Below, one piece after another: positions 1 through 64,000 of a stretch of DNA of 64,000 nucleotides. Both the position numbers and the translations under genes were made by a program. The stretch is from positions 1-64,000 of the forward strand of contig NZ_LMGL01000002.1 of NCBI RefSeq assembly GCF_001427145.1, read 5' to 3'. The number at the start of each line of letters is the position of its first letter. The stretch's first letter is position 1. The DNA is from Microbacterium sp. Root166. GTDB taxonomy: Bacteria; Actinomycetota; Actinomycetes; Actinomycetales; Microbacteriaceae. The notes under the pieces are model-generated. The model made no database searches. It had not been told where the DNA came from and saw only the letters and a program-made list of their open reading frames with translations.

Positions 1-52
1 GCCGATGGTACTGCAGGGGGGACCCTGTGGGAGAGTAGGACACCGCCGGACT
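1..52 (+). rRNA. rrf: 5S ribosomal RNA, 3' end (partial)
   Basis: The first bases match the conserved 3' part of an actinobacterial 5S rRNA: a GCCGATGGTACTGC segment, then GGGAGAGTAGG and ACCGCCGGAC. The 5' part, and presumably the 23S and 16S genes, lie before the window. The exact 3' end is placed within a few bases. A perfect terminator hairpin follows nine bases later. Confidence 0.9.
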
Positions 53-60
53 TCCATTAC

Positions 61-94
61 CGAAATGGCCACCCAAAGATGGGTGGCCATTTCG
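61..94 (+). terminator. Terminator of the rRNA operon
   Basis: A perfect 14-bp stem (61-74 with 81-94) encloses the six-base loop AAAGAT. The stem is AT-rich at its foot and GC-rich at its top. Its position just after the 5S gene fits the intrinsic terminator of the rRNA operon. No long T run follows, which is common in high-GC actinobacteria. Confidence 0.85.
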
Positions 95-135
95 CGTTAA
101 CAAGGCATTCGAAAGCCACCCGGAAGGACCGAGAA

Positions 136-2280
136 ATGGCCGAACACGAGCCGCGCGATGGCGCAGCAGACCGTGAGGCGCGCGGACGCGACAGCAGCGC
201 GCGTCCCCCTCGATCCGACAGCGGGTCGCGCACGCCTGCCGGCAAGCGCGACGGTGCGAAGAAGCCGTACACTCCGCGTGATGGTGGTGACCGGAAGCCG
301 TACACGCCTCGCGATGGTGGTGACCGGAAGCCGTACACCCCGCGCGATAGTGGTGATCGCAAGCCCTACACTCCGCGCGACGGTGGAGATCGCAAGCCGT
401 ACCAGAAGCGTGACGGCGACCGTCCGTACACGCCTCGTGATGGTGGCGACCGTAAGCCGTATACGCCTCGTGATGGCGGAGATCGCAAGCCCTATACGCC
501 GCGTGACGGTGGGGATCGGAAGCCGTACCAGAAGCGTGACGGCGACCGTCCGTACACTCCGCGTGATGGTGGCGACCGTAAGCCGTACACTCCTCGCGAT
601 GGTGGAGATCGGAAGCCGTACACGCCCCGTGATGGCGGCGACCGGAAGCCGTACCAGAAGCGTGACGGCGACCGCCCTTACACCCCGCGTGATGGTGGCG
701 ACCGCAAGCCCTACACCCCGCGTGATGGCGGCGACCGCAAGCCCTATACGCCGCGTGATGGTGGCGACCGTAAGCCGTACACGCCTCGTGACGGTGGGGA
801 TCGGAAGCCCTACACGCCTCGTGACGGTGGGGATCGGAAGCCGTACCAGAAGCGGGACGGCGACCGTCCTTACACCTCGCGTGATGGTGGTGACCGCAAG
901 CCCTACGCCCCGCGTGATGGTGGTGACCGGAAGCCGTACACTCCGCGTGATGGCGGAGATCGGAAGCCGTACACGCCCCGTGATGGCGGCGACCGCAAGC
1001 CCTACCAGAAGCGGGACGGCGACCGTCCTTACACCTCGCGTGATGGTGGCGACCGCAAGCCCTACACCCCTCGTGATGGCGGCGACCGTAAGCCCTACCA
1101 GAAGCGTGACGGGGACCACTCGTACGGGCGCCGCGACGACAGTCGTCCGACGTACGCCGGCTCGCGCGGCGACCGCCCCGAGCGTGGGGGAGTGGGTCGT
1201 GTCGAGAACCCGCTTCGTCCGGAGGAGAACAAGCCGGTTCGCGCGCGGCATGACGACCCGATCATCCCCGATGACGTCACGCCCAATGACCTGAATCAGG
1301 GCGCGCGCAACGAGCTGAAGACGCTGAGCAAGGAGAACGCCGACGAGGTCGCGCGTCACCTCGCCATGGCCTCCAGGCTGATCGACGACGACCCCGAGCT
1401 CGCGCATCTGCACGCTGTCTCGGCGTCGCGTCGTGCGGGTCGCATCGCGATCGTCCGCGAGACTCTGGCGATCACTGCCTACGCGACGGGCGACTTCGCG
1501 CTTGCGCTGCGCGAGCTGCGCACTTACCGCCGCATCTCCGGCAACGACGACCAGATCGCACTCATGGTCGACAGTGAGCGCGGTGTCGGTCGTCCCGACC
1601 GAGCGCTCGAAGTCGGGCGCAGCGTCGACCGCGCAAAGCTCCCCACCGACGTACGCGTGGAGCTGGCGATCGCCATGTCCGGTGCGCGTCTGGACCTCGG
1701 CGAAGCCGAGCGGGCGCTCCAGGAGCTCGACATCCCCGAGTTGGATCCCGACCGTGCCTTCGAGTGGAGCCCCGGGCTGTTCGCAGCCCGCGCGACCGTG
1801 CTCGAAGAGCTGGGCCGCGAGGACGAGGCTGCGCGCTGGCACGAGCGTGCCCGTGTCGCCGCCGACGCGCTGTACGCGGCGTCGGGCGCCGAGGACCTCG
1901 AGACCGTCTTCGTCGACGAGGTCCTCGAGGAGATCGAGGTGTACGACGACGACTCTGACGACGACGAGATTGACGACGAGATTGACGACGCGGAGCCCGA
2001 GAGCGCCCAGCAGGACGACTCCGTCGTCGCCGAGCACTCTGGCGCCAGCGCCGACGCCGCGATCGACCACTCCGACGACGAGCGCGTCGAGGTGAGCCCG
2101 GACGACGTTGTCGAGACCGAAGGCGTCGAGACCGACGCCGTCGAGGCCGACGAGCCGAGTGCGCGGGCCGTCTCGGTCGAGGACGAGGTCGCCGAGATCC
2201 TCGCCGACGCCGGCATCGACGACTCCGACGATTCCGACGACTCCGACGACTCCGACGAAGAAGAAGGCTCCGACCGCTGA
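136..2280 (+). CDS. Repeat-rich protein with PY-R-D-G array and TPR-like domain
   Basis: The 714-aa protein starts at ATG 136 behind GGAAGGA; an in-frame start at 79 would lie inside the rRNA terminator. Residues about 1-43 are charged. Residues 44-328 are a tandem array of 21 units of pattern PYTPRDGGDRK and six shorter PYQKRDGDR units. Residues about 400-600 are alpha-helical and resemble tetratricopeptide repeats (NELKTLSKENADEVARHL onward). The tail is strongly acidic, ending in runs of D, S and E. It overlaps the next gene by one base. Similar proteins at this locus in Microbacteriaceae are annotated as TPR or primosomal-like, without proven function. The array looks disordered and may bind RNA or form condensates, which is inference. 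Confidence 0.85.
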   Translation: MAEHEPRDGAADREARGRDSSARPPRSDSGSRTPAGKRDGAKKPYTPRDGGDRKPYTPRDGGDRKPYTPRDSGDRKPYTPRDGGDRKPYQKRDGDRPYTPRDGGDRKPYTPRDGGDRKPYTPRDGGDRKPYQKRDGDRPYTPRDGGDRKPYTPRDGGDRKPYTPRDGGDRKPYQKRDGDRPYTPRDGGDRKPYTPRDGGDRKPYTPRDGGDRKPYTPRDGGDRKPYTPRDGGDRKPYQKRDGDRPYTSRDGGDRKPYAPRDGGDRKPYTPRDGGDRKPYTPRDGGDRKPYQKRDGDRPYTSRDGGDRKPYTPRDGGDRKPYQKRDGDHSYGRRDDSRPTYAGSRGDRPERGGVGRVENPLRPEENKPVRARHDDPIIPDDVTPNDLNQGARNELKTLSKENADEVARHLAMASRLIDDDPELAHLHAVSASRRAGRIAIVRETLAITAYATGDFALALRELRTYRRISGNDDQIALMVDSERGVGRPDRALEVGRSVDRAKLPTDVRVELAIAMSGARLDLGEAERALQELDIPELDPDRAFEWSPGLFAARATVLEELGREDEAARWHERARVAADALYAASGAEDLETVFVDEVLEEIEVYDDDSDDDEIDDEIDDAEPESAQQDDSVVAEHSGASADAAIDHSDDERVEVSPDDVVETEGVETDAVEADEPSARAVSVEDEVAEILADAGIDDSDDSDDSDDSDEEEGSDR
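265..1119 (+). repeat. In-frame 33-bp/27-bp tandem repeat array
   Basis: The stretch encodes 276 codons of back-to-back units plus a final 9-codon unit. Eleven-residue units (33 bp) occur in blocks of 4, 3, 3, 5, 4 and 2. Each block is closed by a nine-residue PYQKRDGD unit (27 bp), giving a higher-order block structure. Third codon positions vary between copies (CCG/CCC, ACT/ACG/ACC, CGT/CGC) while the amino acids hardly change. That indicates selection on the protein rather than recent slippage alone. Confidence 0.95.
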
Positions 2281-3317
2281 TGCGCCTGTTCGGTCGCCGA
2301 TCCGACGGCCCCACTCCGCTCGACGGAGTCGATGTCGTGCTCGCGGATCTCGACGGCGTCGTGTACGCGGGTGCGGGTGCGCTGCCGCACGCCGTCGAGA
2401 GCCTCAACCGGGCCCGTGACGGGCGCGCGCTGGCGTACATCACGAACAATGCATCGCGAACGGATGCCTCGGTGGCGGGCCACCTCTCGGAACTGGGTCT
2501 GCCCACCGCCGCGCAGGAGGTGGTGACGAGCCCGCAGGCCGCCATGCGCCTGCTGGCCAAGCTCATCGCACCCGGATCGACCGTGCTGGTCGTGGGCGGC
2601 GACGGACTCGTGGACGAGGTGGCGAAGGCCGGCTTCGTCATGACTCGCAGCGCCGAGGACGCGCCCGCGGCCGTCGTGCAGGGGTTCGCGCCTGAGGTCG
2701 GCTGGACCCAGCTCGCAGAGGCCGCGTTCGCGCTCAAGGTTCCCGAGGAAGAGGGCGGGATCCCTTGGATCGCGACCAACACCGACTGGACCATCCCGCA
2801 GTCGCGCGGTGTCGCGCCGGGCAACGGGACCCTCGTTTCCGCGGTCCACACCGCGATCGGTCGCCTGGCCACCGTCGCCGGCAAGCCGGAGGTGCCGATC
2901 TTCGAGGAGGCCGTCGCGCGGTTCGGGGCGCGGCATCCGCTCTTTCTGGGTGACCGCCTCGACACCGACATCCTCGGCGCGAATCGTGCCGGGATCGCGT
3001 CGGCGCTCGTCCTCACCGGGATCGACCGGCCCAAGCACGTGCTCGCCGCGCCCGCCGGATCGCAGCCGACGTTCATCCTCGGCGACCTGCGTGAGCTGCA
3101 CGAGCCCTACCCGGAGGTGTCCGTCTCGGACGGCGTCGCGACGGTCCGGGGCGCGACGGTCGCCGTCGAGGGCGCCGACGTGCGGATCGTCTCCGAAGGA
3201 GATCGCCCGGTGGATCTGCTGCGCGCCGGCGCGGCGGCCATCTGGTCGACCGGCCGGGCGATCTTCGGCTTCCGCGTGCCCGAGCGGCTCTACGCCGACC
3301 CGTTCCACCGGCCCTGA
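2280..3317 (+). CDS. HAD-IIA family hydrolase (NagD-like phosphatase)
   Basis: A 345-aa haloacid dehalogenase-superfamily protein. Motif I is DLDGVVY at about residues 23-29, with the nucleophile Asp and the acid/base Asp two residues later. Motif II is in TNNASRT near residue 60. Motif IV is GDRLDTDI near residue 225, before the metal site. The layout with a C2 cap between motifs II and III fits class IIA (NagD, pyridoxal phosphatase, phosphoglycolate-type enzymes). The substrate cannot be read from sequence. A roughly 80-residue C-terminal extension follows the HAD core. Its start overlaps the stop of the upstream repeat protein, so translation is probably coupled. Confidence 0.9.
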   Translation: MRLFGRRSDGPTPLDGVDVVLADLDGVVYAGAGALPHAVESLNRARDGRALAYITNNASRTDASVAGHLSELGLPTAAQEVVTSPQAAMRLLAKLIAPGSTVLVVGGDGLVDEVAKAGFVMTRSAEDAPAAVVQGFAPEVGWTQLAEAAFALKVPEEEGGIPWIATNTDWTIPQSRGVAPGNGTLVSAVHTAIGRLATVAGKPEVPIFEEAVARFGARHPLFLGDRLDTDILGANRAGIASALVLTGIDRPKHVLAAPAGSQPTFILGDLRELHEPYPEVSVSDGVATVRGATVAVEGADVRIVSEGDRPVDLLRAGAAAIWSTGRAIFGFRVPERLYADPFHRP

Positions 3318-3357
3318 GCTCCCGGCCGCGGGAGAGGATCCCCGTATCCTGGGAGAC

Positions 3358-3522
3358 ATGGTCCAGGAGCAGCAGCACGATCCCGATCGCAGTGACCTGC
3401 TGTCGACCCTCGACGTGATCGAGGCGCAGCCGCTCGCCACCCGCGCCGAGGCGTACGACGCACTCCACGACACGCTCGCGCGCCGACTCGAGTCCGCTCC
3501 CGGCGCCGCGACCGCGTCATGA
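3358..3522 (+). CDS. Small conserved acidic protein
   Basis: A 54-aa polypeptide begins at ATG 3358 behind GGGAGA and ends overlapping the ATG of tlyA by four bases. It is hydrophilic and probably alpha-helical (DLLSTLDVIEAQPLATRAEA). Such a short ORF directly before tlyA is common in actinobacterial genomes, which supports it being real. No catalytic motif is visible and no function is assigned. The TATCCT stretch upstream may mark an internal promoter. Confidence 0.75.
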   Translation: MVQEQQHDPDRSDLLSTLDVIEAQPLATRAEAYDALHDTLARRLESAPGAATAS

Positions 3523-4319
3523 CGTCCCGCCTCGACGCAGCTCTGGCGGCCCGCGGTCTCGCGCGCTCCCGGACGCACGCGAGCACGCTGATCGCGGACG
3601 GCCTGGTCAGCGTGAACGGGACGACCGTGGTCAAGGCCTCGACAGCGGTCTCCGACGACGCCGTCCTCGAGGTCGCCGGTTCGGACCACTACGTCAGCCG
3701 CGCCGCCCACAAGCTGATCGCCGGACTCGACGCCTTCGCCGTCGATGTGCGCGGACGCCTCGCGCTCGACATGGGCGCTTCCACCGGCGGCTTCACGCAG
3801 GTCCTGCTCGAGCGCGGCGCCGAGCCTGTGATCGCCGTGGATGTCGGACACGGGCAGCTCGCGGCATCCATCGGCGCAGATCCCCGCGTGATCGCCGTCG
3901 AGGGTTACAACGTGCGGCACATGACACCCGCTTCCCTGGCAGAGGTCAGCGGCATCGAGACCGCGCCGTCCGTCATCACGGGCGACCTGTCGTTCATCTC
4001 TCTCGGCCACGTGCTCGGTGCGGCGAAGGCGGTGGCCGCGCCCGACGCCGACCTGGTGCTGCTCGTGAAGCCGCAGTTCGAAGTCGGCCGCACAGCAGTC
4101 AAGGGCGGCCTCGTGACGAACCCCGACCTGCGGGCAGACGCGGTCGCCGGCGTGCTCTGGGCGGCGTGGGACCAGGGGCTCGGCACGCTCGGCGTCGTCT
4201 CCTCCCCGCTCCTCGGCACGCACGGCAACTCGGAGTTCATCGCGCATCTCGCGCCGGGCCGCGGCAGCAATCCGACAGAATGGTTGGGGACTGTGAACCG
4301 ACTGGCGGGGAGCCGATGA
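3519..4319 (+). CDS. tlyA: TlyA family rRNA 2'-O-methyltransferase
   Basis: A 266-aa protein with an S4 RNA-binding domain in residues about 1-60 (ARGLARSRTHA, then GLVSVNGTTV). An FtsJ-type Rossmann methyltransferase follows, whose SAM motif is LDMGASTGGFTQVLLERG near residue 86. Family members methylate the 2'-hydroxyls of C1409 in 16S and C1920 in 23S rRNA. These methylations are needed for binding of capreomycin-type antibiotics in mycobacteria. Length and domain order are normal. It overlaps both neighbours by four bases (ATGA), typical of a coupled operon with nadK and recN. Confidence 0.95.
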   Translation: MTSRLDAALAARGLARSRTHASTLIADGLVSVNGTTVVKASTAVSDDAVLEVAGSDHYVSRAAHKLIAGLDAFAVDVRGRLALDMGASTGGFTQVLLERGAEPVIAVDVGHGQLAASIGADPRVIAVEGYNVRHMTPASLAEVSGIETAPSVITGDLSFISLGHVLGAAKAVAAPDADLVLLVKPQFEVGRTAVKGGLVTNPDLRADAVAGVLWAAWDQGLGTLGVVSSPLLGTHGNSEFIAHLAPGRGSNPTEWLGTVNRLAGSR

Positions 4320-5259
4320 CACACACCGACGAGCGCGCGGATCGCAGCATCCTCGTCGTCGCGCACGCCCATCGCGAAGACACCGTGATCGCCGCCGAGC
4401 GCGTGGTCGAGGCGCTGCGCGCGGCAGGTGCCCGCCCGGTGCTGGCCGCCGACGACCGCGACGAGCTCGCGGCCGTGCGGCCATCTCTCGCCCACGTCGC
4501 GACCATGGGCGACGACGTCCCGGTCGAAGACATCGAGCTGGCGATCGTGCTCGGCGGCGACGGCACCATCCTGCGCGCAGCCGAGCTCGTCCGCGACGGC
4601 ACCGCGCCGGTCCTCGGCATCAACATGGGCCACGTCGGATTCCTCGCCGAGATCGAGCGAGACGACATGGACGATGCCGTCCACCGCGTGATCGAGCGCG
4701 ACTACGGGGTCGAAGAGCGCATGGCCCTCAAGGTGCGGGTGAAGGATGCCGGAGGCTCGGTCATCTACGAGACGTGGGCGCTGAACGAGGCCACCGTCGA
4801 GAAGGCCAGCCGTGAGCGCATGCTCGAAGTCGTCATCGAGATCGACGGCCGGCCGCTGTCGTCCTTCGGCTGCGACGGCGTCGTGGTCTCCACGCCGACC
4901 GGCTCGACGGCCTACAACTTCTCCGCCGGTGGTCCGGTGATCTGGCCGACGGTCCAGGCGATCTCGGTGGTGCCGCTGTCGGCCCACGCCCTGTTCGCCA
5001 AGCCGCTCGTCATCGGCCCCGAGCAGGCGGTCGCGATCGAGGTGCTCGAGCGCACCAACGGCGTCGGCATCCTTTGGTGCGACGGCCGCCGCTCGCACGA
5101 TCTTCCTCCCGGCGCGCGGGTGTCGGTGCGTCGCTCGGAGCGTCCGGTCCGGCTCGCCCGGCTCCACCCTGCGGCGTTCACCGACCGCCTCGTCCGCAAG
5201 TTCCAGCTGCCTGTGGTGGGCTGGCGCGGTCCTGACGCGATCACTGCCGGGCCGCTGCC

Positions 5260-5263
<4 letters not shown>
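4316..5263 (+). CDS. nadK: NAD kinase
   Basis: A 315-aa enzyme that phosphorylates NAD to NADP. The start chosen is ATG 4316, which overlaps the tlyA stop. The signature GGDGTIL lies near residue 84, the NE motif is ALNEATVEK, and the glycine-rich substrate loop is TPTGSTAYNFSAGGPV near residue 195. All are intact. The order tlyA-nadK-recN is conserved in actinobacteria. The short N-terminus (THTDERADRSILVVAHAHRE) is normal for the family. Confidence 0.96.
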
Positions 5264-9267
<4,004 letters not shown>

Positions 9268-9268
9268 C

Positions 9269-10213
9269 GTGCAGCTCGCTCGTGCGGTGGACTCGTACCT
9301 GCGCCACATCTCGATCGAGCGCGGGCTGTCCGAGAACACCGTCTCGGCCTATCGCCGCGACCTTGCCGGCTACGTGGCGTGGCTGGCGGCGCAGGGCGTC
9401 GACGAGTCGAGCGCCGTGACCCCCGAGCTCGTCGCCGGGTTCATCGCGGAGCGGTCCGGTGCGCAGCCGCCGGTCGCGGCATCCTCCCTCGCTCGTCTGC
9501 AGTCGTCCGTGCGGGGACTGCACCGGTTCCTCGCCCGCGAGGGCATCGAGGACGCCGACCCCTCGGTCCGCCTGCGTCCCCCCAAGCAGCCGCGCCGGCT
9601 GCCCAAGGCGCTGACGATCGACCAGGTCGAGGCGCTGCTGGATGCCGCGGGCCCGCCGCCCCCGACGGCTGCGGGTGACGAGACCGGCGCCGCTCCCGGC
9701 GACCTTCTGGGCCTGCGTGACCGGGCGCTCCTCGAACTGCTCTACGCCACCGGGGCCCGGGTGTCGGAGATCGTACAGCTCGACGTCGACGACGTCGGTC
9801 ACGGCGACGTGCTGCGCGTGCGCGGCAAGGGCTCGAAGGAGCGGATCGTGCCGGTCGGGTCGTACGCGCGCGCCGCAGTGGACGCGTACCTGACGCGCGC
9901 CCGGCCGGAGCTCTCGCGCCGGGGCCGGGCCAGCGCCCGGCTGTTCCTCGGTGCCCGCGGCGCACCGCTGTCGCGCCAGAGCGCGTGGCTGATCATCCAC
10001 GCCGCTGCCGAGCGCGCGCAGCTCACGGCGCACGTCTCGCCGCACACCCTGCGGCACTCGTTCGCAACGCACCTGCTGCAGGGCGGGGCGGACGTGCGCG
10101 TGGTGCAGGAGCTGCTCGGCCATGCCTCGGTGGCCACGACGCAGATCTACACGTACGTCTCGGTGGATGCGCTGCGCGACGTGTACGCGACTTCGCATCC
10201 GCGCGCCCGCTGA
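9269..10213 (+). CDS. xerD: Tyrosine recombinase XerD
   Basis: A 314-aa site-specific recombinase that resolves chromosome dimers at dif together with XerC. The start is GTG 9269 rather than the in-frame start at 9212 inside the NUDIX gene; the mature-looking N-terminus is [24 protein letters not shown]-like core-binding domain fills residues 1-95. The catalytic domain keeps Arg in [13 protein letters not shown] near residue 265, GH in LLGHASV and the nucleophile Tyr in TQIYTYVS. Position beside parA-scpA-scpB marks the housekeeping XerD, not a phage integrase. Confidence 0.95.
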
Positions 10214-10242
10214 TCCTCCCGGGAGTACGCCCGCGCCGTGAC

Positions 10243-10248
10243 TAGAAT
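10243..10248 (+). promoter_or_regulatory. -10 box for the parA-scp operon
   Basis: TAGAAT lies eleven bases before ATG 10260, in the only gap (46 bp) of this part of the operon. A clear -35 is not visible. The short leader leaves little room for a Shine-Dalgarno site, so the transcript is short-leadered or leaderless. Confidence 0.5.
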
Positions 10249-10259
10249 CGGTTCACGGC

Positions 10260-11165
10260 ATGGCGAAGTCAGGAGAGTCTGTGGCGGGCAGCAAGCGGGG
10301 CGCGACGAAGGCCTCTGACGACGGCACCCTGATGGGTCCAACCGGTCGTCCCTACCACGGCTTCCCGACCCCGCCGCCGCTCGCCGGCCACGGTCCCGCA
10401 CGCATCATCTCGCTGTGCAACCAGAAGGGCGGCGTCGGCAAGACGACGACCACCATCAGCCTCGCCGCCGCACTGGCCGGCTACGGCCGCAAGGTGCTCG
10501 CGGTCGACTTCGACCCGCAGGGCGCGCTGTCGGCGGGTCTCGGCATCCAGACGCACGAGATCCCGACGATCTACGACCTGCTGCTCGACAGCAAGCGCGA
10601 CCCGAACGAGGTCGTCGTCCATTCGCGCGTCGAGAACCTCGACGTGGTCCCCGCCAACATCGACCTGTCGGCGGCCGAGGTGCACCTGGTGAACGAGGTC
10701 GCGCGCGAGCAGACGCTCGCCCGCGCGCTGCGCCGCCTGGCGCCCGACTACGACGTCATCCTCATCGACTGCCAGCCTTCGCTGGGTCTCTTGACGGTCA
10801 ACGCGCTCACCGCCAGCCATGGCGTGCTGATCCCGCTGGAGTGCGAGTTCTTCGCGCTGCGCGGCGTCGCGATGCTCATCGAGACGATCGACAAGGTGCG
10901 CGACCGCCTCAACCCCACCATCGCACTCGACGGCGTGCTCGCCACGATGTACGACGCCCGCACGCTGCACTCGCGCGAGGTGCTCGAGCGGGTCGTCGAC
11001 GCGTTCGGCGACGATGTGCTCGAGACCGTCATCGGCCGCACCGTGAAGTTCCCCGACGCGTCGGTGTCGGGGATGCCGATCACCGAGTTCGCGCCCGAGC
11101 ACGCCGCCGCCCAGGCCTACATGCGGCTGGCGCGGGAGCTGGTCGCCCGTGGCGCCGTCGCCTGA
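10260..11165 (+). CDS. ParA/Soj-like ATPase of the scpAB locus
   Basis: A 301-aa deviant Walker-type ATPase. After a basic, Gly-rich N-terminal tail of about 50 residues comes CNQKGGVGKTTTTISLA (Walker A with signature Lys). The switch is VDFDPQGALSAGLG, and the Walker B region is VILIDCQPSLGLLTVNA. No parB gene follows; instead scpA and scpB do, an arrangement conserved in actinobacteria. It probably acts in chromosome segregation with the SMC-ScpAB complex rather than as the oriC-proximal ParA. It overlaps scpA by 17 bases. Confidence 0.9.
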   Translation: MAKSGESVAGSKRGATKASDDGTLMGPTGRPYHGFPTPPPLAGHGPARIISLCNQKGGVGKTTTTISLAAALAGYGRKVLAVDFDPQGALSAGLGIQTHEIPTIYDLLLDSKRDPNEVVVHSRVENLDVVPANIDLSAAEVHLVNEVAREQTLARALRRLAPDYDVILIDCQPSLGLLTVNALTASHGVLIPLECEFFALRGVAMLIETIDKVRDRLNPTIALDGVLATMYDARTLHSREVLERVVDAFGDDVLETVIGRTVKFPDASVSGMPITEFAPEHAAAQAYMRLARELVARGAVA

Positions 11166-12018
11166 CGGGGAAGCCGCACCCGAGGCCGTCGCAGGGCCTG
11201 AGTCGAGCGCTGGGCAGGACGCCGGGCACGAGCCCGAGCCCGGGTTCCGCGTCTCGCTCGGGGTGTTCGACGGGCCGTTCGACCTGCTGCTCACCCTGAT
11301 CTCCAAGCACGAGCTCGACATCACCGAGGTGTCGCTCTCGCGGGTCACCGACGAGTTCATCTCGTACCTGAGGGCCCTCGGTCCCGACGAGGAGATGGAC
11401 GAGGCCTCGGAGTTCCTCGTCGTCGCCGCGACGCTGCTCGACATGAAGGTCGCGGGACTGCTGCCGCAGGGCGAGCTCGTCGACGCCGAGTCGGTCGCGC
11501 TGCTGGAAGCGCGCGACCTGCTGTTCGCGCGGCTGCTGCAGTATCGCGCCTTCAAAGAGGTCTCGGCGTGGTTCGAGCGGTGCCTGCGTCGCGAGGAGAA
11601 GCGCCACACCCGCTCCGTGCGCCTGGACGCGAAGTACCGCAACGCGGTGCCCGAATTGGTGTGGTCGCTCAGCGTCGACGACTTCGCGGCTCTCGGCCTG
11701 CTGGCGATGACGCCCAAGGAGATCCCTCATGTCGGTCTCGACCACCTGCACGCCCCGCTGGTGAGCATCCGCGAGCAGGCCGCCGTGGTCGTCACCCTGC
11801 TGCGCAGTGCGGGCTCGCTGAGCTTTCGCGAGCTCATCGCAGGCGTGACCCAGTCCGGGGTGGTGGTGGCCAGGTTCCTCTCGGTGCTCGAGCTCTACCG
11901 CCACGCCGCCCTGTCCTTCGAACAGCTCGAGCCGCTCGGCGAGCTCACCCTGCGCTGGAGTGCGCAGCGGTGGTCCGACGAGAACCTCGCAACCCTGGGA
12001 GCCGACTATGACCGTTGA
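11149..12018 (+). CDS. scpA: Segregation and condensation protein A
   Basis: A 289-aa kleisin that bridges the SMC dimer. The diagnostic N-terminal region FDGPFDLLLTLISKHELDI is near residues 42-60, followed by EFLVVAATLLDMK. A C-terminal winged-helix segment covers about 205-289 and would contact the SMC head. The first 35 residues are a Pro/Glu/Ala-rich tail. The start is GTG 11149 inside parA. It overlaps scpB by eleven bases. Confidence 0.95.
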   Translation: MAPSPDGEAAPEAVAGPESSAGQDAGHEPEPGFRVSLGVFDGPFDLLLTLISKHELDITEVSLSRVTDEFISYLRALGPDEEMDEASEFLVVAATLLDMKVAGLLPQGELVDAESVALLEARDLLFARLLQYRAFKEVSAWFERCLRREEKRHTRSVRLDAKYRNAVPELVWSLSVDDFAALGLLAMTPKEIPHVGLDHLHAPLVSIREQAAVVVTLLRSAGSLSFRELIAGVTQSGVVVARFLSVLELYRHAALSFEQLEPLGELTLRWSAQRWSDENLATLGADYDR

Positions 12019-12610
12019 CGCGTCAGCCGAGCCCGCTCAGCCCTCCGCGCAGCCCGCGGACGTCGCGCGCCGCCTCGAGGCCATCCTGCTCGTCGTCGAG
12101 GAGCCGCAGAGCCTCGTGAGCCTCGCGGCGGCCGTGGGCGCGCCGGTGCCCGCGGTGCGCCAGGCGATCGAGAGCCTGGTCGCCGACTACGACGGCGAGA
12201 CCGGGGGACCGGTGCGCGGGTTCGAACTGCGCGAGGTCGGCGGCGGCTGGCGGCTGTACGTCCGCGAAGAGCACGACGACCTGATCAGCGACTTCGTCAA
12301 CCAGCAGGCGCCGTCGCGGCTGTCGCAGGCGGCGCTCGAGACGCTCGCGGTGATCGCCTACAAGCAGCCGGTCACGCGCAGCCAGGTCGCCTCGATCCGC
12401 GCGGTGAACGTCGACTCCGTCGTCCGCACGCTGCTCGCCCGCGGGCTGATCACCGAGCTGTTCTCCGACTCCGAGACCGGCGCGATCAACTACGGCACCA
12501 CCGATGCGCTGCTCGTGCATCTGGGGATCAACTCGCTCGACGAGCTGCCCCACATCTCGCCGCTCCTCGACGACGGCGCGGATGGATTCGATGAGGAGGC
12601 CCGTCGATGA
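12008..12610 (+). CDS. scpB: Segregation and condensation protein B
   Basis: A 200-aa protein with two winged-helix domains. The signature is QAALETLAVIAYKQPVTRSQ near residues 108-127, followed by RGVNVD-type text (IRAVNVDSVVRTLLARGLI). It forms a dimer binding ScpA within the SMC complex. The chosen start ATG 12008 overlaps scpA. The overlap with the following pseudouridine synthase is four bases, as in many actinobacteria. Confidence 0.95.
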   Translation: MTVDASAEPAQPSAQPADVARRLEAILLVVEEPQSLVSLAAAVGAPVPAVRQAIESLVADYDGETGGPVRGFELREVGGGWRLYVREEHDDLISDFVNQQAPSRLSQAALETLAVIAYKQPVTRSQVASIRAVNVDSVVRTLLARGLITELFSDSETGAINYGTTDALLVHLGINSLDELPHISPLLDDGADGFDEEARR

Positions 12611-13434
12611 CGGCACAGCACCACGACCCGTTCGCCGCACCGGAGGGCGTGCGCCTGCAGAAGGTGCTCGCCAATGCGGGGGTGGCCTCGCGCCGGGTCG
12701 CCGAGGATCTCATCGTCGCCGGACGGGTCCGCGTGAACGGCGAGGTCGTCACCGAGCTCGGCTCGAGGATCGATCCCGAGAACGATCTGGTCGACGTCGA
12801 CGGCACCGCCATCCAGCTGGACCAGTCCAAGCGCTACGTCATGCTCAACAAGCCGACCGGCGTCGTGAGCTCGATGAAGGACGACCGAGGCCGCCCCGAT
12901 CTGCGTCGCTTCACGAAGGACTGGGAGGAGCGGCTCTACAACGTCGGTCGATTGGATGCCGAGACCAGCGGCCTCCTCGTCCTCACCAACGACGGCGAGC
13001 TGGCCCACGTGCTGGCGCATCCCTCGTTCGGCGTCACCAAGGTGTACATCGCCAAGGTCGAGGGCCGCGTGACGGCGCAGACGATCCAGACGCTCACGCG
13101 CGGGATCGTGCTGGAGGACGGCCCCATCGCGGCCGACAAGGCCCGGCTGCTCTCCAGCTCGGCCGAGGGCGGCGGCTCGCTCGTCGAGCTGACCCTGCAC
13201 TCCGGCCGCAACCGCATCGTGCGGCGCATGCTCGCCGAGGTGGGGCATCCGGTCGTCGAACTCGTCCGGCGGCAGTTCGGGCCGCTCCACCTGGGAACTC
13301 TGCCAGCTGGGCGAACCCGCGAATTGACTAAAGTGGAGCGGGGCGATCTGCTGACTCTCGCGCGTCGCGCGGGCCAGGATGCGTCCGAGCCCCGCGAAGA
13401 CTCCGAATCGCGGAGCGACCAGGAGAACGAGTGA
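12607..13434 (+). CDS. rRNA pseudouridine synthase, RluB/RsuA family
   Basis: A 275-aa enzyme with an S4 domain at residues about 12-60 (VRLQKVLANAGVASRR). The pseudouridine synthase core has the catalytic Asp in GRLDAETSGLLVL near residue 117 and the closing motif GRNRIVRRML. Family members isomerise one uridine in 23S or 16S rRNA; RluB targets U2605 in E. coli. Which site is used here is not readable. The C-terminal 25 residues are an acidic tail. It shares GTGA with tyrA. Confidence 0.93.
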   Translation: MTAQHHDPFAAPEGVRLQKVLANAGVASRRVAEDLIVAGRVRVNGEVVTELGSRIDPENDLVDVDGTAIQLDQSKRYVMLNKPTGVVSSMKDDRGRPDLRRFTKDWEERLYNVGRLDAETSGLLVLTNDGELAHVLAHPSFGVTKVYIAKVEGRVTAQTIQTLTRGIVLEDGPIAADKARLLSSSAEGGGSLVELTLHSGRNRIVRRMLAEVGHPVVELVRRQFGPLHLGTLPAGRTRELTKVERGDLLTLARRAGQDASEPREDSESRSDQENE

Positions 13435-14555
13435 CCGATTCCACGCAGGCCTCTGCGCGCGTGCGTGCCCCGCGGGTGCACGGCACGGTGCGCGTCGTCG
13501 GCGCCGGGCTGCTCGGCTCCAGCATCGGCCATGCGCTGAGCGCCCTCGGTGTCGACGTCGCGCTCGACGACACGTCGCCCGCGCAGCTGCGCCTGGCGAT
13601 CGACTACGGCGCCGGGCGCCGGGCCGAAGCCGGCGATGAGCCGGTGCTCGTCGTGGTCGCGGTCCCGCCGGACGTCGTCGCCGACGTGATCGAGCGCGAG
13701 CTCGCGGCGTTCCCAGGGGCGGTCATCACCGACGTCGCGAGCGTCAAGCTCGAGCCCCTGCGCACGCTGCGCGAGCGGGGCGTTGACCTGACCCACTACA
13801 TCGGCTCCCACCCGCTGGCCGGCCGCGAACGCGGGGGAGCGATCGCCGCGCGCGCCGACATCTTCGTCGGGCGCCCGTGGGTGGTCTGCCGCGACGGTGA
13901 GACGCCGGCAGCCGACCTCGCCGTCGTCGAGGCGCTGGCCCTGGATCTCGGCGCCATGCCGATCGAGATGGGCCCCGAAGAGCACGACCGGGCCGTGGCG
14001 CTCGTCTCGCACGTGCCGCAGCTGGTGGCGAGCCTGCTCGCCGGACGCTTCGTCGACGCGCCCGAAGGGTCGCTGAGCCTCGCGGGCCAGGGCGTCCGCG
14101 ACACCACGCGGATCGCGGCATCCGCCCCCGAACTGTGGGTTCAGATCCTCGGCGCCAACGCGGCACCGGTGGTCGATGTGCTCGACGCGCTCGCCGCCGA
14201 CCTGTCCCAGGTCGCCGCCGCGCTCCGCGCGCCGGAAGCCCCGGGCGCCCGTCGCGCCGTCGCCGACACCATCCGCCGAGGCAACGACGGTGTCGAGCGG
14301 CTCCCCGGCAAGCACGGCCAGAACCGCCGCTTCGAGCAGGTCGTCGTCATGGTCGACGACACTCCCGGCCAGCTCGGACGTCTGTTCGGCGAACTCGGCG
14401 AGCTCGAGGTCAACGTCGAGGACCTGCGCCTCGAGCACTCGCCCGGCGCGCAGTTCGGCCTGGCGGAGATCAGTGTCGTCCCGGGCGCCGTGCGCCGGGC
14501 CGTAGAGGGCCTCGAGGCCCGCGGCTGGAAGATTGCGAGCACCACCAATGACTGA
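13431..14555 (+). CDS. tyrA: Prephenate dehydrogenase
   Basis: A 374-aa NAD(P)-dependent enzyme of tyrosine synthesis. The dinucleotide site is [19 protein letters not shown] near residue 22. The catalytic-region motif SHPLAGRE lies near residue 124. The HDR-like segment [15 protein letters not shown] follows near 183. A C-terminal ACT domain from about 305 ([18 protein letters not shown]) is likely the regulatory site for tyrosine. It begins at GTG 13431. The order rlu-tyrA-cmk-der is standard for actinobacteria. Confidence 0.94.
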
Positions 14556-15255
14556 CGCCACGAACCCGGCAGGCACGGTGATCGTCGCGATCGACGGCCC
14601 CGCCGGCAGCGGCAAGTCCAGCGTGTCGAAGCAGGTCGCCCGGCGCCTCGGCTACGGCTTCCTCGACACCGGCGCCGCGTACCGCGCGCTCGCCTGGCTG
14701 GCGCTGGACCGCGGCACCGACACGTCCGACTCCACCTCCGTCCTCGACGTGATGGGCGACTTCGACTACGCCATCTCGCTCGACCCCGACGAGTTCTGGG
14801 TGCGGGTGGGCACCGCCGACGTCACCGACGCGATCCGCGAGCCGCAGGTGTCCGAGGCCGTCAGCGGCGTCGCCCGCGTGCCGGCCGTGCGGCAGTCGGT
14901 GAACGCCCTGTTCCGCTCGCTGGTGGCGGCATCCGATCTTCCCGGCGTCGTCATCGAAGGTCGCGACATCACCACCGTCGTTGCGCCCGACGCGCCCGTG
15001 CGCATCCTCCTCACCGCCGCGCCGGAGGTGCGCGCCGCGCGTCGCAGCGCAGAGCTGACGAGTCAGGATGCCGCGGCCGTCGCCGCGGCGCTGCACCGCC
15101 GCGACGCCTCCGACTCGGCCGTCGTCGACTTCCTCACCGCCGCGCCCGGCGTCGAGGTCGTGGACTCGACCCACCTCGATTTCCATCAGACCGTGGACGC
15201 CGTGATCGGCGTCATCCGCACGAACGTGCCTGCACAAGACGGGAGCGCACGATGA
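14548..15255 (+). CDS. cmk: Cytidylate kinase
   Basis: A 235-aa nucleoside monophosphate kinase phosphorylating CMP and dCMP. The P-loop is [15 protein letters not shown] near residue 15. The CMP-binding motif is [17 protein letters not shown], and the [10 protein letters not shown] motif lies near residue 135. ATG 14548 is preferred because the upstream in-frame start gives five unrelated residues inside tyrA. It overlaps tyrA by eight bases and der by four. Confidence 0.94.
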
Positions 15256-16787
15256 CTTCTGACAACCGTGACGCCGAACAATACGAAGGCGCGGAGGACA
15301 ACCTCGCCGAGACCCTCGCCGCCGTCGACGATACCCTCGCCGAGCAGCGGGCCATGGCCCTGCGCCAGGGCCTCGAAGACTACGACCTCGACGACGACGA
15401 TGCCGCGCTGCTCGCCGGCCTCTCCGTCGGCGAGGACGGCATCGAGTACCTGCCGGCGCTGCCGGTCGTCGCCATCGTCGGCCGCCCGAACGTGGGCAAG
15501 TCCGCACTGGTGAACCGCATCCTCGGCCGGCGCGAAGCCGTCGTCGAGGACACCCCGGGCGTGACCCGCGACCGCGTGACCTATAAGGCCGAGTGGATGG
15601 ACCGGCGGTTCACGGTCGTCGACACCGGCGGCTGGGAACCCGACGCCAAGGGCATCGACCGCTCGGTCGCCCTTCAGGCCGAGATCGCGATCGATCTCTG
15701 CGACGTCGTCATCTTCGTCGTCGACGCGATGGTCGGCGCCACCTCGACCGACGAGCACGTCGTGAAGCTGCTGCGCAAGAGCGGCAAGCCGGTGTTCCTC
15801 GTCGCCAACAAGATCGACGATGCCCGCCACGAGCCCGAGGCCGCAGTTCTGTGGAACCTGGGTCTCGGTGAGCCCCACCCCGTCTCGGCCATCCACGGCC
15901 GCGGCGTGGCCGATCTGCTGGACGCCGTCATGGGCGTGCTGCCGAGCGTGTCGGCCGTCGCTAAGCAGGAGATCGGCGGCCCGCGCCGCGTGGCGATCCT
16001 CGGCCGCCCGAACGTCGGCAAGTCGTCGCTGCTCAACAAGGCCGCGGGCGAGGAGCGCGTGGTCGTCAACGAGCTCGCGGGCACCACGCGCGACCCGGTC
16101 GACGAGGTGGTGGACGTCGGCGGCAAGCTGTGGCGGTTCATCGACACCGCCGGCATCCGTCGCCGTGTCCACCTGCAGCAGGGTGCCGACTTCTACGCGT
16201 CGCTGCGCACCACGGCAGCGCTCGAGAAGGCGGAGGTCGCCGTCGTGATGCTCGACGTCAGCGAGCCCATCAGCGAGCAGGACATCCGCATCATCGACCT
16301 CGTTCTCGACTCGGGTCGTGCGCTCGTCCTGGCCTTCAACAAGTGGGATCGCCTGTCGGACGACGACATGGAGGACATCGAGCGTCGCCGCTACCTCGAG
16401 CGCGAGATCGAGCAGGACCTGGCCCACGTAGCCTGGGCTCCCCGCGTGAACATGTCGGCGCGCACCGGCCGTCACCTCGACAAGCTGGTGCCGGCGCTGG
16501 AGACCGCGCTGGACTCGTGGGATCAGCGCATCCCCACGGGCAAGTTCAACGCGTTCCTGTCGGAGCTCGTCAACGAGCACCCGCACCCGCTCCGGGGCGG
16601 CAAGCAGCCCCGCATCCTGTTCGGCACGCAGGCCTCCACGCGCCCGCCGACCTTCGTGCTCTTCACGACGGGCTTCCTCGACCCCGGCTACCGCCGGTTC
16701 ATCCAGCGCCGCCTGCGCGAGCTGTTCGGCTTCGAGGGTTCGCCGATCGTCATCAACATGCGCGTCCGCGAGAAGCGCCAGCGCTGA
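15252..16787 (+). CDS. der: Ribosome biogenesis GTPase Der
   Basis: A 511-aa protein with two tandem GTPase domains, each with GRPNVGKS (near residues 77-84 and 252-259) and a DTAG/DTGG switch. NKxD-type motifs are NKID and NKWD. A KH-like C-terminal domain follows, ending in the basic tail RVREKRQR. Der assists assembly of the 50S subunit. The first 65 residues are an acidic extension seen in actinobacterial homologues. It is the last gene of the long operon, followed by a strong terminator. Confidence 0.97.
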
Positions 16788-16799
16788 CATCCGTCACGA

Positions 16800-16838
16800 A
16801 GCAGAGGGGCCCGACCGCAGTGGTCGGGCCCCTCTGCT
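16800..16838. terminator. Bidirectional terminator after der
   Basis: A perfect 17-bp inverted repeat (16800-16816 with 16822-16838) has a five-base loop GCAGT. It lies twelve bases after the der stop and twelve before the end of the oppositely oriented protease gene, so it can end both transcripts. Confidence 0.93.
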
Positions 16839-16850
16839 CTCACCGGGCTC

Positions 16851-18998
16851 CTAGCGCGAGGTCAGGGTGAAGGTGCGGTACCAGATGGTGCTGAAGCTCG
16901 ACGAGCTGCGGCTCGACGTGGTCCACGCGGAGGACGTCTCCCAGCTCGACGAGTCGGCCCACGCCCACTGCAGGAACGAGTACCACCCGCTCTGCGAGGA
17001 CGTCGCCTTGCCGGTGCGGGTGACCTTCACCGTGACGGTGCCGACGGCCGACGCCGTGCCGCTCGTCGCCTTGGCGCCGAACGTGAACGTCCCCGCCTGG
17101 GTCGGGGTGCCCGAGAGCACGCCCGTCGACGACAGCGCCATGCCTGCGGGCACGGTGCCCGAGCCGACTGACCAGACGTAGGTGCCGGTGCCGCCCGTGG
17201 CGGTCAGCGCGACCGACTTGAACTTGCCGACCTTGGCATCGACGGACTGCGGCGCCACGACGACCGCGGGAGTCGCCGCCGGGTTGACCACGATGCGGAC
17301 GGTGGTGCCGGCCCCCGACAGGGCGGAGTCGCTGACGCTGACGCTGACATCGAACGCGCCCGCGGCCGTCGGAACGCCGGTCGCGACGCCGGTCGCGCTG
17401 TCGAGCGCGAGCCCGGCAGGCAGCCCGGTGGCCGAGAAGGCGTACGGCGCGACACCGCCTGCGGCTTCGGCGAGGTCGGCGCTGTACGGTGTGCCGACGA
17501 CACCTGCTGCCGGCGTTCCCGCGGTGATCGTCAGCGGATCGGTGGGCGGCTGGACCGTGCCCGTCGTGAGCGAGACCTGGTAGCGGCCGAGCGAGGCGTA
17601 GTCGCTGTACTTACCGGCCGTGAGCGGGTCGCCCGTGCCGACGCCGTCGATCGTGGCGGTGTACGTCGCGCCCTCGGCGGGCAGCGTGCCCGTCCAGACC
17701 GCCGCGAGGCCCGAGGCCACGCTGCCGCTGATCTTGCCCGCGGCCGGGTCGACGGTCGCGACGACCGTGCCGGCCTGATCGCGGATCGAGAGGCTCACGT
17801 CGAGGTTCGGGAACCCGTCGGCGGGGGCGACGGCGACCGTGGTGGCGCCGGCGCCCGTGAAGCGGAAGGCGTCGGTGTCGGCGCGCGTCGAGATCAGGCC
17901 GTTCGCAGACGCACCGGGCGCGAGCGCGGTCGGGGCGGCCAGGTCGCCGTGATCGTCCGTCATGAGCGGTGCGCCGTTGGCGATGATGGCGAGGTCGTCC
18001 TGCGTGTTGTTCGCGCCGCCGTACTCGCCACGGCTCCACTGGGTGATCGGCTCGTAGTAGCCGACGCCCATGATCGGCGCCCACGGCGCGCTGCCGGGGG
18101 AGTAGCCGCTCGTCGGGGTGCCGTCATGACCGAGCCCGAAGTTGTGGCCCACCTCGTGCGATGCCGCTTCGGCGATGTTCTTGCCCCCGGTGCCGACACC
18201 CTTGGTGAAGACCCAGGCCGGCTGGTAGTACTCGTGATCGCCGCTGCGCGAGAACACGCCCCCGTAGGCGACGCCGCCGCAGCCGCAGTTGGTCTGGAGG
18301 CCACCGGGATCGGCGGAGATGACCGCACGCGTGCCGTAGACGAGGTCGGCGGACGACGTGCGCTCGATCGCGCCCGGCGCCGGCTCCTTCGTGGTGACGT
18401 TCACGTTGAACGGGGCGTAGTCCTCTGCGACGGCCTGCCACACGGCCTGGATCTCACGGCGCTCGGCGTCGCTGAAGGTCGAGGTGTCCGCGTCGATCGT
18501 GTACGGCGCGGCGACGATGGTCGCGCCGGGTGCCCACGCGCTGTCGACGACGGTCTCGCCGAGGAAGTCGAGGTAGATGGTCCGCTGAGATCCGGGCCGG
18601 GACTCGAGCTCGAACGTCTCGGAGAGCGGGCGCAGAGCGGTCTCGCCCGCCGAGGCCTGCGCGGACTCGGTGCCGTGGGCATCCGGGGCGGTGTGCACTG
18701 GATCGCGGTAGAACGCCATGCCGCACTCGTCCAGCCAGAGCGTGTCGTCCTGGCGCGCGACCGCGGACAGGCCGGCGGTGGACTTGCCGTTGACCGCCGC
18801 CGCCTCGGTGAACGCCTCGGCGTCCTCGGCCAGCACCTCGGCGGCCTGATCGGCCTCCGCGAGGATCGGCGTCTCGCACGCCTCCTGCGACTCGGCTGCC
18901 GAGGCTCCAGCCGCGGTGGGAACCACGCCGCCGACCGCGACCAGACCCGCCAGGGCGACCGCGGACAGCGCAGTCAGACCCGTCCTCTTTCGATTCAC
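16851..18998 (-). CDS. Secreted zinc metalloprotease (metzincin) with Ig-like domains
   Basis: The 715-aa reading uses GTG 18998, preceded by AAGGAGA at correct spacing; upstream ATGs lack this. A Sec signal peptide covers residues 1-34. The protease domain holds HEVGHNFGLGH at residues 281-291, the full HExxHxxGxxH metzincin zinc motif. A probable Met-turn (APIMG) lies about 25 residues later. A bacterial pre-peptidase C-like beta domain spans about 365-480. Two putative Ig-like repeats (GVAPYAFSATGLPAGLALDS, later TGTYVWSVGSG) follow. The last 45 residues are unusually rich in Ser, Trp and Thr. No LPXTG anchor is present. The substrate is unknown. Confidence 0.88.
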   Translation of the reverse strand: MNRKRTGLTALSAVALAGLVAVGGVVPTAAGASAAESQEACETPILAEADQAAEVLAEDAEAFTEAAAVNGKSTAGLSAVARQDDTLWLDECGMAFYRDPVHTAPDAHGTESAQASAGETALRPLSETFELESRPGSQRTIYLDFLGETVVDSAWAPGATIVAAPYTIDADTSTFSDAERREIQAVWQAVAEDYAPFNVNVTTKEPAPGAIERTSSADLVYGTRAVISADPGGLQTNCGCGGVAYGGVFSRSGDHEYYQPAWVFTKGVGTGGKNIAEAASHEVGHNFGLGHDGTPTSGYSPGSAPWAPIMGVGYYEPITQWSRGEYGGANNTQDDLAIIANGAPLMTDDHGDLAAPTALAPGASANGLISTRADTDAFRFTGAGATTVAVAPADGFPNLDVSLSIRDQAGTVVATVDPAAGKISGSVASGLAAVWTGTLPAEGATYTATIDGVGTGDPLTAGKYSDYASLGRYQVSLTTGTVQPPTDPLTITAGTPAAGVVGTPYSADLAEAAGGVAPYAFSATGLPAGLALDSATGVATGVPTAAGAFDVSVSVSDSALSGAGTTVRIVVNPAATPAVVVAPQSVDAKVGKFKSVALTATGGTGTYVWSVGSGTVPAGMALSSTGVLSGTPTQAGTFTFGAKATSGTASAVGTVTVKVTRTGKATSSQSGWYSFLQWAWADSSSWETSSAWTTSSRSSSSFSTIWYRTFTLTSR

Positions 18999-19222
18999 TG
19001 TGTCTCCTTGCATCTCGCCGGCTCTTCGGGGGAGCGCGGCAGGGTGGGGGCGCTGGGAACACTCGTTTCTGCACGTAGGTAGTCGTGACACTAGGGGAAA
19101 CGTCCTACCAATCGTGGGAGGTGATCACCCTCGAACACAGATGAACGTCCGGAGCCGGGTTTTGTGACGCTCTGAGCCCTTAGGCTCGACCCGGCCCGCG
19201 CGCGCTGTGTCAGGGTGGAAGG

Positions 19223-20134
19223 GTGAGCATCGAACTCCCCGCGGCCGGGGAACCCCGGCGTGCGCACGGTCCCCGCGACCCGGGCGATGCCTGGGTGGTC
19301 GCGCCGTCGGGCGAGCGGTACTGGGGCCGGTTCGGGGCGGCGGGACTGCTCGCGCTCGACCGCGACCGAGGTGTGCTGCTGCAGCACCGCGTGTCGTGGA
19401 GCCACTTCGGCGGGACGTGGGCGCTTCCGGGCGGTGCGCGCCACGAAGGCGAGTCGGCCCTCGATGCGGCTCTGCGCGAGGCGGCGGAGGAGGCGGGTGT
19501 TCCGGATGCCGCGATCCGCCCGCGCCTGCTTTCTGTGTTCGACCTCGGCTACTGGAGCTACGCGACGCTCATCGGTGACGTCGACGAGCCGTTCGAGCCG
19601 GTCATCAGCGATCCCGAAAGCGTGGCGCTCGAGTGGGTGCCGATCGCCGACGTGGCGGACCGGCCGCTGCATCCGGGTTTCGGCGCCGCATGGGAGCGTC
19701 TGCGGTCGCTGCTGCCGCTCTCGCCCGCCGTCATCGTCGATGCGGCGAACGTCGTCGGGTCCGTGCCCGACGGGTGGTGGCGTGACCGGCCGGGGGCGGC
19801 CGGACGCCTGCTGCAGCGGATTCGAGCCTTGTCGGGCGCCGGGGTACCCGCCGACGCCCTGGACCTGCCTGAGCACACGTGGTTCCCGCAGTGGACCGTC
19901 GTGCTCGAGGGCGCGGCCAGAGCGGCGGGGGACGCGGCAGGCATCGATGTGGTGCGTGCCGACGCGTCGGGAGACGATGAGATCGTCCGGCAGGCCGAGC
20001 GCTCGATGACGGCGGGGCAGGTGGTCACCGTCGTGACGAGCGACCGCGAGCTGGGCGAACGTGTCACTCGTTCCGGCGCGACGGTCAGGGGAACGCGATG
20101 GCTGCTCGATCTGATCGAGACCACGGCGCCCTGA
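19223..20134 (+). CDS. NUDIX hydrolase fused to a NYN/PIN-like nuclease domain
   Basis: A 303-aa protein starting at GTG 19223 behind GGAAGG. Residues about 25-170 form a NUDIX domain with an intact box: GG then ARHEGE, seven residues, and REAAEEAG. Residues about 175-303 look like a NYN-type PIN domain. This half has the first Asp in VIVDAANVVG, a middle acidic region, and VVTSDRELGERV near the end, as in YacP-like RNases. The fusion suggests nucleotide clean-up coupled to RNA turnover; the combined activity is inference. A TAGGCT box lies about 35 bases upstream. Confidence 0.85.
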   Translation: MSIELPAAGEPRRAHGPRDPGDAWVVAPSGERYWGRFGAAGLLALDRDRGVLLQHRVSWSHFGGTWALPGGARHEGESALDAALREAAEEAGVPDAAIRPRLLSVFDLGYWSYATLIGDVDEPFEPVISDPESVALEWVPIADVADRPLHPGFGAAWERLRSLLPLSPAVIVDAANVVGSVPDGWWRDRPGAAGRLLQRIRALSGAGVPADALDLPEHTWFPQWTVVLEGAARAAGDAAGIDVVRADASGDDEIVRQAERSMTAGQVVTVVTSDRELGERVTRSGATVRGTRWLLDLIETTAP

Positions 20135-20141
20135 GGGCTGG

Positions 20142-20519
20142 TCAGTCGTCTTCGCGGCCTCGGAGTCGATCGATGTCGCGCCGTTCACGCTTCGTCGGGC
20201 GGCCGGCGCCGCGATCACGCGTGGGCACGAATGCGGTGAGCTCCCGCGGCGGCGGGGGAGGCGTGCGGTCGTCCACGGCTTCGGCGGCCAGCACGGCGCC
20301 CACGCGCTTGGTGATCGTCTTCTTCACGACGAGGATGCGGTCGAAGCCCGCGATTCGCACGCGCAGCTCGTCGCCGGGACGCACCGGCTGCGCGGCTTTG
20401 GCGCGGTCGCCGTTGACGCGCACATGCCCGGCGCGGCATGCCGTGGTCGCAGCGGATCGCGTCTTATAGACGCGGACGGCCCAGAGCCAGGCGTCGACGC
20501 GGGCCGCGGCATCCGTCAT
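20142..20519 (-). CDS. S4-domain RNA-binding protein (Hsp15-like)
   Basis: A 125-aa basic protein with an S4 domain in residues 6-70: RVDAWLWAVRVYKTRSAA, then GHVRVNGDRAKAAQPVRPGD. Hsp15-family proteins bind stalled 50S-nascent chain complexes; the related RqcP acts in ribosome quality control. The tail is Lys/Arg/Asp-rich (RPTKRERRDIDRLR). It overlaps the lysoplasmalogenase gene by four bases, so both are probably translated together. Confidence 0.88.
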   Translation of the reverse strand: MTDAAARVDAWLWAVRVYKTRSAATTACRAGHVRVNGDRAKAAQPVRPGDELRVRIAGFDRILVVKKTITKRVGAVLAAEAVDDRTPPPPPRELTAFVPTRDRGAGRPTKRERRDIDRLRGREDD

Positions 20520-21202
20520 GAGAGCACCTCGGTGCCCGCAGCCTCGCGCGACGCGGCGCGAGCACGTGCGGCGAGCAGCACGCCGGCGGCGATCAGTCCC
20601 TGGCCGAGGCAGTAGGTGAGCATGACGAGCGGGCTCGTCCAGTCGGGCATCGCGTCGGGGAGGAACAGCCGGAAGGCCAGGATCGTGTCGGAGGCGAGGA
20701 AGAACACGCCGCCCCAGGCGATGACCGGGTGGCAGCGCGCCGCGCCCGCGGCGGTCGCACCGAGCACGAGGCCGTACAGCGCGACCGGGATCAGCAGCGA
20801 CCCGAGGTGGGGCCAGAGGACGGCGAGCAGCGCCATCCACCACACGGCGTACGCCGCGGCCCACACCGGCAGTCGTCGCACGGCCAGCACACGCCAGAAC
20901 AGCCAGATGTAGCAGAGGTGGGCGAGGCCGAACCACAGCAGCATCATCGGGACGGTCGGAGCCCACGGGAAAAAGGCGCCGACCCCATCGCCGAGCCATG
21001 ACAGCGCGATCGCGGCGACGAGGAGCGTGTGCGTCCGCGTCCACCGCGAACCCCATGCGCCCCAGACGACCGCGACCGCGAGCAGCGGCATGAGCAGGAG
21101 CTTCGTCGGTCCGGCGACCGCCTCGGCGTCCGCTGCCAGGGCGCCGACGTGGACGAGCGAGACCGCGCTGTAGGGGACGAAGGCGATCCAGAGCCGCGGC
21201 AT
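20516..21202 (-). CDS. Lysoplasmalogenase (YhhN family)
   Basis: A 228-aa integral membrane protein with about eight hydrophobic helices. ATG 21202 is chosen because GAGGAGG lies just upstream; an in-frame start 13 codons earlier lacks this. The pattern GPTKLLLMPLL near residue 30 and FFLASDTILAF near 165, with conserved Lys, Asp and Ser/Thr residues, match the YhhN/TMEM86 family. Members hydrolyse the vinyl-ether bond of lysoplasmalogens. Activity in this organism is not shown by sequence. Confidence 0.85.
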   Translation of the reverse strand: MPRLWIAFVPYSAVSLVHVGALAADAEAVAGPTKLLLMPLLAVAVVWGAWGSRWTRTHTLLVAAIALSWLGDGVGAFFPWAPTVPMMLLWFGLAHLCYIWLFWRVLAVRRLPVWAAAYAVWWMALLAVLWPHLGSLLIPVALYGLVLGATAAGAARCHPVIAWGGVFFLASDTILAFRLFLPDAMPDWTSPLVMLTYCLGQGLIAAGVLLAARARAASREAAGTEVLS

Positions 21203-21289
21203 GATCCTCCTCGATGAGCGGGGCAGTGACCATCGTCGCATGGCGACGCTGCGCCGGCTGTGCAGGCGCTTTGGCTGACGGGCGTACCG

Positions 21290-21877
21290 TCAGCCCGCGA
21301 GTTCGAGCGACACGACCGCGACGTCGGGGCGTGGCCTCCCGATCTCGCGGAAGCCCGCGTTCGCGAACGTCGACACGGTGCCGTGGTACAGGTCGTTCGA
21401 TGAGTGCTTCGTCCCGGCCTCGGGATCGATCGGGTACGCCTCGACCACTCGCGCGCCGCCCGCGCGGGCGAAGTCGACGGCGGCGTCGAGCAGCAGGGCG
21501 TTGAGCCCCTGACCGCGGTGCTCCTTGCGCACGACGAAGCACGACACCGCCCAGACGCTGTCGTCGTCCCACGGCTCGGGGGAGACCGCGGTGTAGTTCC
21601 TGGTCCGTCCGAGACGGACCTGGGCGGTGCGCGGCCCGACGCGCACCCAGCCCGCGGCTTCGCCGTCGACGTAGGCGATCAGGGCGGGCGGTCGGCGGGA
21701 CTCCATCTCGTCGCGGAGCATCGTCCAACGCTCATCGTTGGACGTCGCGTTGAACTGAGCGTTCGTGAGGGTCCACCACTGGCACTGGCAGGTCGGTCCG
21801 TCGCCGCCACCGGTGAGCGCGTGCTGCGCATCGTCGAAGCGATCGGCGGTGGCGGGTTCGATGGTGATGTTCGCCAT
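21290..21877 (-). CDS. GNAT family N-acetyltransferase
   Basis: A 195-aa protein. The acetyl-CoA loop is VRKEHRGQGLNALLLDAAV near residue 118, matching motif A (R/Q-x-x-G-x-G/A). An aromatic/Cys-rich N-terminus (GPTCQCQWW) is typical of a GNAT subfamily in actinobacteria. The C-terminal strand carries YHGTVSTFANAGF. The substrate is unknown. It stands alone, convergent with nothing and separate from the lysoplasmalogenase gene by an 87-bp gap. Confidence 0.87.
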   Translation of the reverse strand: MANITIEPATADRFDDAQHALTGGGDGPTCQCQWWTLTNAQFNATSNDERWTMLRDEMESRRPPALIAYVDGEAAGWVRVGPRTAQVRLGRTRNYTAVSPEPWDDDSVWAVSCFVVRKEHRGQGLNALLLDAAVDFARAGGARVVEAYPIDPEAGTKHSSNDLYHGTVSTFANAGFREIGRPRPDVAVVSLELAG

Positions 21878-21987
21878 GCCGCGACGCTACCCCGAGGCTG
21901 CGACACGCGCGAGCGTCCCGCCCGCGTTCGCGACGGGTCCGGCGACCGGGTAGGATGGGGGAGTTGTCCACACGCAAGCGCGGGCAT

Positions 21988-22064
<77 letters not shown>

Positions 22065-22070
22065 CATCGA

Positions 22071-22102
22071 GAGAGGGTCGGCCGAAAGGCCGGCCCTTTC
22101 TC
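22071..22102 (+). terminator. Terminator after tRNA-Pro
   Basis: GAGAGGGTCGGCC (22071-22083) pairs with GGCCGGCCCTTTCTC across the tetraloop GAAA. G-T wobbles occur near the foot, and a TTTCTC stretch ends the hairpin. It lies seven bases after the encoded CCA. Confidence 0.85.
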
Positions 22103-22124
22103 AATCTCCGGGAGGAATAGTCGG

Positions 22125-22538
22125 ATGGCTTCATCCGCCCAGCGCGCGTCACGCCGCCGGATCACCGCTTCGCTCCTGCTGCTCGCGGTCATCGCCGCGG
22201 GTCTCGCCGTGCACGCCTTCGCGCCCGACTCCGCCGCGAGCGACATCGCCGGCGACGCCCTCTACGCCGTTGCCGCCTATCTCGCGGTGCTCATCATCGC
22301 GCCTCGCCTCCGGCCGGTGACGGCGGGACTGATCGCCGCCGCCTGGTGTGCCGCCGTCGAGCTCTTCCAGCTCACCGGAGTGCCGTCCGCCCTCGGCGCC
22401 TCCTTCGCGCCGGCGACCCTCGTACTCGGCACCGTCTTCGACCCGCGTGACCTCGCGGTCTACCTGGTGACGATCGCGGTCGTCACGTCGGTCGACGCGC
22501 TCGTCGCCGCCCGGCGGTCGCGCGTCGCGGCAGGCTGA
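22125..22538 (+). CDS. DUF2809 family membrane protein
   Basis: A 137-aa protein with four predicted membrane helices. The conserved acidic/aromatic segment CAAVELFQLTGVP near residue 78 is the signature of DUF2809 proteins. The family has no established function. A GGGAGG site precedes ATG 22125. It probably stands alone, between the tRNA terminator and the L,D-transpeptidase gene. Confidence 0.8.
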   Translation: MASSAQRASRRRITASLLLLAVIAAGLAVHAFAPDSAASDIAGDALYAVAAYLAVLIIAPRLRPVTAGLIAAAWCAAVELFQLTGVPSALGASFAPATLVLGTVFDPRDLAVYLVTIAVVTSVDALVAARRSRVAAG

Positions 22539-22605
22539 TCGCCCGGCGTTCACGTGCGCGGGCGGGCGGGTTGCGGCATCCGTTTCACGGCCTGACCATG
22601 GAGAC

Positions 22606-23559
22606 ATGGCGGATGCCGCACCCGACGTCGCCGGCCCGGCTGACGCGCGCGGCCGGCAGGCTCGCCGCGGCGCGCGCCGTCTCTGGGTCGTCGCTGCGGT
22701 CGTCGTGTCCGCCCTCGTCGCGGCGGTCGTGATCGGGGTGCTGCTGCGTCCCGGCGACACCGCCGCGTCCGCGCCCACGCCGCCCGGCACCACGCCGGCG
22801 CCGACCGTCACCACGACGCCCACCTCGTCGCCTGCTCCGGTCGGGTATCCGGCGAACTCGACGCCGTACGAGGTCACGGCGCTGCCGCAGGTGAACGTGT
22901 TCGCGGTGAATCCGGCCCTGCCGGTCGACGCCGAGCCGTTCGCGGCGCCGACGAACGAGACGGCGCTGCCGACCGGCATCGGCGCTCCTGTGTTCGCCGA
23001 CCCGACCGGTGAGCCGGTCGCCTACCTTCCTCGCGAGTTCCCATACGGCGGCACGACGGTGCCGGTGCTGGAGCGTCAGGAGCACTGGGTGCGGGTGCTG
23101 CTCGTGGGACGTCAGGCGGTCCCGTCGCAGGGTGATCCGGCGCAGGTCGCCGGGTGGCTGCGCACTCAGGACGTCGAGTTCGCACCCGCCGACGTGCAGG
23201 TGGTCGTGAGCATCTCGGCGCGCACGGTCGACCTCGTGCGCGGCGGCGTACCCGAGCGCATCGCCACCGACTTCGCGTGGGGCACCGAGGCGACACCGAC
23301 GCCGCTCGGGCGGTCGTACATCATGACCACGCGCGTCGTGCCGGAATTCGGGTACACCCGGGGGCACCCGATCGTGTACCTGTCGGTGCAGTCGCCGACG
23401 CTGGACGGCTTCGGGGGAGCGGATGTCGCGGTCACCGCGTTCCACTATCACGACGACCGCTCCGGTCAGATCTCGAACGGGTGCATCCGCGTCGATCCTG
23501 CGGCGATCAGCCGGCTCGCCGAACTGCCTGCCGGCACGCCGGTGACCATCAACCCCTAA
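22606..23559 (+). CDS. L,D-transpeptidase (YkuD domain), membrane-anchored
   Basis: A 317-aa protein with a cytoplasmic start, one transmembrane helix at residues about 26-50 and a Pro/Thr-rich linker. An SH3-like region around 120-190 is followed by the YkuD domain from about 200. The catalytic Cys is C293 in SNGCIRVD, with the conserved His in TAFHYHDD upstream and Arg after. Such enzymes make 3-3 cross-links in peptidoglycan. Length and architecture fit actinobacterial cell-wall transpeptidases. Confidence 0.9.
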   Translation: MADAAPDVAGPADARGRQARRGARRLWVVAAVVVSALVAAVVIGVLLRPGDTAASAPTPPGTTPAPTVTTTPTSSPAPVGYPANSTPYEVTALPQVNVFAVNPALPVDAEPFAAPTNETALPTGIGAPVFADPTGEPVAYLPREFPYGGTTVPVLERQEHWVRVLLVGRQAVPSQGDPAQVAGWLRTQDVEFAPADVQVVVSISARTVDLVRGGVPERIATDFAWGTEATPTPLGRSYIMTTRVVPEFGYTRGHPIVYLSVQSPTLDGFGGADVAVTAFHYHDDRSGQISNGCIRVDPAAISRLAELPAGTPVTINP

Positions 23560-23587
23560 TGGGGCTCCGCCCCAAACCCCCGGCTTG

Positions 23588-23613
23588 CTGACGCGCGCCC
23601 CTGACGCGCGCCC
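23588..23613 (+). repeat. 13-bp tandem direct repeat before the aldo/keto reductase gene
   Basis: CTGACGCGCGCCC occurs twice back to back (23588-23600 and 23601-23613). It follows a small hairpin GGGGC-TCC-GCCCC at 23561-23573 that may end the transpeptidase transcript. The repeat lies about 65 bases before the next start codon and could be a regulator site. Confidence 0.6.
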
Positions 23614-23678
23614 TGTGGTCGTGGGGCCGTGGCATGCTGGAACGCGGTCGCGCCCGTGACCCCGTCGGAAGGATCCCC

Positions 23679-24671
23679 ATGCAGCAGCGCCCCCTCGGCC
23701 GGACCGGCCGCGACGTCTCTGCGATCGGCCTCGGCACGTGGCAGCTCGGCGCGGACTGGGGCGCGGTCAGCGAGGAGGACGCGACGGCTGTGCTCGCGGC
23801 ATCCGCTGATCAGGGTGTGACGCTCTTCGACACCGCCGATGTCTACGGCGATGGGCGCAGCGAGTCGATCATCGGGCACTTCCTCGCGGGACGCCCGGAT
23901 CACGGCATCACGGTCGCGACCAAGATGGGCCGCCGGCTCGCCCAGGAGCCCGAGAACTACTCGCCCGAGAACTTCCGAGCCTGGACCGATCGCTCCCGCC
24001 GGAACCTCGGCGTCGAGACGCTCGATCTCGTCCAGCTGCACTGCCCGCCCTCGGCCGTCATCGAGGCCGACGAGACGTACGACGCACTCGACGCGTTGGT
24101 CGCCGACGGCACGATCGCCGCGTACGGCGTCTCGGTCGAGACCACTGCGCAGGCGCTCGCCGCGATCGCGCGGCCGAACGTGACGAACGTGCAGATCATC
24201 TTCAACCCGTTCCGCCTCAAGCCGCTCGACGAGGTGCTGCCCGCGGCATCCGCTGCCGGTGTGGCGATCTTCGCGCGCGTTCCGCTGGCGTCCGGACTGC
24301 TGTCGGGGAAGTACACCGCCTCGACCACGTTCGCCGAGAACGATCACCGCACCTACAACCGGCAGGGCGAGGCGTTCGATCGCGGCGAGACGTTCTCGGG
24401 CGTCGACTTCTCGATCGGAGTGGATGCCGCGAACGAGCTCGCCGCGGCGCTGCCCGACGGCGTGGCGCTGCCCGCCGCCACGCTGGCGTGGATCGCCTCG
24501 CAGCGGGGCGTGACCAGCGTGATCCCGGGAGCGCGCAACGTGCGGCAGGCGGTGTCGAATGCGGATGCCGCGGCTCTGCTCGACGGCGGGTTCGACGTCG
24601 ACGCGTTCGACCGTGTCGTGCGCGAGGTCTACGACCGCGATCTGCGCGAGGCCATTCACCCGCAGTGGTGA
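23679..24671 (+). CDS. Aldo/keto reductase
   Basis: A 330-aa NADPH-dependent oxidoreductase of TIM-barrel fold. The start ATG 23679 follows GGAAGGA; an in-frame start 15 codons earlier gives unrelated residues. The family pattern GLGTWQLGADWG opens the barrel. DTADVYGDGRSE holds the catalytic Asp and Tyr, TKMG the Lys, and VQLHCPP the His. The NADP site near the end is IPGARNVRQAVSNADAA. The substrate is not readable from sequence. Confidence 0.9.
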   Translation: MQQRPLGRTGRDVSAIGLGTWQLGADWGAVSEEDATAVLAASADQGVTLFDTADVYGDGRSESIIGHFLAGRPDHGITVATKMGRRLAQEPENYSPENFRAWTDRSRRNLGVETLDLVQLHCPPSAVIEADETYDALDALVADGTIAAYGVSVETTAQALAAIARPNVTNVQIIFNPFRLKPLDEVLPAASAAGVAIFARVPLASGLLSGKYTASTTFAENDHRTYNRQGEAFDRGETFSGVDFSIGVDAANELAAALPDGVALPAATLAWIASQRGVTSVIPGARNVRQAVSNADAAALLDGGFDVDAFDRVVREVYDRDLREAIHPQW

Positions 24672-24758
24672 CGGGCGGTCTGCTCCGACATTGATCGCAC
24701 CGCGTCATGCGGCGATCCGGCGTGCACGCGCATGCCGACGATCGATCGAGGAGATCTC

Positions 24759-24944
24759 ATGTCCGATGACCGACTGCTGCGAGGGATCGAACGGTTCCTG
24801 GACGCCAACTACCCGTGTCGCTGCGGCGACGACGAGTGCCCGGGCAACCTGTACGAGGCGATGGAGCTCGTCGAGCTGGTCCGCTCGTTCCTGATGGCGA
24901 ACGTGCCGGCGTACTGGGGTGCGGACGCGGACGGCACGCGCTGA
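24759..24944 (+). CDS. Small Cys-containing conserved protein
   Basis: A 61-aa acidic protein starting at ATG 24759 behind GAGGAG. It contains CRCGDDEC near residues 22-29, a compact cysteine motif that could bind a metal, and a helical C-terminus (EAMELVELVRSFL). No family is recognised. The good ribosome binding site and coding bias make it likely to be expressed. Confidence 0.65.
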   Translation: MSDDRLLRGIERFLDANYPCRCGDDECPGNLYEAMELVELVRSFLMANVPAYWGADADGTR

Positions 24945-24947
24945 CGG

Positions 24948-24999
24948 CGGGCGTTCCGTCTCGCTGAGCGAGGAGCGAAGTGACGAGACGAAACGCCCG
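24948..24999. terminator. Convergent hairpin of the GTTGAGCGAGCGAAG repeat type
   Basis: A 16-bp inverted repeat (24948-24963 with 24984-24999) has a single mismatch. The loop carries CTGAGCGAGGAGCGAAGTGA. The arm CGAGACGAAACGCCCG is shared with elements near 31596 and 53341. It lies between two convergent genes, so it probably terminates both. Confidence 0.75.
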
Positions 25000-25006
25000 A
25001 CGACGC

Positions 25007-25462
25007 TCAGAGTCCGAGCGACAGGTCCCAGCCGCGCAGCGTCGCGAGTGCGACGAGCGCACCGAGCGCGAGGATGTTCAGCACCACGGTGGTCCAGAAC
25101 GCCCGGCGGAACGAGCGCTTGCGGGTCTTGTGCCGGAACACCTGCTGCGCGATGAGGGCGCCGGGCCAGCCGCACGCGATTCCCATGGTGAGGAGCGCCT
25201 GCTCGGAGGTGCGCTGTGCGCCGCGCCGGGCCGCGGACTTGTCGAGGCCGTAGGCCGCGAAGGCGATGATGCTCATCACGACGTAGAGTGCCGGCATCCA
25301 CCAGGGCAGGCTCAGCGCGACGAATGCGATCGCGAACGCCGCGACGAACCCGACGAGCACGCTCCAGCTCAGTGCGGCCGGCAGCGGCCGGGACAGGTCC
25401 CTCATCGATTCGGCGCGATTCGGCGCAGCGGTGGGGACACGACGGGCGGGCGAGGTCGGCAT
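25007..25462 (-). CDS. DUF1294 family membrane protein
   Basis: A 151-aa protein with about three or four membrane helices. The DUF1294 signature is visible as YGLDKSAARRGAQRTSE near residue 72, followed by GWPGAL and the basic block FRHKTRKRSFRRAFW near 110. The domain has no proven role; some relatives are fused to a cold-shock domain, which is absent here. The N-terminus may instead start at the Met of MRDLSRP, 19 residues in. Confidence 0.82.
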   Translation of the reverse strand: MPTSPARRVPTAAPNRAESMRDLSRPLPAALSWSVLVGFVAAFAIAFVALSLPWWMPALYVVMSIIAFAAYGLDKSAARRGAQRTSEQALLTMGIACGWPGALIAQQVFRHKTRKRSFRRAFWTTVVLNILALGALVALATLRGWDLSLGL

Positions 25463-25503
25463 GCGCTCGAGCCTAGGGTGCGGGAACCCGGCGACAAGAC
25501 AGA

Positions 25504-25545
25504 CGGATGCCCCGGCCCGGCGTGGTGGCCGGGTCGGGGCATCCG
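25504..25545. terminator. Terminator built from inverted GGATGCC words
   Basis: CGGATGCCCCGGCCCGGC (25504-25521) pairs with 25528-25545 over a six-base loop, with one G-T pair. It lies 18 bases beyond the end of the beta-helix gene on the minus strand. Its arms end in the recurrent GGATGCC/GGCATCC word. Confidence 0.82.
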
Positions 25546-25562
25546 CTCTGTTTCGTCGTTCG

Positions 25563-27446
25563 CTACGGCGTGGGGTAGTCCACGACGTACTGCGGCGCGC
25601 CGGTGTTGGTGTTGTCGGCCTGGCCGCCGATGCCGTTCACGACGTGCTGGACCGTGCCGGCGCTGAGGTTCACCGTCATGATGTGGTGCAGCTTCACTCC
25701 GGGCGTCTCGGGCACCGAGAAGCCGTTCGCCGTGATGATCGACGGGTTGTTCTGGTTGAAGACGTACACGCCCGCACCGAAGAGCTGGTGGTTCTTCACC
25801 TTTGCGTCGACGACGTAGCCCGGGTAGCCGAGCGTGCCGTCGGGCTGGGTCCAGTCCGCCTGGGTCGGCGGGTCGTACGGCAGCTCGTTCTGGTACAGGA
25901 TGACGTGGCCGTTCTCGCCCTTCCACAGGGTGTTGTACTGCTGGAAGTGCTCGACGAACAGGCCGGTCGCCGACACGTTGTCGCCGTTGACGATCACGCC
26001 GTTCGTGCCGGTGTTGGTGTTCCACCGGTCGGTGTCGCCGTTGAAGCCCTCGGTGAAGCCTTCGACTCCGTGGTCGCCGCGCCACACCCAGGTGTGGTCG
26101 ATGAGAACGTTGTCGGAGTTGACCTCGAGCGCGGTCGTCGACTTGCCGATGTGCGGTCCGCCCACGCGGAAGTACACGTCGCTCAGCGTGATCGGGTTCT
26201 CGGCGCCCAGCGGCTTGCCGCCGTGCTCCTTGCCGACGCGCAGCAGGACGGGAGACAGCTCGGTGCCGGCGTCGATGGTGACTCCGGCGACGACGATGCC
26301 CGGGGCGTCCTTCACCTCGAGCGGCACCGCGCCACCCACGGCGGTGAGGGTCGCGTGTCCGATGCCGAGCACGACCGTGTCGGCGCGCTTGACCTCGATC
26401 GTGCGGTCGATGTCGTAGACGCCCGGGGTCAGCAGCAGGTGCTGGCCGCGTGCGAGGGCGTTGTTGATGTCCTTGACCGAATCGCCGGGCTGCGCGATGA
26501 AGAATTCGGTGATCGGGATGCTGCGCCCCGCCGTCTCTCCGTCGGCCCAGCTCACGCCGCTGGAGTTGCGCTGCACTGCCGGCACGCGCAGGTTATAGCG
26601 GCCGTCGGCGTCGACGTAGAGGTACGGCTTCTCGCGGCTGATCGGGGTCTCGTCGATCGTCGTGTAGGGCGGGGTCGGGAAGCCGGCGTCGTCGGGGGCG
26701 CCGACGACGCCCGAGAAGACCTGGTTCCAGACGCCGTTGGACCAGCCGGCGACCTCGCTGTCGCGGATCAGCCACTGTTGCTGCGAGCCGCTGACGACGT
26801 AGGGGAGTCGCGAGTCGGCGATGAAGCCGCCGCTGGCGTACTGGGGACCGGCGGTGCAGTAGTCCATGAGCGAGAGGTTCGCGCCCGAGACGTCGACGCG
26901 ACGCATCGACACGGCCTGCGAGACGGCCCAGAAGTTCGCGCTCGCGCGGCAGCCGTCCTGACCGGTCTTGTCGACGTCGATGGACAGGTTCGAGATCGTG
27001 CGCCAGAAGTTCACCAGGGCGAGGCAGTTGCCCGTGCCGCCGTCGGCGAGGCAGCGGTTGTAGACCTCGATGCCGCCGTGGACGGTGACGTCTTCGGGGG
27101 AGGCGCCGAGTCCCGCGACCTCGGTGTAGTAGCCGAGGTTGAATTGCAGCGGGTCTGCCGTCGAGCCGTACTGGCCGGGAAGGAAGAACACCGCCTTCCG
27201 TTCGATGCTCATCTCGGCGTTCACCTGCTGCGTGTGGAGGGCGTCGAGCTCGGACTGGATCTGCGCCTGCGGGGTTTCGGGACCGTAGACGGTGACGTTC
27301 GGCCCGAAGTCGGGGTTGAACGGGTCGATTGCCTGTGGCGGGGCGGCTGCGGCCGGAGCGGCCATCAGTGCTCCTGCGATGAGGGTCGCACCCGTGAGCA
27401 CGGCGGCGAACCGGATCCGGGAACGGTGGGGGGAATGGCGTGTCAT
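25563..27446 (-). CDS. Secreted right-handed beta-helix protein
   Basis: A 627-aa protein with a Sec signal peptide at residues 1-34 ending AAPAAAA. The N-terminal half (PNVTVYG, FFLPGQYGS, FNLGYYTEVAGLG) and the second half (LLLTPGVYDIDRTIEVKRAD, TVVLGIGHATL) each have the short-strand rhythm of pectin-lyase-like parallel beta-helices, as in family GH55 enzymes. Close relatives in actinobacteria carry misleading names such as adenylyl cyclase or coagulation factor 5/8; nothing here supports those. It is likely a polysaccharide-active or polysaccharide-binding secreted protein. A LacI-type operator overlaps its promoter. Confidence 0.8.
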   Translation of the reverse strand: MTRHSPHRSRIRFAAVLTGATLIAGALMAAPAAAAPPQAIDPFNPDFGPNVTVYGPETPQAQIQSELDALHTQQVNAEMSIERKAVFFLPGQYGSTADPLQFNLGYYTEVAGLGASPEDVTVHGGIEVYNRCLADGGTGNCLALVNFWRTISNLSIDVDKTGQDGCRASANFWAVSQAVSMRRVDVSGANLSLMDYCTAGPQYASGGFIADSRLPYVVSGSQQQWLIRDSEVAGWSNGVWNQVFSGVVGAPDDAGFPTPPYTTIDETPISREKPYLYVDADGRYNLRVPAVQRNSSGVSWADGETAGRSIPITEFFIAQPGDSVKDINNALARGQHLLLTPGVYDIDRTIEVKRADTVVLGIGHATLTAVGGAVPLEVKDAPGIVVAGVTIDAGTELSPVLLRVGKEHGGKPLGAENPITLSDVYFRVGGPHIGKSTTALEVNSDNVLIDHTWVWRGDHGVEGFTEGFNGDTDRWNTNTGTNGVIVNGDNVSATGLFVEHFQQYNTLWKGENGHVILYQNELPYDPPTQADWTQPDGTLGYPGYVVDAKVKNHQLFGAGVYVFNQNNPSIITANGFSVPETPGVKLHHIMTVNLSAGTVQHVVNGIGGQADNTNTGAPQYVVDYPTP

Positions 27447-27519
27447 GCGAAATTCTCTCTTCGTCGAGGGATGCCGCGCGGCAGGTGTGCCGCCTACTTA
27501 CAGGACAGTAACCAAACCT

Positions 27520-27533
27520 TGGGAGCGGTTTCA
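27520..27533 (-). promoter_or_regulatory. LacI/cre-like operator overlapping the beta-helix gene promoter
   Basis: On the minus strand TGAAACCGCTCCCA differs from the LacI/CcpA-family consensus TGNAANCGNTTNCA at one fixed position. It overlaps a possible -35 (TTGAAA) whose partner 17 bases on would be TTACTG. A repressor bound here would block transcription. No regulator gene is nearby. Confidence 0.55.
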
Positions 27534-27577
27534 AGGGTCAGTTCGGGAGAGCGCTCGCCCGCGCAACCGGACAGTCT

Positions 27578-28882
27578 TCACCCACGAGCGCGCGCCGTTC
27601 TTGCGACGAACGAGAACCGCGCATTGCCGCCCAGCCTGGGCACCCGGTCCGGATCGACGTGAGGTGGGGGAACGAACCACACTCTTCCTTCGACCCCGCG
27701 GCCTTCGATTCTGATGTCCCATCCGTTGTCGTGGATGCGATGGTGGCAGGTCTCGCACAGCAGCACGCCGTTCGAGAGGTCGGTGGGTCCGGCATCCCGA
27801 GACCACCATCGAAGGTGATGGGCCTTTGTCATGCCGGGTGGGAGACCGCACATCGCGCAGCCTCCGTCGCGTTCGGCGAGGGCGCGTCGTTGGGCAAGAG
27901 TGAAGAGCCGCCGCTGCCGGCCCCAGTCGACGATCTCGCTGTCGCCGTCGAGGACGCAGGGGATCACCCCGCCCGACGCAGCCATCCGGCGAGCAGTAGC
28001 GATCGATATGGGCTGATCGATCCCGTCGACCGTCGCGGATCCGTTGCCGGACTCGAGGTCGGCCAAGGTCATGCGCACGATGACGGTCGCGCCCTCCATC
28101 GGACGCCCGGTGGCCGTGCACCCGGCGACGTGCGTCGCGAGCTGCACGAGGGCATCGGCCTGCCGCTGGGAGAGAGTGCGCCTGGGCGCATCGGCATCGT
28201 CGCGCTCGCCCACCCCATCGTTCCCCGCCTCATTGCGGAACTCCGCTGTCACGATCGCCTCGATCGCCGCCTTCACCGGCGCTGCGGACTCGGGGTCGAG
28301 CTTGGCGTTGAGATGCACCATCCCGGCCCGCTCGAACATGACCAGGCCGCGCTCGCCGCGGAGCTGCTCCTCTTTCGGCTCGAGGCCGTCGGGGTCAATG
28401 TACGCCTCGGCGCGGGCCAAGACCCGGCCCAGCTGATCCAGCGACAGCCCGACGGCCTGGCCGGCCAGCGTCTGCTCGGCGCTGTCGACGACGTCCGGCG
28501 CCGCGCGCAGCGCGACCCGATCGAGCATGGCGATGATGGCAGCCGAGGCGTTCATGCCGATGTCGCCGGTAGCGAGCGCTCGAGCGACATGCGGGTGGCG
28601 GGCCGGGGCATCCGCTCCACTGAACGTGCGCCGCGGAGCAGTTGCCTCACCCACGGCGACGAGCCGCGAGGCGTCGCCGACGGTGGTGCCGGTGGTGGTG
28701 GCGATGAGCAGGGCTGGGTTGCGGTACCCGTTCTTCTTGGCGAGCCCCTCGGCCCCGAGCTCTGGCCGCGACTGCCGGGCGATCTCGGAGGCGACCTGCG
28801 CATGCGCGGCCTCAACTCGGCGTCGCAGGGCGCCGAGCGCTCCGTTCAACCCGACGAGCTCGGGATGCGTCAGCCCATCCAC
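27578..28882 (-). CDS. DUF222 protein with C-terminal HNH endonuclease domain
   Basis: A 434-aa protein in the first-start reading (GTG 28882). DUF222 covers most of residues 1-300, and an HNH domain closes the protein. Its CxxC-type zinc cluster and catalytic His are MCGLPPGMTKAHHLRWW, then CETCHHRIH. Such proteins are abundant, often mobile-like, in actinobacteria; role unknown. The reading frame stays open about 50 codons upstream and encodes DUF222-like text (DPVAALAEALAAVERAW) but offers no ATG, GTG or TTG, so the N-terminus is uncertain. Confidence 0.8.
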   Translation of the reverse strand: MDGLTHPELVGLNGALGALRRRVEAAHAQVASEIARQSRPELGAEGLAKKNGYRNPALLIATTTGTTVGDASRLVAVGEATAPRRTFSGADAPARHPHVARALATGDIGMNASAAIIAMLDRVALRAAPDVVDSAEQTLAGQAVGLSLDQLGRVLARAEAYIDPDGLEPKEEQLRGERGLVMFERAGMVHLNAKLDPESAAPVKAAIEAIVTAEFRNEAGNDGVGERDDADAPRRTLSQRQADALVQLATHVAGCTATGRPMEGATVIVRMTLADLESGNGSATVDGIDQPISIATARRMAASGGVIPCVLDGDSEIVDWGRQRRLFTLAQRRALAERDGGCAMCGLPPGMTKAHHLRWWSRDAGPTDLSNGVLLCETCHHRIHDNGWDIRIEGRGVEGRVWFVPPPHVDPDRVPRLGGNARFSFVARTARARG

Positions 28883-29142
28883 ACGCGAACGCCCGCCCTC
28901 GGGCCAGGCACGCTCGACCGCGGCCAGCGCCTCGGCGAGGGCTGCGACGGGGTCGATCGGAGCGTCGATGGTGGTGCGCCTTCCGTCAGGGCGACCGCGA
29001 CGGGCCGCCGAAACTCACGGTGGGCACTCCCGAGTTCGAACAATCTCACTCTACGAAGGGCCTCCGACATTGACCCGGCCCGGCCCCGAAGCCACAAAAC
29101 CCGACACGCCACCACAACCAAATGCCCGCAGAGCCCCCGGAG

Positions 29143-29148
29143 TAGGGT
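29143..29148 (+). promoter_or_regulatory. -10 box of leaderless glycosyltransferase gene
   Basis: TAGGGT is followed by seven bases and then GTG 29156. This is the spacing expected when transcription begins at or next to the start codon. The region upstream, 29040-29130, is A/C-rich compared with its surroundings. Confidence 0.55.
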
Positions 29149-29155
29149 GTCGCGT

Positions 29156-29962
29156 GTGCCCCTCGCCCCACGTGTCACGGTCGTCATCCCGTGCCGTGAC
29201 GACGCCGAGTATCTCGACGCCTGCCTGACGGCGCTCGCCGCGCAGGAGCATCCGGCCGATCGCATCGTCGTGATCGACAACGCCAGCACGGATGCCTCGG
29301 CCGCCGTCGCCCGCCGCCACGGCGCCGACGTCATCCGCGAAGAGCAGATCGGCATCTGGCCGGCCGCCGCCCGCGGCTACGACGAGGCGAGCGACTCCGC
29401 CGACATCATCGCGCGGCTCGACGCCGATTCGCGTCCGCACCCGGACTGGATCGCGAATCTCGTGCGCGCCTTCGTCGCGGATCCGGGCCTCGGCGTCCTC
29501 ACCGGCGGCGCCGAGTTCTACGGCGGCAGCCCTCTCGCCAACTACCTCGGCGAGCACTGGTACATCGGCGGTGGGCACTTCTGGATCCGCAAATGGCTCG
29601 GCATCCCGCTGGTCTTCGGCTCGAACTTCGCGATGCGCACCTCCCTCTGGCTGCGCGTGCGCGACGTCGTCGACCGCGAGAACGCGACGATCCACGACGA
29701 CCTCGACCTCACGATCCGCCTCCGCGCAGCCGACGGCGTGCGTTACGACCCGCAGCTGCGCATGCCCGTCTCGGCGCGTCCCGTCCAGACCGTGAGCGGC
29801 CTGTCGCGCCGCGTCTTGCGGGTGGTGACGACGTTCGCGGCCAGTTGGCCCGAGGGTGCCCCCTGGCGGCGCGAGAAGACTCAAGAAGCAACGGATGCCG
29901 CACCCGCCGCAGCCGAATGGGCTCCGGCCGGCGACGAGTGGACGCCCGAGTTCGGCCGCTGA
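29156..29962 (+). CDS. Family 2 glycosyltransferase
   Basis: A 268-aa GT-A fold enzyme. The N-terminal VTVVIPCRDDAEYLDACL and VVIDNASTDAS are the nucleotide-sugar strands. The DxD-like motif is ARLDADSRPHPDW near residue 85. HDDLDLTIRLR near 185 is the acceptor/catalytic ED-like segment. No membrane helix is seen, so it acts in the cytoplasm on a membrane or soluble acceptor that cannot be named. The C-terminus is Ala/Pro/Glu-rich. GTG 29147 is an alternative start three codons earlier. Confidence 0.87.
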   Translation: MPLAPRVTVVIPCRDDAEYLDACLTALAAQEHPADRIVVIDNASTDASAAVARRHGADVIREEQIGIWPAAARGYDEASDSADIIARLDADSRPHPDWIANLVRAFVADPGLGVLTGGAEFYGGSPLANYLGEHWYIGGGHFWIRKWLGIPLVFGSNFAMRTSLWLRVRDVVDRENATIHDDLDLTIRLRAADGVRYDPQLRMPVSARPVQTVSGLSRRVLRVVTTFAASWPEGAPWRREKTQEATDAAPAAAEWAPAGDEWTPEFGR

Positions 29963-30451
29963 CCCAGCCCGTCCCGCAAGCACCCACGCCTGCCCGCCCG
30001 AACCGCAAACGCCCCGCGACCCGACCCGGCGGAGCCACGCCGGGGCGCGGCATCCGCTTCCTCTTGACATACCTCGCTCGGAGGTGGAGCATTTCGGCCA
30101 ACGGCGCACTGGGGAGATTCGCCGGAGAGCGGCGCGGGGGACGCGCCGCAGTGGCGGTGCGGGGAAGCACCGTCGACGAGGGGAGGGCTACGCCTATGGC
30201 ACGCGCGCGAGTGTCATCCGCCGCCGTCTCGGCCGCAGTGAACCTGGGGCTCGCGTCAGGTGGCGCTCCCGACCGGGCCGACGATCCACCCCGCTGGGGT
30301 GGTCGCCGGTACCGGGATATCCCGTGACGGTCGACGGGGTGAAGACCGGTACCGTCGTCCTCGCCCTGTCGGACGACTCCGAGCATGAGTTCGAGGTGAG
30401 CTTCACCAAGTGACCGAGGCGAACCGGGCCGGGCTGCGCTACCGTGTCGGC
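29963..30451 (+). other. Intergenic region without a clear gene; promoter-like site
   Basis: No convincing protein is seen over 489 bases. TTGACA at 30064 is followed by the inverted repeat ACCTC-GCTCG-GAGGT (30071-30085) in the spacer, resembling PadR-type operators of actinobacteria. The expected -10 (GAGCAT) is poor. A 29-codon frame from GTG 30324 to 30413 encodes an acidic peptide (DGVKTGTVVLALSDDSEHEF) that looks like the end of a real domain. This may be a decayed gene. Confidence 0.5.
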
Positions 30452-30877
30452 ATGTTCGAGATGACCGAGAGCGCACTGGTCGCGGCATCCCCGGGTGCCG
30501 TCTGGAACGATCTGACGGATGCCGAGAGCCTGGCCGATTGGATCTGGCCGCCCCGGTTCGAGACGGTGGCCCTCGTCCAGCCCGTCGAGCTCGGGCGCTG
30601 GGAGGTGCGCTCTGCCGTCGCCGGCATCGCGGTCGAGGGGAGGATCCTCGCGATCGACCCGCCGACGCGTCTGCGCCTCGAGTGGCGCTGGGAGGGTGAG
30701 GAGCACGCGACCGACGCCGAGCTGACGCTCGAAACGGCAGCGGATGCCGCAACCCGCGTCATCGTGAGGCACACCGGCTTTCTCTCGGCGGACGAGCGGC
30801 AGAGTCATATCGAGGGCTGGTCCAACTGTCTGCAGCGTCTGGTCGAGCGCCATGGTGGAGTTTCGGCATTCGGATGA
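30452..30877 (+). CDS. SRPBCC (START/AHSA1-like) domain protein
   Basis: A 141-aa protein of the helix-grip fold. ATG 30452 is chosen because TACCGT lies six bases upstream, implying a leaderless start; GTG 30410 is in frame. The pattern AASPGAVWNDLTDAESLADWIW followed by beta strands (RLRLEWRWEG) and a closing helix (EGWSNCLQRLVERHGG) is typical of AHSA1/polyketide-cyclase-like proteins binding small hydrophobic ligands. The ligand is unknown. It overlaps the next gene by 26 bases. Confidence 0.82.
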   Translation: MFEMTESALVAASPGAVWNDLTDAESLADWIWPPRFETVALVQPVELGRWEVRSAVAGIAVEGRILAIDPPTRLRLEWRWEGEEHATDAELTLETAADAATRVIVRHTGFLSADERQSHIEGWSNCLQRLVERHGGVSAFG

Positions 30878-31256
30878 TCTCCCGCCGCCGCACTGGGCGC
30901 GTCTGCCCTTCGCGGTGATCTGGTGCGCAGCCGTGATCGCTGCGCTCGCGGTGCTGTGGTGGGGGATGTTCCTGGTGAGCCCGATGCACCTCGAGGGAAC
31001 GATGTGCACGGTCAGCAACGGCCTTCCGCTCGTGCTCGGGGCGCTCGCCTTGGGGATCATCGCCACGATCGGCGGGATCGTCATGGGTTCGGCGCCCTGG
31101 GCGGTCGTCGTGGGCTCGCCGGGAGTGGTGACCGTGCTGCTCGTGATCGTGTTCCCGTGCTCGCTCGTGCCCGTGATCGCGCTGCCGGCGCTGTCGCTGT
31201 GCGCCCTCGTCGGCATGATCCCGCTGGTGCGGGACTATGTCGAGCCCGATCGGTAG
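30852..31256 (+). CDS. Small membrane protein, unknown function
   Basis: A 134-aa protein with about four hydrophobic helices (PFAVIWCAAVIAALAVLWWG onward). Two Cys flank the first periplasmic loop (MCTVS). A short hydrophilic end (RDYVEPDR) remains in the cytoplasm. No domain is recognised. Overlap with the SRPBCC gene suggests translational coupling. Confidence 0.7.
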   Translation: MVEFRHSDDLPPPHWARLPFAVIWCAAVIAALAVLWWGMFLVSPMHLEGTMCTVSNGLPLVLGALALGIIATIGGIVMGSAPWAVVVGSPGVVTVLLVIVFPCSLVPVIALPALSLCALVGMIPLVRDYVEPDR

Positions 31257-31265
31257 CGTCGACGC

Positions 31266-31565
31266 ATGATCATCGAGTTCGAGGGTGAGGTGTTCCGCTG
31301 GGATGCCCGCGACGACGCCTCATGGTTCTTCGCCGCCGTGCCGCCCGAGCTGAGCGAGGACATCCGCGAGATCCCGCGTCCCTACCGCGGCTTCGGCGCG
31401 GTGCGCGTTCGCGCGCGGGTGGGTGGCTCGGAGTGGACGACGTCGATCTTCCCCGACTCGAAGGCCGGCTCATACGTGCTGCCGCTGAAGAAGGCGGTCC
31501 GGGATGCCGAAGGCTTGGTCGACGGCGGGCCCGTGGTGGTTCGGCTCGACGTGCTCGACGGGTGA
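31266..31565 (+). CDS. DUF1905 domain protein
   Basis: A 99-aa all-beta protein. The order FEGEVFRWDARDDASWFFAAVP, then GFGAVRVRARVGGSEWTTSIFP and SYVLPLKKAVRDAEGL matches DUF1905, whose members often occur alone or fused to a YdeI-like domain. No catalytic residue is known for the family. It begins nine bases after the membrane protein gene. Confidence 0.88.
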   Translation: MIIEFEGEVFRWDARDDASWFFAAVPPELSEDIREIPRPYRGFGAVRVRARVGGSEWTTSIFPDSKAGSYVLPLKKAVRDAEGLVDGGPVVVRLDVLDG

Positions 31566-31572
31566 GCGCGCT

Positions 31573-31625
31573 CGGTCGTTGAGCGCGCGAAGCCCCGGTC
31601 GTTGAGCGAGCGAAGCGAGACGAAC
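31573..31625 (+). repeat. Two copies of a GGTCGTTGAGCGAGCGAAG intergenic element
   Basis: CGGTCGTTGAGCGCGCGAAG (31573-31592) and CGGTCGTTGAGCGAGCGAAG (31596-31615) are near-identical direct copies. The second continues into CGAGACGAAC. The same element, including the CGAGACGAAACG tail, occurs near 24984 and, inverted, near 53341-53373. It lies between convergent genes and behaves like a REP-type element. Confidence 0.8.
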
Positions 31626-31634
31626 CGCCCGCAT

Positions 31635-33569
31635 CTACCCGACGCCGCAGCCGACCACCTTATAGAGCGAGGACGAGCCGGAGCGGAACGCGAGTTCGAC
31701 GTTGGGGGAGTCGTCGAGATTCTCGAGGCCGGGTTGCGGCCGAAGGATCGGGGACGGGTTCTCCTTATGGAACTCGAGGACCCACTTCACCTCGAGGTCG
31801 CGCGCTGCCTCGCAAGCGGCGTCCCCGGTGGTCGCGCTGGCAAAGCCATCGAGGAACGCCCTCTTCTCCGGAGAGATCGGAGCAAGAAGGTGCCCTACGA
31901 GCACCGGACGCCCGGTCAGTGCGTACGCCAGACTCGAGCCATCGCGCGGACTGCCCGCGATGACCTCGTCGCGGGGAACGATCTGCTCGATCTGGGACAG
32001 CACCGCACGGTCGTCAGGGCTGACCGCGAGAAGCGCCTGGATGGGATTGTCTGTGGGGGTGTAGACCGCGTTCATCCATGAGTCGGTCCGACGCACACCG
32101 GGTGACTGCACCAACAGTGTGCAGAGGATGAGCAGCGCGAGCGAACGGGTCACCAGATCGAAGCGGTGGAGACCCGAGGTGCGCAGCAGCTGAGCGATCC
32201 AGATCCAAGCGGACTGCACGCCGACCGCGGCGAGCGGAATGATCACGGCGGGAGCGAACGCCGCGATGCGCGTGGCATCCGAGTACCAGGGGCCGGACAT
32301 GACGATGCGGAGGAACTCGTTGTCCCCGGCGGCGGAGATGTAGAGGAAGCCCACGATGGCCCACATTCCCACCGCTACGCCGTCGCCGGCTCGACCACGC
32401 TTGATGCTGAGAACGATGCCGATGGTGGTGAAAGCGGCAGTGACCAGCGGGAGGATCGAACTCGCGTAGGACTGGGTAAGCACTTCGCCGATCGCCTGCG
32501 GGATCGTCGATCGCCAAGCAGCGGGCTGCTCGATGTGCGGCCGGACGAACACGATCATCGCCAGCACTGCTGCCACGGCAAGTGCACCGAGCAAGAGGAC
32601 GAGTCGGCCGCGCTCATGGCCCTTGCGCGCGGTCCGGAGCGCGGCTGCAATGACTGGCGGCAGTGCCAGGACCGCGAGCATGACGATTACCGAGGGGTGG
32701 GTCAGCGCAATAGCGGGGACTGAACCTGCCGCCACGGTACCCGCAGCAACGCGACGGATATTTCCGGCGCCGATTCCGCAGCACGCGCAGATTGCGGCGA
32801 GGCCGATCGGCAGTAACGCGATACCCGCCACGAGCGGAAAGGTGCCGAGATACGGAAGCAGATAAAACGGATAGAGGGCGAAACCGGCTGACAGAGCCCC
32901 GGCAGCGATGAGGAGTACCGGCTGGGTTCCGAAGAGGGTGCGTGTGAGAAGGACCGCGCCGAGTGGCCAGATGAGGCACGTGAAGACGACCAGCACTGCG
33001 TTGGTGGCAGTGGGAATGGACGCTCCTGATACTCCGACGACGAGGGCTGATATCGCGTGCCAACCGGTGGGATAGAAGTCGATTGCCGCGGACGGGTCAC
33101 CGAAGCCCCCGAATCCAAAGGGGGACGCGATGCCGCTGTCGAGGATCGAGCGCACGGCATTCAGATGGAAGACATTGTCTCCGACCTGTGCGAACGCATC
33201 CGGTGCTGGAATCGCTGACGCGAGACGTACTGTCAGCAGAAAAGCACCCAGCGCTACTCCGAGCGTCGACGACCAGCGCGAGTTCACAGCATCGGAGTGC
33301 CGTGGTCGCAGAAATGGGATGGAACGAGTCAGAAGTGCCGCGATCAGCGCGAGTACGGCTGTAAGCCCGAGTACCACCCACAGCGACCAGACCGCTCCGA
33401 TGGCAGCGGCTATCGCCGTCGATGTCGTGATCACGGAGACGCCGAGGGCGGCGCCGGCACCGGCAAGCCACAGGCCACGAAGCCGCAGCGCCGCCGCGAT
33501 GCTGAGCCCCGGCAGGAAGATGACCACCACACAGCAGGTGATCGACCACACCAGCTGCCACCAGTGCAC
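31635..33569 (-). CDS. DUF6541 multi-spanning membrane protein
   Basis: A 644-aa protein with about 13 predicted membrane helices and a hydrophilic C-terminal domain from about residue 500. The start is GTG 33569 with AAGGAG five bases before. The N-terminus (VVVIFLPGLSIAAALRLRGL) and total layout match DUF6541, actinobacterial membrane proteins resembling GT-C glycosyltransferases. An acidic/His loop after the first helices, as in GT-C enzymes, may be present in DNVFHLNAVRSI. It stands divergently next to the pilin genes; pilin or wall glycan modification is an inference. Confidence 0.75.
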   Translation of the reverse strand: MHWWQLVWSITCCVVVIFLPGLSIAAALRLRGLWLAGAGAALGVSVITTSTAIAAAIGAVWSLWVVLGLTAVLALIAALLTRSIPFLRPRHSDAVNSRWSSTLGVALGAFLLTVRLASAIPAPDAFAQVGDNVFHLNAVRSILDSGIASPFGFGGFGDPSAAIDFYPTGWHAISALVVGVSGASIPTATNAVLVVFTCLIWPLGAVLLTRTLFGTQPVLLIAAGALSAGFALYPFYLLPYLGTFPLVAGIALLPIGLAAICACCGIGAGNIRRVAAGTVAAGSVPAIALTHPSVIVMLAVLALPPVIAAALRTARKGHERGRLVLLLGALAVAAVLAMIVFVRPHIEQPAAWRSTIPQAIGEVLTQSYASSILPLVTAAFTTIGIVLSIKRGRAGDGVAVGMWAIVGFLYISAAGDNEFLRIVMSGPWYSDATRIAAFAPAVIIPLAAVGVQSAWIWIAQLLRTSGLHRFDLVTRSLALLILCTLLVQSPGVRRTDSWMNAVYTPTDNPIQALLAVSPDDRAVLSQIEQIVPRDEVIAGSPRDGSSLAYALTGRPVLVGHLLAPISPEKRAFLDGFASATTGDAACEAARDLEVKWVLEFHKENPSPILRPQPGLENLDDSPNVELAFRSGSSSLYKVVGCGVG

Positions 33570-33763
33570 GGGAACTCCTTCGGTGGCGATCGCGGGCGGA
33601 AGATTGAAAGGCGCTGCGAGAATCGCGCGGGAAGCACCTATCGGAATTCTGGACGATTCGATACGGTCCGTGACCGTTTGCGGCGATTCCTGAGCGGAAT
33701 GCGTAAGCGAATGTGGTTCTTGAGAGTTTCCTGAGTGAACCCTGCGGTACGCTCCGTTGACAG

Positions 33764-33787
33764 GAGCATGAGAGAGATCTCATGCTC
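33764..33787. promoter_or_regulatory. 24-bp palindrome upstream of the pilus operon
   Basis: GAGCATGAGA and TCTCATGCTC (10 bp arms) enclose four bases. TTGACA at 33757-33762, two bases before, looks like a -35, so the palindrome would cover the spacer and -10 and could be an operator. The 373-bp gap between the DUF6541 gene and pilA holds no convincing gene. It is AT-richer than its surroundings and also has CATATATGG near 33859 as an alternative -10 region. Confidence 0.6.
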
Positions 33788-33901
33788 ATGGGTGGGAGGG
33801 GATTCACGCCGAACCGCGTGCGTCTCACCTCGGCTCTGATGAGGTCGGGGACGCAACATATATGGGGTTTGTGTCGATCAGTCACGTTCGTGGCTTCATC
33901 A

Positions 33902-33942
33902 GTGCTGTCCGAAACCATCCACCGCATTAGGGGAGACAGCAC
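33902..33942 (+). promoter_or_regulatory. Leader inverted repeat around the pilA ribosome binding site
   Basis: GTGCTGTC (33902-33909) and its exact complement GACAGCAC (33935-33942) bracket 25 bases. The right arm abuts the pilA start codon. The Shine-Dalgarno AGGGGAG lies in the loop at its 3' edge. If the RNA folds, the start codon would be next to a stem, so translation could be modulated. Confidence 0.55.
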
Positions 33943-34317
33943 ATGCGTGCATTCATCAAGAACTACATGGACGACCTGAAGAAGCAGCGCGAAGAGCGCG
34001 GCGAAGATGGCGGCTTCTCGCTCATCGAGCTCATCGTCGTCGTCGTGATCCTCGGCATCCTCGTCGCCATCGCGATCCCGGTGTTTCTCGGACTGCAGGC
34101 GAACGCCGAGCAGTCCGCGCAGGACACTGTTGCAGCGAACGCTGCGACGCAGGCCGCTGCGACCATCGCCAACGGCTCGAGCGCTCACACATTTGCCAAC
34201 CTCGAGGATGGCGCTACATACGACATCACGATCGCGGACGGCGACACCCTCGACGACTTCTGCGTCACGGTCGAGGGCCCCGCAGCCGTCGACTCGACCT
34301 CCGGCCCCGGCTGCTAA
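33943..34317 (+). CDS. pilA: Type IV major pilin
   Basis: A 124-aa prepilin. The 24-residue charged leader ends in Gly-Gly, cut before Phe25. The mature start FSLIELIVVVVILGILVAI has the required Glu5 and a hydrophobic helix for packing in the pilus. The mature protein is only about 100 residues, small for a pilin. Two Cys in the last 20 residues (FCVTV and the final Cys) could form the C-terminal disulfide loop. A strong hairpin follows the gene. Confidence 0.9.
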   Translation: MRAFIKNYMDDLKKQREERGEDGGFSLIELIVVVVILGILVAIAIPVFLGLQANAEQSAQDTVAANAATQAAATIANGSSAHTFANLEDGATYDITIADGDTLDDFCVTVEGPAAVDSTSGPGC

Positions 34318-34327
34318 TCAGCCCATT

Positions 34328-34354
34328 CGGGGTGGGGACATCGTCCCCACCCCG
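34328..34354 (+). terminator. Hairpin between pilA and the minor pilin genes
   Basis: CGGGGTGGGGAC (34328-34339) pairs perfectly with 34343-34354 over a three-base loop. It follows the pilA stop by ten bases. It probably acts as a partial terminator or 3' stabiliser that gives more major pilin than minor pilin transcript. Confidence 0.8.
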
Positions 34355-34383
34355 ATTCCCGCTTAAGCGCTCTGGGGAGAGAG

Positions 34384-34797
34384 ATGAACAATCGAGAGTC
34401 AGATGCAGGCTTCGGCCTCGTCGAGGTGATCATCTCCATGCTTCTGCTGGCGATCATCGCTGTGGCTCTCATCCCGCTCCTCTGGCAGGGAATCAGGCTC
34501 GCGTCGACGGAGTCGGCCACGGCGACCGCAACCCGCCACGTGAACTCGCTCGTAGAGGAGCTGCGTGAACAGCCCACGTGCGCCAGGGTCGCCGGCGCTG
34601 TCACAGCTCCAGCCGTGACGGATGGACGCGGGTCATCCCTGACCACCTCAGGCTCGTACCGCACCTACGCGATCGACGGCACGCTCGGCACTCTCGGCTC
34701 GTGCGCGTCGGACACGACCGTGCGGGTCCAGCTCGCCGTCACCGACTCTGACGGTGACGTCATCGCCCGCACGACGGCATTGGTGTTCATCCCATGA
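34384..34797 (+). CDS. Type IV pilus minor pilin, PilV-like
   Basis: A 137-aa prepilin with a short nine-residue leader ending AG, then FGLVEVIISMLLLAIIAVAL with Glu5. The start ATG 34384 follows GGGGAGAGAG. Two Cys occur in the globular part (PTCARV, GSCASD). The position after pilA and before PilW- and PilX-like proteins fits a pilus-initiating minor pilin. It overlaps the next gene by four bases. Confidence 0.82.
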   Translation: MNNRESDAGFGLVEVIISMLLLAIIAVALIPLLWQGIRLASTESATATATRHVNSLVEELREQPTCARVAGAVTAPAVTDGRGSSLTTSGSYRTYAIDGTLGTLGSCASDTTVRVQLAVTDSDGDVIARTTALVFIP

Positions 34798-35330
34798 GGG
34801 CTCCCAAGCGGCAGCACAGTGACGAGAGCGGACTCGGTCTCATCGAGCTCATCGTCGCGATCATCGTCGGGGGCATCATCATGGGCGCCGTCGTGATGAT
34901 CTTCGTGAACTCATGGCGGACTCAGGAAGAGGTGACGACGGTGACGCAGGCAACCAACCGCGGTCAGCTCGTAGGCGCCACCATCGAACGCGCCATGCGC
35001 AACGCGCTCTTCTTCGAGGTCGACGCGACCGGCACCGAGCTGCGCGTGCGCACCTCACTCGACGGAGAACTGCAATGCCAGGGCTTCCGGATCGTCGCCG
35101 GCGCGGCGCAAATGACGACCGATACCACAACTCTTTCGACTCCCTCGACGTCATGGCCGACGTGGCAGAGCGGCGTCGTTCAGCGACCCGGTGTGCCGTT
35201 CTTCGTGGCAACGGGCGACGTCGTCGTCTACACCTTCGATCTGACCACCGAATCCGCCCCCGTGCGGATCAAGGGCGAGGTCGCAACGCGGTCTATGACT
35301 GCAGGAGGGAGCGGGACATGCTGGTCGTAG
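34794..35330 (+). CDS. Type IV pilus minor pilin, PilW-like
   Basis: A 178-aa prepilin. The leader of 13 residues ends in Gly before LGLIELIVAIIVGGIIMGAV, with Glu5 present. The globular region has beta-rich segments and two Cys (LQCQGF and TCWS at the end), again allowing a C-terminal disulfide. It overlaps the next gene by 13 bases. Confidence 0.82.
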   Translation: MRAPKRQHSDESGLGLIELIVAIIVGGIIMGAVVMIFVNSWRTQEEVTTVTQATNRGQLVGATIERAMRNALFFEVDATGTELRVRTSLDGELQCQGFRIVAGAAQMTTDTTTLSTPSTSWPTWQSGVVQRPGVPFFVATGDVVVYTFDLTTESAPVRIKGEVATRSMTAGGSGTCWS

Positions 35331-36928
35331 ACCGCCTGCGCGCTCAAATGCGCGAGTCCGATGACCGAGGCGCCGTGTTGATGTCCGTCGTCATCGTCAT
35401 GATCGTCGGCTTCATCGTTGCGACCGCCATCGCGGCTTCCGTTGTGGCCACCATCGGTGCCAACGCTCAGAACGGTGACAATCTCGATTCTTTTGTCGCA
35501 GCAGAGTCGGGCCGCGATGTCGCCGTCAGTGCGCTCAACGCCGGATGCAGTCCGACGCAGACCAACTTCGCGGGCTCGTCCCCGCAGTTCACCAGTCGGA
35601 TCTATCAGACGGCCGGCGCCCAGCCCGAGTCCGCCGCCTCGACCGGTGTCACGGCGGGGTGCCCGACGTCCGCGACCAAGTACGTCGTCATCGAGTCGAC
35701 GGGAACGGGGCCCGACGGCACGACGACCACCATCAACTCGGTATACCCCTGGTCGGTCAGCTACGCCGAGGTTCCCGGAGGCGTCGTCACCTACTTCTCC
35801 GGCAGCGTGACGCAGGGCGTTGCGCACTACACCGGTGACCTGGTGCTTCGAAGCGGCAACTGGTCGTGCAACATCAACGGCATCCTCGACGGTGACCTCT
35901 ACGTGCTCAACGGCACCGTCTCGCTCAGCAACGGCTGCACGATCAACGGCGATATCTACGCTGACGGCAAGGTGAGCGGCCAGAGCAACGGCTGGCACAT
36001 CAACGCACGGCCGTCCAGCAGCAGCGTCGGCAACATCACGACCAACGGCCTCGTGGACCTGCGGTCCAACGGCAATACTTCGGTGGCCGGCAAGATCCAC
36101 GCCGGCGGCGAGGTCATCCTCGACGACAACGGCGGTGGCCTCGGCACTGTCGGCGGCACCGTGATCTCGATGGGCTCCGTGACGAAGGACCCCGGCTGGA
36201 CGACCGGCATCGTCACTCCGAACTCTCCGGACGAGCCTGTCTTCGAGCCCACGCTCGAGTGGCTCGAAGCCGCCTCGCAATGGATCGACCTCGATGCCGC
36301 CTCAGGTTGGGGAACTCCGATGGCGATCAACTGCAACGTGCTCCAGAACGCGAACACCGCCTCGGCCTTCGTCGAACCGTTGCTCGCCGCGTCCACGGCG
36401 CGCCTCGTACTCGACTTCTCGGCTTGCACGAAAGACGTGAAGCTCAACTTGGTCGGTGAGACACTCACACGGGATGTCGTCATCATCGCACCGAAGAATC
36501 AGGGCATGGACATCGAGGTCGGCAACCTCAGCGCTGCCTCCCCTGCCAAGCAGCTGCTGTTCATCCACTCCGATGGCAATCGTGACGATCGCGATGCCGC
36601 CGGAGACACGAAGCCGACCTGCGGCAGTACCGGCACCCGCAACACTCCTGACGGTTTCACAGCTTCCAGCGCCATCGACACCGACATCAACGTGATGGTG
36701 TACAGCCCCTGCGGCCTGGGAGGCACCGTGACCGCGAGCTTCTCCGGCCAGCTCTACGCCGATGACACCACACACTTCCACTCCGGCTCGCTCTACACGT
36801 GCCAGCCGATGTCGTGGCCTGGAGCGCTTCCCAAGCTGGGCTGCAAGATCAAGGGCGAGGGCGGGGTCATCGACGAGACCACCTTGACGCAGACGCTCGG
36901 CGTGCTGCTCTACCAGTCCGAGAACTGA
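35318..36928 (+). CDS. PilX-like pilus tip protein with beta-solenoid region
   Basis: A 536-aa protein starting at ATG 35318 behind AGGAGGGAG, inside the previous gene. The prepilin-like end is DDRGAVLMSVVIVMIVGF; like other PilX/GspK proteins it lacks Glu5. Residues about 145-280 show repeated short strands with G, N, D turns (GDLVLRSGNWSCNINGILDG, then DGDLYVLNGTVSLSNGCTIN). This resembles polymer-forming (bactofilin-like) beta-solenoids. The rest is an Asp/Asn/Thr-rich adhesin-like part. It is much larger than usual PilX, so it may be a tip adhesin. Confidence 0.78.
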   Translation: MLVVDRLRAQMRESDDRGAVLMSVVIVMIVGFIVATAIAASVVATIGANAQNGDNLDSFVAAESGRDVAVSALNAGCSPTQTNFAGSSPQFTSRIYQTAGAQPESAASTGVTAGCPTSATKYVVIESTGTGPDGTTTTINSVYPWSVSYAEVPGGVVTYFSGSVTQGVAHYTGDLVLRSGNWSCNINGILDGDLYVLNGTVSLSNGCTINGDIYADGKVSGQSNGWHINARPSSSSVGNITTNGLVDLRSNGNTSVAGKIHAGGEVILDDNGGGLGTVGGTVISMGSVTKDPGWTTGIVTPNSPDEPVFEPTLEWLEAASQWIDLDAASGWGTPMAINCNVLQNANTASAFVEPLLAASTARLVLDFSACTKDVKLNLVGETLTRDVVIIAPKNQGMDIEVGNLSAASPAKQLLFIHSDGNRDDRDAAGDTKPTCGSTGTRNTPDGFTASSAIDTDINVMVYSPCGLGGTVTASFSGQLYADDTTHFHSGSLYTCQPMSWPGALPKLGCKIKGEGGVIDETTLTQTLGVLLYQSEN

Positions 36929-36931
36929 CCC

Positions 36932-37771
36932 ATGACGCCGCTCACCGCCTTCATCGTCGTCACCGCAGGCGTGTTCGGGCTGCTCATCGGTTCTTTTCTG
37001 AACGTGGTTGCCTACCGGGTGCCAGCCGGGATCTCGCTGCTGCGCGAGAGCCGGTGCCCGCAGTGCGATGCAGCGGTGAAGCCGTGGCAGAACGTGCCGG
37101 TCGTCTCCTGGCTCGCGTTGCGTGGCCGGTGCGCCGCCTGCCATTCGCCGATAGCGCCGAGATACGCGGTCGTCGAGGGCATCACGGGTCTCGCGTTCGC
37201 CGCGATCGCGTGGTGGGCGCTCACCGCCGGCCTCGCCGTTCCTGCCACGTCGTCTCCGCAGATCTGGGCGGACGCGCTGATCATCATCGCGTTCCTGTAC
37301 TTCGCCGCGATCAGCATCGTACTGACGCTCATCGACCTCGACACGCACCGCCTGCCGAATGCGATCGTGCTGCCCAGCTACCTTGTCGCCGGTGTGCTGC
37401 TGACGGCCGCCTCAGCCCTGAGCGGCGATTGGATCGCACTACTCCGGGCAGCGATCGGCATGGTTTCGCTCTACGCGTTCTACTTCCTGCTCCGGCTCGC
37501 CCGACCGGGGGGAATGGGCGGCGGCGACGTCAAGCTTGCCGGCGTCGTCGGACTCTACCTCGGCTTCATCGGCTGGGGCGCGCTGGTCGTCGGTGCATTC
37601 GCGGCCTTCGTGCTCGGAGGCGTGTTCGGCCTCGCGCTGATCGCGCTGCGCCGTGCCGGCCGCAAGACGGCAATCCCTTTCGGCCCGTGGATGATCGCGG
37701 GCGCCTGGGTGGGAATCTTCACGGGCGAGGCTCTCGCCCGGTGGTACATGGAACTGTTCGCCTCCGTGTGA
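36932..37771 (+). CDS. pilD: Prepilin peptidase (A24 family)
   Basis: A 279-aa membrane aspartic peptidase that cleaves and usually N-methylates prepilins. The cytoplasmic N-terminal domain has two CxxC pairs (RCPQCDAAVKPW and RCAACHSPIAPR), typical of bifunctional enzymes. The catalytic Asp pair is in LIDLDTHRLP near residue 135 and GGGDVKLAG near 195. Eight membrane segments are expected. It begins four bases after the PilX-like gene. Confidence 0.93.
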   Translation: MTPLTAFIVVTAGVFGLLIGSFLNVVAYRVPAGISLLRESRCPQCDAAVKPWQNVPVVSWLALRGRCAACHSPIAPRYAVVEGITGLAFAAIAWWALTAGLAVPATSSPQIWADALIIIAFLYFAAISIVLTLIDLDTHRLPNAIVLPSYLVAGVLLTAASALSGDWIALLRAAIGMVSLYAFYFLLRLARPGGMGGGDVKLAGVVGLYLGFIGWGALVVGAFAAFVLGGVFGLALIALRRAGRKTAIPFGPWMIAGAWVGIFTGEALARWYMELFASV

Positions 37772-37824
37772 TGGGAGCGGCGTGAGCCGCCGCGGGAGCG
37801 ACTTCGAAGAAGGTAGGTGAGACC

Positions 37825-38859
37825 ATGGCGAAAACCTCCGTGGCGCTCGAGATCACAGAGGAAAGTGTGCGCGCCGTCGAGATGACGACGGGTCGCTCTC
37901 CGGCGCTGGTCGCGGCCGGTGAAGTGCCGCTGCCGCGTGAGGCGGCGAAAGACTCGGAAGTGCTCGATCCGGATGCGGTTGCTGTCGCGCTGCGCCAATT
38001 GTGGACGTCCGCAGGCATCAAGGGTCGTCGTGTCACGGTCGGCGTCGGCAGTCGCCGCATCCTCGTCCGCGAGTACACCACTCAGGCGATGAAGCCCGAG
38101 CTGCTACGCCAGGCGCTGCCCTTCCAGGTGCAGGATTTGCTTCCGGTACCCGTGGCCCAGGCCGTGCTCGACTTCTACCCCCTCACGCAGACCGGTGACA
38201 TGATTTCGGGGCTGCTGGTGGCCACCGTCTCGGAGACGATCGAGCAGATCATCACCACGCTCGGCAAAGCGAAGCTGCAAGCGGATGCCGTCGACCTCGT
38301 GCCCTTCGGACTCGCGCGGATCGCCAAGCGCGTCGCCGAGCCAGGGGAGACGGTGGCGATGATCCACATCGGCGACCACACCTCTCACGTCGTGGCAGCG
38401 ACGGACGGCATCCCGCATTTCGTGCGCATCATTCCCGTCGACGTGGCGACCACTGCTGCTCGGCGCGAAGAACTCGCCGCGCCGACACCAGAGTTGGAGT
38501 TGGAAGAGATGCTCGAGTCGGTGCCACCGCGACCTACGGCCGCCGGAACCCGCGCCGCGATGCGGAGCAACGGTGGCGCCAACTCACCGGCGGTCAACGA
38601 CCTCGTCGCGCGCTTGCGCAGCACGATTGCGTTCTTCGCCGCGCGCCCCGGGGCCCCGCAGGTAACGCGAGTGTGCGTCAGCGGAGCCGGGTACCTCGCA
38701 CCGGGTGTGGCCGAGACGCTCATTCGCGCATTCGACCTGCCCGTGCTGCCCGTGCGTCTTGATCAGCTGATCAACGTCGGCAAGCATCCGCTGCCCGACG
38801 AGCTCGCATTCAACACGGTCGCCACGGCGGGCGTACTCTTCGGGGAGGCCTCGCGATGA
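37825..38859 (+). CDS. pilM: Type IV pilus assembly protein PilM
   Basis: A 344-aa actin-like ATPase fold protein. The N-terminus TSVALEITEESVRAVEMT is the first phosphate loop strand; VGVGSRRILVREY and IHIGDHTSHVV follow. PilM recruits PilN through its N-terminal peptide on the cytoplasmic face of the pilus motor. The gene follows GAAGGTAGGTG by spacing suitable for translation and overlaps pilN by four bases. Confidence 0.88.
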   Translation: MAKTSVALEITEESVRAVEMTTGRSPALVAAGEVPLPREAAKDSEVLDPDAVAVALRQLWTSAGIKGRRVTVGVGSRRILVREYTTQAMKPELLRQALPFQVQDLLPVPVAQAVLDFYPLTQTGDMISGLLVATVSETIEQIITTLGKAKLQADAVDLVPFGLARIAKRVAEPGETVAMIHIGDHTSHVVAATDGIPHFVRIIPVDVATTAARREELAAPTPELELEEMLESVPPRPTAAGTRAAMRSNGGANSPAVNDLVARLRSTIAFFAARPGAPQVTRVCVSGAGYLAPGVAETLIRAFDLPVLPVRLDQLINVGKHPLPDELAFNTVATAGVLFGEASR

Positions 38860-39503
38860 GCGTCGCAGTACCTGTGCTGGTTCGGCCCGGGGTTCCCCGG
38901 GTCAACCTCATGCCCAAGGCGGAGATTGAGCGTCGCGAACGTGCGAAGCTCATGCGGCGATGGTTGTGGGGAGCGCTCGGCGCGCTGCTCCTGTCCGCGG
39001 TCATCGTGGCCGGTGCCGTCGTGCTTTCGTGGTTCGCTCAACAGCGGCTGGCCGCAGAGCAGGCGGAGACGACGCAGCTGATCTCCGAACTCGCGGCACT
39101 CTCTGACGTGAGCGCCGCGCTGTCCACCGAGTCCGACCTCGACGTCTTCCGCTACGAAGCCATGGGATCGGACTTCGCGTGGGAGCCGGTCATCGGCCAG
39201 GTACAGGCTTCGCTGCCTGCCGGAGTCACATTGACTGGCTTCGATCTGATAACCGGCGGTATCCCGCAAACCGACGACCCGACGGCGGAGCTCGGTCTCG
39301 TGGGCTCGCTGACATTGGCGAGCCCCAACGCGATCGACATCGGTCAGACGGTGCGCAGCGTCCGTGGCCTCGAGATCGTCTGGGACGCGGACGGCAGGCT
39401 CCTCTCCACCGATCAGCAGCTGTCCGGCGTCTACACCTATCAGCTCGAAGTGGCGTTCAACCAGACGATCTATTCCGGTGACTATGCCGAGGGAGACGAG
39501 TGA
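38856..39503 (+). CDS. pilN: Type IV pilus assembly protein PilN-like
   Basis: A 215-aa bitopic membrane protein. A cytoplasmic tail contains VPRVNLMPKAEIERRERAKL, which matches the conserved INLLP-like PilM-binding peptide of PilN. One transmembrane helix spans residues about 38-60, followed by a short coiled coil and a ferredoxin-like extracytoplasmic domain. Sequence similarity to Gram-negative PilN is weak, but order and topology support the call. Confidence 0.82.
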   Translation: MSVAVPVLVRPGVPRVNLMPKAEIERRERAKLMRRWLWGALGALLLSAVIVAGAVVLSWFAQQRLAAEQAETTQLISELAALSDVSAALSTESDLDVFRYEAMGSDFAWEPVIGQVQASLPAGVTLTGFDLITGGIPQTDDPTAELGLVGSLTLASPNAIDIGQTVRSVRGLEIVWDADGRLLSTDQQLSGVYTYQLEVAFNQTIYSGDYAEGDE

Positions 39504-40177
39504 TGCCTAAGCAGCTCATCAACATCATCGGACTTGTCGTCTGCCTCGGCATTCTCGCCCTCGCCATCGCGCTCGTCGCGGTGCCGATGTATCTGCAGTC
39601 CGTCGGGACCAACGCCGAGGCGAGCCAGGTCGCGCAGACCAACGACATCTACCAGATCCAGGTAGACAGCCTCGAGGTGCAGTCCGAGCGCATGGACGAG
39701 ATCGAGGCATCTGTCGCCGATCACCGTGCGGAGATTCCCGCGACCAACCGGCTCGACGATGTCTTCGAACTGATCGCGCGATCGGCATCGGCCACCGGGG
39801 TCGAGTTGCAGACTGCGACCGCGGGCCTCGATGCGCCCTTCACCGTCCGCACGGAGGCTCTGGTGGTCGGGGAGGTGGCGGAGGTGACGGAGCCCGCCGA
39901 GACCGATCCCACCACCGATCCCGCCGTCGAGGACCCTGCAGCCGCGGCGCCGACGGATACGTCAGGCGACGTGCCGGTGGCCGCAGGCGACGGACGCGTG
40001 CAGGTCGACTTCGTGTTCACCGTGACTGCCGTCGACTTCAACACCGTGGTGCGATTCCTGGATGCCCTGCGCTCGGGACCACGCCTGCTCAGCTCCATCC
40101 AGTCGACGGTGATACCGACCGGCACCGGTTACGACGTGACGGTGTCCGCTCTGACCTTTGTGCTTCCGGAGGCGTGA
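39503..40177 (+). CDS. pilO: Type IV pilus assembly protein PilO-like
   Basis: A 224-aa bitopic protein with a transmembrane helix at residues about 6-30 (INIIGLVVCLGILALAIALV). A coiled-coil stalk follows to about 80, then a C-terminal ferredoxin-like domain. An acidic Pro/Glu/Thr/Asp-rich insert (about 130-160) separates the last strands. TGATG couples it to pilN; GTG 39500 is an alternative start. It would pair with PilN. Confidence 0.8.
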   Translation: MPKQLINIIGLVVCLGILALAIALVAVPMYLQSVGTNAEASQVAQTNDIYQIQVDSLEVQSERMDEIEASVADHRAEIPATNRLDDVFELIARSASATGVELQTATAGLDAPFTVRTEALVVGEVAEVTEPAETDPTTDPAVEDPAAAAPTDTSGDVPVAAGDGRVQVDFVFTVTAVDFNTVVRFLDALRSGPRLLSSIQSTVIPTGTGYDVTVSALTFVLPEA

Positions 40178-40180
40178 ATC

Positions 40181-41320
40181 ATGGCCCAGACAATTCTTGA
40201 CGGTCTGCTGGCGTCGGCCGCCCGCAAACGAGCATCGGACGTCCACCTGACGGGGGACGCCGCGCCCCTCATGCGCGTCGACGGCGATCTCGAGGCGATA
40301 CCTGGCTTCGAGGAAGTCATTCCCACCGCGTGGGTGGAGGCGGCAGCGCACGAGCTGATGACTGCCGCGCAACGGCAGGAGTTCGAACAGCATCACGAGG
40401 TCGACCTCGCCCACGCCTCGGACGGCCTCGGACGGTTCCGTGTCAACGTCTACCGTCAGCTGGGCTCGATAGCGATCGCTCTTCGTTTCATCCCCGAGCG
40501 CGTGTTCACGCTCGAGGAGCTCGGCGCGCCGGCAGTCGCCCGCGACCTCGCGCTCAGGCCGCGCGGCATGGTGCTGCTCACCGGCCCGACCGGTTCGGGC
40601 AAGTCGACCACGCTGACGGCGATGGTCGACATCATCAACAAGACGCTCCCGGCACACGTGATCACGATCGAGGACCCGATCGAGTTCCACCACGAGAGCA
40701 AGATGTCGCTCATCCACCAGCGCGAGGTCGGCACCGACACGAACTCGTTCACCGAGGCGCTGCGTCGCGTTCTTCGTCAGGACCCCGATGTCATCCTCAT
40801 CGGTGAGCTTCGCGACGCCGAGTCCATTTCGACGGCCCTGTCAGCCGCGGAGACCGGCCACCTCGTGCTGTCGACGTTGCACACCCAGGGCGCCGCGAAG
40901 AGCATCAACCGCATCATCGATGTATTCCCCTCGCACCAGCAGGCGCAGATCCGCACGCAGCTCGGCGACACACTGCAGGGCGTGATCAGCCAGACGCTGC
41001 TGCCGCTGGCCCAGACCGAGGGACGAACGATCGCCACCGAGGTGCTCGTCAACACTCCGGCAGTGGCCAACCTCATTCGTGAAGGCCAGGTACCGCAGAT
41101 CTACTCCGCCATGCAGGCCGGGGCGAGTGTGGGAATGCACACGCTGGATCAGGATCTCAAGCGGCTCGTGTCGGAGGGGCGAATCGCGCAGCACGTTGCG
41201 AAGGCGTACGCCGTGGATCCGTCGACGCTGGACGACGTCTACGTCCGCCCACGGGATCTCGACGCGGAGGCGTGGAGCACCCACGCCGGCGAGTGGCACC
41301 ACCAGAACTCGGGGGTCTGA
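40181..41320 (+). CDS. pilT: Type IV pilus retraction ATPase PilT
   Basis: A 379-aa hexameric ATPase. Walker A is LLTGPTGSGKSTTL near residue 133. The Asp box and Walker B are IEDPIEF and VILIGELRDAES, and the His box is TGHLVLSTLHT. The segment NTPAVANLIREGQ matches the AIRNLIRE motif that marks PilT rather than PilB. Presence of PilT predicts retractile pili capable of twitching or DNA uptake. Confidence 0.93.
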   Translation: MAQTILDGLLASAARKRASDVHLTGDAAPLMRVDGDLEAIPGFEEVIPTAWVEAAAHELMTAAQRQEFEQHHEVDLAHASDGLGRFRVNVYRQLGSIAIALRFIPERVFTLEELGAPAVARDLALRPRGMVLLTGPTGSGKSTTLTAMVDIINKTLPAHVITIEDPIEFHHESKMSLIHQREVGTDTNSFTEALRRVLRQDPDVILIGELRDAESISTALSAAETGHLVLSTLHTQGAAKSINRIIDVFPSHQQAQIRTQLGDTLQGVISQTLLPLAQTEGRTIATEVLVNTPAVANLIREGQVPQIYSAMQAGASVGMHTLDQDLKRLVSEGRIAQHVAKAYAVDPSTLDDVYVRPRDLDAEAWSTHAGEWHHQNSGV

Positions 41321-41321
41321 C

Positions 41322-42560
41322 ATGCCGGTCATCGAGGAATACACCTACCGCGCGGTCGACCCACGCGGCGGGGCCATCGTCAAGGGCACGATCGAGGCGG
41401 GAAGCGAGGCGGCGGTCGCCGGCAAGCTCCGGGCTCAAGGCCTCACTCCGATCTCGGTGGCCGCCGTATCGACGTCCGGGCTCAATATGGAGATCAAGCT
41501 CCCGGGCCTCACGAAGCACGTCAACCCGAAGACGCTGGCGGTCTTCGCCAGGCAGATGGCGGGTCTCATCAACGCCGGCCTGCCACTCATGCGGACGCTG
41601 TCGATTCTGATCGATCAGACCGATGACAAGCGCCTGCAGCCGGCTCTCGTCTCGGTGTACGCCGATGTCGAGTCGGGCTCGTCCTTCTCGGGCGCCTTGT
41701 CGCGGCATCCGGATGTCTTCCCTCCCCTGATGTTGAGCATCATCCGAGTGGGGGAGACCGGCGGATTCCTCGGCGGTGCTCTGACCTCGGTAGCCGACAA
41801 CTATCAGAAGGAGGCCGAACTCCATAACAAGATCCGGTCGGCAACCACCTATCCCATGATCGTGTTGATCGTCGCGGTGATCGGTGTGCTCGCGATGGTG
41901 ACATTCATCGTGCCGGTGTTCGAGAACATGTTCGCGGGCTTGGGTTCGTCCCTTCCGCTCCCGACTCAGATCCTCGTCACGCTCTCGAAGAACATGGTGT
42001 GGATCCTTCCCACGCTCTTCATCGGCGGATTCGTGACCTGGGTGTGGTGGATGCGGAACCGCAACACCGAGCGGGTGCGCAAGGTGTGGGACCCGATCAA
42101 ACTCAAGCTGCCCGTCTTCGGAAAGCTCGCCACCAAGATGGCGGTCGCCCGCTTCAGTCGCAACCTCTCGATGATGCTGGATGCCGGCGTCCCGATCATC
42201 CAGGCCCTCGGCATCGTGGGTCAGGCATCGAACAACTGGAAGGTCGAGCAGGCCGTTCTCGAAGTGCAGGAGTCGATCCGCCAGGGCAAGACGTTCGCCG
42301 CGCCACTGGCGAAGGCGAATGTCTTCCCTCCGATGGTGCCGCAGATGGTGTCTGTGGGGGAGGAGTCCGGCACGCTCGTCGACATGCTGTCGAGCATCGC
42401 CGACTACTACGAGGACGACGTCGAGACAGCCACCTCGCAGCTGTCGTCTACCATCGAGCCGATCCTCATCGTCGTGCTCGGCATCGTCATCGGCGGCATG
42501 GTGATCTCGCTCTACATGCCGATCTTCTCGCTCTACGGCGAGCTCGGTCAGAGCAGCTGA
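41322..42560 (+). CDS. pilC: Type IV pilus inner-membrane platform protein PilC
   Basis: A 412-aa member of the GspF/PilC family, starting at ATG 41322. Two copies of the T2SSF domain (near 80-200 and 285-405) show the typical FARQMAGLINAGLPLMRTL and FSRNLSMMLDAGVPIIQAL motifs. Each is followed by membrane helices (MIVLIVAVIGVLAMVTFIVP and the last EPILIVVLGIVIGGMVISLY). It is the last gene of the pilus operon, with two hairpins behind it. Confidence 0.93.
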   Translation: MPVIEEYTYRAVDPRGGAIVKGTIEAGSEAAVAGKLRAQGLTPISVAAVSTSGLNMEIKLPGLTKHVNPKTLAVFARQMAGLINAGLPLMRTLSILIDQTDDKRLQPALVSVYADVESGSSFSGALSRHPDVFPPLMLSIIRVGETGGFLGGALTSVADNYQKEAELHNKIRSATTYPMIVLIVAVIGVLAMVTFIVPVFENMFAGLGSSLPLPTQILVTLSKNMVWILPTLFIGGFVTWVWWMRNRNTERVRKVWDPIKLKLPVFGKLATKMAVARFSRNLSMMLDAGVPIIQALGIVGQASNNWKVEQAVLEVQESIRQGKTFAAPLAKANVFPPMVPQMVSVGEESGTLVDMLSSIADYYEDDVETATSQLSSTIEPILIVVLGIVIGGMVISLYMPIFSLYGELGQSS

Positions 42561-42570
42561 GGGCTCGGCG

Positions 42571-42592
42571 CCCCGATCCCCTCCCATCGGGG
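42571..42592 (+). terminator. First hairpin after pilC
   Basis: CCCCGAT (42571-42577) pairs with ATCGGGG (42586-42592) over eight bases, ten bases after the pilC stop. Together with the next hairpin it forms a tandem terminator. Confidence 0.6.
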
Positions 42593-42609
42593 TGGGGGTG
42601 TCCGACAAG

Positions 42610-42644
42610 CCGCCCCCGGGTGAGGCGAAAGCCCCCGGGGGCGG
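42610..42644. terminator. Bidirectional terminator between pilC and pilB
   Basis: CCGCCCCCGGG (42610-42620) pairs perfectly with CCCGGGGGCGG (42634-42644). It lies ten bases before the end of the convergent pilB gene, so it can end both transcripts. Confidence 0.85.
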
Positions 42645-42654
42645 TGCTATGTCG

Positions 42655-44325
42655 TCAGAGCGAGACGCGCAGGACTTCTTCGATCGTCGTGAGGCCCTGG
42701 GCCACCTTCGACCAGCCGTCCTCGCGCAGTGAGACCATGCCCTGCTGAATCGCCATCTGGCGCATCTCGGTGCCGGTCGAGCGCATGACGAGCAGCTGCT
42801 CGAGCTCGTCGGTCATGGTCATGACCTCATGCAGGCCGATACGGCCGCGGTAGCCGGTGCCCGAGCACGAGACGCAGCCGACGGCGCGATACAGCTGCGG
42901 CACGTCATGCGGGTCGTGCGGGAAGCCGAGCGAGCGCAGCACCTCGGTGGGCTCGGTGTAAGCCGCGCGGCAGCGCAGGCAAAGCCGGCGGGCGAGTCGC
43001 TGGGCGATCACGGCCGACAGCGCCGTCGCGACGAGGAACGGCTCGGTGCCGATCTCGGTGAGACGCGTCAGCGCCGACGGGGCATCGTTCGTGTGGAGCG
43101 TCGACAGCACGAGGTGGCCTGTGAGGGCCGCCTCGATCGAGATGACGGCGGTCTCCTTGTCGCGGATCTCGCCGACGAGCACCACATCGGGGTCGCTTCG
43201 CAGGATGGACCGCAGCGCCGACGCGAAGGTGAGGCCGGCTCGGTTGTTTACCTGCACCTGGTTTATCCCCGCCATGCGGTACTCAACCGGGTCTTCGACC
43301 GTGATGACGTTGATACGCGGATTCGCGACCGTCTTGAGCGCCGTGTAGAGCGTCGTCGACTTGCCCGAACCGGTCGGGCCGGTCGCGAGGATCATGCCGT
43401 GCGGGCGCGAGATCGCCTCGCGGAAGCGCTGCTCGTTGATCGAGGAGAACCGCAGGTCGCTGAGCGCCATGGCCTGACCGGAGTTGTCGAGGATTCGCAT
43501 GACGATCTTCTCGCCCCACACCGTCGGCAGCGTCGCGACGCGGAGGTCGATCGCGCGTCCTTCGTGCTCGACCGAGAGGCGACCGTCCTGCGGCTTGCGC
43601 CGCTCGGCGATGTCGATCGACGACATGATCTTCAGGCGCGAGATCACGCCGTCCTGGATCGAACGGTCGGCCTTCTGCATCTCGTGCAGCACACCGTCGA
43701 TGCGGAACCGCACCGTCAGCTGGCGCTCGCCGGGCTCGACGTGGATGTCGCTCGCCCGGTCGTTGATGGCCTGGGTGATCAGCAGGTTGACGAAGCGCAC
43801 CACCGGGGCGTCGGCATCCTGATCCTCCAGCACCTCGGTGAAGGTGACTCCGGAAGTCTCGCCGGCGGACTCGCCGATCTGCTCGGACAGGTCGCTGAGC
43901 TCTTCGTCGGAGCGCAGGTACCGCTCGAACGCCTGCCGCAGCGCATCGCCTGCGACGACCACGGCTTCGACCGACAGGTCGGTGATGCTCGTGATGTCGT
44001 CGATCGCGATGATGTCGGTCGGATCGAGCATGCCCACAACGACCTTGTTGCGCATGCGACTCAGCGGAATGAGCTGATATCGGCGACAGAGCGCGCCCGG
44101 CACGAGGCCGAGCACGTCCTGATTGATCTCGACACCGTTCATGTCGAAGTACCGGTGGCCCGTCTGCAACGCCACAGCTTCGGCGATCTGCGCCTCTGTG
44201 ACGATGTTCGAGCTCACCAGAAGCTGTTGAAGCTCCGGACCCTCACCTGCCTCCGCCATGGCTGCCGACATATCGGCAGCACGAACGGCCCCAGTCAGAA
44301 CGAGTGTTTGAGCGAGTCCTCTCAT
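42655..44325 (-). CDS. pilB: Type IV pilus extension ATPase PilB
   Basis: The preferred reading is 556 aa from ATG 44325 behind AGGGGAA; an ATG nine codons earlier lies at a TAGTAT box. The N-terminal MshEN domain (GLAQTLVLTG onward, VALQTGHRYFDM) is a possible c-di-GMP site. Walker A is ATGPTGSGKSTTLYTALK, Walker B is DVVLVGEIRDKETA, and the zinc tetracysteine is CLRCRAAY with CVSCSGTGYRGR. It is encoded apart from and convergent to the other pil genes, so extension and retraction motors can be regulated separately. Confidence 0.93.
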   Translation of the reverse strand: MRGLAQTLVLTGAVRAADMSAAMAEAGEGPELQQLLVSSNIVTEAQIAEAVALQTGHRYFDMNGVEINQDVLGLVPGALCRRYQLIPLSRMRNKVVVGMLDPTDIIAIDDITSITDLSVEAVVVAGDALRQAFERYLRSDEELSDLSEQIGESAGETSGVTFTEVLEDQDADAPVVRFVNLLITQAINDRASDIHVEPGERQLTVRFRIDGVLHEMQKADRSIQDGVISRLKIMSSIDIAERRKPQDGRLSVEHEGRAIDLRVATLPTVWGEKIVMRILDNSGQAMALSDLRFSSINEQRFREAISRPHGMILATGPTGSGKSTTLYTALKTVANPRINVITVEDPVEYRMAGINQVQVNNRAGLTFASALRSILRSDPDVVLVGEIRDKETAVISIEAALTGHLVLSTLHTNDAPSALTRLTEIGTEPFLVATALSAVIAQRLARRLCLRCRAAYTEPTEVLRSLGFPHDPHDVPQLYRAVGCVSCSGTGYRGRIGLHEVMTMTDELEQLLVMRSTGTEMRQMAIQQGMVSLREDGWSKVAQGLTTIEEVLRVSL

Positions 44326-44412
44326 AATGATTCCCCTATCCCCGATCGTCATACTAGGCCCATAGTGAGGGTGCAGTCACGAGCTGAGGAAACCCTTGGG
44401 TAGGGTGGCGCC

Positions 44413-45432
44413 ATGGCTGAGCTGATCGCCAAGGTGACCGCATGGGCCCTCTCACTGAAACCGGTGCGGGTCTGGTTCCACTTCCTCGAGCGCCGCGGCC
44501 TCATGCTGGCGGACTCCATCACGTACCGCGCGCTGTTCTCGGTCTTCGCCGGAGTACTGCTCGGCTTCACCCTGGCGTCGCTCTGGCTCGCCGACAACCC
44601 GACGGCCTGGGCCGCTCTGGTGAACACCGTGGACGCGGCGATCCCGGGCCTCCTCGGCGAGGACGGCATCATCGAACTCGACGCGATCAAGGCACCCACA
44701 GGCCTCACCCTCACGGGCGTGATCGCCGCCGTCGCCCTGGTCGGCGCCGCGATCGGAGCCATCGGCTCGCTGCGTGCAGGACTGCGCACCCTCGCCGACG
44801 AGATCCACGACGACGTCTTCTGGATCTGGGTGATCGTCCGCAACCTGCTGCTCGCCCTCGCCGTCGGCGGTGGCTTCGTGCTGTCGGCCGCGGTGACGTT
44901 CTACGGCACGACATTCATCGATTGGACGGCCGACGCGCTCGGAATCGAGGGCTTCGTCGCGGATGCCGCCACCCAGGCGCTCGCACTGGTTGCCGTGTTC
45001 GTGCTCGACGCCGCCGTGATCGCCCTCGCCTTCGTCGTGCTCAGCGGCGTCAAGGCACGCCCCGGCACCCTCATCGTCGGCTCGCTCATCGGAGGGATTG
45101 GCCTCACGGTGCTGCAGCAGCTCTCCGGCCTGTTCGTGCGAGGAGCCGGGGCTAACCCGCTGCTGGCGTCGTTCGCGGCGCTCATCGCGCTGCTGATCTG
45201 GTTCAATCTGTCGGCCCAGGTCATCCTGCTGGCGTCGACCTGGATCATCATCGGCGTCCACGAGCGCGCCGACCGCGTGCGCGAGAAGTTCGGCGCTCCC
45301 TCGTTCGAAGCCCGCCGCGTGAAGCGAGCTGAGGACGCCCTCCGCGTCGCCGCGGAGGAACTTGAGGTCGCTCAGCAAGCCGCGGCAGAGGCGCGGGAGA
45401 AGTCGAAGCCGAAGGCCGCCGTCACCAAGTAA
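44413..45432 (+). CDS. YihY/virulence factor BrkB family membrane protein
   Basis: A 339-aa protein with six membrane helices in residues about 40-300. The pattern GLMLADSITYRALFSVFAGV and ADEIHDDVFWIWVIVRNLLL matches the YihY/UPF0761 family. A basic/Ala-rich coiled tail (RRVKRAEDALRVAAEELEVA) extends into the cytoplasm. The family was once called ribonuclease BN, wrongly; transport or envelope roles are suspected only. A TAGGGT box lies just before ATG 44413. Confidence 0.88.
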   Translation: MAELIAKVTAWALSLKPVRVWFHFLERRGLMLADSITYRALFSVFAGVLLGFTLASLWLADNPTAWAALVNTVDAAIPGLLGEDGIIELDAIKAPTGLTLTGVIAAVALVGAAIGAIGSLRAGLRTLADEIHDDVFWIWVIVRNLLLALAVGGGFVLSAAVTFYGTTFIDWTADALGIEGFVADAATQALALVAVFVLDAAVIALAFVVLSGVKARPGTLIVGSLIGGIGLTVLQQLSGLFVRGAGANPLLASFAALIALLIWFNLSAQVILLASTWIIIGVHERADRVREKFGAPSFEARRVKRAEDALRVAAEELEVAQQAAAEAREKSKPKAAVTK

Positions 45433-45454
45433 CAGTCATCGCGGGGGAGCGGCC

Positions 45455-45958
45455 TCAGTCGTCGTCGCCCTCGGAGTCGTCGCCGTTGCCCTTGCCGTTG
45501 TTCCCCGGGAAGTCTTCGGAGTCCTTGTCGTGGCCGAACGCGTTGCCTTTGCCGTTGTTGCCGGGTCCGTCCTCGTGCTTGCCGGAGCCGTCGGGCTTGC
45601 CGCCGTTGCCTGGACCGTTCCCGTCGTCGTCGCGCTCGTTGCCCTTGCCGGGTAAGTCTTCGGAGTCCTTGTCGTGGCCGAAGGCGTTGCCTTTGCCGTT
45701 GTTGCCCGGACCGTCGCCGTTTTGGTCGTTCCCGTTGCCCTTGCCGGGGAAGTCGTCGGAGTCCTTGTCGTGGCCGAACGCGTTGCCCTTGCCGTTGTTG
45801 CCCGGCCCGTCATCGGCCTCGTTGGCGATCTCGGCGACGTAGCCGGCGGGCGAGAGCACGGTCGGCGTGACGCCGAACGCGATGCTCGGCACGACCAGCG
45901 CGGCCGATGCGACCACGGCGATCCCCGCGCCGATCGCCAGCAGCTTCTTCGTGCTCAT
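45455..45958 (-). CDS. Exported Gly/Asn/Asp-rich repeat protein
   Basis: A 167-aa protein. A signal peptide (STKKLLAIGAGIAVVASAAL) precedes a short linker. The remaining 110 residues consist of imperfect copies of GNNGKGNAFGHDKDSEDFPG, with three full copies and shorter variants ending in an acidic tail. The strict repetition of Asp, Asn and Lys could bind calcium or carbohydrate. Nothing similar with a known function is recognised. ATG 45958 follows GGGGGGG; the in-frame extension upstream lacks a site. Confidence 0.75.
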   Translation of the reverse strand: MSTKKLLAIGAGIAVVASAALVVPSIAFGVTPTVLSPAGYVAEIANEADDGPGNNGKGNAFGHDKDSDDFPGKGNGNDQNGDGPGNNGKGNAFGHDKDSEDLPGKGNERDDDGNGPGNGGKPDGSGKHEDGPGNNGKGNAFGHDKDSEDFPGNNGKGNGDDSEGDDD

Positions 45959-46057
45959 GGTCCCCCCCCGGGTCCCGAGCGTTCGGGCGCCCGTGCACGG
46001 ATCGTACACCCGCCCGATCACGGCGGACAGAGCGCCGAGGCCGACCTCGACCCCGGA

Positions 46058-46789
46058 CTACCGCGCGTAGCGCTCGACGAAGGTGCGCAGCATCCGGCTC
46101 GGGTGTGAAACCGACGCGCGACGGACCGCAGCCAGTGTCAGCTCGAGCTCGTCGGCGGCAAAGTATCCGTAGCCGGCGTAGGCGTGGATGCGCGTCGTGA
46201 TGCCGTCGACGTCGAGCTCGGGGTGGAACTGCGTCGCGTACACGTTCTGCCCGACCTTGAACATCTGCACCGGGCAGCCCGGCGACGAGCCCAGCAGCGT
46301 CGCGGTCTCGGGGAGGACCGTGATCGCCTCCTTGTGCCCGACGAACGCGGCGAACTCGCGCGGCAGCTCGGCGAGCAGGGGATCGGATGCCCCGGCCTCG
46401 GTCAGCGTGACCGGCACGACGCTGATCGGCTCGGGGTAGGTCCGGTCGATCACGGCTCCCTGGTGGGCTCCGAGGGTGCCGATGCCGTAGCAGGCGCCCA
46501 GGAACGGGAAGTCACGCGCCACGACCTCGTCGAGCAGCGCGTCGAACTCGGCTTCGACCCGGTGCTGGACGGCGGACTTCGACTCGTCGGGATCGGACGC
46601 GTTGAAGGGTCCGCCGCCGACGAAGATGCCCGACAGCGCATCCAGATCGAACCGGGGCATGGGGCCCGCCTCGAGCCGGACGCGGATCAGATCGCGCTCC
46701 TCGAGGCCTGAGTAGCGCAGGAACAGCGCGTACTCCTCGTCGGCGGGCACGTCTTCGGCCCGGGTGGCGAGGAGGACGAACGGCTTCAC
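46058..46789 (-). CDS. Class I glutamine amidotransferase-like protein
   Basis: A 243-aa stand-alone GATase1 domain. The nucleophile Cys is in FLGACYGIGTLG near residue 100, the GGGPFNASDP loop precedes it, and the His-Glu pair is in YATQFHPELDVDG near 190. It resembles the small GMP synthase-like amidotransferases (YebG/GuaA subunit-like) that lack a synthase domain. The substrate, often a gamma-glutamyl compound, is not readable. Confidence 0.88.
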   Translation of the reverse strand: MKPFVLLATRAEDVPADEEYALFLRYSGLEERDLIRVRLEAGPMPRFDLDALSGIFVGGGPFNASDPDESKSAVQHRVEAEFDALLDEVVARDFPFLGACYGIGTLGAHQGAVIDRTYPEPISVVPVTLTEAGASDPLLAELPREFAAFVGHKEAITVLPETATLLGSSPGCPVQMFKVGQNVYATQFHPELDVDGITTRIHAYAGYGYFAADELELTLAAVRRASVSHPSRMLRTFVERYAR

Positions 46790-46806
46790 CCCCCAAGCCT
46801 ACGGCG

Positions 46807-46840
46807 AGCGGATGCCGCGACTCGCGCCGCGGCATCCGCT
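46807..46840 (-). terminator. Terminator of the rhamnogalacturonan lyase gene
   Basis: AGCGGATGCCGCG (46807-46819) pairs perfectly with CGCGGCATCCGCT (46828-46840) over eight bases. It lies 112 bases beyond the lyase stop on the minus strand and is made of two inverted copies of the recurrent GGATGCCGC word. Confidence 0.78.
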
Positions 46841-46952
46841 CTCCGTCTCACCAACCGACGTGCACGGAATCGGAGATCGTGCCCGACACTCCGCGAGTGG
46901 GGCGGCTGCCCCGGCGTGCCGGTGAAGATCTCCGATCCTGTGCTCGCGCTTG

Positions 46953-49469
46953 TCAGCCCCTGTAGTCGTTCGTCCAGGACGACTCGGCGCCCGGCTCGAC
47001 CGCCACGTACGGCTTCGGCACGGCCGTGACCGTCACCTCGGCGCCGGCGTCGACCTGATGCGGGCCGTGATCGACGAGCTCGCCGTCGACGTAGTAGTCG
47101 AAGGATCCGTCGTTCGGCACGATCACCTTGTCGGGCTTCGAGCCCGGGAGGTCGACGAAGTTCGGCGTCTTCGGAGCGGCGACGCTCGTGGCGAGCGGCA
47201 CGTTCGCGAAGTCCATGTCGCTGGCCAGGTAGTAGCTCGTGTACGACGGCTGGTTGTACGTCGTGTTCTGGCGAGCCACCTCGGCGCGGTACTGCACGTC
47301 GTGCATGAGGGTCGTGAGCTTGTGCCCGGTCACCTCGGTGCTCGTGAAGATGCGCAGCGCCGACGAGTCGGTCGTGCGGACCAGGAGCTCTTCGCGCCAG
47401 TCGCCGAACACGTCGGCCACGAGCGACGGGTTGCCCTTGGTGCCGTTGTTCGTTCGGGTGTCGGTCGCCGTGAGCAGGCGGCCGCGCGTCCAGTCGTCGA
47501 TCGTGACGTTCTGGTCGCCCGAGCCGTTCACGATCTGCGTCGTAAGGTCGGCGGCCCAGCGGATCGACTGGTTCGTGCCCGGGATGCTGGTGCCCAGCAC
47601 CTCGCCGGTCGCGCTCAGCAGACCCGAGGCCTCGGTGCCGCCTGGCATGCTCGCCCACACCTCGATGCCCGGGACGTCGCTGCGGACGTCGCCGATCATC
47701 GCGCGGCCCGTGTCGCGGCCGGAGTACGCCCCGAACAGGACCTCGCCGGTCGCGGCATCCCTCATCGCCGACCCGTACGGGGCGAACGTGCCGCCCTCGT
47801 GCGCGGTCCAGATCTCGAGCCCCGGACGCGCCGGATCGATGTCGGTGACGTGCATCGCGTCGCCGTGTCCGAGGCGGACGTTCTCGCCCGGTGCCGCGCT
47901 GCCCTCGGGCAGCACATCGAACGAGCTGTACAGCAGCGATCCGTCGTGGTCGAGCGTCGCGGAGCCGTAGACGATCTCGTGCTTGCCGTCGCCGTCGACG
48001 TCGGCCGAGCTGAGCGAGTGATCGCCCTGCGTCGTGAGCGTGCCGTACTCCGGGTCGGTGCCGTCGCGCCCGTGCGGCCCGTCGTTGAACGGGTTCGTCA
48101 TGGGCACGTGGCCGCTGTCGACGAACCAGCGCTGGGTGAGCGCTTCGCCGTCCCAGTCGTAGGCCGCGATGGTCGAGCGCGTGTAGTAGCCCCGGGCGAA
48201 GATCGCCGACGGGTGCGTGCCGTCGAGGTAGGCCACGCCGGCCAGGAAGCGGTCGGAGCGGTTGGCGGGCTCGATGCGCGACATCGCGTAGTCGCCCCAC
48301 AGCAGGCCGTCATCGCCGCGTCCGGGCTCGTACGCCACGGTCTGCAGCTCTTCGCCGGTGGCCGAGTCGAAGACCGTGAGGTACTCGGGCCCGTCGACGA
48401 TGAAGCCCTCGAACTTGCGGAGCTCGTTGCGGGCGCTGCGCGTCGGAGCGTAGACGTCGAGGAAGTAGTCCGCGAGCTCGCCGGCTGCGGCATCCGAAAG
48501 CGGATACTCGTGCGCCACCGGAATGCCCCACGCCTCTTCGAGCGTGGCGGGCCAGTTGCCTGCGACGACCTCGGGGTGCTCGGTCCAGCCCTGGAACATC
48601 TCGATGAGGTGAGTGCGGTAGTCGTCGGCGCTCAGCCGGTAGTCGTCGTCGGGGGAGTACCCGGCGGCGATGTCCTCCGCGAGCATGGTGATGTCAGCGG
48701 ATGCCGCCACCGACCCGTCAACGTTGTACCGCGTCGACGTCGTTCCGGGCGCCGTCTTGAGCATCGTCTCGGACCGGCCGTCGCCGTCGAAGTCGTAGAC
48801 CATGAACTGCGTGTAGTGGGCGCCGGCGCGGATGTTCACGCCGAGGTCGATGCGGTTGAGCAGCGTGCCGTCGAACTCGTACGTGTCGACGTAGACCGGG
48901 CCGGTGTAGCCGCGCTGCGAGACGTCCTTCGAGTTCGAGGGGTCCCACTTCACGATGAACTCGTACGCGCCGTCGCCGTCGACGTCGGCCACCGAGACGT
49001 CGTTGGCCGAGTACGTGTAGGCCTCGCCGACGGGGGTGGTGCCGTCCGCGGGCTTCTGCAGCGGCAGGTCGTAGTAGCCGCTCTGCCAGGCCGACACCTC
49101 TGCGGACTGGTCGCCGACGACGTCGTGCCATGCCGGAGCCACGGTGTAGACGGAGGCCGCCGTGCCGTCGGGGTCGGAGAAGTTCGTGCTGTCGTCGACC
49201 GTGGCGATGCGCTCGCCGTCGCGGAACACCGCGAACGACGGACCGCTGAGGCCGGTGTCGGTGGCGGTCCCCGCCTCGGGGGCGAGCAGGCGCCAGCTGA
49301 GGAAGACGCCCTCGGTCGTCGAGACCGCGACGAGGCCGCGGTCGAGCGCCTCGAGCTGTGGTCGCTCGTCGCCGGCGTGCGCCGACACGGGCTGGACCAT
49401 CCCGAGGATCAGGGCGCCGGCGATGCCGCCGGCTGCCAGGGTGCGTGCGGATGTGCTGCGGAGATTCAT
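46953..49469 (-). CDS. Secreted rhamnogalacturonan lyase (PL11 family)
   Basis: An 838-aa protein with a signal peptide (AAGGIAGALILGMVQPVSA cleaved near residue 31). The N-terminal domain RPQLEALDRGLVAVSTTEGV and the eight-bladed propeller with Asp-rich calcium loops (DVDGDGAYEFIVKWDPSN, then YDFDGDGRSETMLKTAPGT) match polysaccharide lyase family 11. Such enzymes cut the rhamnose-galacturonate backbone of pectin by beta-elimination. Its promoter is surrounded by LacI-type operators. No other pectin genes are next to it. Confidence 0.92.
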   Translation of the reverse strand: MNLRSTSARTLAAGGIAGALILGMVQPVSAHAGDERPQLEALDRGLVAVSTTEGVFLSWRLLAPEAGTATDTGLSGPSFAVFRDGERIATVDDSTNFSDPDGTAASVYTVAPAWHDVVGDQSAEVSAWQSGYYDLPLQKPADGTTPVGEAYTYSANDVSVADVDGDGAYEFIVKWDPSNSKDVSQRGYTGPVYVDTYEFDGTLLNRIDLGVNIRAGAHYTQFMVYDFDGDGRSETMLKTAPGTTSTRYNVDGSVAASADITMLAEDIAAGYSPDDDYRLSADDYRTHLIEMFQGWTEHPEVVAGNWPATLEEAWGIPVAHEYPLSDAAAGELADYFLDVYAPTRSARNELRKFEGFIVDGPEYLTVFDSATGEELQTVAYEPGRGDDGLLWGDYAMSRIEPANRSDRFLAGVAYLDGTHPSAIFARGYYTRSTIAAYDWDGEALTQRWFVDSGHVPMTNPFNDGPHGRDGTDPEYGTLTTQGDHSLSSADVDGDGKHEIVYGSATLDHDGSLLYSSFDVLPEGSAAPGENVRLGHGDAMHVTDIDPARPGLEIWTAHEGGTFAPYGSAMRDAATGEVLFGAYSGRDTGRAMIGDVRSDVPGIEVWASMPGGTEASGLLSATGEVLGTSIPGTNQSIRWAADLTTQIVNGSGDQNVTIDDWTRGRLLTATDTRTNNGTKGNPSLVADVFGDWREELLVRTTDSSALRIFTSTEVTGHKLTTLMHDVQYRAEVARQNTTYNQPSYTSYYLASDMDFANVPLATSVAAPKTPNFVDLPGSKPDKVIVPNDGSFDYYVDGELVDHGPHQVDAGAEVTVTAVPKPYVAVEPGAESSWTNDYRG

Positions 49470-49497
49470 CGTCGAATCGCTCTCCCGGTTCGTGTGC

Positions 49498-49510
49498 GAA
49501 AACGCTTTCC
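49498..49510. promoter_or_regulatory. LacI/cre-like operator downstream of the PL11 promoter
   Basis: GAAAACGCTTTCC contains AANCGNTT in palindromic context and matches the core of the consensus TGNAANCGNTTNCA. It lies just after the predicted transcription start of the lyase gene, in the untranslated leader, where a bound repressor would block elongation. Confidence 0.6.
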
Positions 49511-49516
49511 GAGATG

Positions 49517-49545
49517 ACGGTAGTTCGCGGGTCCGACAGGGTCAA
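49517..49545 (-). promoter_or_regulatory. Promoter of the PL11 lyase gene
   Basis: On the minus strand TTGACC, a 17-bp spacer and TACCGT form a good sigma-70-type promoter ending about 50 bases before the lyase start codon at 49469. A cre-like operator follows it and a 24-bp palindrome precedes it. Confidence 0.7.
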
Positions 49546-49546
49546 C

Positions 49547-49570
49547 GATCATTGGAACGTTTTAATGATC
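49547..49570. promoter_or_regulatory. 24-bp palindrome directly upstream of the PL11 -35 box
   Basis: GATCATT (49547-49553) and AATGATC (49564-49570) enclose GGAACGTTTT, whose core AACGTT is itself palindromic. The AANCGNTT-like centre suggests a second LacI-family site, or a site for an activator placed next to the -35. Confidence 0.6.
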
Positions 49571-49582
49571 CGGCGGCACATG

Positions 49583-49639
49583 CGAGTTGCCACTTCCGGC
49601 GGGATACCCGGGGAGGGAACCGCCAGAAGTGGCAACTCG
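49583..49639. terminator. Long hairpin downstream of glgP
   Basis: CGAGTTGCCACTTCCGGCGG (49583-49602) pairs with 49620-49639 with one mismatch, over a 17-base loop. It lies eleven bases beyond the glgP stop on the minus strand and insulates glgP from the lyase promoter region. A 20-bp stem is unusually long for a simple terminator. Confidence 0.8.
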
Positions 49640-49649
49640 ACCACGAGGG

Positions 49650-52208
49650 TCAGGACGCGTAGGTCACAAGCCCCAGCTCCACGGCCGAGACGAGCTGCGG
49701 ATGCCGCGGCACGACGCGCACGGTGTAGCCGAAGGTGCCCGTCACGGTGAGCGGCAGCGTTCCGGTGAACGTGGTCACGCCGTCGACGGCGGGCCCTGCG
49801 GGGGAGAGGCGGTGCACCGAGTGCTCGCGCGCGAGCGCGTCGTCCTCGTTCGTGCGGCCGTAGGCCAGCTCGACGGCCACGTCGTCGGGCGACAGGCCGT
49901 CCAGGCGCACCCCCGCGCTCACCTCGAGCACATCACCGGCCTGCGCCTGCGACGGGATGCCGGACGAGTCCACGTTCGCGATCGACACCCGCGGCCAGGC
50001 ATCCTTCACCCGCGTGACGAAGGCCGCGAGAGCCCGAGCCTCGGCGAAGCCGTCCGCTCGCAGTGCCGCGTCGTGCGAGGCCGCCGGGCCGTAGAGCCGC
50101 GTGACGTAATCCTGCACCATGCGGTCGCTCGTCGCCTTGGTCCCGAGGTCGGTCATGGTGTGGCGCACCATCTGCAGCCACCGCAGCGGAATGCCGCCCT
50201 CTCGCTCGTAGAACCGCGGCACCAGCTGGTGCTCGATGAGGTCGTAGAGAGCGGATGCCTCGGCGTCGTCGCGCTCCTCGTCGTTCGCGGCGGTGTCGGC
50301 GGTGGGGATTGCCCAGCCGTTCTCGCCGTCGTACCACTCGTCCCACCAGCCGTCGAGGATCGACAGGTTCAGCACGCCGTTCAGCGCCGCCTTCATGCCG
50401 CTCGTGCCGCACGCCTCGAGCGGGCGCAGCGGGTTGTTGAGCCACACGTCGCAGCCGGGGTAGAGGTCCTTGGCGAGCGTGATGTCGTAGTCCGGCAGGA
50501 AGACGATGCGCCCGCGCACCTTGGGGTCGCGGCTGAAGCGCACGAGCTGCTGGATGAGGATCTTGCCCGAGTCGTCGGCCGGGTGCGACTTGCCGCCGAT
50601 CACGATCTGCACGGGGCGTTCGGGGTCGGTCAGCAGGCGCGTCAGGCGCTCCGGGTCGCGCAGCATGAGCGTCAGCCGCTTGTAGGTCGGCACACGGCGC
50701 GCGAAGCCGATCGTGAGCACCTCGGGGTCGAGCAGCTCGTCGATCCAGCCGGGCGTGATCCCGCTGCCGTTCGACACGGATGCCGCGACCCGCCGTCGCG
50801 CCTCGGCGACGAGCTCGCCTTTCATGTGCTGACGGACGCCCCAGAGCTCGGCATCCGTCACCGACTCACGGTTCGTCCAGTCGTGGGTGTCCGTGTGGGC
50901 ATCGCCGAACACGCGCTCGCTGACGGCCTTGAGCGCCGGGTGCACCCAGGTGGGCGCGTGCACGCCGTTGGTGATCGAGGTGATCGGCACCTCTTCGGTG
51001 TCGATGCCGGGCCAGAGCTGCCCGAACATGCCGCGGCTGACCTCGCCGTGCAGCACCGAGACGCCGTTCGCGTGCTGGCCGAGGTGCAGGCCGAGCACGG
51101 CCATGTTGAACACGCCCTGGTCGCCGCCGTCCCACGTCTCGAGTCCGAGCGAGATCGCGCGGCCCGCGTCGAGGTTCTGGAACAGGCCGCTGGAGAGGAA
51201 GTCGGCGATCATGTCGCGCGGGAACCGGTCGATGCCGGCGGGGACCGGCGTGTGGGTCGTGAAGACGGTGGAGGCCCGCACCTGGGCGAGCGCGCTGTCG
51301 AAATCGAGCCCGTCCTGCGTGATGAGCTCCGACATCCGCTCCAGGCCCTGGAACCCGGCGTGGCCCTCGTTGGTGTGGTAGACGTCCGGCGCGGGGCGGC
51401 CCGCGGTGGCGGACCATGCGCGCACCGCGCGCACGCCGCCGACGCCGAGCAGCAGCTCCTGCAGCAGACGGTGCTCACCACCGCCGCCGTAGAGGCGGTC
51501 GGTGACCTTGCGCAGCTCTTCGGAGTTCGAGGGCGTTTCGGAGTCCAGCAGCAGCAGCGGGATGCGGCCGATGTCGGCCACCCAGACGCGCGCGTGCAGG
51601 CGACGGTCGCCGGGCAGGTCGAGCGCGATCTCGACGGGCGCGCCCGCCTGGTCGCGCAGCAGCGTCAGACCGAGGCCGTACGGGTCGAGCAGCGGGTAAC
51701 TCTCGCGCTGCCAGCCGTCGTCGCCGATGGACTGGCGGAAGTAGCCCGCCCGGTAGAACAGGCCGACGCCGGTCAGCGGCACGCCCAGGTCGGATGCGCT
51801 CTTGAGGTGATCGCCGGCCAGGATGCCGAGCCCGCCGGAGTACTGCGGCAGCGAGCCGTCGACGCCGAACTCGGGCGAGAAGTAGGCGATGTGCGCGGGC
51901 TTCGGCCCCTCGAGGCGCTGGAACCAGCGATCGCCGTCGAGGTACGCCGTGAGTCGCTCGTCCTCTTCACGCACGCGCTGGACGAACTCTTCGTCGTGGG
52001 CGAGCTCGTCGAGGCGCTCCTGACCGAGAGCGCCGAGCATGCGGGCGGGGTTCGCGCCGATCTCGGTCCACAGCTCGGGATCCATCGACGCGAAGAGCGC
52101 ATGCGTCGCCCGGCTCCACGACCAGCGCCAGTTCGCGGCGAGGCGGTCGAGGGGAGCGAGGGTTTCGGAGAGGACGGGGCGGACGGTGAACGTTCGGATG
52201 GCCTTCAC
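49650..52208 (-). CDS. glgP: Alpha-glucan phosphorylase
   Basis: An 852-aa PLP enzyme releasing glucose 1-phosphate from glycogen or maltodextrin. GTG 52208 is the start of a leaderless transcript (TAGAAT seven bases before). The N-terminal helical DUF3417 domain (LAANWRWSWSRATHALFASM) marks the short GlgP subfamily. The phosphorylase core carries TNEGHAGFQGLERMSEL, TTHTPVPAGIDRFP and the PLP lysine K606 in GTSGMKAALNG. The end is a beta domain with an immunoglobulin-like fold. The upstream operator matches the LacI consensus exactly. Confidence 0.94.
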   Translation of the reverse strand: MKAIRTFTVRPVLSETLAPLDRLAANWRWSWSRATHALFASMDPELWTEIGANPARMLGALGQERLDELAHDEEFVQRVREEDERLTAYLDGDRWFQRLEGPKPAHIAYFSPEFGVDGSLPQYSGGLGILAGDHLKSASDLGVPLTGVGLFYRAGYFRQSIGDDGWQRESYPLLDPYGLGLTLLRDQAGAPVEIALDLPGDRRLHARVWVADIGRIPLLLLDSETPSNSEELRKVTDRLYGGGGEHRLLQELLLGVGGVRAVRAWSATAGRPAPDVYHTNEGHAGFQGLERMSELITQDGLDFDSALAQVRASTVFTTHTPVPAGIDRFPRDMIADFLSSGLFQNLDAGRAISLGLETWDGGDQGVFNMAVLGLHLGQHANGVSVLHGEVSRGMFGQLWPGIDTEEVPITSITNGVHAPTWVHPALKAVSERVFGDAHTDTHDWTNRESVTDAELWGVRQHMKGELVAEARRRVAASVSNGSGITPGWIDELLDPEVLTIGFARRVPTYKRLTLMLRDPERLTRLLTDPERPVQIVIGGKSHPADDSGKILIQQLVRFSRDPKVRGRIVFLPDYDITLAKDLYPGCDVWLNNPLRPLEACGTSGMKAALNGVLNLSILDGWWDEWYDGENGWAIPTADTAANDEERDDAEASALYDLIEHQLVPRFYEREGGIPLRWLQMVRHTMTDLGTKATSDRMVQDYVTRLYGPAASHDAALRADGFAEARALAAFVTRVKDAWPRVSIANVDSSGIPSQAQAGDVLEVSAGVRLDGLSPDDVAVELAYGRTNEDDALAREHSVHRLSPAGPAVDGVTTFTGTLPLTVTGTFGYTVRVVPRHPQLVSAVELGLVTYAS

Positions 52209-52215
52209 GCGAGCG

Positions 52216-52246
52216 ATTCTAGGGGTCGAAGATGAAAACGCTTGCA
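52216..52246 (-). promoter_or_regulatory. glgP promoter with a perfect LacI/cre-type operator
   Basis: TAGAAT (52216-52221) is the -10, seven bases before the GTG. TGCAAGCGTTTTCA (52233-52246, minus strand) matches TGNAANCGNTTNCA at every fixed position and covers the -35 region. A LacI-family repressor is the expected ligand. A GGATGCC/GGCATCC inverted pair lies just upstream at 52254-52276. Confidence 0.72.
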
Positions 52247-52332
52247 CTGATACGGATGCCGCGGCCTCCGGCATCCCGAACCGCTTGTCAAGGCCGGGGA
52301 GCCTGGGCGGGCCCGGGTCTAGGCTCGGGCAC

Positions 52333-52566
52333 ATGGCTATCGCACGACTGCACGGAGGCCCGCTCGACGGGCAGCTCCTTCCCCTGGATGACGCCGACCT
52401 CGACCGCATGATCGTCCCGTACAGCGAGACGCAGGTCGTCTATGAGCGCAAGGGCGAACCCGGCAACACCGGGGAGTCCGACGGCCCCACCGAAACCGAA
52501 TTCTGGTTCGTCGAGGCCGAGGGTGAGATCGACCCCTTCAGCGACCAGGCGCGTGACCGCCGCTGA
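52333..52566 (+). CDS. Small conserved acidic protein
   Basis: A 77-aa protein. ATG 52333 lies seven bases after TAGGCT, suggesting a leaderless message. The text ARLHGGPLDGQLLPLDDADL and TEFWFVEAEG suggests a compact beta fold. Homologues exist in Microbacteriaceae with no function. It overlaps the CYTH gene by 14 bases. Confidence 0.7.
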   Translation: MAIARLHGGPLDGQLLPLDDADLDRMIVPYSETQVVYERKGEPGNTGESDGPTETEFWFVEAEGEIDPFSDQARDRR

Positions 52567-53194
52567 GCCCGGAGCAGGCCCGGCGCAGTCGTTCGAGGTC
52601 GAGCTGAAGTTCGACGTCGACGACGACACCCCGCTGCCCGACTGGTCGGGTCTGCCGGGTGTGGCGTCGGTGGGTGCCGCAGAGCCTCGGGAGCTGGATG
52701 CCCGGTACCTCGACACCGCCGAGCTGACCCTGGCACGCGCGGGCTACGCGCTGCGTCGCCGCAGCGGCGGTCCTGACGCCGGGTGGCACCTCAAGGGGCC
52801 GAAGGTCGGCGAGGGCCGCGTCGAGCTGCAGTGGCCGCTCGACGACGGCGCGTCCGGTGCTCTCGTCGTTCCCGGTCCGGTGCTGGCCGAGATCGAGCCG
52901 CTGACGGGGGAGCCGCTGTCGCCGCTCGCACGCATCCGCAACGCACGCACGGCGTACGCCCTGCGCGCGGCCGATGGCTCCGTCATCGCCGAGTTCGCCG
53001 ACGACCACGTCATCGCGACCGATGAGCGCTCGGGCCTCGAGCGGCGCTGGCGCGAATGGGAGCTCGAGCTCGGCGCGGGCGCCGCCCCCGTCGACCCCGC
53101 CGCGTTCTTCGCCGCGGCCGAGGCGGCCGTGCACGCCGCCGGCGGCCGGGCCGCGGCATCCGCTTCGAAGCTGGCTCGCGCGCTCGGAGCCTGA
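52553..53194 (+). CDS. CYTH domain protein
   Basis: A 213-aa triphosphate tunnel protein. The defining ExExK motif is FEVELKFDVDD near residue 14. Alternating acidic and basic strands follow (ARYLDTAELTLARAGYALRR, then LQWPLDD, and YALRAADGSVIAEFADDHV). The family includes thiamine triphosphatase, tripolyphosphatase and adenylyl cyclase class IV; which applies is unknown. A CHAD domain, common in larger members, is absent. It starts at GTG 52553 within the previous gene. Confidence 0.88.
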   Translation: MTAAEPGAGPAQSFEVELKFDVDDDTPLPDWSGLPGVASVGAAEPRELDARYLDTAELTLARAGYALRRRSGGPDAGWHLKGPKVGEGRVELQWPLDDGASGALVVPGPVLAEIEPLTGEPLSPLARIRNARTAYALRAADGSVIAEFADDHVIATDERSGLERRWREWELELGAGAAPVDPAAFFAAAEAAVHAAGGRAAASASKLARALGA

Positions 53195-53215
53195 TCGCGC
53201 CCGCACCAGACTGAC

Positions 53216-53313
53216 GCTGAAACGGTCCAGAGCGCGCAAACGGCGGTTCCGGCATGCCGACTCACGTCATTCGTGCACTCTCGGCACCAACTCGGCCCCG
53301 CACCGACGAGAAA
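53216..53313 (+). repeat. 98-bp intergenic repeat, copy 1
   Basis: This 98-bp unit begins GCTGAAACGGTCCAGAG and ends CCGCACCGACGAGAAA. It is repeated at 53380-53477 with a few substitutions, and each copy runs directly into a terminator hairpin. No open frame is shared by the two copies. Together they fill the 329-bp gap between the CYTH and lpd genes. Confidence 0.85.
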
Positions 53314-53346
53314 CGCCCCGGACCCACGAAGGGTCAGGGGCGTTTC
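53310..53346. terminator. Terminator after the first 98-bp repeat
   Basis: GAAACGCCCC-G-GACCC (53310-53325) pairs with GGGTC-A-GGGGCGTTTC (53331-53346) with one internal mismatch and loop ACGAA. It is followed by the inverted GTTGAGCGAGCGAAA repeat element at 53341-53373, which shares its foot. Confidence 0.82.
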
Positions 53347-53379
53347 GTCTCGTTTCGCTCGCTCAACGACCAGGCTGGT

Positions 53380-53477
53380 GCTGAAACGGTCCAGAGTGCG
53401 CAAACGGCGGTTGCGGCATCCGGATTCATGTCATTCGTGCACTCTCGGCACCAACTCGGCCCCGCACCGACGAGAAA
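53380..53477 (+). repeat. 98-bp intergenic repeat, copy 2
   Basis: Second copy of the unit at 53216-53313, with differences clustered around bases 18-50 of the unit and the last 45 bases identical. It again leads straight into a terminator (53476-53507). The distance between copy starts is 164 bp. Confidence 0.85.
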
Positions 53478-53507
53478 GCCCCGGACCTGCGAGCAGGTCC
53501 GGGGCTT
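53476..53507. terminator. Terminator between the CYTH and lpd genes
   Basis: AAGCCCCGGACCTG (53476-53489) pairs perfectly with 53494-53507 around CGAG. It lies 16 bases from the lpd stop, so it can end the lpd transcript on the minus strand and stop any read-through from the plus strand. Confidence 0.9.
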
Positions 53508-53523
53508 CGTGCTGATCAGCCGA

Positions 53524-54921
53524 TCAGAGGTTGATCATGTGGCCGGCGAGGCCGTGGAAGGCCTCCTGCACGGCCTCCGACAGCGTCGGGTGCGTGTGGA
53601 CGTTGCGCGCGGCCTCGAGGGCGGTGAGGTCCCACTTCTGCGCGAGCGTCAGCTCGGGAAGCAGCTCGGAGACGTCGGGGCCGATGAGGTGGCCGCCGAG
53701 CAGCTCGAGGTGCTCGCCGTCGGCGATGAGCTTGACGAAGCCGATGGGCTCGCCCAGGCCGTTCGCCTTGCCGTTGGCCGAGAACGGGAACTTCGCGACC
53801 TTGACGTCGTAGCCGGCGTCGCGCGCCTGCTGCTCGGTGAGGCCGAACGACGCGACCTGCGGCGAGCAGAACGTCGCGCGAGGCATCATGCGGTAGTCGC
53901 CGAGGGTCATGGTCTCGGCCTTGCCGATGGTCTCGGCGGCCACGACGGCCTGCGCCTCGGCCACGTGGGCCAGCTGGAGCTTGGCGGTGACGTCGCCGAT
54001 CGCGTAGATGTGCGGCACGTTGGTGTGCATGTGGTCGTCGATGTCGATCGCGCCGCGGTCGGTCAGCTTCACGCCGGTGTTCTCGAGCCCGAAGCCCTCG
54101 ACGTTGGCGGCGAAGCCGATCGACATGAGCACCTTGTCGGCGTCGATCGAGCCGGCGCTGCCGTCCTTGGCGGTGTAGGTCACGGTGACCTTGTCGCCGT
54201 GGTCGGTGACCGTCTCGACCTTGGTCGAGGTGAGGATCTCGACGCCGTAGCCCTTGTACTGGCGCGTGATCTCCTTCGACACGTCGGCGTCCTCGTTGGG
54301 GAGGGCGCGGTCGAGGAACTCGATGATCGTGACCTTGACGCCGTAGTTGGCGAGCACGAAGGCGAACTCCATGCCGATCGCACCGGCGCCCACGACCACC
54401 ATCGAGGTGGGCAGCTCACGCGTGAGGATCTGCTCCTCGTACGTGACGACGTTCTGGCTGAGGTTCACGCCGGGAAGCAGGCGCACCTTCGAGCCGGTCG
54501 CGATGATCGCGTTGTCGAAGGTCACGTCCTCGGTGGAGCCGTCGGCCTTCGTCACCGTGATGGCGTTGGGGCCGGTGAACGACCCGCGCCCCTCGTACTC
54601 GGTGACCTTGTTCTTCTTCATCAGGTAGTGGATGCCCTTGACGTGGGTGTCCGCCACCTTGCGGCTGCGATCCCACGCGACGCCGAAGTCGAAGTGCACG
54701 TCGCCGGAGATGCCGAACAGCTCCGCCTTGTGGTGGAACTGGTGGGCGAGGTCCGCGTTCTTCAGGAGCGCCTTGGAAGGGATGCACCCCACGTTCAGGC
54801 ACACACCGCCCCAGTACTTCTCTTCGATGATCGCGACCGACAGGCCGAGCTGTGCGCTGCGCACGGCCGCGACGTACCCGCCGGGGCCCGCGCCGAGGAT
54901 GACGACGTCGTAGTGAGGCAT
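53524..54921 (-). CDS. lpdA: Dihydrolipoyl dehydrogenase
   Basis: A 465-aa flavoprotein, the E3 component of 2-oxoacid dehydrogenases. The FAD site is [15 protein letters not shown] at residues 6-20. The redox disulfide is C41 and C46 in [13 protein letters not shown]. The NAD site is [17 protein letters not shown]. The second FAD segment is YAIGDVT, and the active-site His-Glu is in [13 protein letters not shown] near the C-terminus. It is not next to other complex genes, so it is shared. Confidence 0.96.
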
Positions 54922-54930
54922 GCCTCCAGC

Positions 54931-55602
54931 CTATCGGTCGGCCGGGGGCTCAGATTCGGTCGGCGTCGACGTCGGGGAGGCCGCGAGGCGGGCCTTCTCG
55001 CGGCGCGAGCGCGTGGCCAGCGAGTACACCAGGGCGCCGATTCCGGCCAGCAGCAGCACGAGGCCGCCGATGATCCAGGGCGTCGAGTCCACCTTCGAGG
55101 CGGGGACGGGCTCGGGGGTCGCTTCGGTCGTCTCGACCGGGTTGGAGGCGCCGTCGGTCGGAGTGGGCAGAGGATCGGCGGGCTCGCTCGGCGCGGGCTC
55201 GGCGGTGACCGTGAACGAGAGCTGCCCCGAGATGGGGTGGCCGTCGCTGGAGACGACCTTCCAGAGCACCGTGACGGCACCGGACGCCTCGCCCGCGAGC
55301 GGCTGCGTCAGCACGTTGTCCTGCGCGGACGGCTCACCGTCGACGAGAGAGGTGCCCGCGGCATCCGTCACCTCCACGACCGACGCGCCCGCGTCGGTCG
55401 CGATCGCCCCGCTGAAAGTGAGCGTGAGGGCGGCCGGAAGCGCGTCGAGCTGTGCGCCGGCGGCGGGATCGCTGCCGATGAGCTCATCGTGGGCAAGGGC
55501 GGGGGATGCCGGAGCCACCAGCACCGCGAAGGCCACCAGGAGCGCTGCGATCAGCGCCGCGAGTCGGGGCGAACGGGTAGCGGGGAGTGCCGAAGTCTTC
55601 AC
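54931..55602 (-). CDS. CopC domain copper-binding membrane protein
   Basis: A 223-aa protein read from GTG 55602, seven bases after a TAGGGT box. A signal peptide ends near ASPALAH. The mature start HDELIGSDPAAGAQLD gives the N-terminal His of the CopC copper site, and VVSSDGHPISGQLSF supplies the second His. A Pro/Thr-rich linker and one C-terminal membrane helix follow. Copper binding on the outer face of the membrane is inferred. It is divergent from the Csp-like gene. Confidence 0.88.
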   Translation of the reverse strand: MKTSALPATRSPRLAALIAALLVAFAVLVAPASPALAHDELIGSDPAAGAQLDALPAALTLTFSGAIATDAGASVVEVTDAAGTSLVDGEPSAQDNVLTQPLAGEASGAVTVLWKVVSSDGHPISGQLSFTVTAEPAPSEPADPLPTPTDGASNPVETTEATPEPVPASKVDSTPWIIGGLVLLLAGIGALVYSLATRSRREKARLAASPTSTPTESEPPADR

Positions 55603-55609
55603 CCGATCA

Positions 55610-55615
55610 ACCCTA
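55610..55615 (-). promoter_or_regulatory. -10 box of the leaderless copC-like gene
   Basis: TAGGGT on the minus strand is followed by seven bases and then GTG 55602. No good -35 is seen. The 109-bp gap to the divergent Csp-like gene must hold both promoters and could hold a copper-responsive operator; none was recognised. Confidence 0.5.
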
Positions 55616-55711
55616 ACCAAGCCCCTTCAATCCGCGGGCCGCCGCGTCTAGCATGGGCCGCAGGCGGGCGGTCCTGCCCGCTCTTCGACCCGAACGGAAG
55701 AGAGGTGGCGG

Positions 55712-56113
55712 ATGGACTCCATGATGATGGACGCCATGGCCGCGGACATGAAGTCGATGCCCGGCATGGACACGATGGACATGTCGGTCCTGCAGGCCTG
55801 TATGGATGCCTGCTCGGCCTGCGAGCAGGCGTGCACGGTGTGCTCCACGCAGATGATGTCGTGCGCCCCGGCGTGCATGAACTGCGCCGACATGTGCAAC
55901 ACGATGATGCGCTCCATGATGCGCATGCAGGGCATGACCTCCGCGTCGATGACGGCGATGCTCGACGCCTGCATCGAGATGTGCCGCGCCTGCATGGACG
56001 AGTGCATGCAGCACGCGGATCACAGCGAGGTCTGCAAGATGTGCGCGCAGTCGTGCCAGGCGTGCATGGAGGCCTGCATGGCCGTCAAGGACATGATGAT
56101 GAAGGCGGCCTGA
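55712..56113 (+). CDS. csp: Csp-like four-helix copper storage protein
   Basis: A 133-aa protein with 18 Cys and 32 Met. Helices carry CxxxC/CxxC spacing (LQACMDACSACEQACTVC, then CIEMCRACMDEC and CKMCAQSCQACMEAC), the arrangement of cytosolic Csp3 and DUF326 four-helix bundles that hold many Cu(I) ions inside the bundle. The first 25 residues are exceptionally Met-rich. No signal peptide or Tat motif is visible, so a cytosolic store is expected. ATG 55712 follows GAGAGG. Confidence 0.9.
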   Translation: MDSMMMDAMAADMKSMPGMDTMDMSVLQACMDACSACEQACTVCSTQMMSCAPACMNCADMCNTMMRSMMRMQGMTSASMTAMLDACIEMCRACMDECMQHADHSEVCKMCAQSCQACMEACMAVKDMMMKAA

Positions 56114-56143
56114 CCGGTCGCCTTCTGGCTGCGCGGCTGCGGG

Positions 56144-56494
56144 TCAGCCGCGCAGGACGTTGAAGCGCTCGCGACCGATCGCGAGCACGTTGTAGCGCGC
56201 GTGGAGAGCCACAGGCGTTCCGGCGGCGAGTCCGGCGGCAGCGCCGGCCCCGCTCCACACCGACACCAAGTCGCCTTCGTCGAGCGTCCGCACCAGGATC
56301 ACGCCCGTGCTCGCATCCGCCTGATCGACGATGGCGTCCGCCCAGCCCGAGGGTGTCGCCGACGCCAGGCGGGCCTGGATCAGGTGGAGCGCGTGCCCCG
56401 GCTCGTACGAGGAGCAGACGTCGCCGTGTCCGCACATGCACGTCGCACGCTCACGCACCTCGAGGGGCGGGAACGGACGGTGCTGGCTCGACAT
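56144..56494 (-). CDS. Small Cys/His-containing protein, unknown function
   Basis: A 116-aa protein convergent with the Csp-like gene. The N-terminal part contains CMCGHGDVCSSYEPGHALH, a dense Cys/His cluster suited to binding a metal. The rest is a small beta domain (GVILVRTLDEGDLVSVWSGA) ending RFNVLRG. No family is recognised. Position beside a copper module hints at metal handling; this is inference only. Confidence 0.65.
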   Translation of the reverse strand: MSSQHRPFPPLEVRERATCMCGHGDVCSSYEPGHALHLIQARLASATPSGWADAIVDQADASTGVILVRTLDEGDLVSVWSGAGAAAGLAAGTPVALHARYNVLAIGRERFNVLRG

Positions 56495-56679
56495 GGGGGG
56501 ACTCCTTCAGATGGACCCGATCCGGGTGGATCGACGTGCGACCAGGCTAGGGAGGACGTCGGCGCACGGCACGCCGATCGACACGAGGCGAAACAATGAG
56601 GGCATCGTGTCCACAGACCGGAACCGGCCCTTTCGTCCGACGACCGATCGGATAGGCTGACAACTCGAAGGGGGCAACC

Positions 56680-57180
56680 GTGGAAGACAATCGCCGACCC
56701 GAAGAGGGCGACATCCGCCGTGCAGGCGCCGAAGGCGGCGAATTCGACCGTGGCACCGACACGACGCAGACGTTCGGGCACGATTCGGATCTGTCCTTCG
56801 TGCCGTTCGGCAGCGAGCTCGCCGAGGCCGAGCTCGAGGCCATCGAGGCGCTGCCCACCGGAGCGGCGCTGCTGCTGGTGCGCTCCGGCCCGACCGCGGG
56901 CGCCCGCTACCTGCTCGACACCGACGTGACCACGGTCGGACGACACCCCGAGGCCGACATCTTCTTCGACGACGTGACCGTGTCGCGTCGTCACGCCGAG
57001 ATCACCCGCTCCGGCTCCTCGTTCGAACTCGTCGACCAGCGCTCGCTGAACGGCACCTACGTCAACGGCGAACGCGTCGACCGCGCCGTTCTCACCAACG
57101 GCGCCGAGGTGCGCGTCGGAAAGTTCCGGCTGAACTTCTTCGTCTCGCCCGCAGACCTCGCTCAGGCCGCGGAAGGGTGA
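56680..57180 (+). CDS. garA: FHA domain protein, GarA/OdhI-like
   Basis: A 166-aa protein starting at GTG 56680 behind GAAGGGGG. The N-terminal region has DTTQTF near residue 27, corresponding to the ETT motif phosphorylated by PknB/PknG in GarA/OdhI. The FHA domain at about 80-155 shows GRHPEADIFFDDVTVSRRH and SLNGTYVNGERV. In mycobacteria and corynebacteria GarA/OdhI inhibits 2-oxoglutarate dehydrogenase and adjusts glutamate metabolism. The order garA-merR-merR supports the call. Confidence 0.9.
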   Translation: MEDNRRPEEGDIRRAGAEGGEFDRGTDTTQTFGHDSDLSFVPFGSELAEAELEAIEALPTGAALLLVRSGPTAGARYLLDTDVTTVGRHPEADIFFDDVTVSRRHAEITRSGSSFELVDQRSLNGTYVNGERVDRAVLTNGAEVRVGKFRLNFFVSPADLAQAAEG

Positions 57181-57872
57181 TGCCGGCCGCCTCCGCCCGT
57201 GAACGATCGTCGTCCGCGGGCCTACTGAGCATCGGACAGGTGCTCGCCCGGCTCTCCCCGGAGTTCCCGGCGCTCACCTCCAGCAAGCTGCGGTTCCTCG
57301 AAGTCCAGGGCATCGTCACGCCGGTGCGCACCGAGTCCGGGTACCGCAAGTTCTCGCAGGGCGACCTCGAGCGGCTGCGCCTGGCGCTCACGCTCCAGCG
57401 CGACCACTACCTGCCGCTCGTCGTCATCCGCGAATACCTCGAGGACGTCGATGCCGGCCGTCAGCCGGCGACGCCGACCGCAGTCCCGCCGCCCTCGATC
57501 GTGCCGGCGCCCCGCCGCTACCGGCGGGACGAGCTGCTGGCCGCCGCGGGCGCCGCGCCGCAGCTGCTCAACGACGCCATCAGCACGGGCGTGCTGACCG
57601 GATCCGACGCCTACACCGAGCAGTCGGTGGCCCTCCTGCGGGCGCTCGTGGCACTCGATCGCCACGGCATCGAGCCGCGGCACGTCCGCGCGCTGCGCCA
57701 GAACGCCGAACGCGATGTCGCGCTGGTCGAGCAGGCACTCGCACCGCTGCTCCGGCGCACCGATTCCTCCTCACGCGGCCGAGCCAGCGAGGTCGCGCCC
57801 GAGCTCGCGAAGCGCCTCGACGAGGTGCGGGCCATCTTCGTGCGGTCCGCCCTGGAGCGGCTGCTTTCCTGA
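57180..57872 (+). CDS. ftsR: MerR family regulator FtsR-like
   Basis: A 230-aa protein; ATG 57180 overlaps the garA stop (GTG 57177 is an alternative). The MerR helix-turn-helix is LSIGQVLARLSPEFPALTSS, then LRFLEVQGIVTPVRTESGYR. A C-terminal helical dimer region ends ALERLLS. The corynebacterial homologue FtsR activates ftsZ. The DUF151 gene that follows it in mycobacteria is absent here. Confidence 0.87.
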   Translation: MPAASARERSSSAGLLSIGQVLARLSPEFPALTSSKLRFLEVQGIVTPVRTESGYRKFSQGDLERLRLALTLQRDHYLPLVVIREYLEDVDAGRQPATPTAVPPPSIVPAPRRYRRDELLAAAGAAPQLLNDAISTGVLTGSDAYTEQSVALLRALVALDRHGIEPRHVRALRQNAERDVALVEQALAPLLRRTDSSSRGRASEVAPELAKRLDEVRAIFVRSALERLLS

Positions 57873-57981
57873 GGCCCGAAAGCCCGTCGGCGCGACACGC
57901 CGGGGCGCAACAGCGGATGTCGTTGCCCGAGCGGGGTGGCTCATCTAGCGTGGAAGTATCCGACAGCGGAGGGGGACGAGC

Positions 57982-58527
57982 ATGACTGCTCGAGACGCGG
58001 CCGACAACGAGCCGTTCGTCAGCGAACTCCTCTTCACCGACGGCATGCCGGCGATGGACGACGAGGTCGGCTACCGCGGCGCAGTCGCCGCCCGAGCGGC
58101 CGGGATCACGTACCGCCAGCTCGACTACTGGGCCCGCACCGAGCTGGTCCAGCCCACGGTCCGCGGGGCCAGCGGCTCCGGATCGCAGCGGCTCTACGGA
58201 TTCCGCGACATCCTCGTGCTCAAGCTCGTCAAGCGCCTGCTCGACACCGGCATCTCACTGCAGCAGATCCGCACCGCCGTAGACCAGCTGCGCGCCGCCG
58301 GCATCCGCGATCTCGCCGGAACGACCCTCATGAGCGACGGCGCCTCGGTCTACCTCTGCACGTCCAACGACGAGGTCATCGACCTCGTCAGCCGCGGCCA
58401 GGGCGTCTTCGGCATCGCCGTGGGCAAGGTCCTCCGCGAGGTCGAGACCGAGCTCGTGGCTTTCGAGGCGCAGGCGCCCGAGACCATGGACGAGCTCTCG
58501 GCTCGTCGCGCCGCCCGCACCGCCTGA
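57982..58527 (+). CDS. Second MerR family regulator
   Basis: A 181-aa protein preceded by GGAGGGGGA. The HTH is GYRGAVAARAAGITYRQLDY, then WARTELVQPTVRGASGSGSQ, and the recognition region continues with RLYGFRDILVLKLVKRLL. Long coiled helices follow. It matches the second MerR gene of the garA locus (Rv1830-like), of uncertain function. A TAGCGT box lies about 30 bases upstream, so it has its own promoter. Confidence 0.86.
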   Translation: MTARDAADNEPFVSELLFTDGMPAMDDEVGYRGAVAARAAGITYRQLDYWARTELVQPTVRGASGSGSQRLYGFRDILVLKLVKRLLDTGISLQQIRTAVDQLRAAGIRDLAGTTLMSDGASVYLCTSNDEVIDLVSRGQGVFGIAVGKVLREVETELVAFEAQAPETMDELSARRAARTA

Positions 58528-58551
58528 CGGCACGGGCGCCGCGACACGGCC

Positions 58552-59763
58552 TCAGGCGAAAGAGGCTTCCCGATCCACGCGGGCCTCTGACGCGGCGAAC
58601 GCGCGCTCGAGGTCGGCGATCAGGTCGTCCGGGCTCTCCAGGCCGATCGACAGGCGCACCAGCGCGTCTGACGGCTTGGCCTCGGACTGCACGGGCCGGT
58701 GGGTCAGGGCGGCAGGGTGCTGGATGAGCGAGTCCACGCTGCCCAGCGAGACCGCGTGAGTGAAGAGCTCGACTGCCGCAGTCAGTGAAGAGGCCGCCTC
58801 GAATCCGCCGGACAGCTCGATCGCGATCATCGCGCCGGGCCCGGACTGCTGCGTGCCGATGAGACCGTGCGGATCGGAGCCTGCGAAGCCGGGGAAGTGC
58901 ACGCGCGCGACCTCGGGTCGCGTCGTGAGCCACTGCGCCACCACGCAGGCACCCTCCTGCTGCGCGCGAACACGCACGGGCAGGGTGGCGAGGCCGCGGT
59001 GCAGCAGGTACGCGGCGAGGGGATGCATGATGGCGCCGGTGATCGCACGGGTGCGGCGCAGCGCCGCGGCGATGCGCGCGTCGCAGGCGACGACGCCACC
59101 GACCACGTCGCCGTGGCCGCCGAGGTACTTGGTCGCACTGTGGAGCGACATCGCGGCGCCCAGATCGAGCGGATGCTGCAGCACGGGCGTCGCGAAGGTG
59201 TTGTCGACGAGCACCGGCACATCGCCGGCCGCCCGCACGACGGCGCGGATGTCGACGAGCTCGAGCGTGGGGTTGGCGGGGGACTCCAGGATGACGAGCG
59301 CGGTGTCGGACCGGAGTGCTTCGCCGACGCCGTCGGGCGTGCAGTAGGTCGCCTCGACCCCGAGCAGCCCGGAGGCCAGCAGGTGGTCGGTTCCGCCGTA
59401 CAGCGGGCGCACGGCGACGACGTGGTGCTTCCCCTGCTCGTGCGAGAGGGCGAGCAGCACAGCGGTCACCGCCGCCATGCCCGAGGAGAAGGCTACGGAT
59501 TCCTCCGCGTGCTCCAAGCGCGCGAGCGCCTCCTCGAAGCGCGCGACGGTCGGGTTCCACAGGCGCGCGTACACGTGCGAACCGCCTTCGAACGGATGCC
59601 CGCCGGTGGCGAGCACCTCGTAGGAGAGCCCGCCGACGTCGATACCCGGGAGCGGGTTCGTCGACGAGAGGTCGAGGGGGAGGGCGTGGACGCCCAGGCT
59701 CGCGAGATCGTCGCGGCCGGCGTGCACGGCAAGGCTGTCAGGGTGCAGCGACTTCGGTGTCAT
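58552..59763 (-). CDS. Cys/Met metabolism PLP-dependent enzyme (trans-sulfuration family)
   Basis: A 403-aa fold-type I enzyme. The PLP lysine is in SLHSATKYLGGHGDVVGG near residue 205, and the phosphate-binding SSGMAAVTAVLLAL lies near residue 90. YARLWNPTVARFEEALA is typical of cystathionine gamma-synthase/lyase and methionine gamma-lyase. The exact reaction is not clear. An Lrp regulator is transcribed divergently, a common pairing for amino-acid catabolism. The ATG 59763 overlaps TGCAG of the intergenic region. Confidence 0.88.
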   Translation of the reverse strand: MTPKSLHPDSLAVHAGRDDLASLGVHALPLDLSSTNPLPGIDVGGLSYEVLATGGHPFEGGSHVYARLWNPTVARFEEALARLEHAEESVAFSSGMAAVTAVLLALSHEQGKHHVVAVRPLYGGTDHLLASGLLGVEATYCTPDGVGEALRSDTALVILESPANPTLELVDIRAVVRAAGDVPVLVDNTFATPVLQHPLDLGAAMSLHSATKYLGGHGDVVGGVVACDARIAAALRRTRAITGAIMHPLAAYLLHRGLATLPVRVRAQQEGACVVAQWLTTRPEVARVHFPGFAGSDPHGLIGTQQSGPGAMIAIELSGGFEAASSLTAAVELFTHAVSLGSVDSLIQHPAALTHRPVQSEAKPSDALVRLSIGLESPDDLIADLERAFAASEARVDREASFA

Positions 59764-59866
59764 GCAGTGATCGTCGGTGATTTCGCAGTGATTGGCAAGT
59801 CTGCTTGCGCAGGATTCTTCGCTGGAGGAGTATCGTTTGCAGATTCCACAAGCGAAGGGCCGATCC
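59764..59866. promoter_or_regulatory. Divergent promoter region of the PLP enzyme and Lrp genes
   Basis: This 103-bp gap is AT-richer than its surroundings. It has related words GCAGGATTC (near 59809) and GCAGATTCC (near 59839), about 30 bases apart, that might be Lrp half sites on neighbouring turns of the helix. GGAGGAGTATCGT near 59825 also fits a -10 TATCGT. The assignment is weak. Confidence 0.4.
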
Positions 59867-60358
59867 ATGGCATTGCCGTCGAAGATTCCGCAGTCGCCGT
59901 CGCTCGACCCCACGGACCGGGCGATCCTCGAGCTCCTGGTCGAGGACGGGCGGATGACGAACGCGGCCCTCGCCGCGCGGGTCGGTCTCCCCGAGTCCAC
60001 GTGCGCCTACCGGGTGCGGGCGCTGCGCGAGAGCGGAGTCATCGCGGGGATCCACGCGCGCATCGACCTCGCCGCGATCGGCCGGCCGATCCAGGCGGTC
60101 ATCAAGGTGCACCTGTCCAGCCACAATCGGGTGCACATCGACGAGCTCTTCGATCTGCTCGTCGCGATCCCCGGCGCGCTGTCGGTGGTGCACGTGGCGG
60201 GCGACAACGACTTCCACCTCCACGTGGCGGTGGCCAGTCCGGAGCGCCTGCGCGACGTCATCCTGGAGCACATCACCAGCCATCCGGCGGTCACGAAGAC
60301 CGAGACGCAGCTCGTGTTCGAAGTGCGCGAGGGTGCCGGCGTCCTGGCGCCGCTCTAG
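59867..60358 (+). CDS. Lrp/AsnC family regulator
   Basis: A 163-aa protein. ATG 59867 follows GAAGGG; an in-frame start 25 codons upstream lies in the promoter gap. The HTH at about 15-60 is LDPTDRAILELLVEDGRMTN, then LAARVGLPESTCAYRVRAL. A C-terminal RAM ligand domain (HVAGDNDFHLHVAVASPERL) follows. It probably controls the divergent PLP enzyme. Its stop codon shares CTAG with the stop of the convergent ParA gene. Confidence 0.9.
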   Translation: MALPSKIPQSPSLDPTDRAILELLVEDGRMTNAALAARVGLPESTCAYRVRALRESGVIAGIHARIDLAAIGRPIQAVIKVHLSSHNRVHIDELFDLLVAIPGALSVVHVAGDNDFHLHVAVASPERLRDVILEHITSHPAVTKTETQLVFEVREGAGVLAPL

Positions 60359-61164
60359 ACCTGCGCCTCGCCGGGCACGGGCACGCGCCCGGTGCGCATG
60401 ATGCGGTCCAGCAGCGAGTCGAAGTCGGCCGCGAGCTCCTGAGCGGAGTCGCCCGGCCAGATGTGCAGCGGCTTGGCCGCACCCTGAGCCTGCTGCAGCG
60501 ACGTGCGCTCGGGCAGCTGCGGTGAGAGCACGAGCGGCCCGAACATGTCGCGCAGCTCCTTGATGCGGAACTGGTGCTCGATCGACTGCGGGCGCACGCG
60601 GTTGACCACGATGCCCAGCGGCTGAAGACGAGGGGAGAGACCGCGGCGGATCTCTTCGATCGCGCGCAGCGCACGGTCGGCGGCTGCGACCGAGAAGAGT
60701 CCGGGCTCGGTGATGACGATCACCCGGTCGCTCGCGGCCCATGCGGTACGGGTCAGGGCGTTGAGGGAAGGGGCGCAGTCGATGAGCACGAGGTCATAAT
60801 CGGACTCAATCGTCGCGAGTGCCTCTTCCATCTTCCAGACGTCCCGGACGCTCGGGTGCGGGCCGTCGAAGTTGATCGCCGAAGGGCTGCCGATCATGAC
60901 GTCGATGGTGCCCGGATGCACCTTGGCCCAGCCGCTGGAGGTGATGGCCTGACGGACCGTCTTCTCCTTCGGATTGGCCAGGACATCGGCGACATTCAGG
61001 CGACCGGCGACCTGAATGTCCATGCCCGTCGACACGTCGGACTGCGGGTCGAGGTCGACGACGAGCGTGCGGACACCGCGGGCGAAAGCCGCCGACGCGA
61101 GTCCGAGAGTCACGGTTGTCTTGCCGACTCCACCCTTGAGCGAGCTGACGGATAGGACGTGCAC
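60355..61164 (-). CDS. Orphan ParA-family ATPase
   Basis: A 269-aa protein starting at GTG 61164. The deviant Walker A is SSLKGGVGKTTVTLGLA near residue 8, the switch is VDLDPQSDVSTGMD, and the Walker B segment is DLVLIDCAPSLNALTRTAW. No ParB or centromere-like site is nearby. It differs from the scp-linked ParA at 10260. Orphan ParA-like proteins position division or polar complexes in actinobacteria (PldP in Corynebacterium); that role here is inference. Confidence 0.88.
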   Translation of the reverse strand: MHVLSVSSLKGGVGKTTVTLGLASAAFARGVRTLVVDLDPQSDVSTGMDIQVAGRLNVADVLANPKEKTVRQAITSSGWAKVHPGTIDVMIGSPSAINFDGPHPSVRDVWKMEEALATIESDYDLVLIDCAPSLNALTRTAWAASDRVIVITEPGLFSVAAADRALRAIEEIRRGLSPRLQPLGIVVNRVRPQSIEHQFRIKELRDMFGPLVLSPQLPERTSLQQAQGAAKPLHIWPGDSAQELAADFDSLLDRIMRTGRVPVPGEAQV

Positions 61165-61172
61165 AAGGCACC

Positions 61173-61192
61173 ACGTTACCGTCCCCTAGGCT
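61173..61192. promoter_or_regulatory. Back-to-back -10 boxes of parA and pyruvate carboxylase genes
   Basis: TAACGT on the minus strand (61173-61178) lies eight bases before GTG 61164, so the parA message is leaderless. TAGGCT on the plus strand (61187-61192) lies 45 bases before the pyc start, which has a GGAGG site. The two divergent promoters overlap within 20 bases and may influence each other. Confidence 0.5.
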
Positions 61193-61237
61193 GTGAGCAC
61201 ACTCAGGCCCGCCCGCGCCGCCGCCTCCGGAGGTCGA

Positions 61238-64000
61238 ATGTTCCGCAAGATCCTCGTCGCAAACCGTGGAGAGATCGCCATTCGCGCGTTCCGCGCTGCG
61301 TATGAACTCGGTGCCCGCACCGTCGCCGTCTACCCCTACGAGGACCGCAACTCGCTGCACCGCCTGAAGGCGGACGAGGCATATCTCATCGGCGAGAAGG
61401 GGCACCCCGTCCGGGCGTACCTCGATGTCGACGAGATCATCCGCGTCGCGAAGGAAGCGGGAGCCGACGCCGTATACCCCGGCTACGGATTCCTCTCGGA
61501 GAACCCCGAGCTGGCCGAGAAGGCCGCGGCCAACGGGATCGCGTTCATCGGCCCGCCCGCGCGCGTGCTCGAGATGGCGGGCAACAAGGTCACCGCCAAG
61601 CATCACGCGGTCGCGGCCGGGGTTCCCGTGCTGCGCTCGACCGAGGCATCCGACGACGTCGACGCCCTGATCGCGCAGGCCGAGGGGATCGGGTTCCCCA
61701 TCTTCGTGAAGGCCGTCGCCGGCGGCGGCGGACGCGGCATGCGTCGCGTCGAGACGGCCCCCGAGCTCGCACCGGCGCTGGCCGAGGCGATGCGCGAAGC
61801 CGGAAGCGCGTTCGGCGACGCCCGCGTGTTCCTCGAGCAGGCCGTCCAGCGCCCGCGTCACGTCGAGGTGCAGATCCTCGCCGACCAGACGGGCGAGACC
61901 GTCCACCTGTTCGAGCGCGACTGCTCGGTGCAGCGTCGCCATCAGAAGGTCATCGAGATCGCGCCGGCGCCGAACCTCGATCCGGCCGTGCGCGACGCGC
62001 TGCACGCCTACGCCGTCGCCTTCGCCCGCTCGATCGACTACCAGAACGCCGGCACCGTGGAGTTCCTCCTCGAGACCGCCGGACCCCGCACGGGCGAGGT
62101 CGTCTTCATCGAGATGAACCCCCGCATCCAGGTCGAGCACACCGTGACCGAGGAGGTCACCGACGTCGACCTCGTCCAGTCGCAGATGCGCATCGCGGCG
62201 GGCCAGACCCTGGACGAGCTCGGCCTCACCCAGGATCGCATCCACCTGCGCGGTGCGGCGCTGCAGTGCCGCATCACCACGGAGGACCCGACGCAGGGCT
62301 TCCGTCCCGACACCGGCAAGATCACGACCTACCGCTCGCCCGGCGGCGCCGGCATCCGCCTCGACGGCGGCACCACTGCCGCGGGCTCGCAGGTGAGCCC
62401 GCACTTCGACTCGATGCTGACGAAGCTCACGTGCCGCGGCCGCGACTTCGGCGCCGCCGTCCTGCGCGCCCGCCGCGCCCTGGCGGAGTTCCGCATCCGC
62501 GGGGTCTCCACGAACATCCCGTTCCTCCAGGCGGTGCTCGACGACCCGTCGTTCGTCGCCGGCGACGTGAGCACGTCATTCATCGACGAGCGCCCCGCGC
62601 TGCTGCGGGGACGCGAGTCCAAGGATCGCGGCACGAAGATCCTCAACTGGCTCACCGACACGACGGTCAACAAGCCGAACGGCGAGAACCCCGTCACGAT
62701 CGATCCGCGCCTGAAGCTCCCGGCCCTCGACCTGCTCAGCGACCCGGCTCCCGGGTCGCGGCAGCGCCTGATCGAGCTCGGCCCGGCCGGCTTCGCCAAG
62801 GCGCTGCGCGAGCAGACCGCCCTCGCCGTCACCGAGACGACGTTCCGCGATGCCCACCAGTCGCTGCTGGCGACCCGCGTGCGCACCAAGGACCTCGTCA
62901 CCGTCGCTCCCTACGTCGCGCGGCTCACCCCGCAGCTGCTGTCCGTCGAGGCGTGGGGCGGTGCGACCTACGACGTCGCGCTGCGCTTCCTCGGCGAGGA
63001 CCCGTGGGAGCGCCTGGACCGCCTGCGCACCGCGCTGCCGAACGTCGCGATCCAGATGCTGCTGCGCGGACGCAACACGGTGGGCTACACGCCGTACCCG
63101 ACGGAGGTCACGGACGCCTTCGTACGTGAGGCCGCGTCGAGCGGGATCGACATCTTCCGCATCTTCGACGCCCTCAACGACGTCTCGCAGATGCGGCCCG
63201 CCATCGACGCCGTGCTCGCCACCGGCACCTCCGTGGCCGAGGTCGCCGTCTGCTACACGGGCGACCTGCTGAACCCGGCTGAAGACCTGTACACGCTCGA
63301 CTACTACCTGCGCCTGGCGGAGCAGATCGTGGACGCCGGCGCCCACGTCCTCGCGATCAAGGACATGGCGGGCCTGCTGCGGCCGGCCGCGGCATCCCGT
63401 CTCGTCTCCGCCCTGCGTGAGAACTTCGACCTGCCCGTGCACGTGCATACGCACGACACCGCGGGCGGCCAGCTCGCGACGCTGCTGGCCGCGAGTGAGG
63501 CGGGAGCGGATGCCGTTGACGCCGCCGCCGCGCCCATGTCGGGCACCACGAGCCAGCCGTCGCTGTCGGCGCTGGTCGCGGCCCTCTCGCACACCGAGCG
63601 CGACACCGGCATCGACCTCGACGCCGTGAGCGACCTCGAGCCGTACTGGGAGGCCATGCGCCACCTGTACTCGCCGTTCGAGTCCGGCCTGCCGGGCCCC
63701 ACCGGTCGCGTGTACCACCACGAGATCCCGGGCGGGCAGCTGTCGAACCTGCGTCAGCAGGCGATCGCGCTGGGACTGGCCGAGGACTTCGAGCTGATCG
63801 AGGACATGTACGCCGCCGCCGACCGGATCCTCGGCCGCGTGCCGAAGGTGACGCCGTCCTCGAAGGTCGTCGGCGACCTGGCCCTGCACCTCGCGGCGGT
63901 CAAGGCCGACCCCGACGACTTCGCCGAGAACCCGCAGAACTACGACATCCCCGACTCGGTGGTCGGCTTCATGGCCGGCGAGCTCGGCGACCTGCCCGGC
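61238..64000 (+). CDS. pyc: Pyruvate carboxylase (partial, cut by window end)
   Basis: The visible 921 residues start at ATG 61238 behind GGAGG and run to the window end without a stop; the full enzyme is about 1,130. The biotin carboxylase domain (RKILVANRGEIAIRAFRAAY onward) has the ATP loop KAVAGGGGRGMRRVE and the catalytic EMNPRIQVEHTVTEEVT. The carboxyltransferase domain opens TETTFRDAHQSLLATR near residue 530 and has IKDMAGLLRPA and VHVHTHDTAGGQ. The biotinyl domain lies beyond. It makes oxaloacetate from pyruvate for anaplerosis. Confidence 0.95.
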   Translation, partial: MFRKILVANRGEIAIRAFRAAYELGARTVAVYPYEDRNSLHRLKADEAYLIGEKGHPVRAYLDVDEIIRVAKEAGADAVYPGYGFLSENPELAEKAAANGIAFIGPPARVLEMAGNKVTAKHHAVAAGVPVLRSTEASDDVDALIAQAEGIGFPIFVKAVAGGGGRGMRRVETAPELAPALAEAMREAGSAFGDARVFLEQAVQRPRHVEVQILADQTGETVHLFERDCSVQRRHQKVIEIAPAPNLDPAVRDALHAYAVAFARSIDYQNAGTVEFLLETAGPRTGEVVFIEMNPRIQVEHTVTEEVTDVDLVQSQMRIAAGQTLDELGLTQDRIHLRGAALQCRITTEDPTQGFRPDTGKITTYRSPGGAGIRLDGGTTAAGSQVSPHFDSMLTKLTCRGRDFGAAVLRARRALAEFRIRGVSTNIPFLQAVLDDPSFVAGDVSTSFIDERPALLRGRESKDRGTKILNWLTDTTVNKPNGENPVTIDPRLKLPALDLLSDPAPGSRQRLIELGPAGFAKALREQTALAVTETTFRDAHQSLLATRVRTKDLVTVAPYVARLTPQLLSVEAWGGATYDVALRFLGEDPWERLDRLRTALPNVAIQMLLRGRNTVGYTPYPTEVTDAFVREAASSGIDIFRIFDALNDVSQMRPAIDAVLATGTSVAEVAVCYTGDLLNPAEDLYTLDYYLRLAEQIVDAGAHVLAIKDMAGLLRPAAASRLVSALRENFDLPVHVHTHDTAGGQLATLLAASEAGADAVDAAAAPMSGTTSQPSLSALVAALSHTERDTGIDLDAVSDLEPYWEAMRHLYSPFESGLPGPTGRVYHHEIPGGQLSNLRQQAIALGLAEDFELIEDMYAAADRILGRVPKVTPSSKVVGDLALHLAAVKADPDDFAENPQNYDIPDSVVGFMAGELGDLPG

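Follow-up and report, generated by a model that had tools for sequence, protein, structure and literature searches.

Positions 33943-44352 of a 64,000-nucleotide stretch of Microbacterium sp. Root166 DNA (the window) are confirmed by gene families, motifs and order as a complete and intact monoderm type IVa pilus (T4aP) locus. We read gene content, motifs, gene order, chromosomal site and distribution from sequence, and we infer the mechanism proposed below. It is very probable that the pilus is intact and retractile, has been inherited mostly vertically in Microbacterium with a gene order specific to that genus, and works as proposed. Actinobacterial T4aP are known from genome surveys, and we found little in the literature on their function.

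Gene content and proposed mechanism

The genes pilA-V-W-X-D-M-N-O-T-C lie on a single strand and pilB converges on them. The genes and predicted RNA hairpins are as follows.

33943-34317, + strand, pilA, major prepilin, 124 aa (PF07963, 1e-6; long leader, then G/FSLIE, with the slash marking cleavage)
34327-34355, + strand, 13-bp stem with a 3-nt loop directly 3' of pilA (fold)
34384-34797, + strand, pilV/GspI-like minor prepilin, 137 aa (PF07963, 6e-5; TIGR02523 pilV, 1.5e-7, below cut-off)
34794-35330, + strand, pilW/GspJ-like minor prepilin, 178 aa (PF07963, 6e-5)
35318-36928, + strand, pilX, predicted GspK/ComZ-like tip minor pilin, 536 aa (predicted structure)
36932-37771, + strand, pilD, bifunctional prepilin peptidase/methyltransferase (PF06750, A24_N; PF01478, A24)
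37825-38859, + strand, pilM, actin-like cytoplasmic ring protein (PF11104, PilM_2, 9e-16)
38856-39503, + strand, pilN (no match in the Pfam search)
39500-40177, + strand, pilO, GTG start (PF04350 at E 0.03, sub-threshold)
40181-41320, + strand, pilT, retraction ATPase (TIGR01420, 2.5e-136, 454 bits against a cut-off of 319; motifs)
41322-42560, + strand, pilC, platform protein (PF00482, T2SSF, 6e-64)
42561-42654, unstranded, strong hairpins in the convergent pilC/pilB gap (fold)
42655-44352, - strand, pilB, extension ATPase with an N-terminal MshEN domain (PF00437, T2SSE, 3e-138; PF05157, 1.6e-14)

A sequence-only reading had described a monoderm T4aP with PilMNO, both an extension and a retraction motor, and a separately placed pilB. 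This was borne out: the four prepilins, PilD, PilM, PilN, PilO, PilT and PilC were all present, open and in the order claimed, with PilB convergent. The absence of a secretin, expected there, held for the whole genome, where a search with PF00263 gave 0 matches; as a positive control, 6 of 14 control genomes matched. The start of pilB is at 44352 or at 44325, the latter being the choice of the earlier reading. PilM is supported by its family (it also matched TIGR01175 at 7e-27, under the curated cut-off), and PilN and PilO are named from position and conservation in related loci. According to NCBIfam profiles the ATPases of the locus are of the PilT and PilB types and not of the TadA type. PilB scored 627 bits with TIGR02538 (cut-off 676), and all congeners checked were also under this cut-off. 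A c-di-GMP motif model scored 15.6 on PilB against a cut-off of 38, despite the MshEN domain.

Catalytic motifs are in place. Walker A, Walker B and the His box were present in both PilT and PilB of the window, and across type-B loci, which have the Microbacterium gene order, Walker A and the His box were found in 65/70 PilT and 62/64 PilB rows. PilT carries AVANLIR, which we take to correspond to the AIRNLIRE-like motif, and its Asp box can be read in the translation (ITIEDPIEF) though the motif pattern missed it. PilB has the C..C-C..C motif, and PilD has both Asp motifs and the four-Cys motif. The prepilin cleavage motif G/xxxxE was found in PilA, PilV and PilW. Glu+5 was conserved in PilA in 71/71 type-B rows (rows may include identical sequences), in PilV in 56/70 (11 unread by the pattern) and in PilW in 63/71 (6 unread by the pattern), and was found in PilX in 1/71. 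GspK-type tip pilins in general also lack Glu+5.

The stem after pilA is part of a fold of -37.5 kcal/mol (34310-34384). Using 20 mononucleotide shuffles per sequence, we compared the 75 nt 3' of the genes in type-B loci. The mean z score after pilA was -4.24, with z below -2 in 45 of 55 distinct sequences; elsewhere z was below -2 after pilV in 7/54, pilD in 1/56, pilO in 1/56, pilT in 2/58 and pilC in 22/56. The pilA hairpin is probably a partial terminator or 3' stabiliser and would keep the major pilin above the other products in abundance. The hairpins in the pilC/pilB gap (-70.1 kcal/mol over 42556-42660) probably form a bidirectional terminator.

In the mechanism that we propose, PilD would trim and methylate the four prepilins, and PilM-PilN-PilO with PilC would form the membrane platform. 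PilB would add PilA at the filament base and PilT would remove it, so that the filament would cross the cell wall as it extends and retracts, with no secretin involved. As a comparison, the T4aP of Streptococcus sanguinis, a monoderm model, is described as sharing pilins, prepilin peptidase, PilB, PilC, PilM-N-O and PilT, the lack of a secretin or outer-membrane parts, and large modular minor pilins (PMC6916266, PMC8179133). Relative to that description, Microbacterium differs in its separate and convergent pilB and in its host, a high-GC actinobacterium.

PilX and the pilus tip

The N-terminus of PilX is prepilin-like by eye. Sequence searches with PilX gave no match in Pfam (E up to 0.1), NCBIfam (0.1) or PDB sequences (E up to 1), and a single match in PHROGs at E 0.38. 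An AlphaFold2 model from 42 rows (pLDDT 86.3, pTM 0.71) has a pilin fold with a large insert at about 152-506, in which a beta-solenoid (164-290) is joined by another domain. The only Foldseek match at E 0.001 or below was ComZ of Thermus thermophilus (6qvi), with low TM-scores (0.15/0.16). In ComZ, also a minor pilin, a large beta-solenoid interrupts the pilin fold ahead of its last strand, an arrangement that the predicted PilX model fits; in VIA-align ComZ gave Z 14.7 with an rmsd of 13.7 over 323 residues and low identity. The top structural matches of the insert were Caldicellulosiruptor tapirins (6n2c, 4wa0, 6n2b; Z 17.1/16.6/15.9, about 245 residues) at identities of 9-14%, and a bactofilin gave Z 11.6. 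Among the listed folds that the comparison covers, other solenoids (bactofilins, ice-binding proteins, pectate lyases) also match the model. On these data PilX is predicted to be a tip pilin whose pilin fold is interrupted by a beta-solenoid, as in ComZ, with a resemblance to tapirins. Both the position at the tip and the role are offered as predictions because the ComZ match is loose and other solenoids match too. PilV, PilW and PilX would form a GspI-J-K-like tip complex, and PilX, without Glu+5, would display the solenoid at the tip. By comparison, the tip modules described for S. sanguinis are vWA or lectin modules (PMC6916266, PMC8179133).

ComZ is a competence pilin with an inserted solenoid that has been proposed as a tip DNA receptor (PMC6561018). 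This match, together with a ComEC-family gene in the genome, could mean that the filament serves mainly in DNA uptake and carries a ComZ-like DNA receptor at its tip. We consider this unlikely. Unlike ComZ, the PilX insert is acidic, with a net charge of -17 in the window and a negative charge in 41 of 42 rows, the other row being neutral; tapirins outscore ComZ in VIA-align; and ComEC by itself is unspecific. Moreover, the actinobacterial example described, Micrococcus luteus, uses Tad pili for DNA uptake (PMC4322843), and we found no link to an uptake sequence, the over-represented word of this genome being about equally enriched in congeners without the pilus. Because the insert is acidic we favour adhesion over DNA binding, and the most likely role of PilX, as judged from the model, would be that of an adhesin for surfaces or polysaccharide. 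This ComZ/tapirin-like pilin is a concrete candidate for an adhesin.

Gene order, chromosomal site and inheritance

The type-B order is specific to Microbacterium. Among 22 loci of the genus that are not type-A, 17 have A-V-W-X-D-M-N-O-T-C with an inverted pilB adjoining pilC. The convergent pilB lies about 3.2-3.3 kb past pilC in two others (L038, L182), one is broken by a contig end (L183), and in two the entire B-T-C block is inverted (L180, L181). The type-B end was found in 47 of 55 named relatives with a Microbacterium-type PilM. Type-A loci of other Microbacteriaceae (L057-L076, L141-L161) share the gene set and the PilC clade, and those inside Microbacterium also share the site, but they differ in order, which is (B-)T-C-A-V-W-X-D-M-N-O in one direction; pilC precedes pilA in 20/20 of L057-L076. 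We read type-B as a rearranged form of the Microbacteriaceae order. Alternatively, a transferred homologous locus replaced a resident type-A locus at the same site. A few Microbacterium do carry type-A loci, of which L053, with the order in full, and L055, which is incomplete, adjoin yihY, and the PilC of L053 and L054 is on a long separate branch. We regard replacement as rather doubtful, since intermediate orders exist as stepwise rearrangement predicts: A-V-W-X-D-M-N-O with inverted C-T-B in L180 and L181, and A-V-W-X-D-M-N-O-B-T-C in Nocardioides (L138).

The site is delimited by the following features.

31257-31562, + strand, DUF1905 open frame, left site marker (PF08922, 1e-24)
31635-33569, - strand, DUF6541 membrane protein between the left marker and pilA (PF20176, 3e-140)
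44413-45432, + strand, yihY/brkB, right site marker (PF03631, 7e-27)

Among 138 loci, the DUF6541 gene between the marker and pilA was detected only in the window and in L088. The gene yihY adjoins pil loci of both types. We also looked at 12 pilus-less genomes, hand-picked from 105 PilM negatives and mostly few-contig assemblies. In 6 of these the DUF1905-yihY interval holds a short A24 peptidase gene alone; in the other 6 yihY is in a different context, which is uninformative about the site.

The sequence-only reading had called T4aP unusual in this lineage and suggested that the locus was acquired. The first claim was not well supported, as PilM was found in 145/299 Microbacteriaceae genomes and 51/85 genera. 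Nor was the second. In a PilC tree of all loci (a quick kind, with SH-aLRT only), one of the proposed checks, type-B PilC groups with Microbacteriaceae PilC. The second pil tree was made from concatenated PilC, PilT, PilM and PilD of 25 genomes; in the pil tree compared with RpoB, doubled loci are represented by their first copy. Type-B pil distances correlated with those of RpoB in 17 species (rho 0.48, 0/999 permutations). The agreement is of moderate strength, and some loci were likely transferred singly (G121; the type-A loci carried by a few Microbacterium). Presence in most Microbacteriaceae with congruent trees had been named as evidence against acquisition; the presence of PilM in roughly half of the sampled family genomes goes some way toward this, with agreement that is moderate.

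A recent horizontal gain from a donor outside Microbacteriaceae would fit the patchy presence in the genus (PilM in 44/149 Microbacterium genomes), pil GC of 0.63-0.68 against 0.69 in the genome sample, the few GCGGCATCCG words, and a pil GC3 in the window 0.097 below that of its rpoB, a gap wider than in any other of the 17 type-B species. Such a gain is nevertheless largely refuted and in our estimate very improbable. PilC falls inside the Microbacteriaceae clade, the RpoB correlation stands, relatives use the same site, and pilus-less ones retain a peptidase gene there. Decaying loci were also seen: L136, in which N, O, T and C were undetected, and G037, which has D-M-N-O but in which pilB, pilT and pilC were not found. 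The comparison of codon composition placed the GC3 of 8 pil genes within the genome range, at the 14th-49th percentile of 137 sampled genes, which were called in twelve 20-kb stretches with a rough codon-position rule, though the gap to rpoB is large. The locus is thus most likely a long resident of a fixed chromosomal site and not newly acquired. Within Microbacterium the locus may be full, doubled, decaying or absent, and many loci share one site, so that a single genus allows gain, loss and reordering to be traced.

The near-absence of the over-represented word from 31.6-44.9 kb, also reported earlier, held in part. The ten-mer has one copy there, at 41702, but the same interval holds 9 GGATGCC and 2 CGGATGCCG. 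At 0.293 per kb over 13.3 kb, 3.9 ten-mers are expected against 1 seen (Poisson P about 0.1, uncorrected for the post hoc choice of window). Across 135 overlapping 13.3-kb windows, as few GGATGCC occurred in 19, CGGATGCC in 15 and CGGATGCCG in 22. Word depletion over the locus is mild and, with GC3 in range, base composition does not support acquisition. Nor was GCGGCATCCG supported as a DNA uptake sequence for the T4aP: the observed/expected ratio of GGATGC was 1.52 in this genome, and in 228 kb taken from 12 pilus-less congeners it was 1.41. In genes, GGATGCC is mostly in one frame (104/138).

PilD and the Tad pilus

TadA-family ATPases were found in 24/24 congeners tested, including the Root166 genome, which has a Tad locus elsewhere with TadE and TadE/G-like proteins; the T4aP and Tad pilus types thus coexist. 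A single PF01478 match, PilD, was the sole A24 peptidase detected in this 99.83% complete genome; the count covers what this model detects, and a more divergent peptidase would escape it. With one detected A24 peptidase and a Tad locus in the same genome, PilD probably acts for both pili and would also mature the Tad/Flp prepilins of the same cell. Among the 44 PilM-positive Microbacterium, 30 have one A24 only, each adjoining pilM, 2 further ones have two A24s that are the pilDs of double loci, and 12 have an A24 additional to their PilD(s). The TadV of M. luteus is described as similar in being a single A24 peptidase unlinked to the tad genes but as lacking the methyltransferase domain, whereas Microbacterium has a full PilD in its T4aP locus (PMC4322843). 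The idea that one peptidase serves two pili can be tested by removing one gene.

We tentatively suggest, at somewhat less than even probability, that wherever Microbacterium has T4aP both pili usually depend on PilD as their prepilin peptidase and that, when T4aP is lost, selection by the Tad pilus retains the catalytic half of the gene at its former place as a TadV-like stand-alone enzyme. If so, PilD would be one source of TadV-type peptidases. In G010 the peptidase at the site has 57% identity to residues 107-263 of the window PilD, and the methyltransferase half is absent. In an A24 tree whose bootstrap had not settled, the site peptidase of G018 and the stand-alone peptidases of G015 and G121 fell within the type-B PilD rows (99/91, 99/89), and the placement of the G010 enzyme was not resolved. 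The site peptidases of G006, G007, G009 and G024 formed a separate long branch, which does not point to descent from PilD. A different clade held the A24s of G001, G002, G004, G005, G021 and G022 together with the extra ones of the pilus-bearing G014 and G107.

Gene content, order and distribution of the pil locus

All eleven pil genes named in the sequence-only reading were found, with open frames and in the order claimed. The features discussed here are:

33943-44352: type IVa pilus (T4aP) locus; pilA-V-W-X-D-M-N-O-T-C on the forward strand, pilB convergent on the reverse strand
33757-33787: stretch preceding pilA; TTGACA and, following it at 33764-33787, a perfect inverted repeat of 10 bp
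31635-33569: gene for a DUF6541 membrane protein

Catalytic motifs are retained in PilT, PilB and the prepilin peptidase PilD, and the identity of PilN and PilO rests on position and conservation across related loci. No secretin was found in a search of the window's genome. The TTGACA and inverted repeat might be a promoter with an operator. The DUF6541 gene adjoins pilA both here and in one related locus (L088); we can only guess that its product has a role in pilus modification.

Among the titles listed for type IV pili in Microbacterium or Microbacteriaceae in the one literature library searched, none was on the pil locus. Actinobacterial T4aP are already in print (excerpts of PMC6916266 and PMC6668835), and in the excerpt of an early survey the Pil operon is absent from its three Actinomycetales rows (PMC3244431). 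PilM_2 is present in 44/149 Microbacterium genomes, in 145/299 genomes and 51/85 genera of the family sample, and in 240/396 of the phylum sample. Among the best 80 of 111 relatives of the window's PilM, the close named ones are nearly all Microbacterium; the exceptions among the closer ones are contigs labelled Stenotrophomonas and Planococcus, one named just "Microbacteriaceae bacterium", and Nocardioides nematodiphilus (PilM 43%). The records in question name Stenotrophomonas maltophilia P13 and Planococcus sp. APC 4015 (L121, L134); that their contigs bear Microbacterium-type pil genes is probably due to contamination or mislabelling.

Two locus types were seen. Other genera have type A, (B-)T-C-A-V-W-X-D-M-N-O on a single strand; pilC lies ahead of pilA in 20/20 loci (L057-L076), and many type-A stretches stop before reaching pilB. 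By PilM score, 5/44 PilM-positive Microbacterium look like type A, four of which were fetched:

L053: complete
L054: pilB absent from the stretch taken
L179: short contig
L055 (genome G037): D-M-N-O present; pilC, pilT and pilB not found

In Microbacterium, type B is the norm. An inverted pilB adjoins pilC in 17/22 fetched non-A Microbacterium loci, including the window; in two a convergent pilB lies ~3.2-3.3 kb beyond pilC (L038, L182; genomes G013, G098), one is split across contigs, and two have B-T-C wholly inverted. Microbacterium-type PilM occurs in 55/77 named loci (L087-L140, L160) drawn from the same best 80 of 111 relatives, and a type-B end is visible in 47 of these 55. The other eight reflect contig edges, undetected genes, rearrangements or the Nocardioides locus. 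Examples among these eight are:

L091: pilT not detected
L136: N, O, T and C not detected
L117, L132: rearranged

Two orders resemble intermediates on a possible path from one type to the other: A...O-B-T-C in Nocardioides, and A...O-C'T'B' in L180 and L181.

A hairpin 3' of pilA is near-constant in type B (45/55 below z -2), and a fold below -18 kcal/mol is found there in 121/122 loci of both types, a raw count without control. Judged from sequence, the hairpin may act in dosing.

Tandem double T4aP loci occur in L040/L087 (M. salsuginis), L041/L111 (M. gallinarum), L109 (M. flavescens) and L117. In L109 two pil sets flank one inverted pilB, and no further pilB was detected beyond the second set; a single extension motor may therefore drive both filament systems. 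L117 resembles L109 with its left side cut off.

Origin of the locus

Scarcity of a ten-mer around the locus had hinted at acquisition. Neither base composition nor word count supports recent acquisition: GC3 of eight pil genes is 0.80-0.88 (14th-49th percentile of 137 sampled genes), and one ten-mer copy is seen vs 3.9 expected. However, the mean GC3 of the window's five compared pil genes is 0.097 below that of its rpoB, the largest gap of 17 species (next 0.062), which points the other way. GGATGC is the most over-represented hexamer in 304 kb of the same genome (observed/expected 1.52), and the ratio is about as high in pilus-less congeners (1.41). Because GAT is favoured ahead of some codons such as GCC (0.42 vs 0.21 overall), this excess is likely a codon-context effect.

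A quick PilC tree built on 125 rows (aligned sequences) unites type B, the Nocardioides row and type A of Microbacteriaceae in one clade (SH-aLRT 96); a Pseudokineococcus/Streptomyces NP160 pair and nine further rows from the phylum lie outside it. Tree distances for PilC+PilT+PilM+PilD agree moderately with those for RpoB across 17 type-B species (Spearman 0.48, reached by 0/999 label permutations); genome G121 is discordant. Type-A loci within Microbacterium were probably moved by transfer.

Relatives share a chromosomal site, DUF1905 gene, pil locus and yihY, some with extra genes (DUF6541 in the window). The full type-B order lacks a neighbouring yihY in 17/138 loci, some owing to stretch limits. 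Among 12 pilus-less Microbacterium examined of 105, six have DUF1905, a short peptidase of the A24 (PF01478) family, then yihY, and six have yihY in another place. Loss from an ancestral state would be the simplest account of the pilus-less condition.

Prepilin peptidase and the Tad pilus

PilD is the sole PF01478 match in the window's genome. A24 is present in 147/149 genomes of the genus sample, including 135/135 of good quality. In 30/44 PilM-positive Microbacterium there is a single A24, always beside pilM; in 2/44 there are two, the pilDs of doubled loci, and 12/44 have further A24s besides. A TadA-family ATPase scored above the cut-off in 24/24 genomes tested. Flp and TadE were checked in the window's genome, where a second TadA-like ATPase, below the cut-off, is surrounded by TadE and TadE/G-like proteins, together with a protein of 72 residues that by eye is Flp-like and has no Pfam match. 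These sequences argue strongly that PilD would be common to T4aP and Tad pili. According to excerpts of the respective papers, the Tad pilus of M. luteus is served by a single A24 that is unlinked and has no methyltransferase domain (PMC4322843), and MSH systems may use a borrowed peptidase (PMC6668835).

The site peptidases of two pilus-less genomes, G010 and G024, are an A24 domain alone, and that of G010 matches the catalytic half of the window's PilD at 57%. In a more far-reaching reading, PilD would be the usual peptidase of both pili throughout T4aP-bearing Microbacterium and, on T4aP loss, would have its catalytic half kept at the site as a TadV-like enzyme; we consider this wider reading somewhat improbable, because no PilD descent was evident in the A24 tree for 4/6 site peptidases.

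PilX, the predicted tip pilin

Glu+5 is found in 1/71 rows of PilX, the 536-aa predicted tip minor pilin, vs 71/71 rows of PilA. In the PilX model (pLDDT 86.3), the N-terminal helix is followed by pilin strands that run as far as 151, then by the insert, whose solenoid spans 164-290, and by last strands at 521-535. ComZ was its sole Foldseek match at <=0.001, with low TM-scores. By structural Z, tapirins were best (17.1), followed by ComZ (14.7), bactofilin (11.6) and ice-binding proteins (~11). An excerpt of PMC9933333 describes tapirins as proteins that attach to lignocellulose, and one of PMC8179133 calls modular pilins widespread. Since the PilX insert is acidic in 41/42 rows, PilX is likelier to be an adhesin than a DNA receptor, as far as the model indicates. 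One Microbacterium (G141) has a PilX-type frame of 1208 residues, >2x the usual size (L042:2610-6233).
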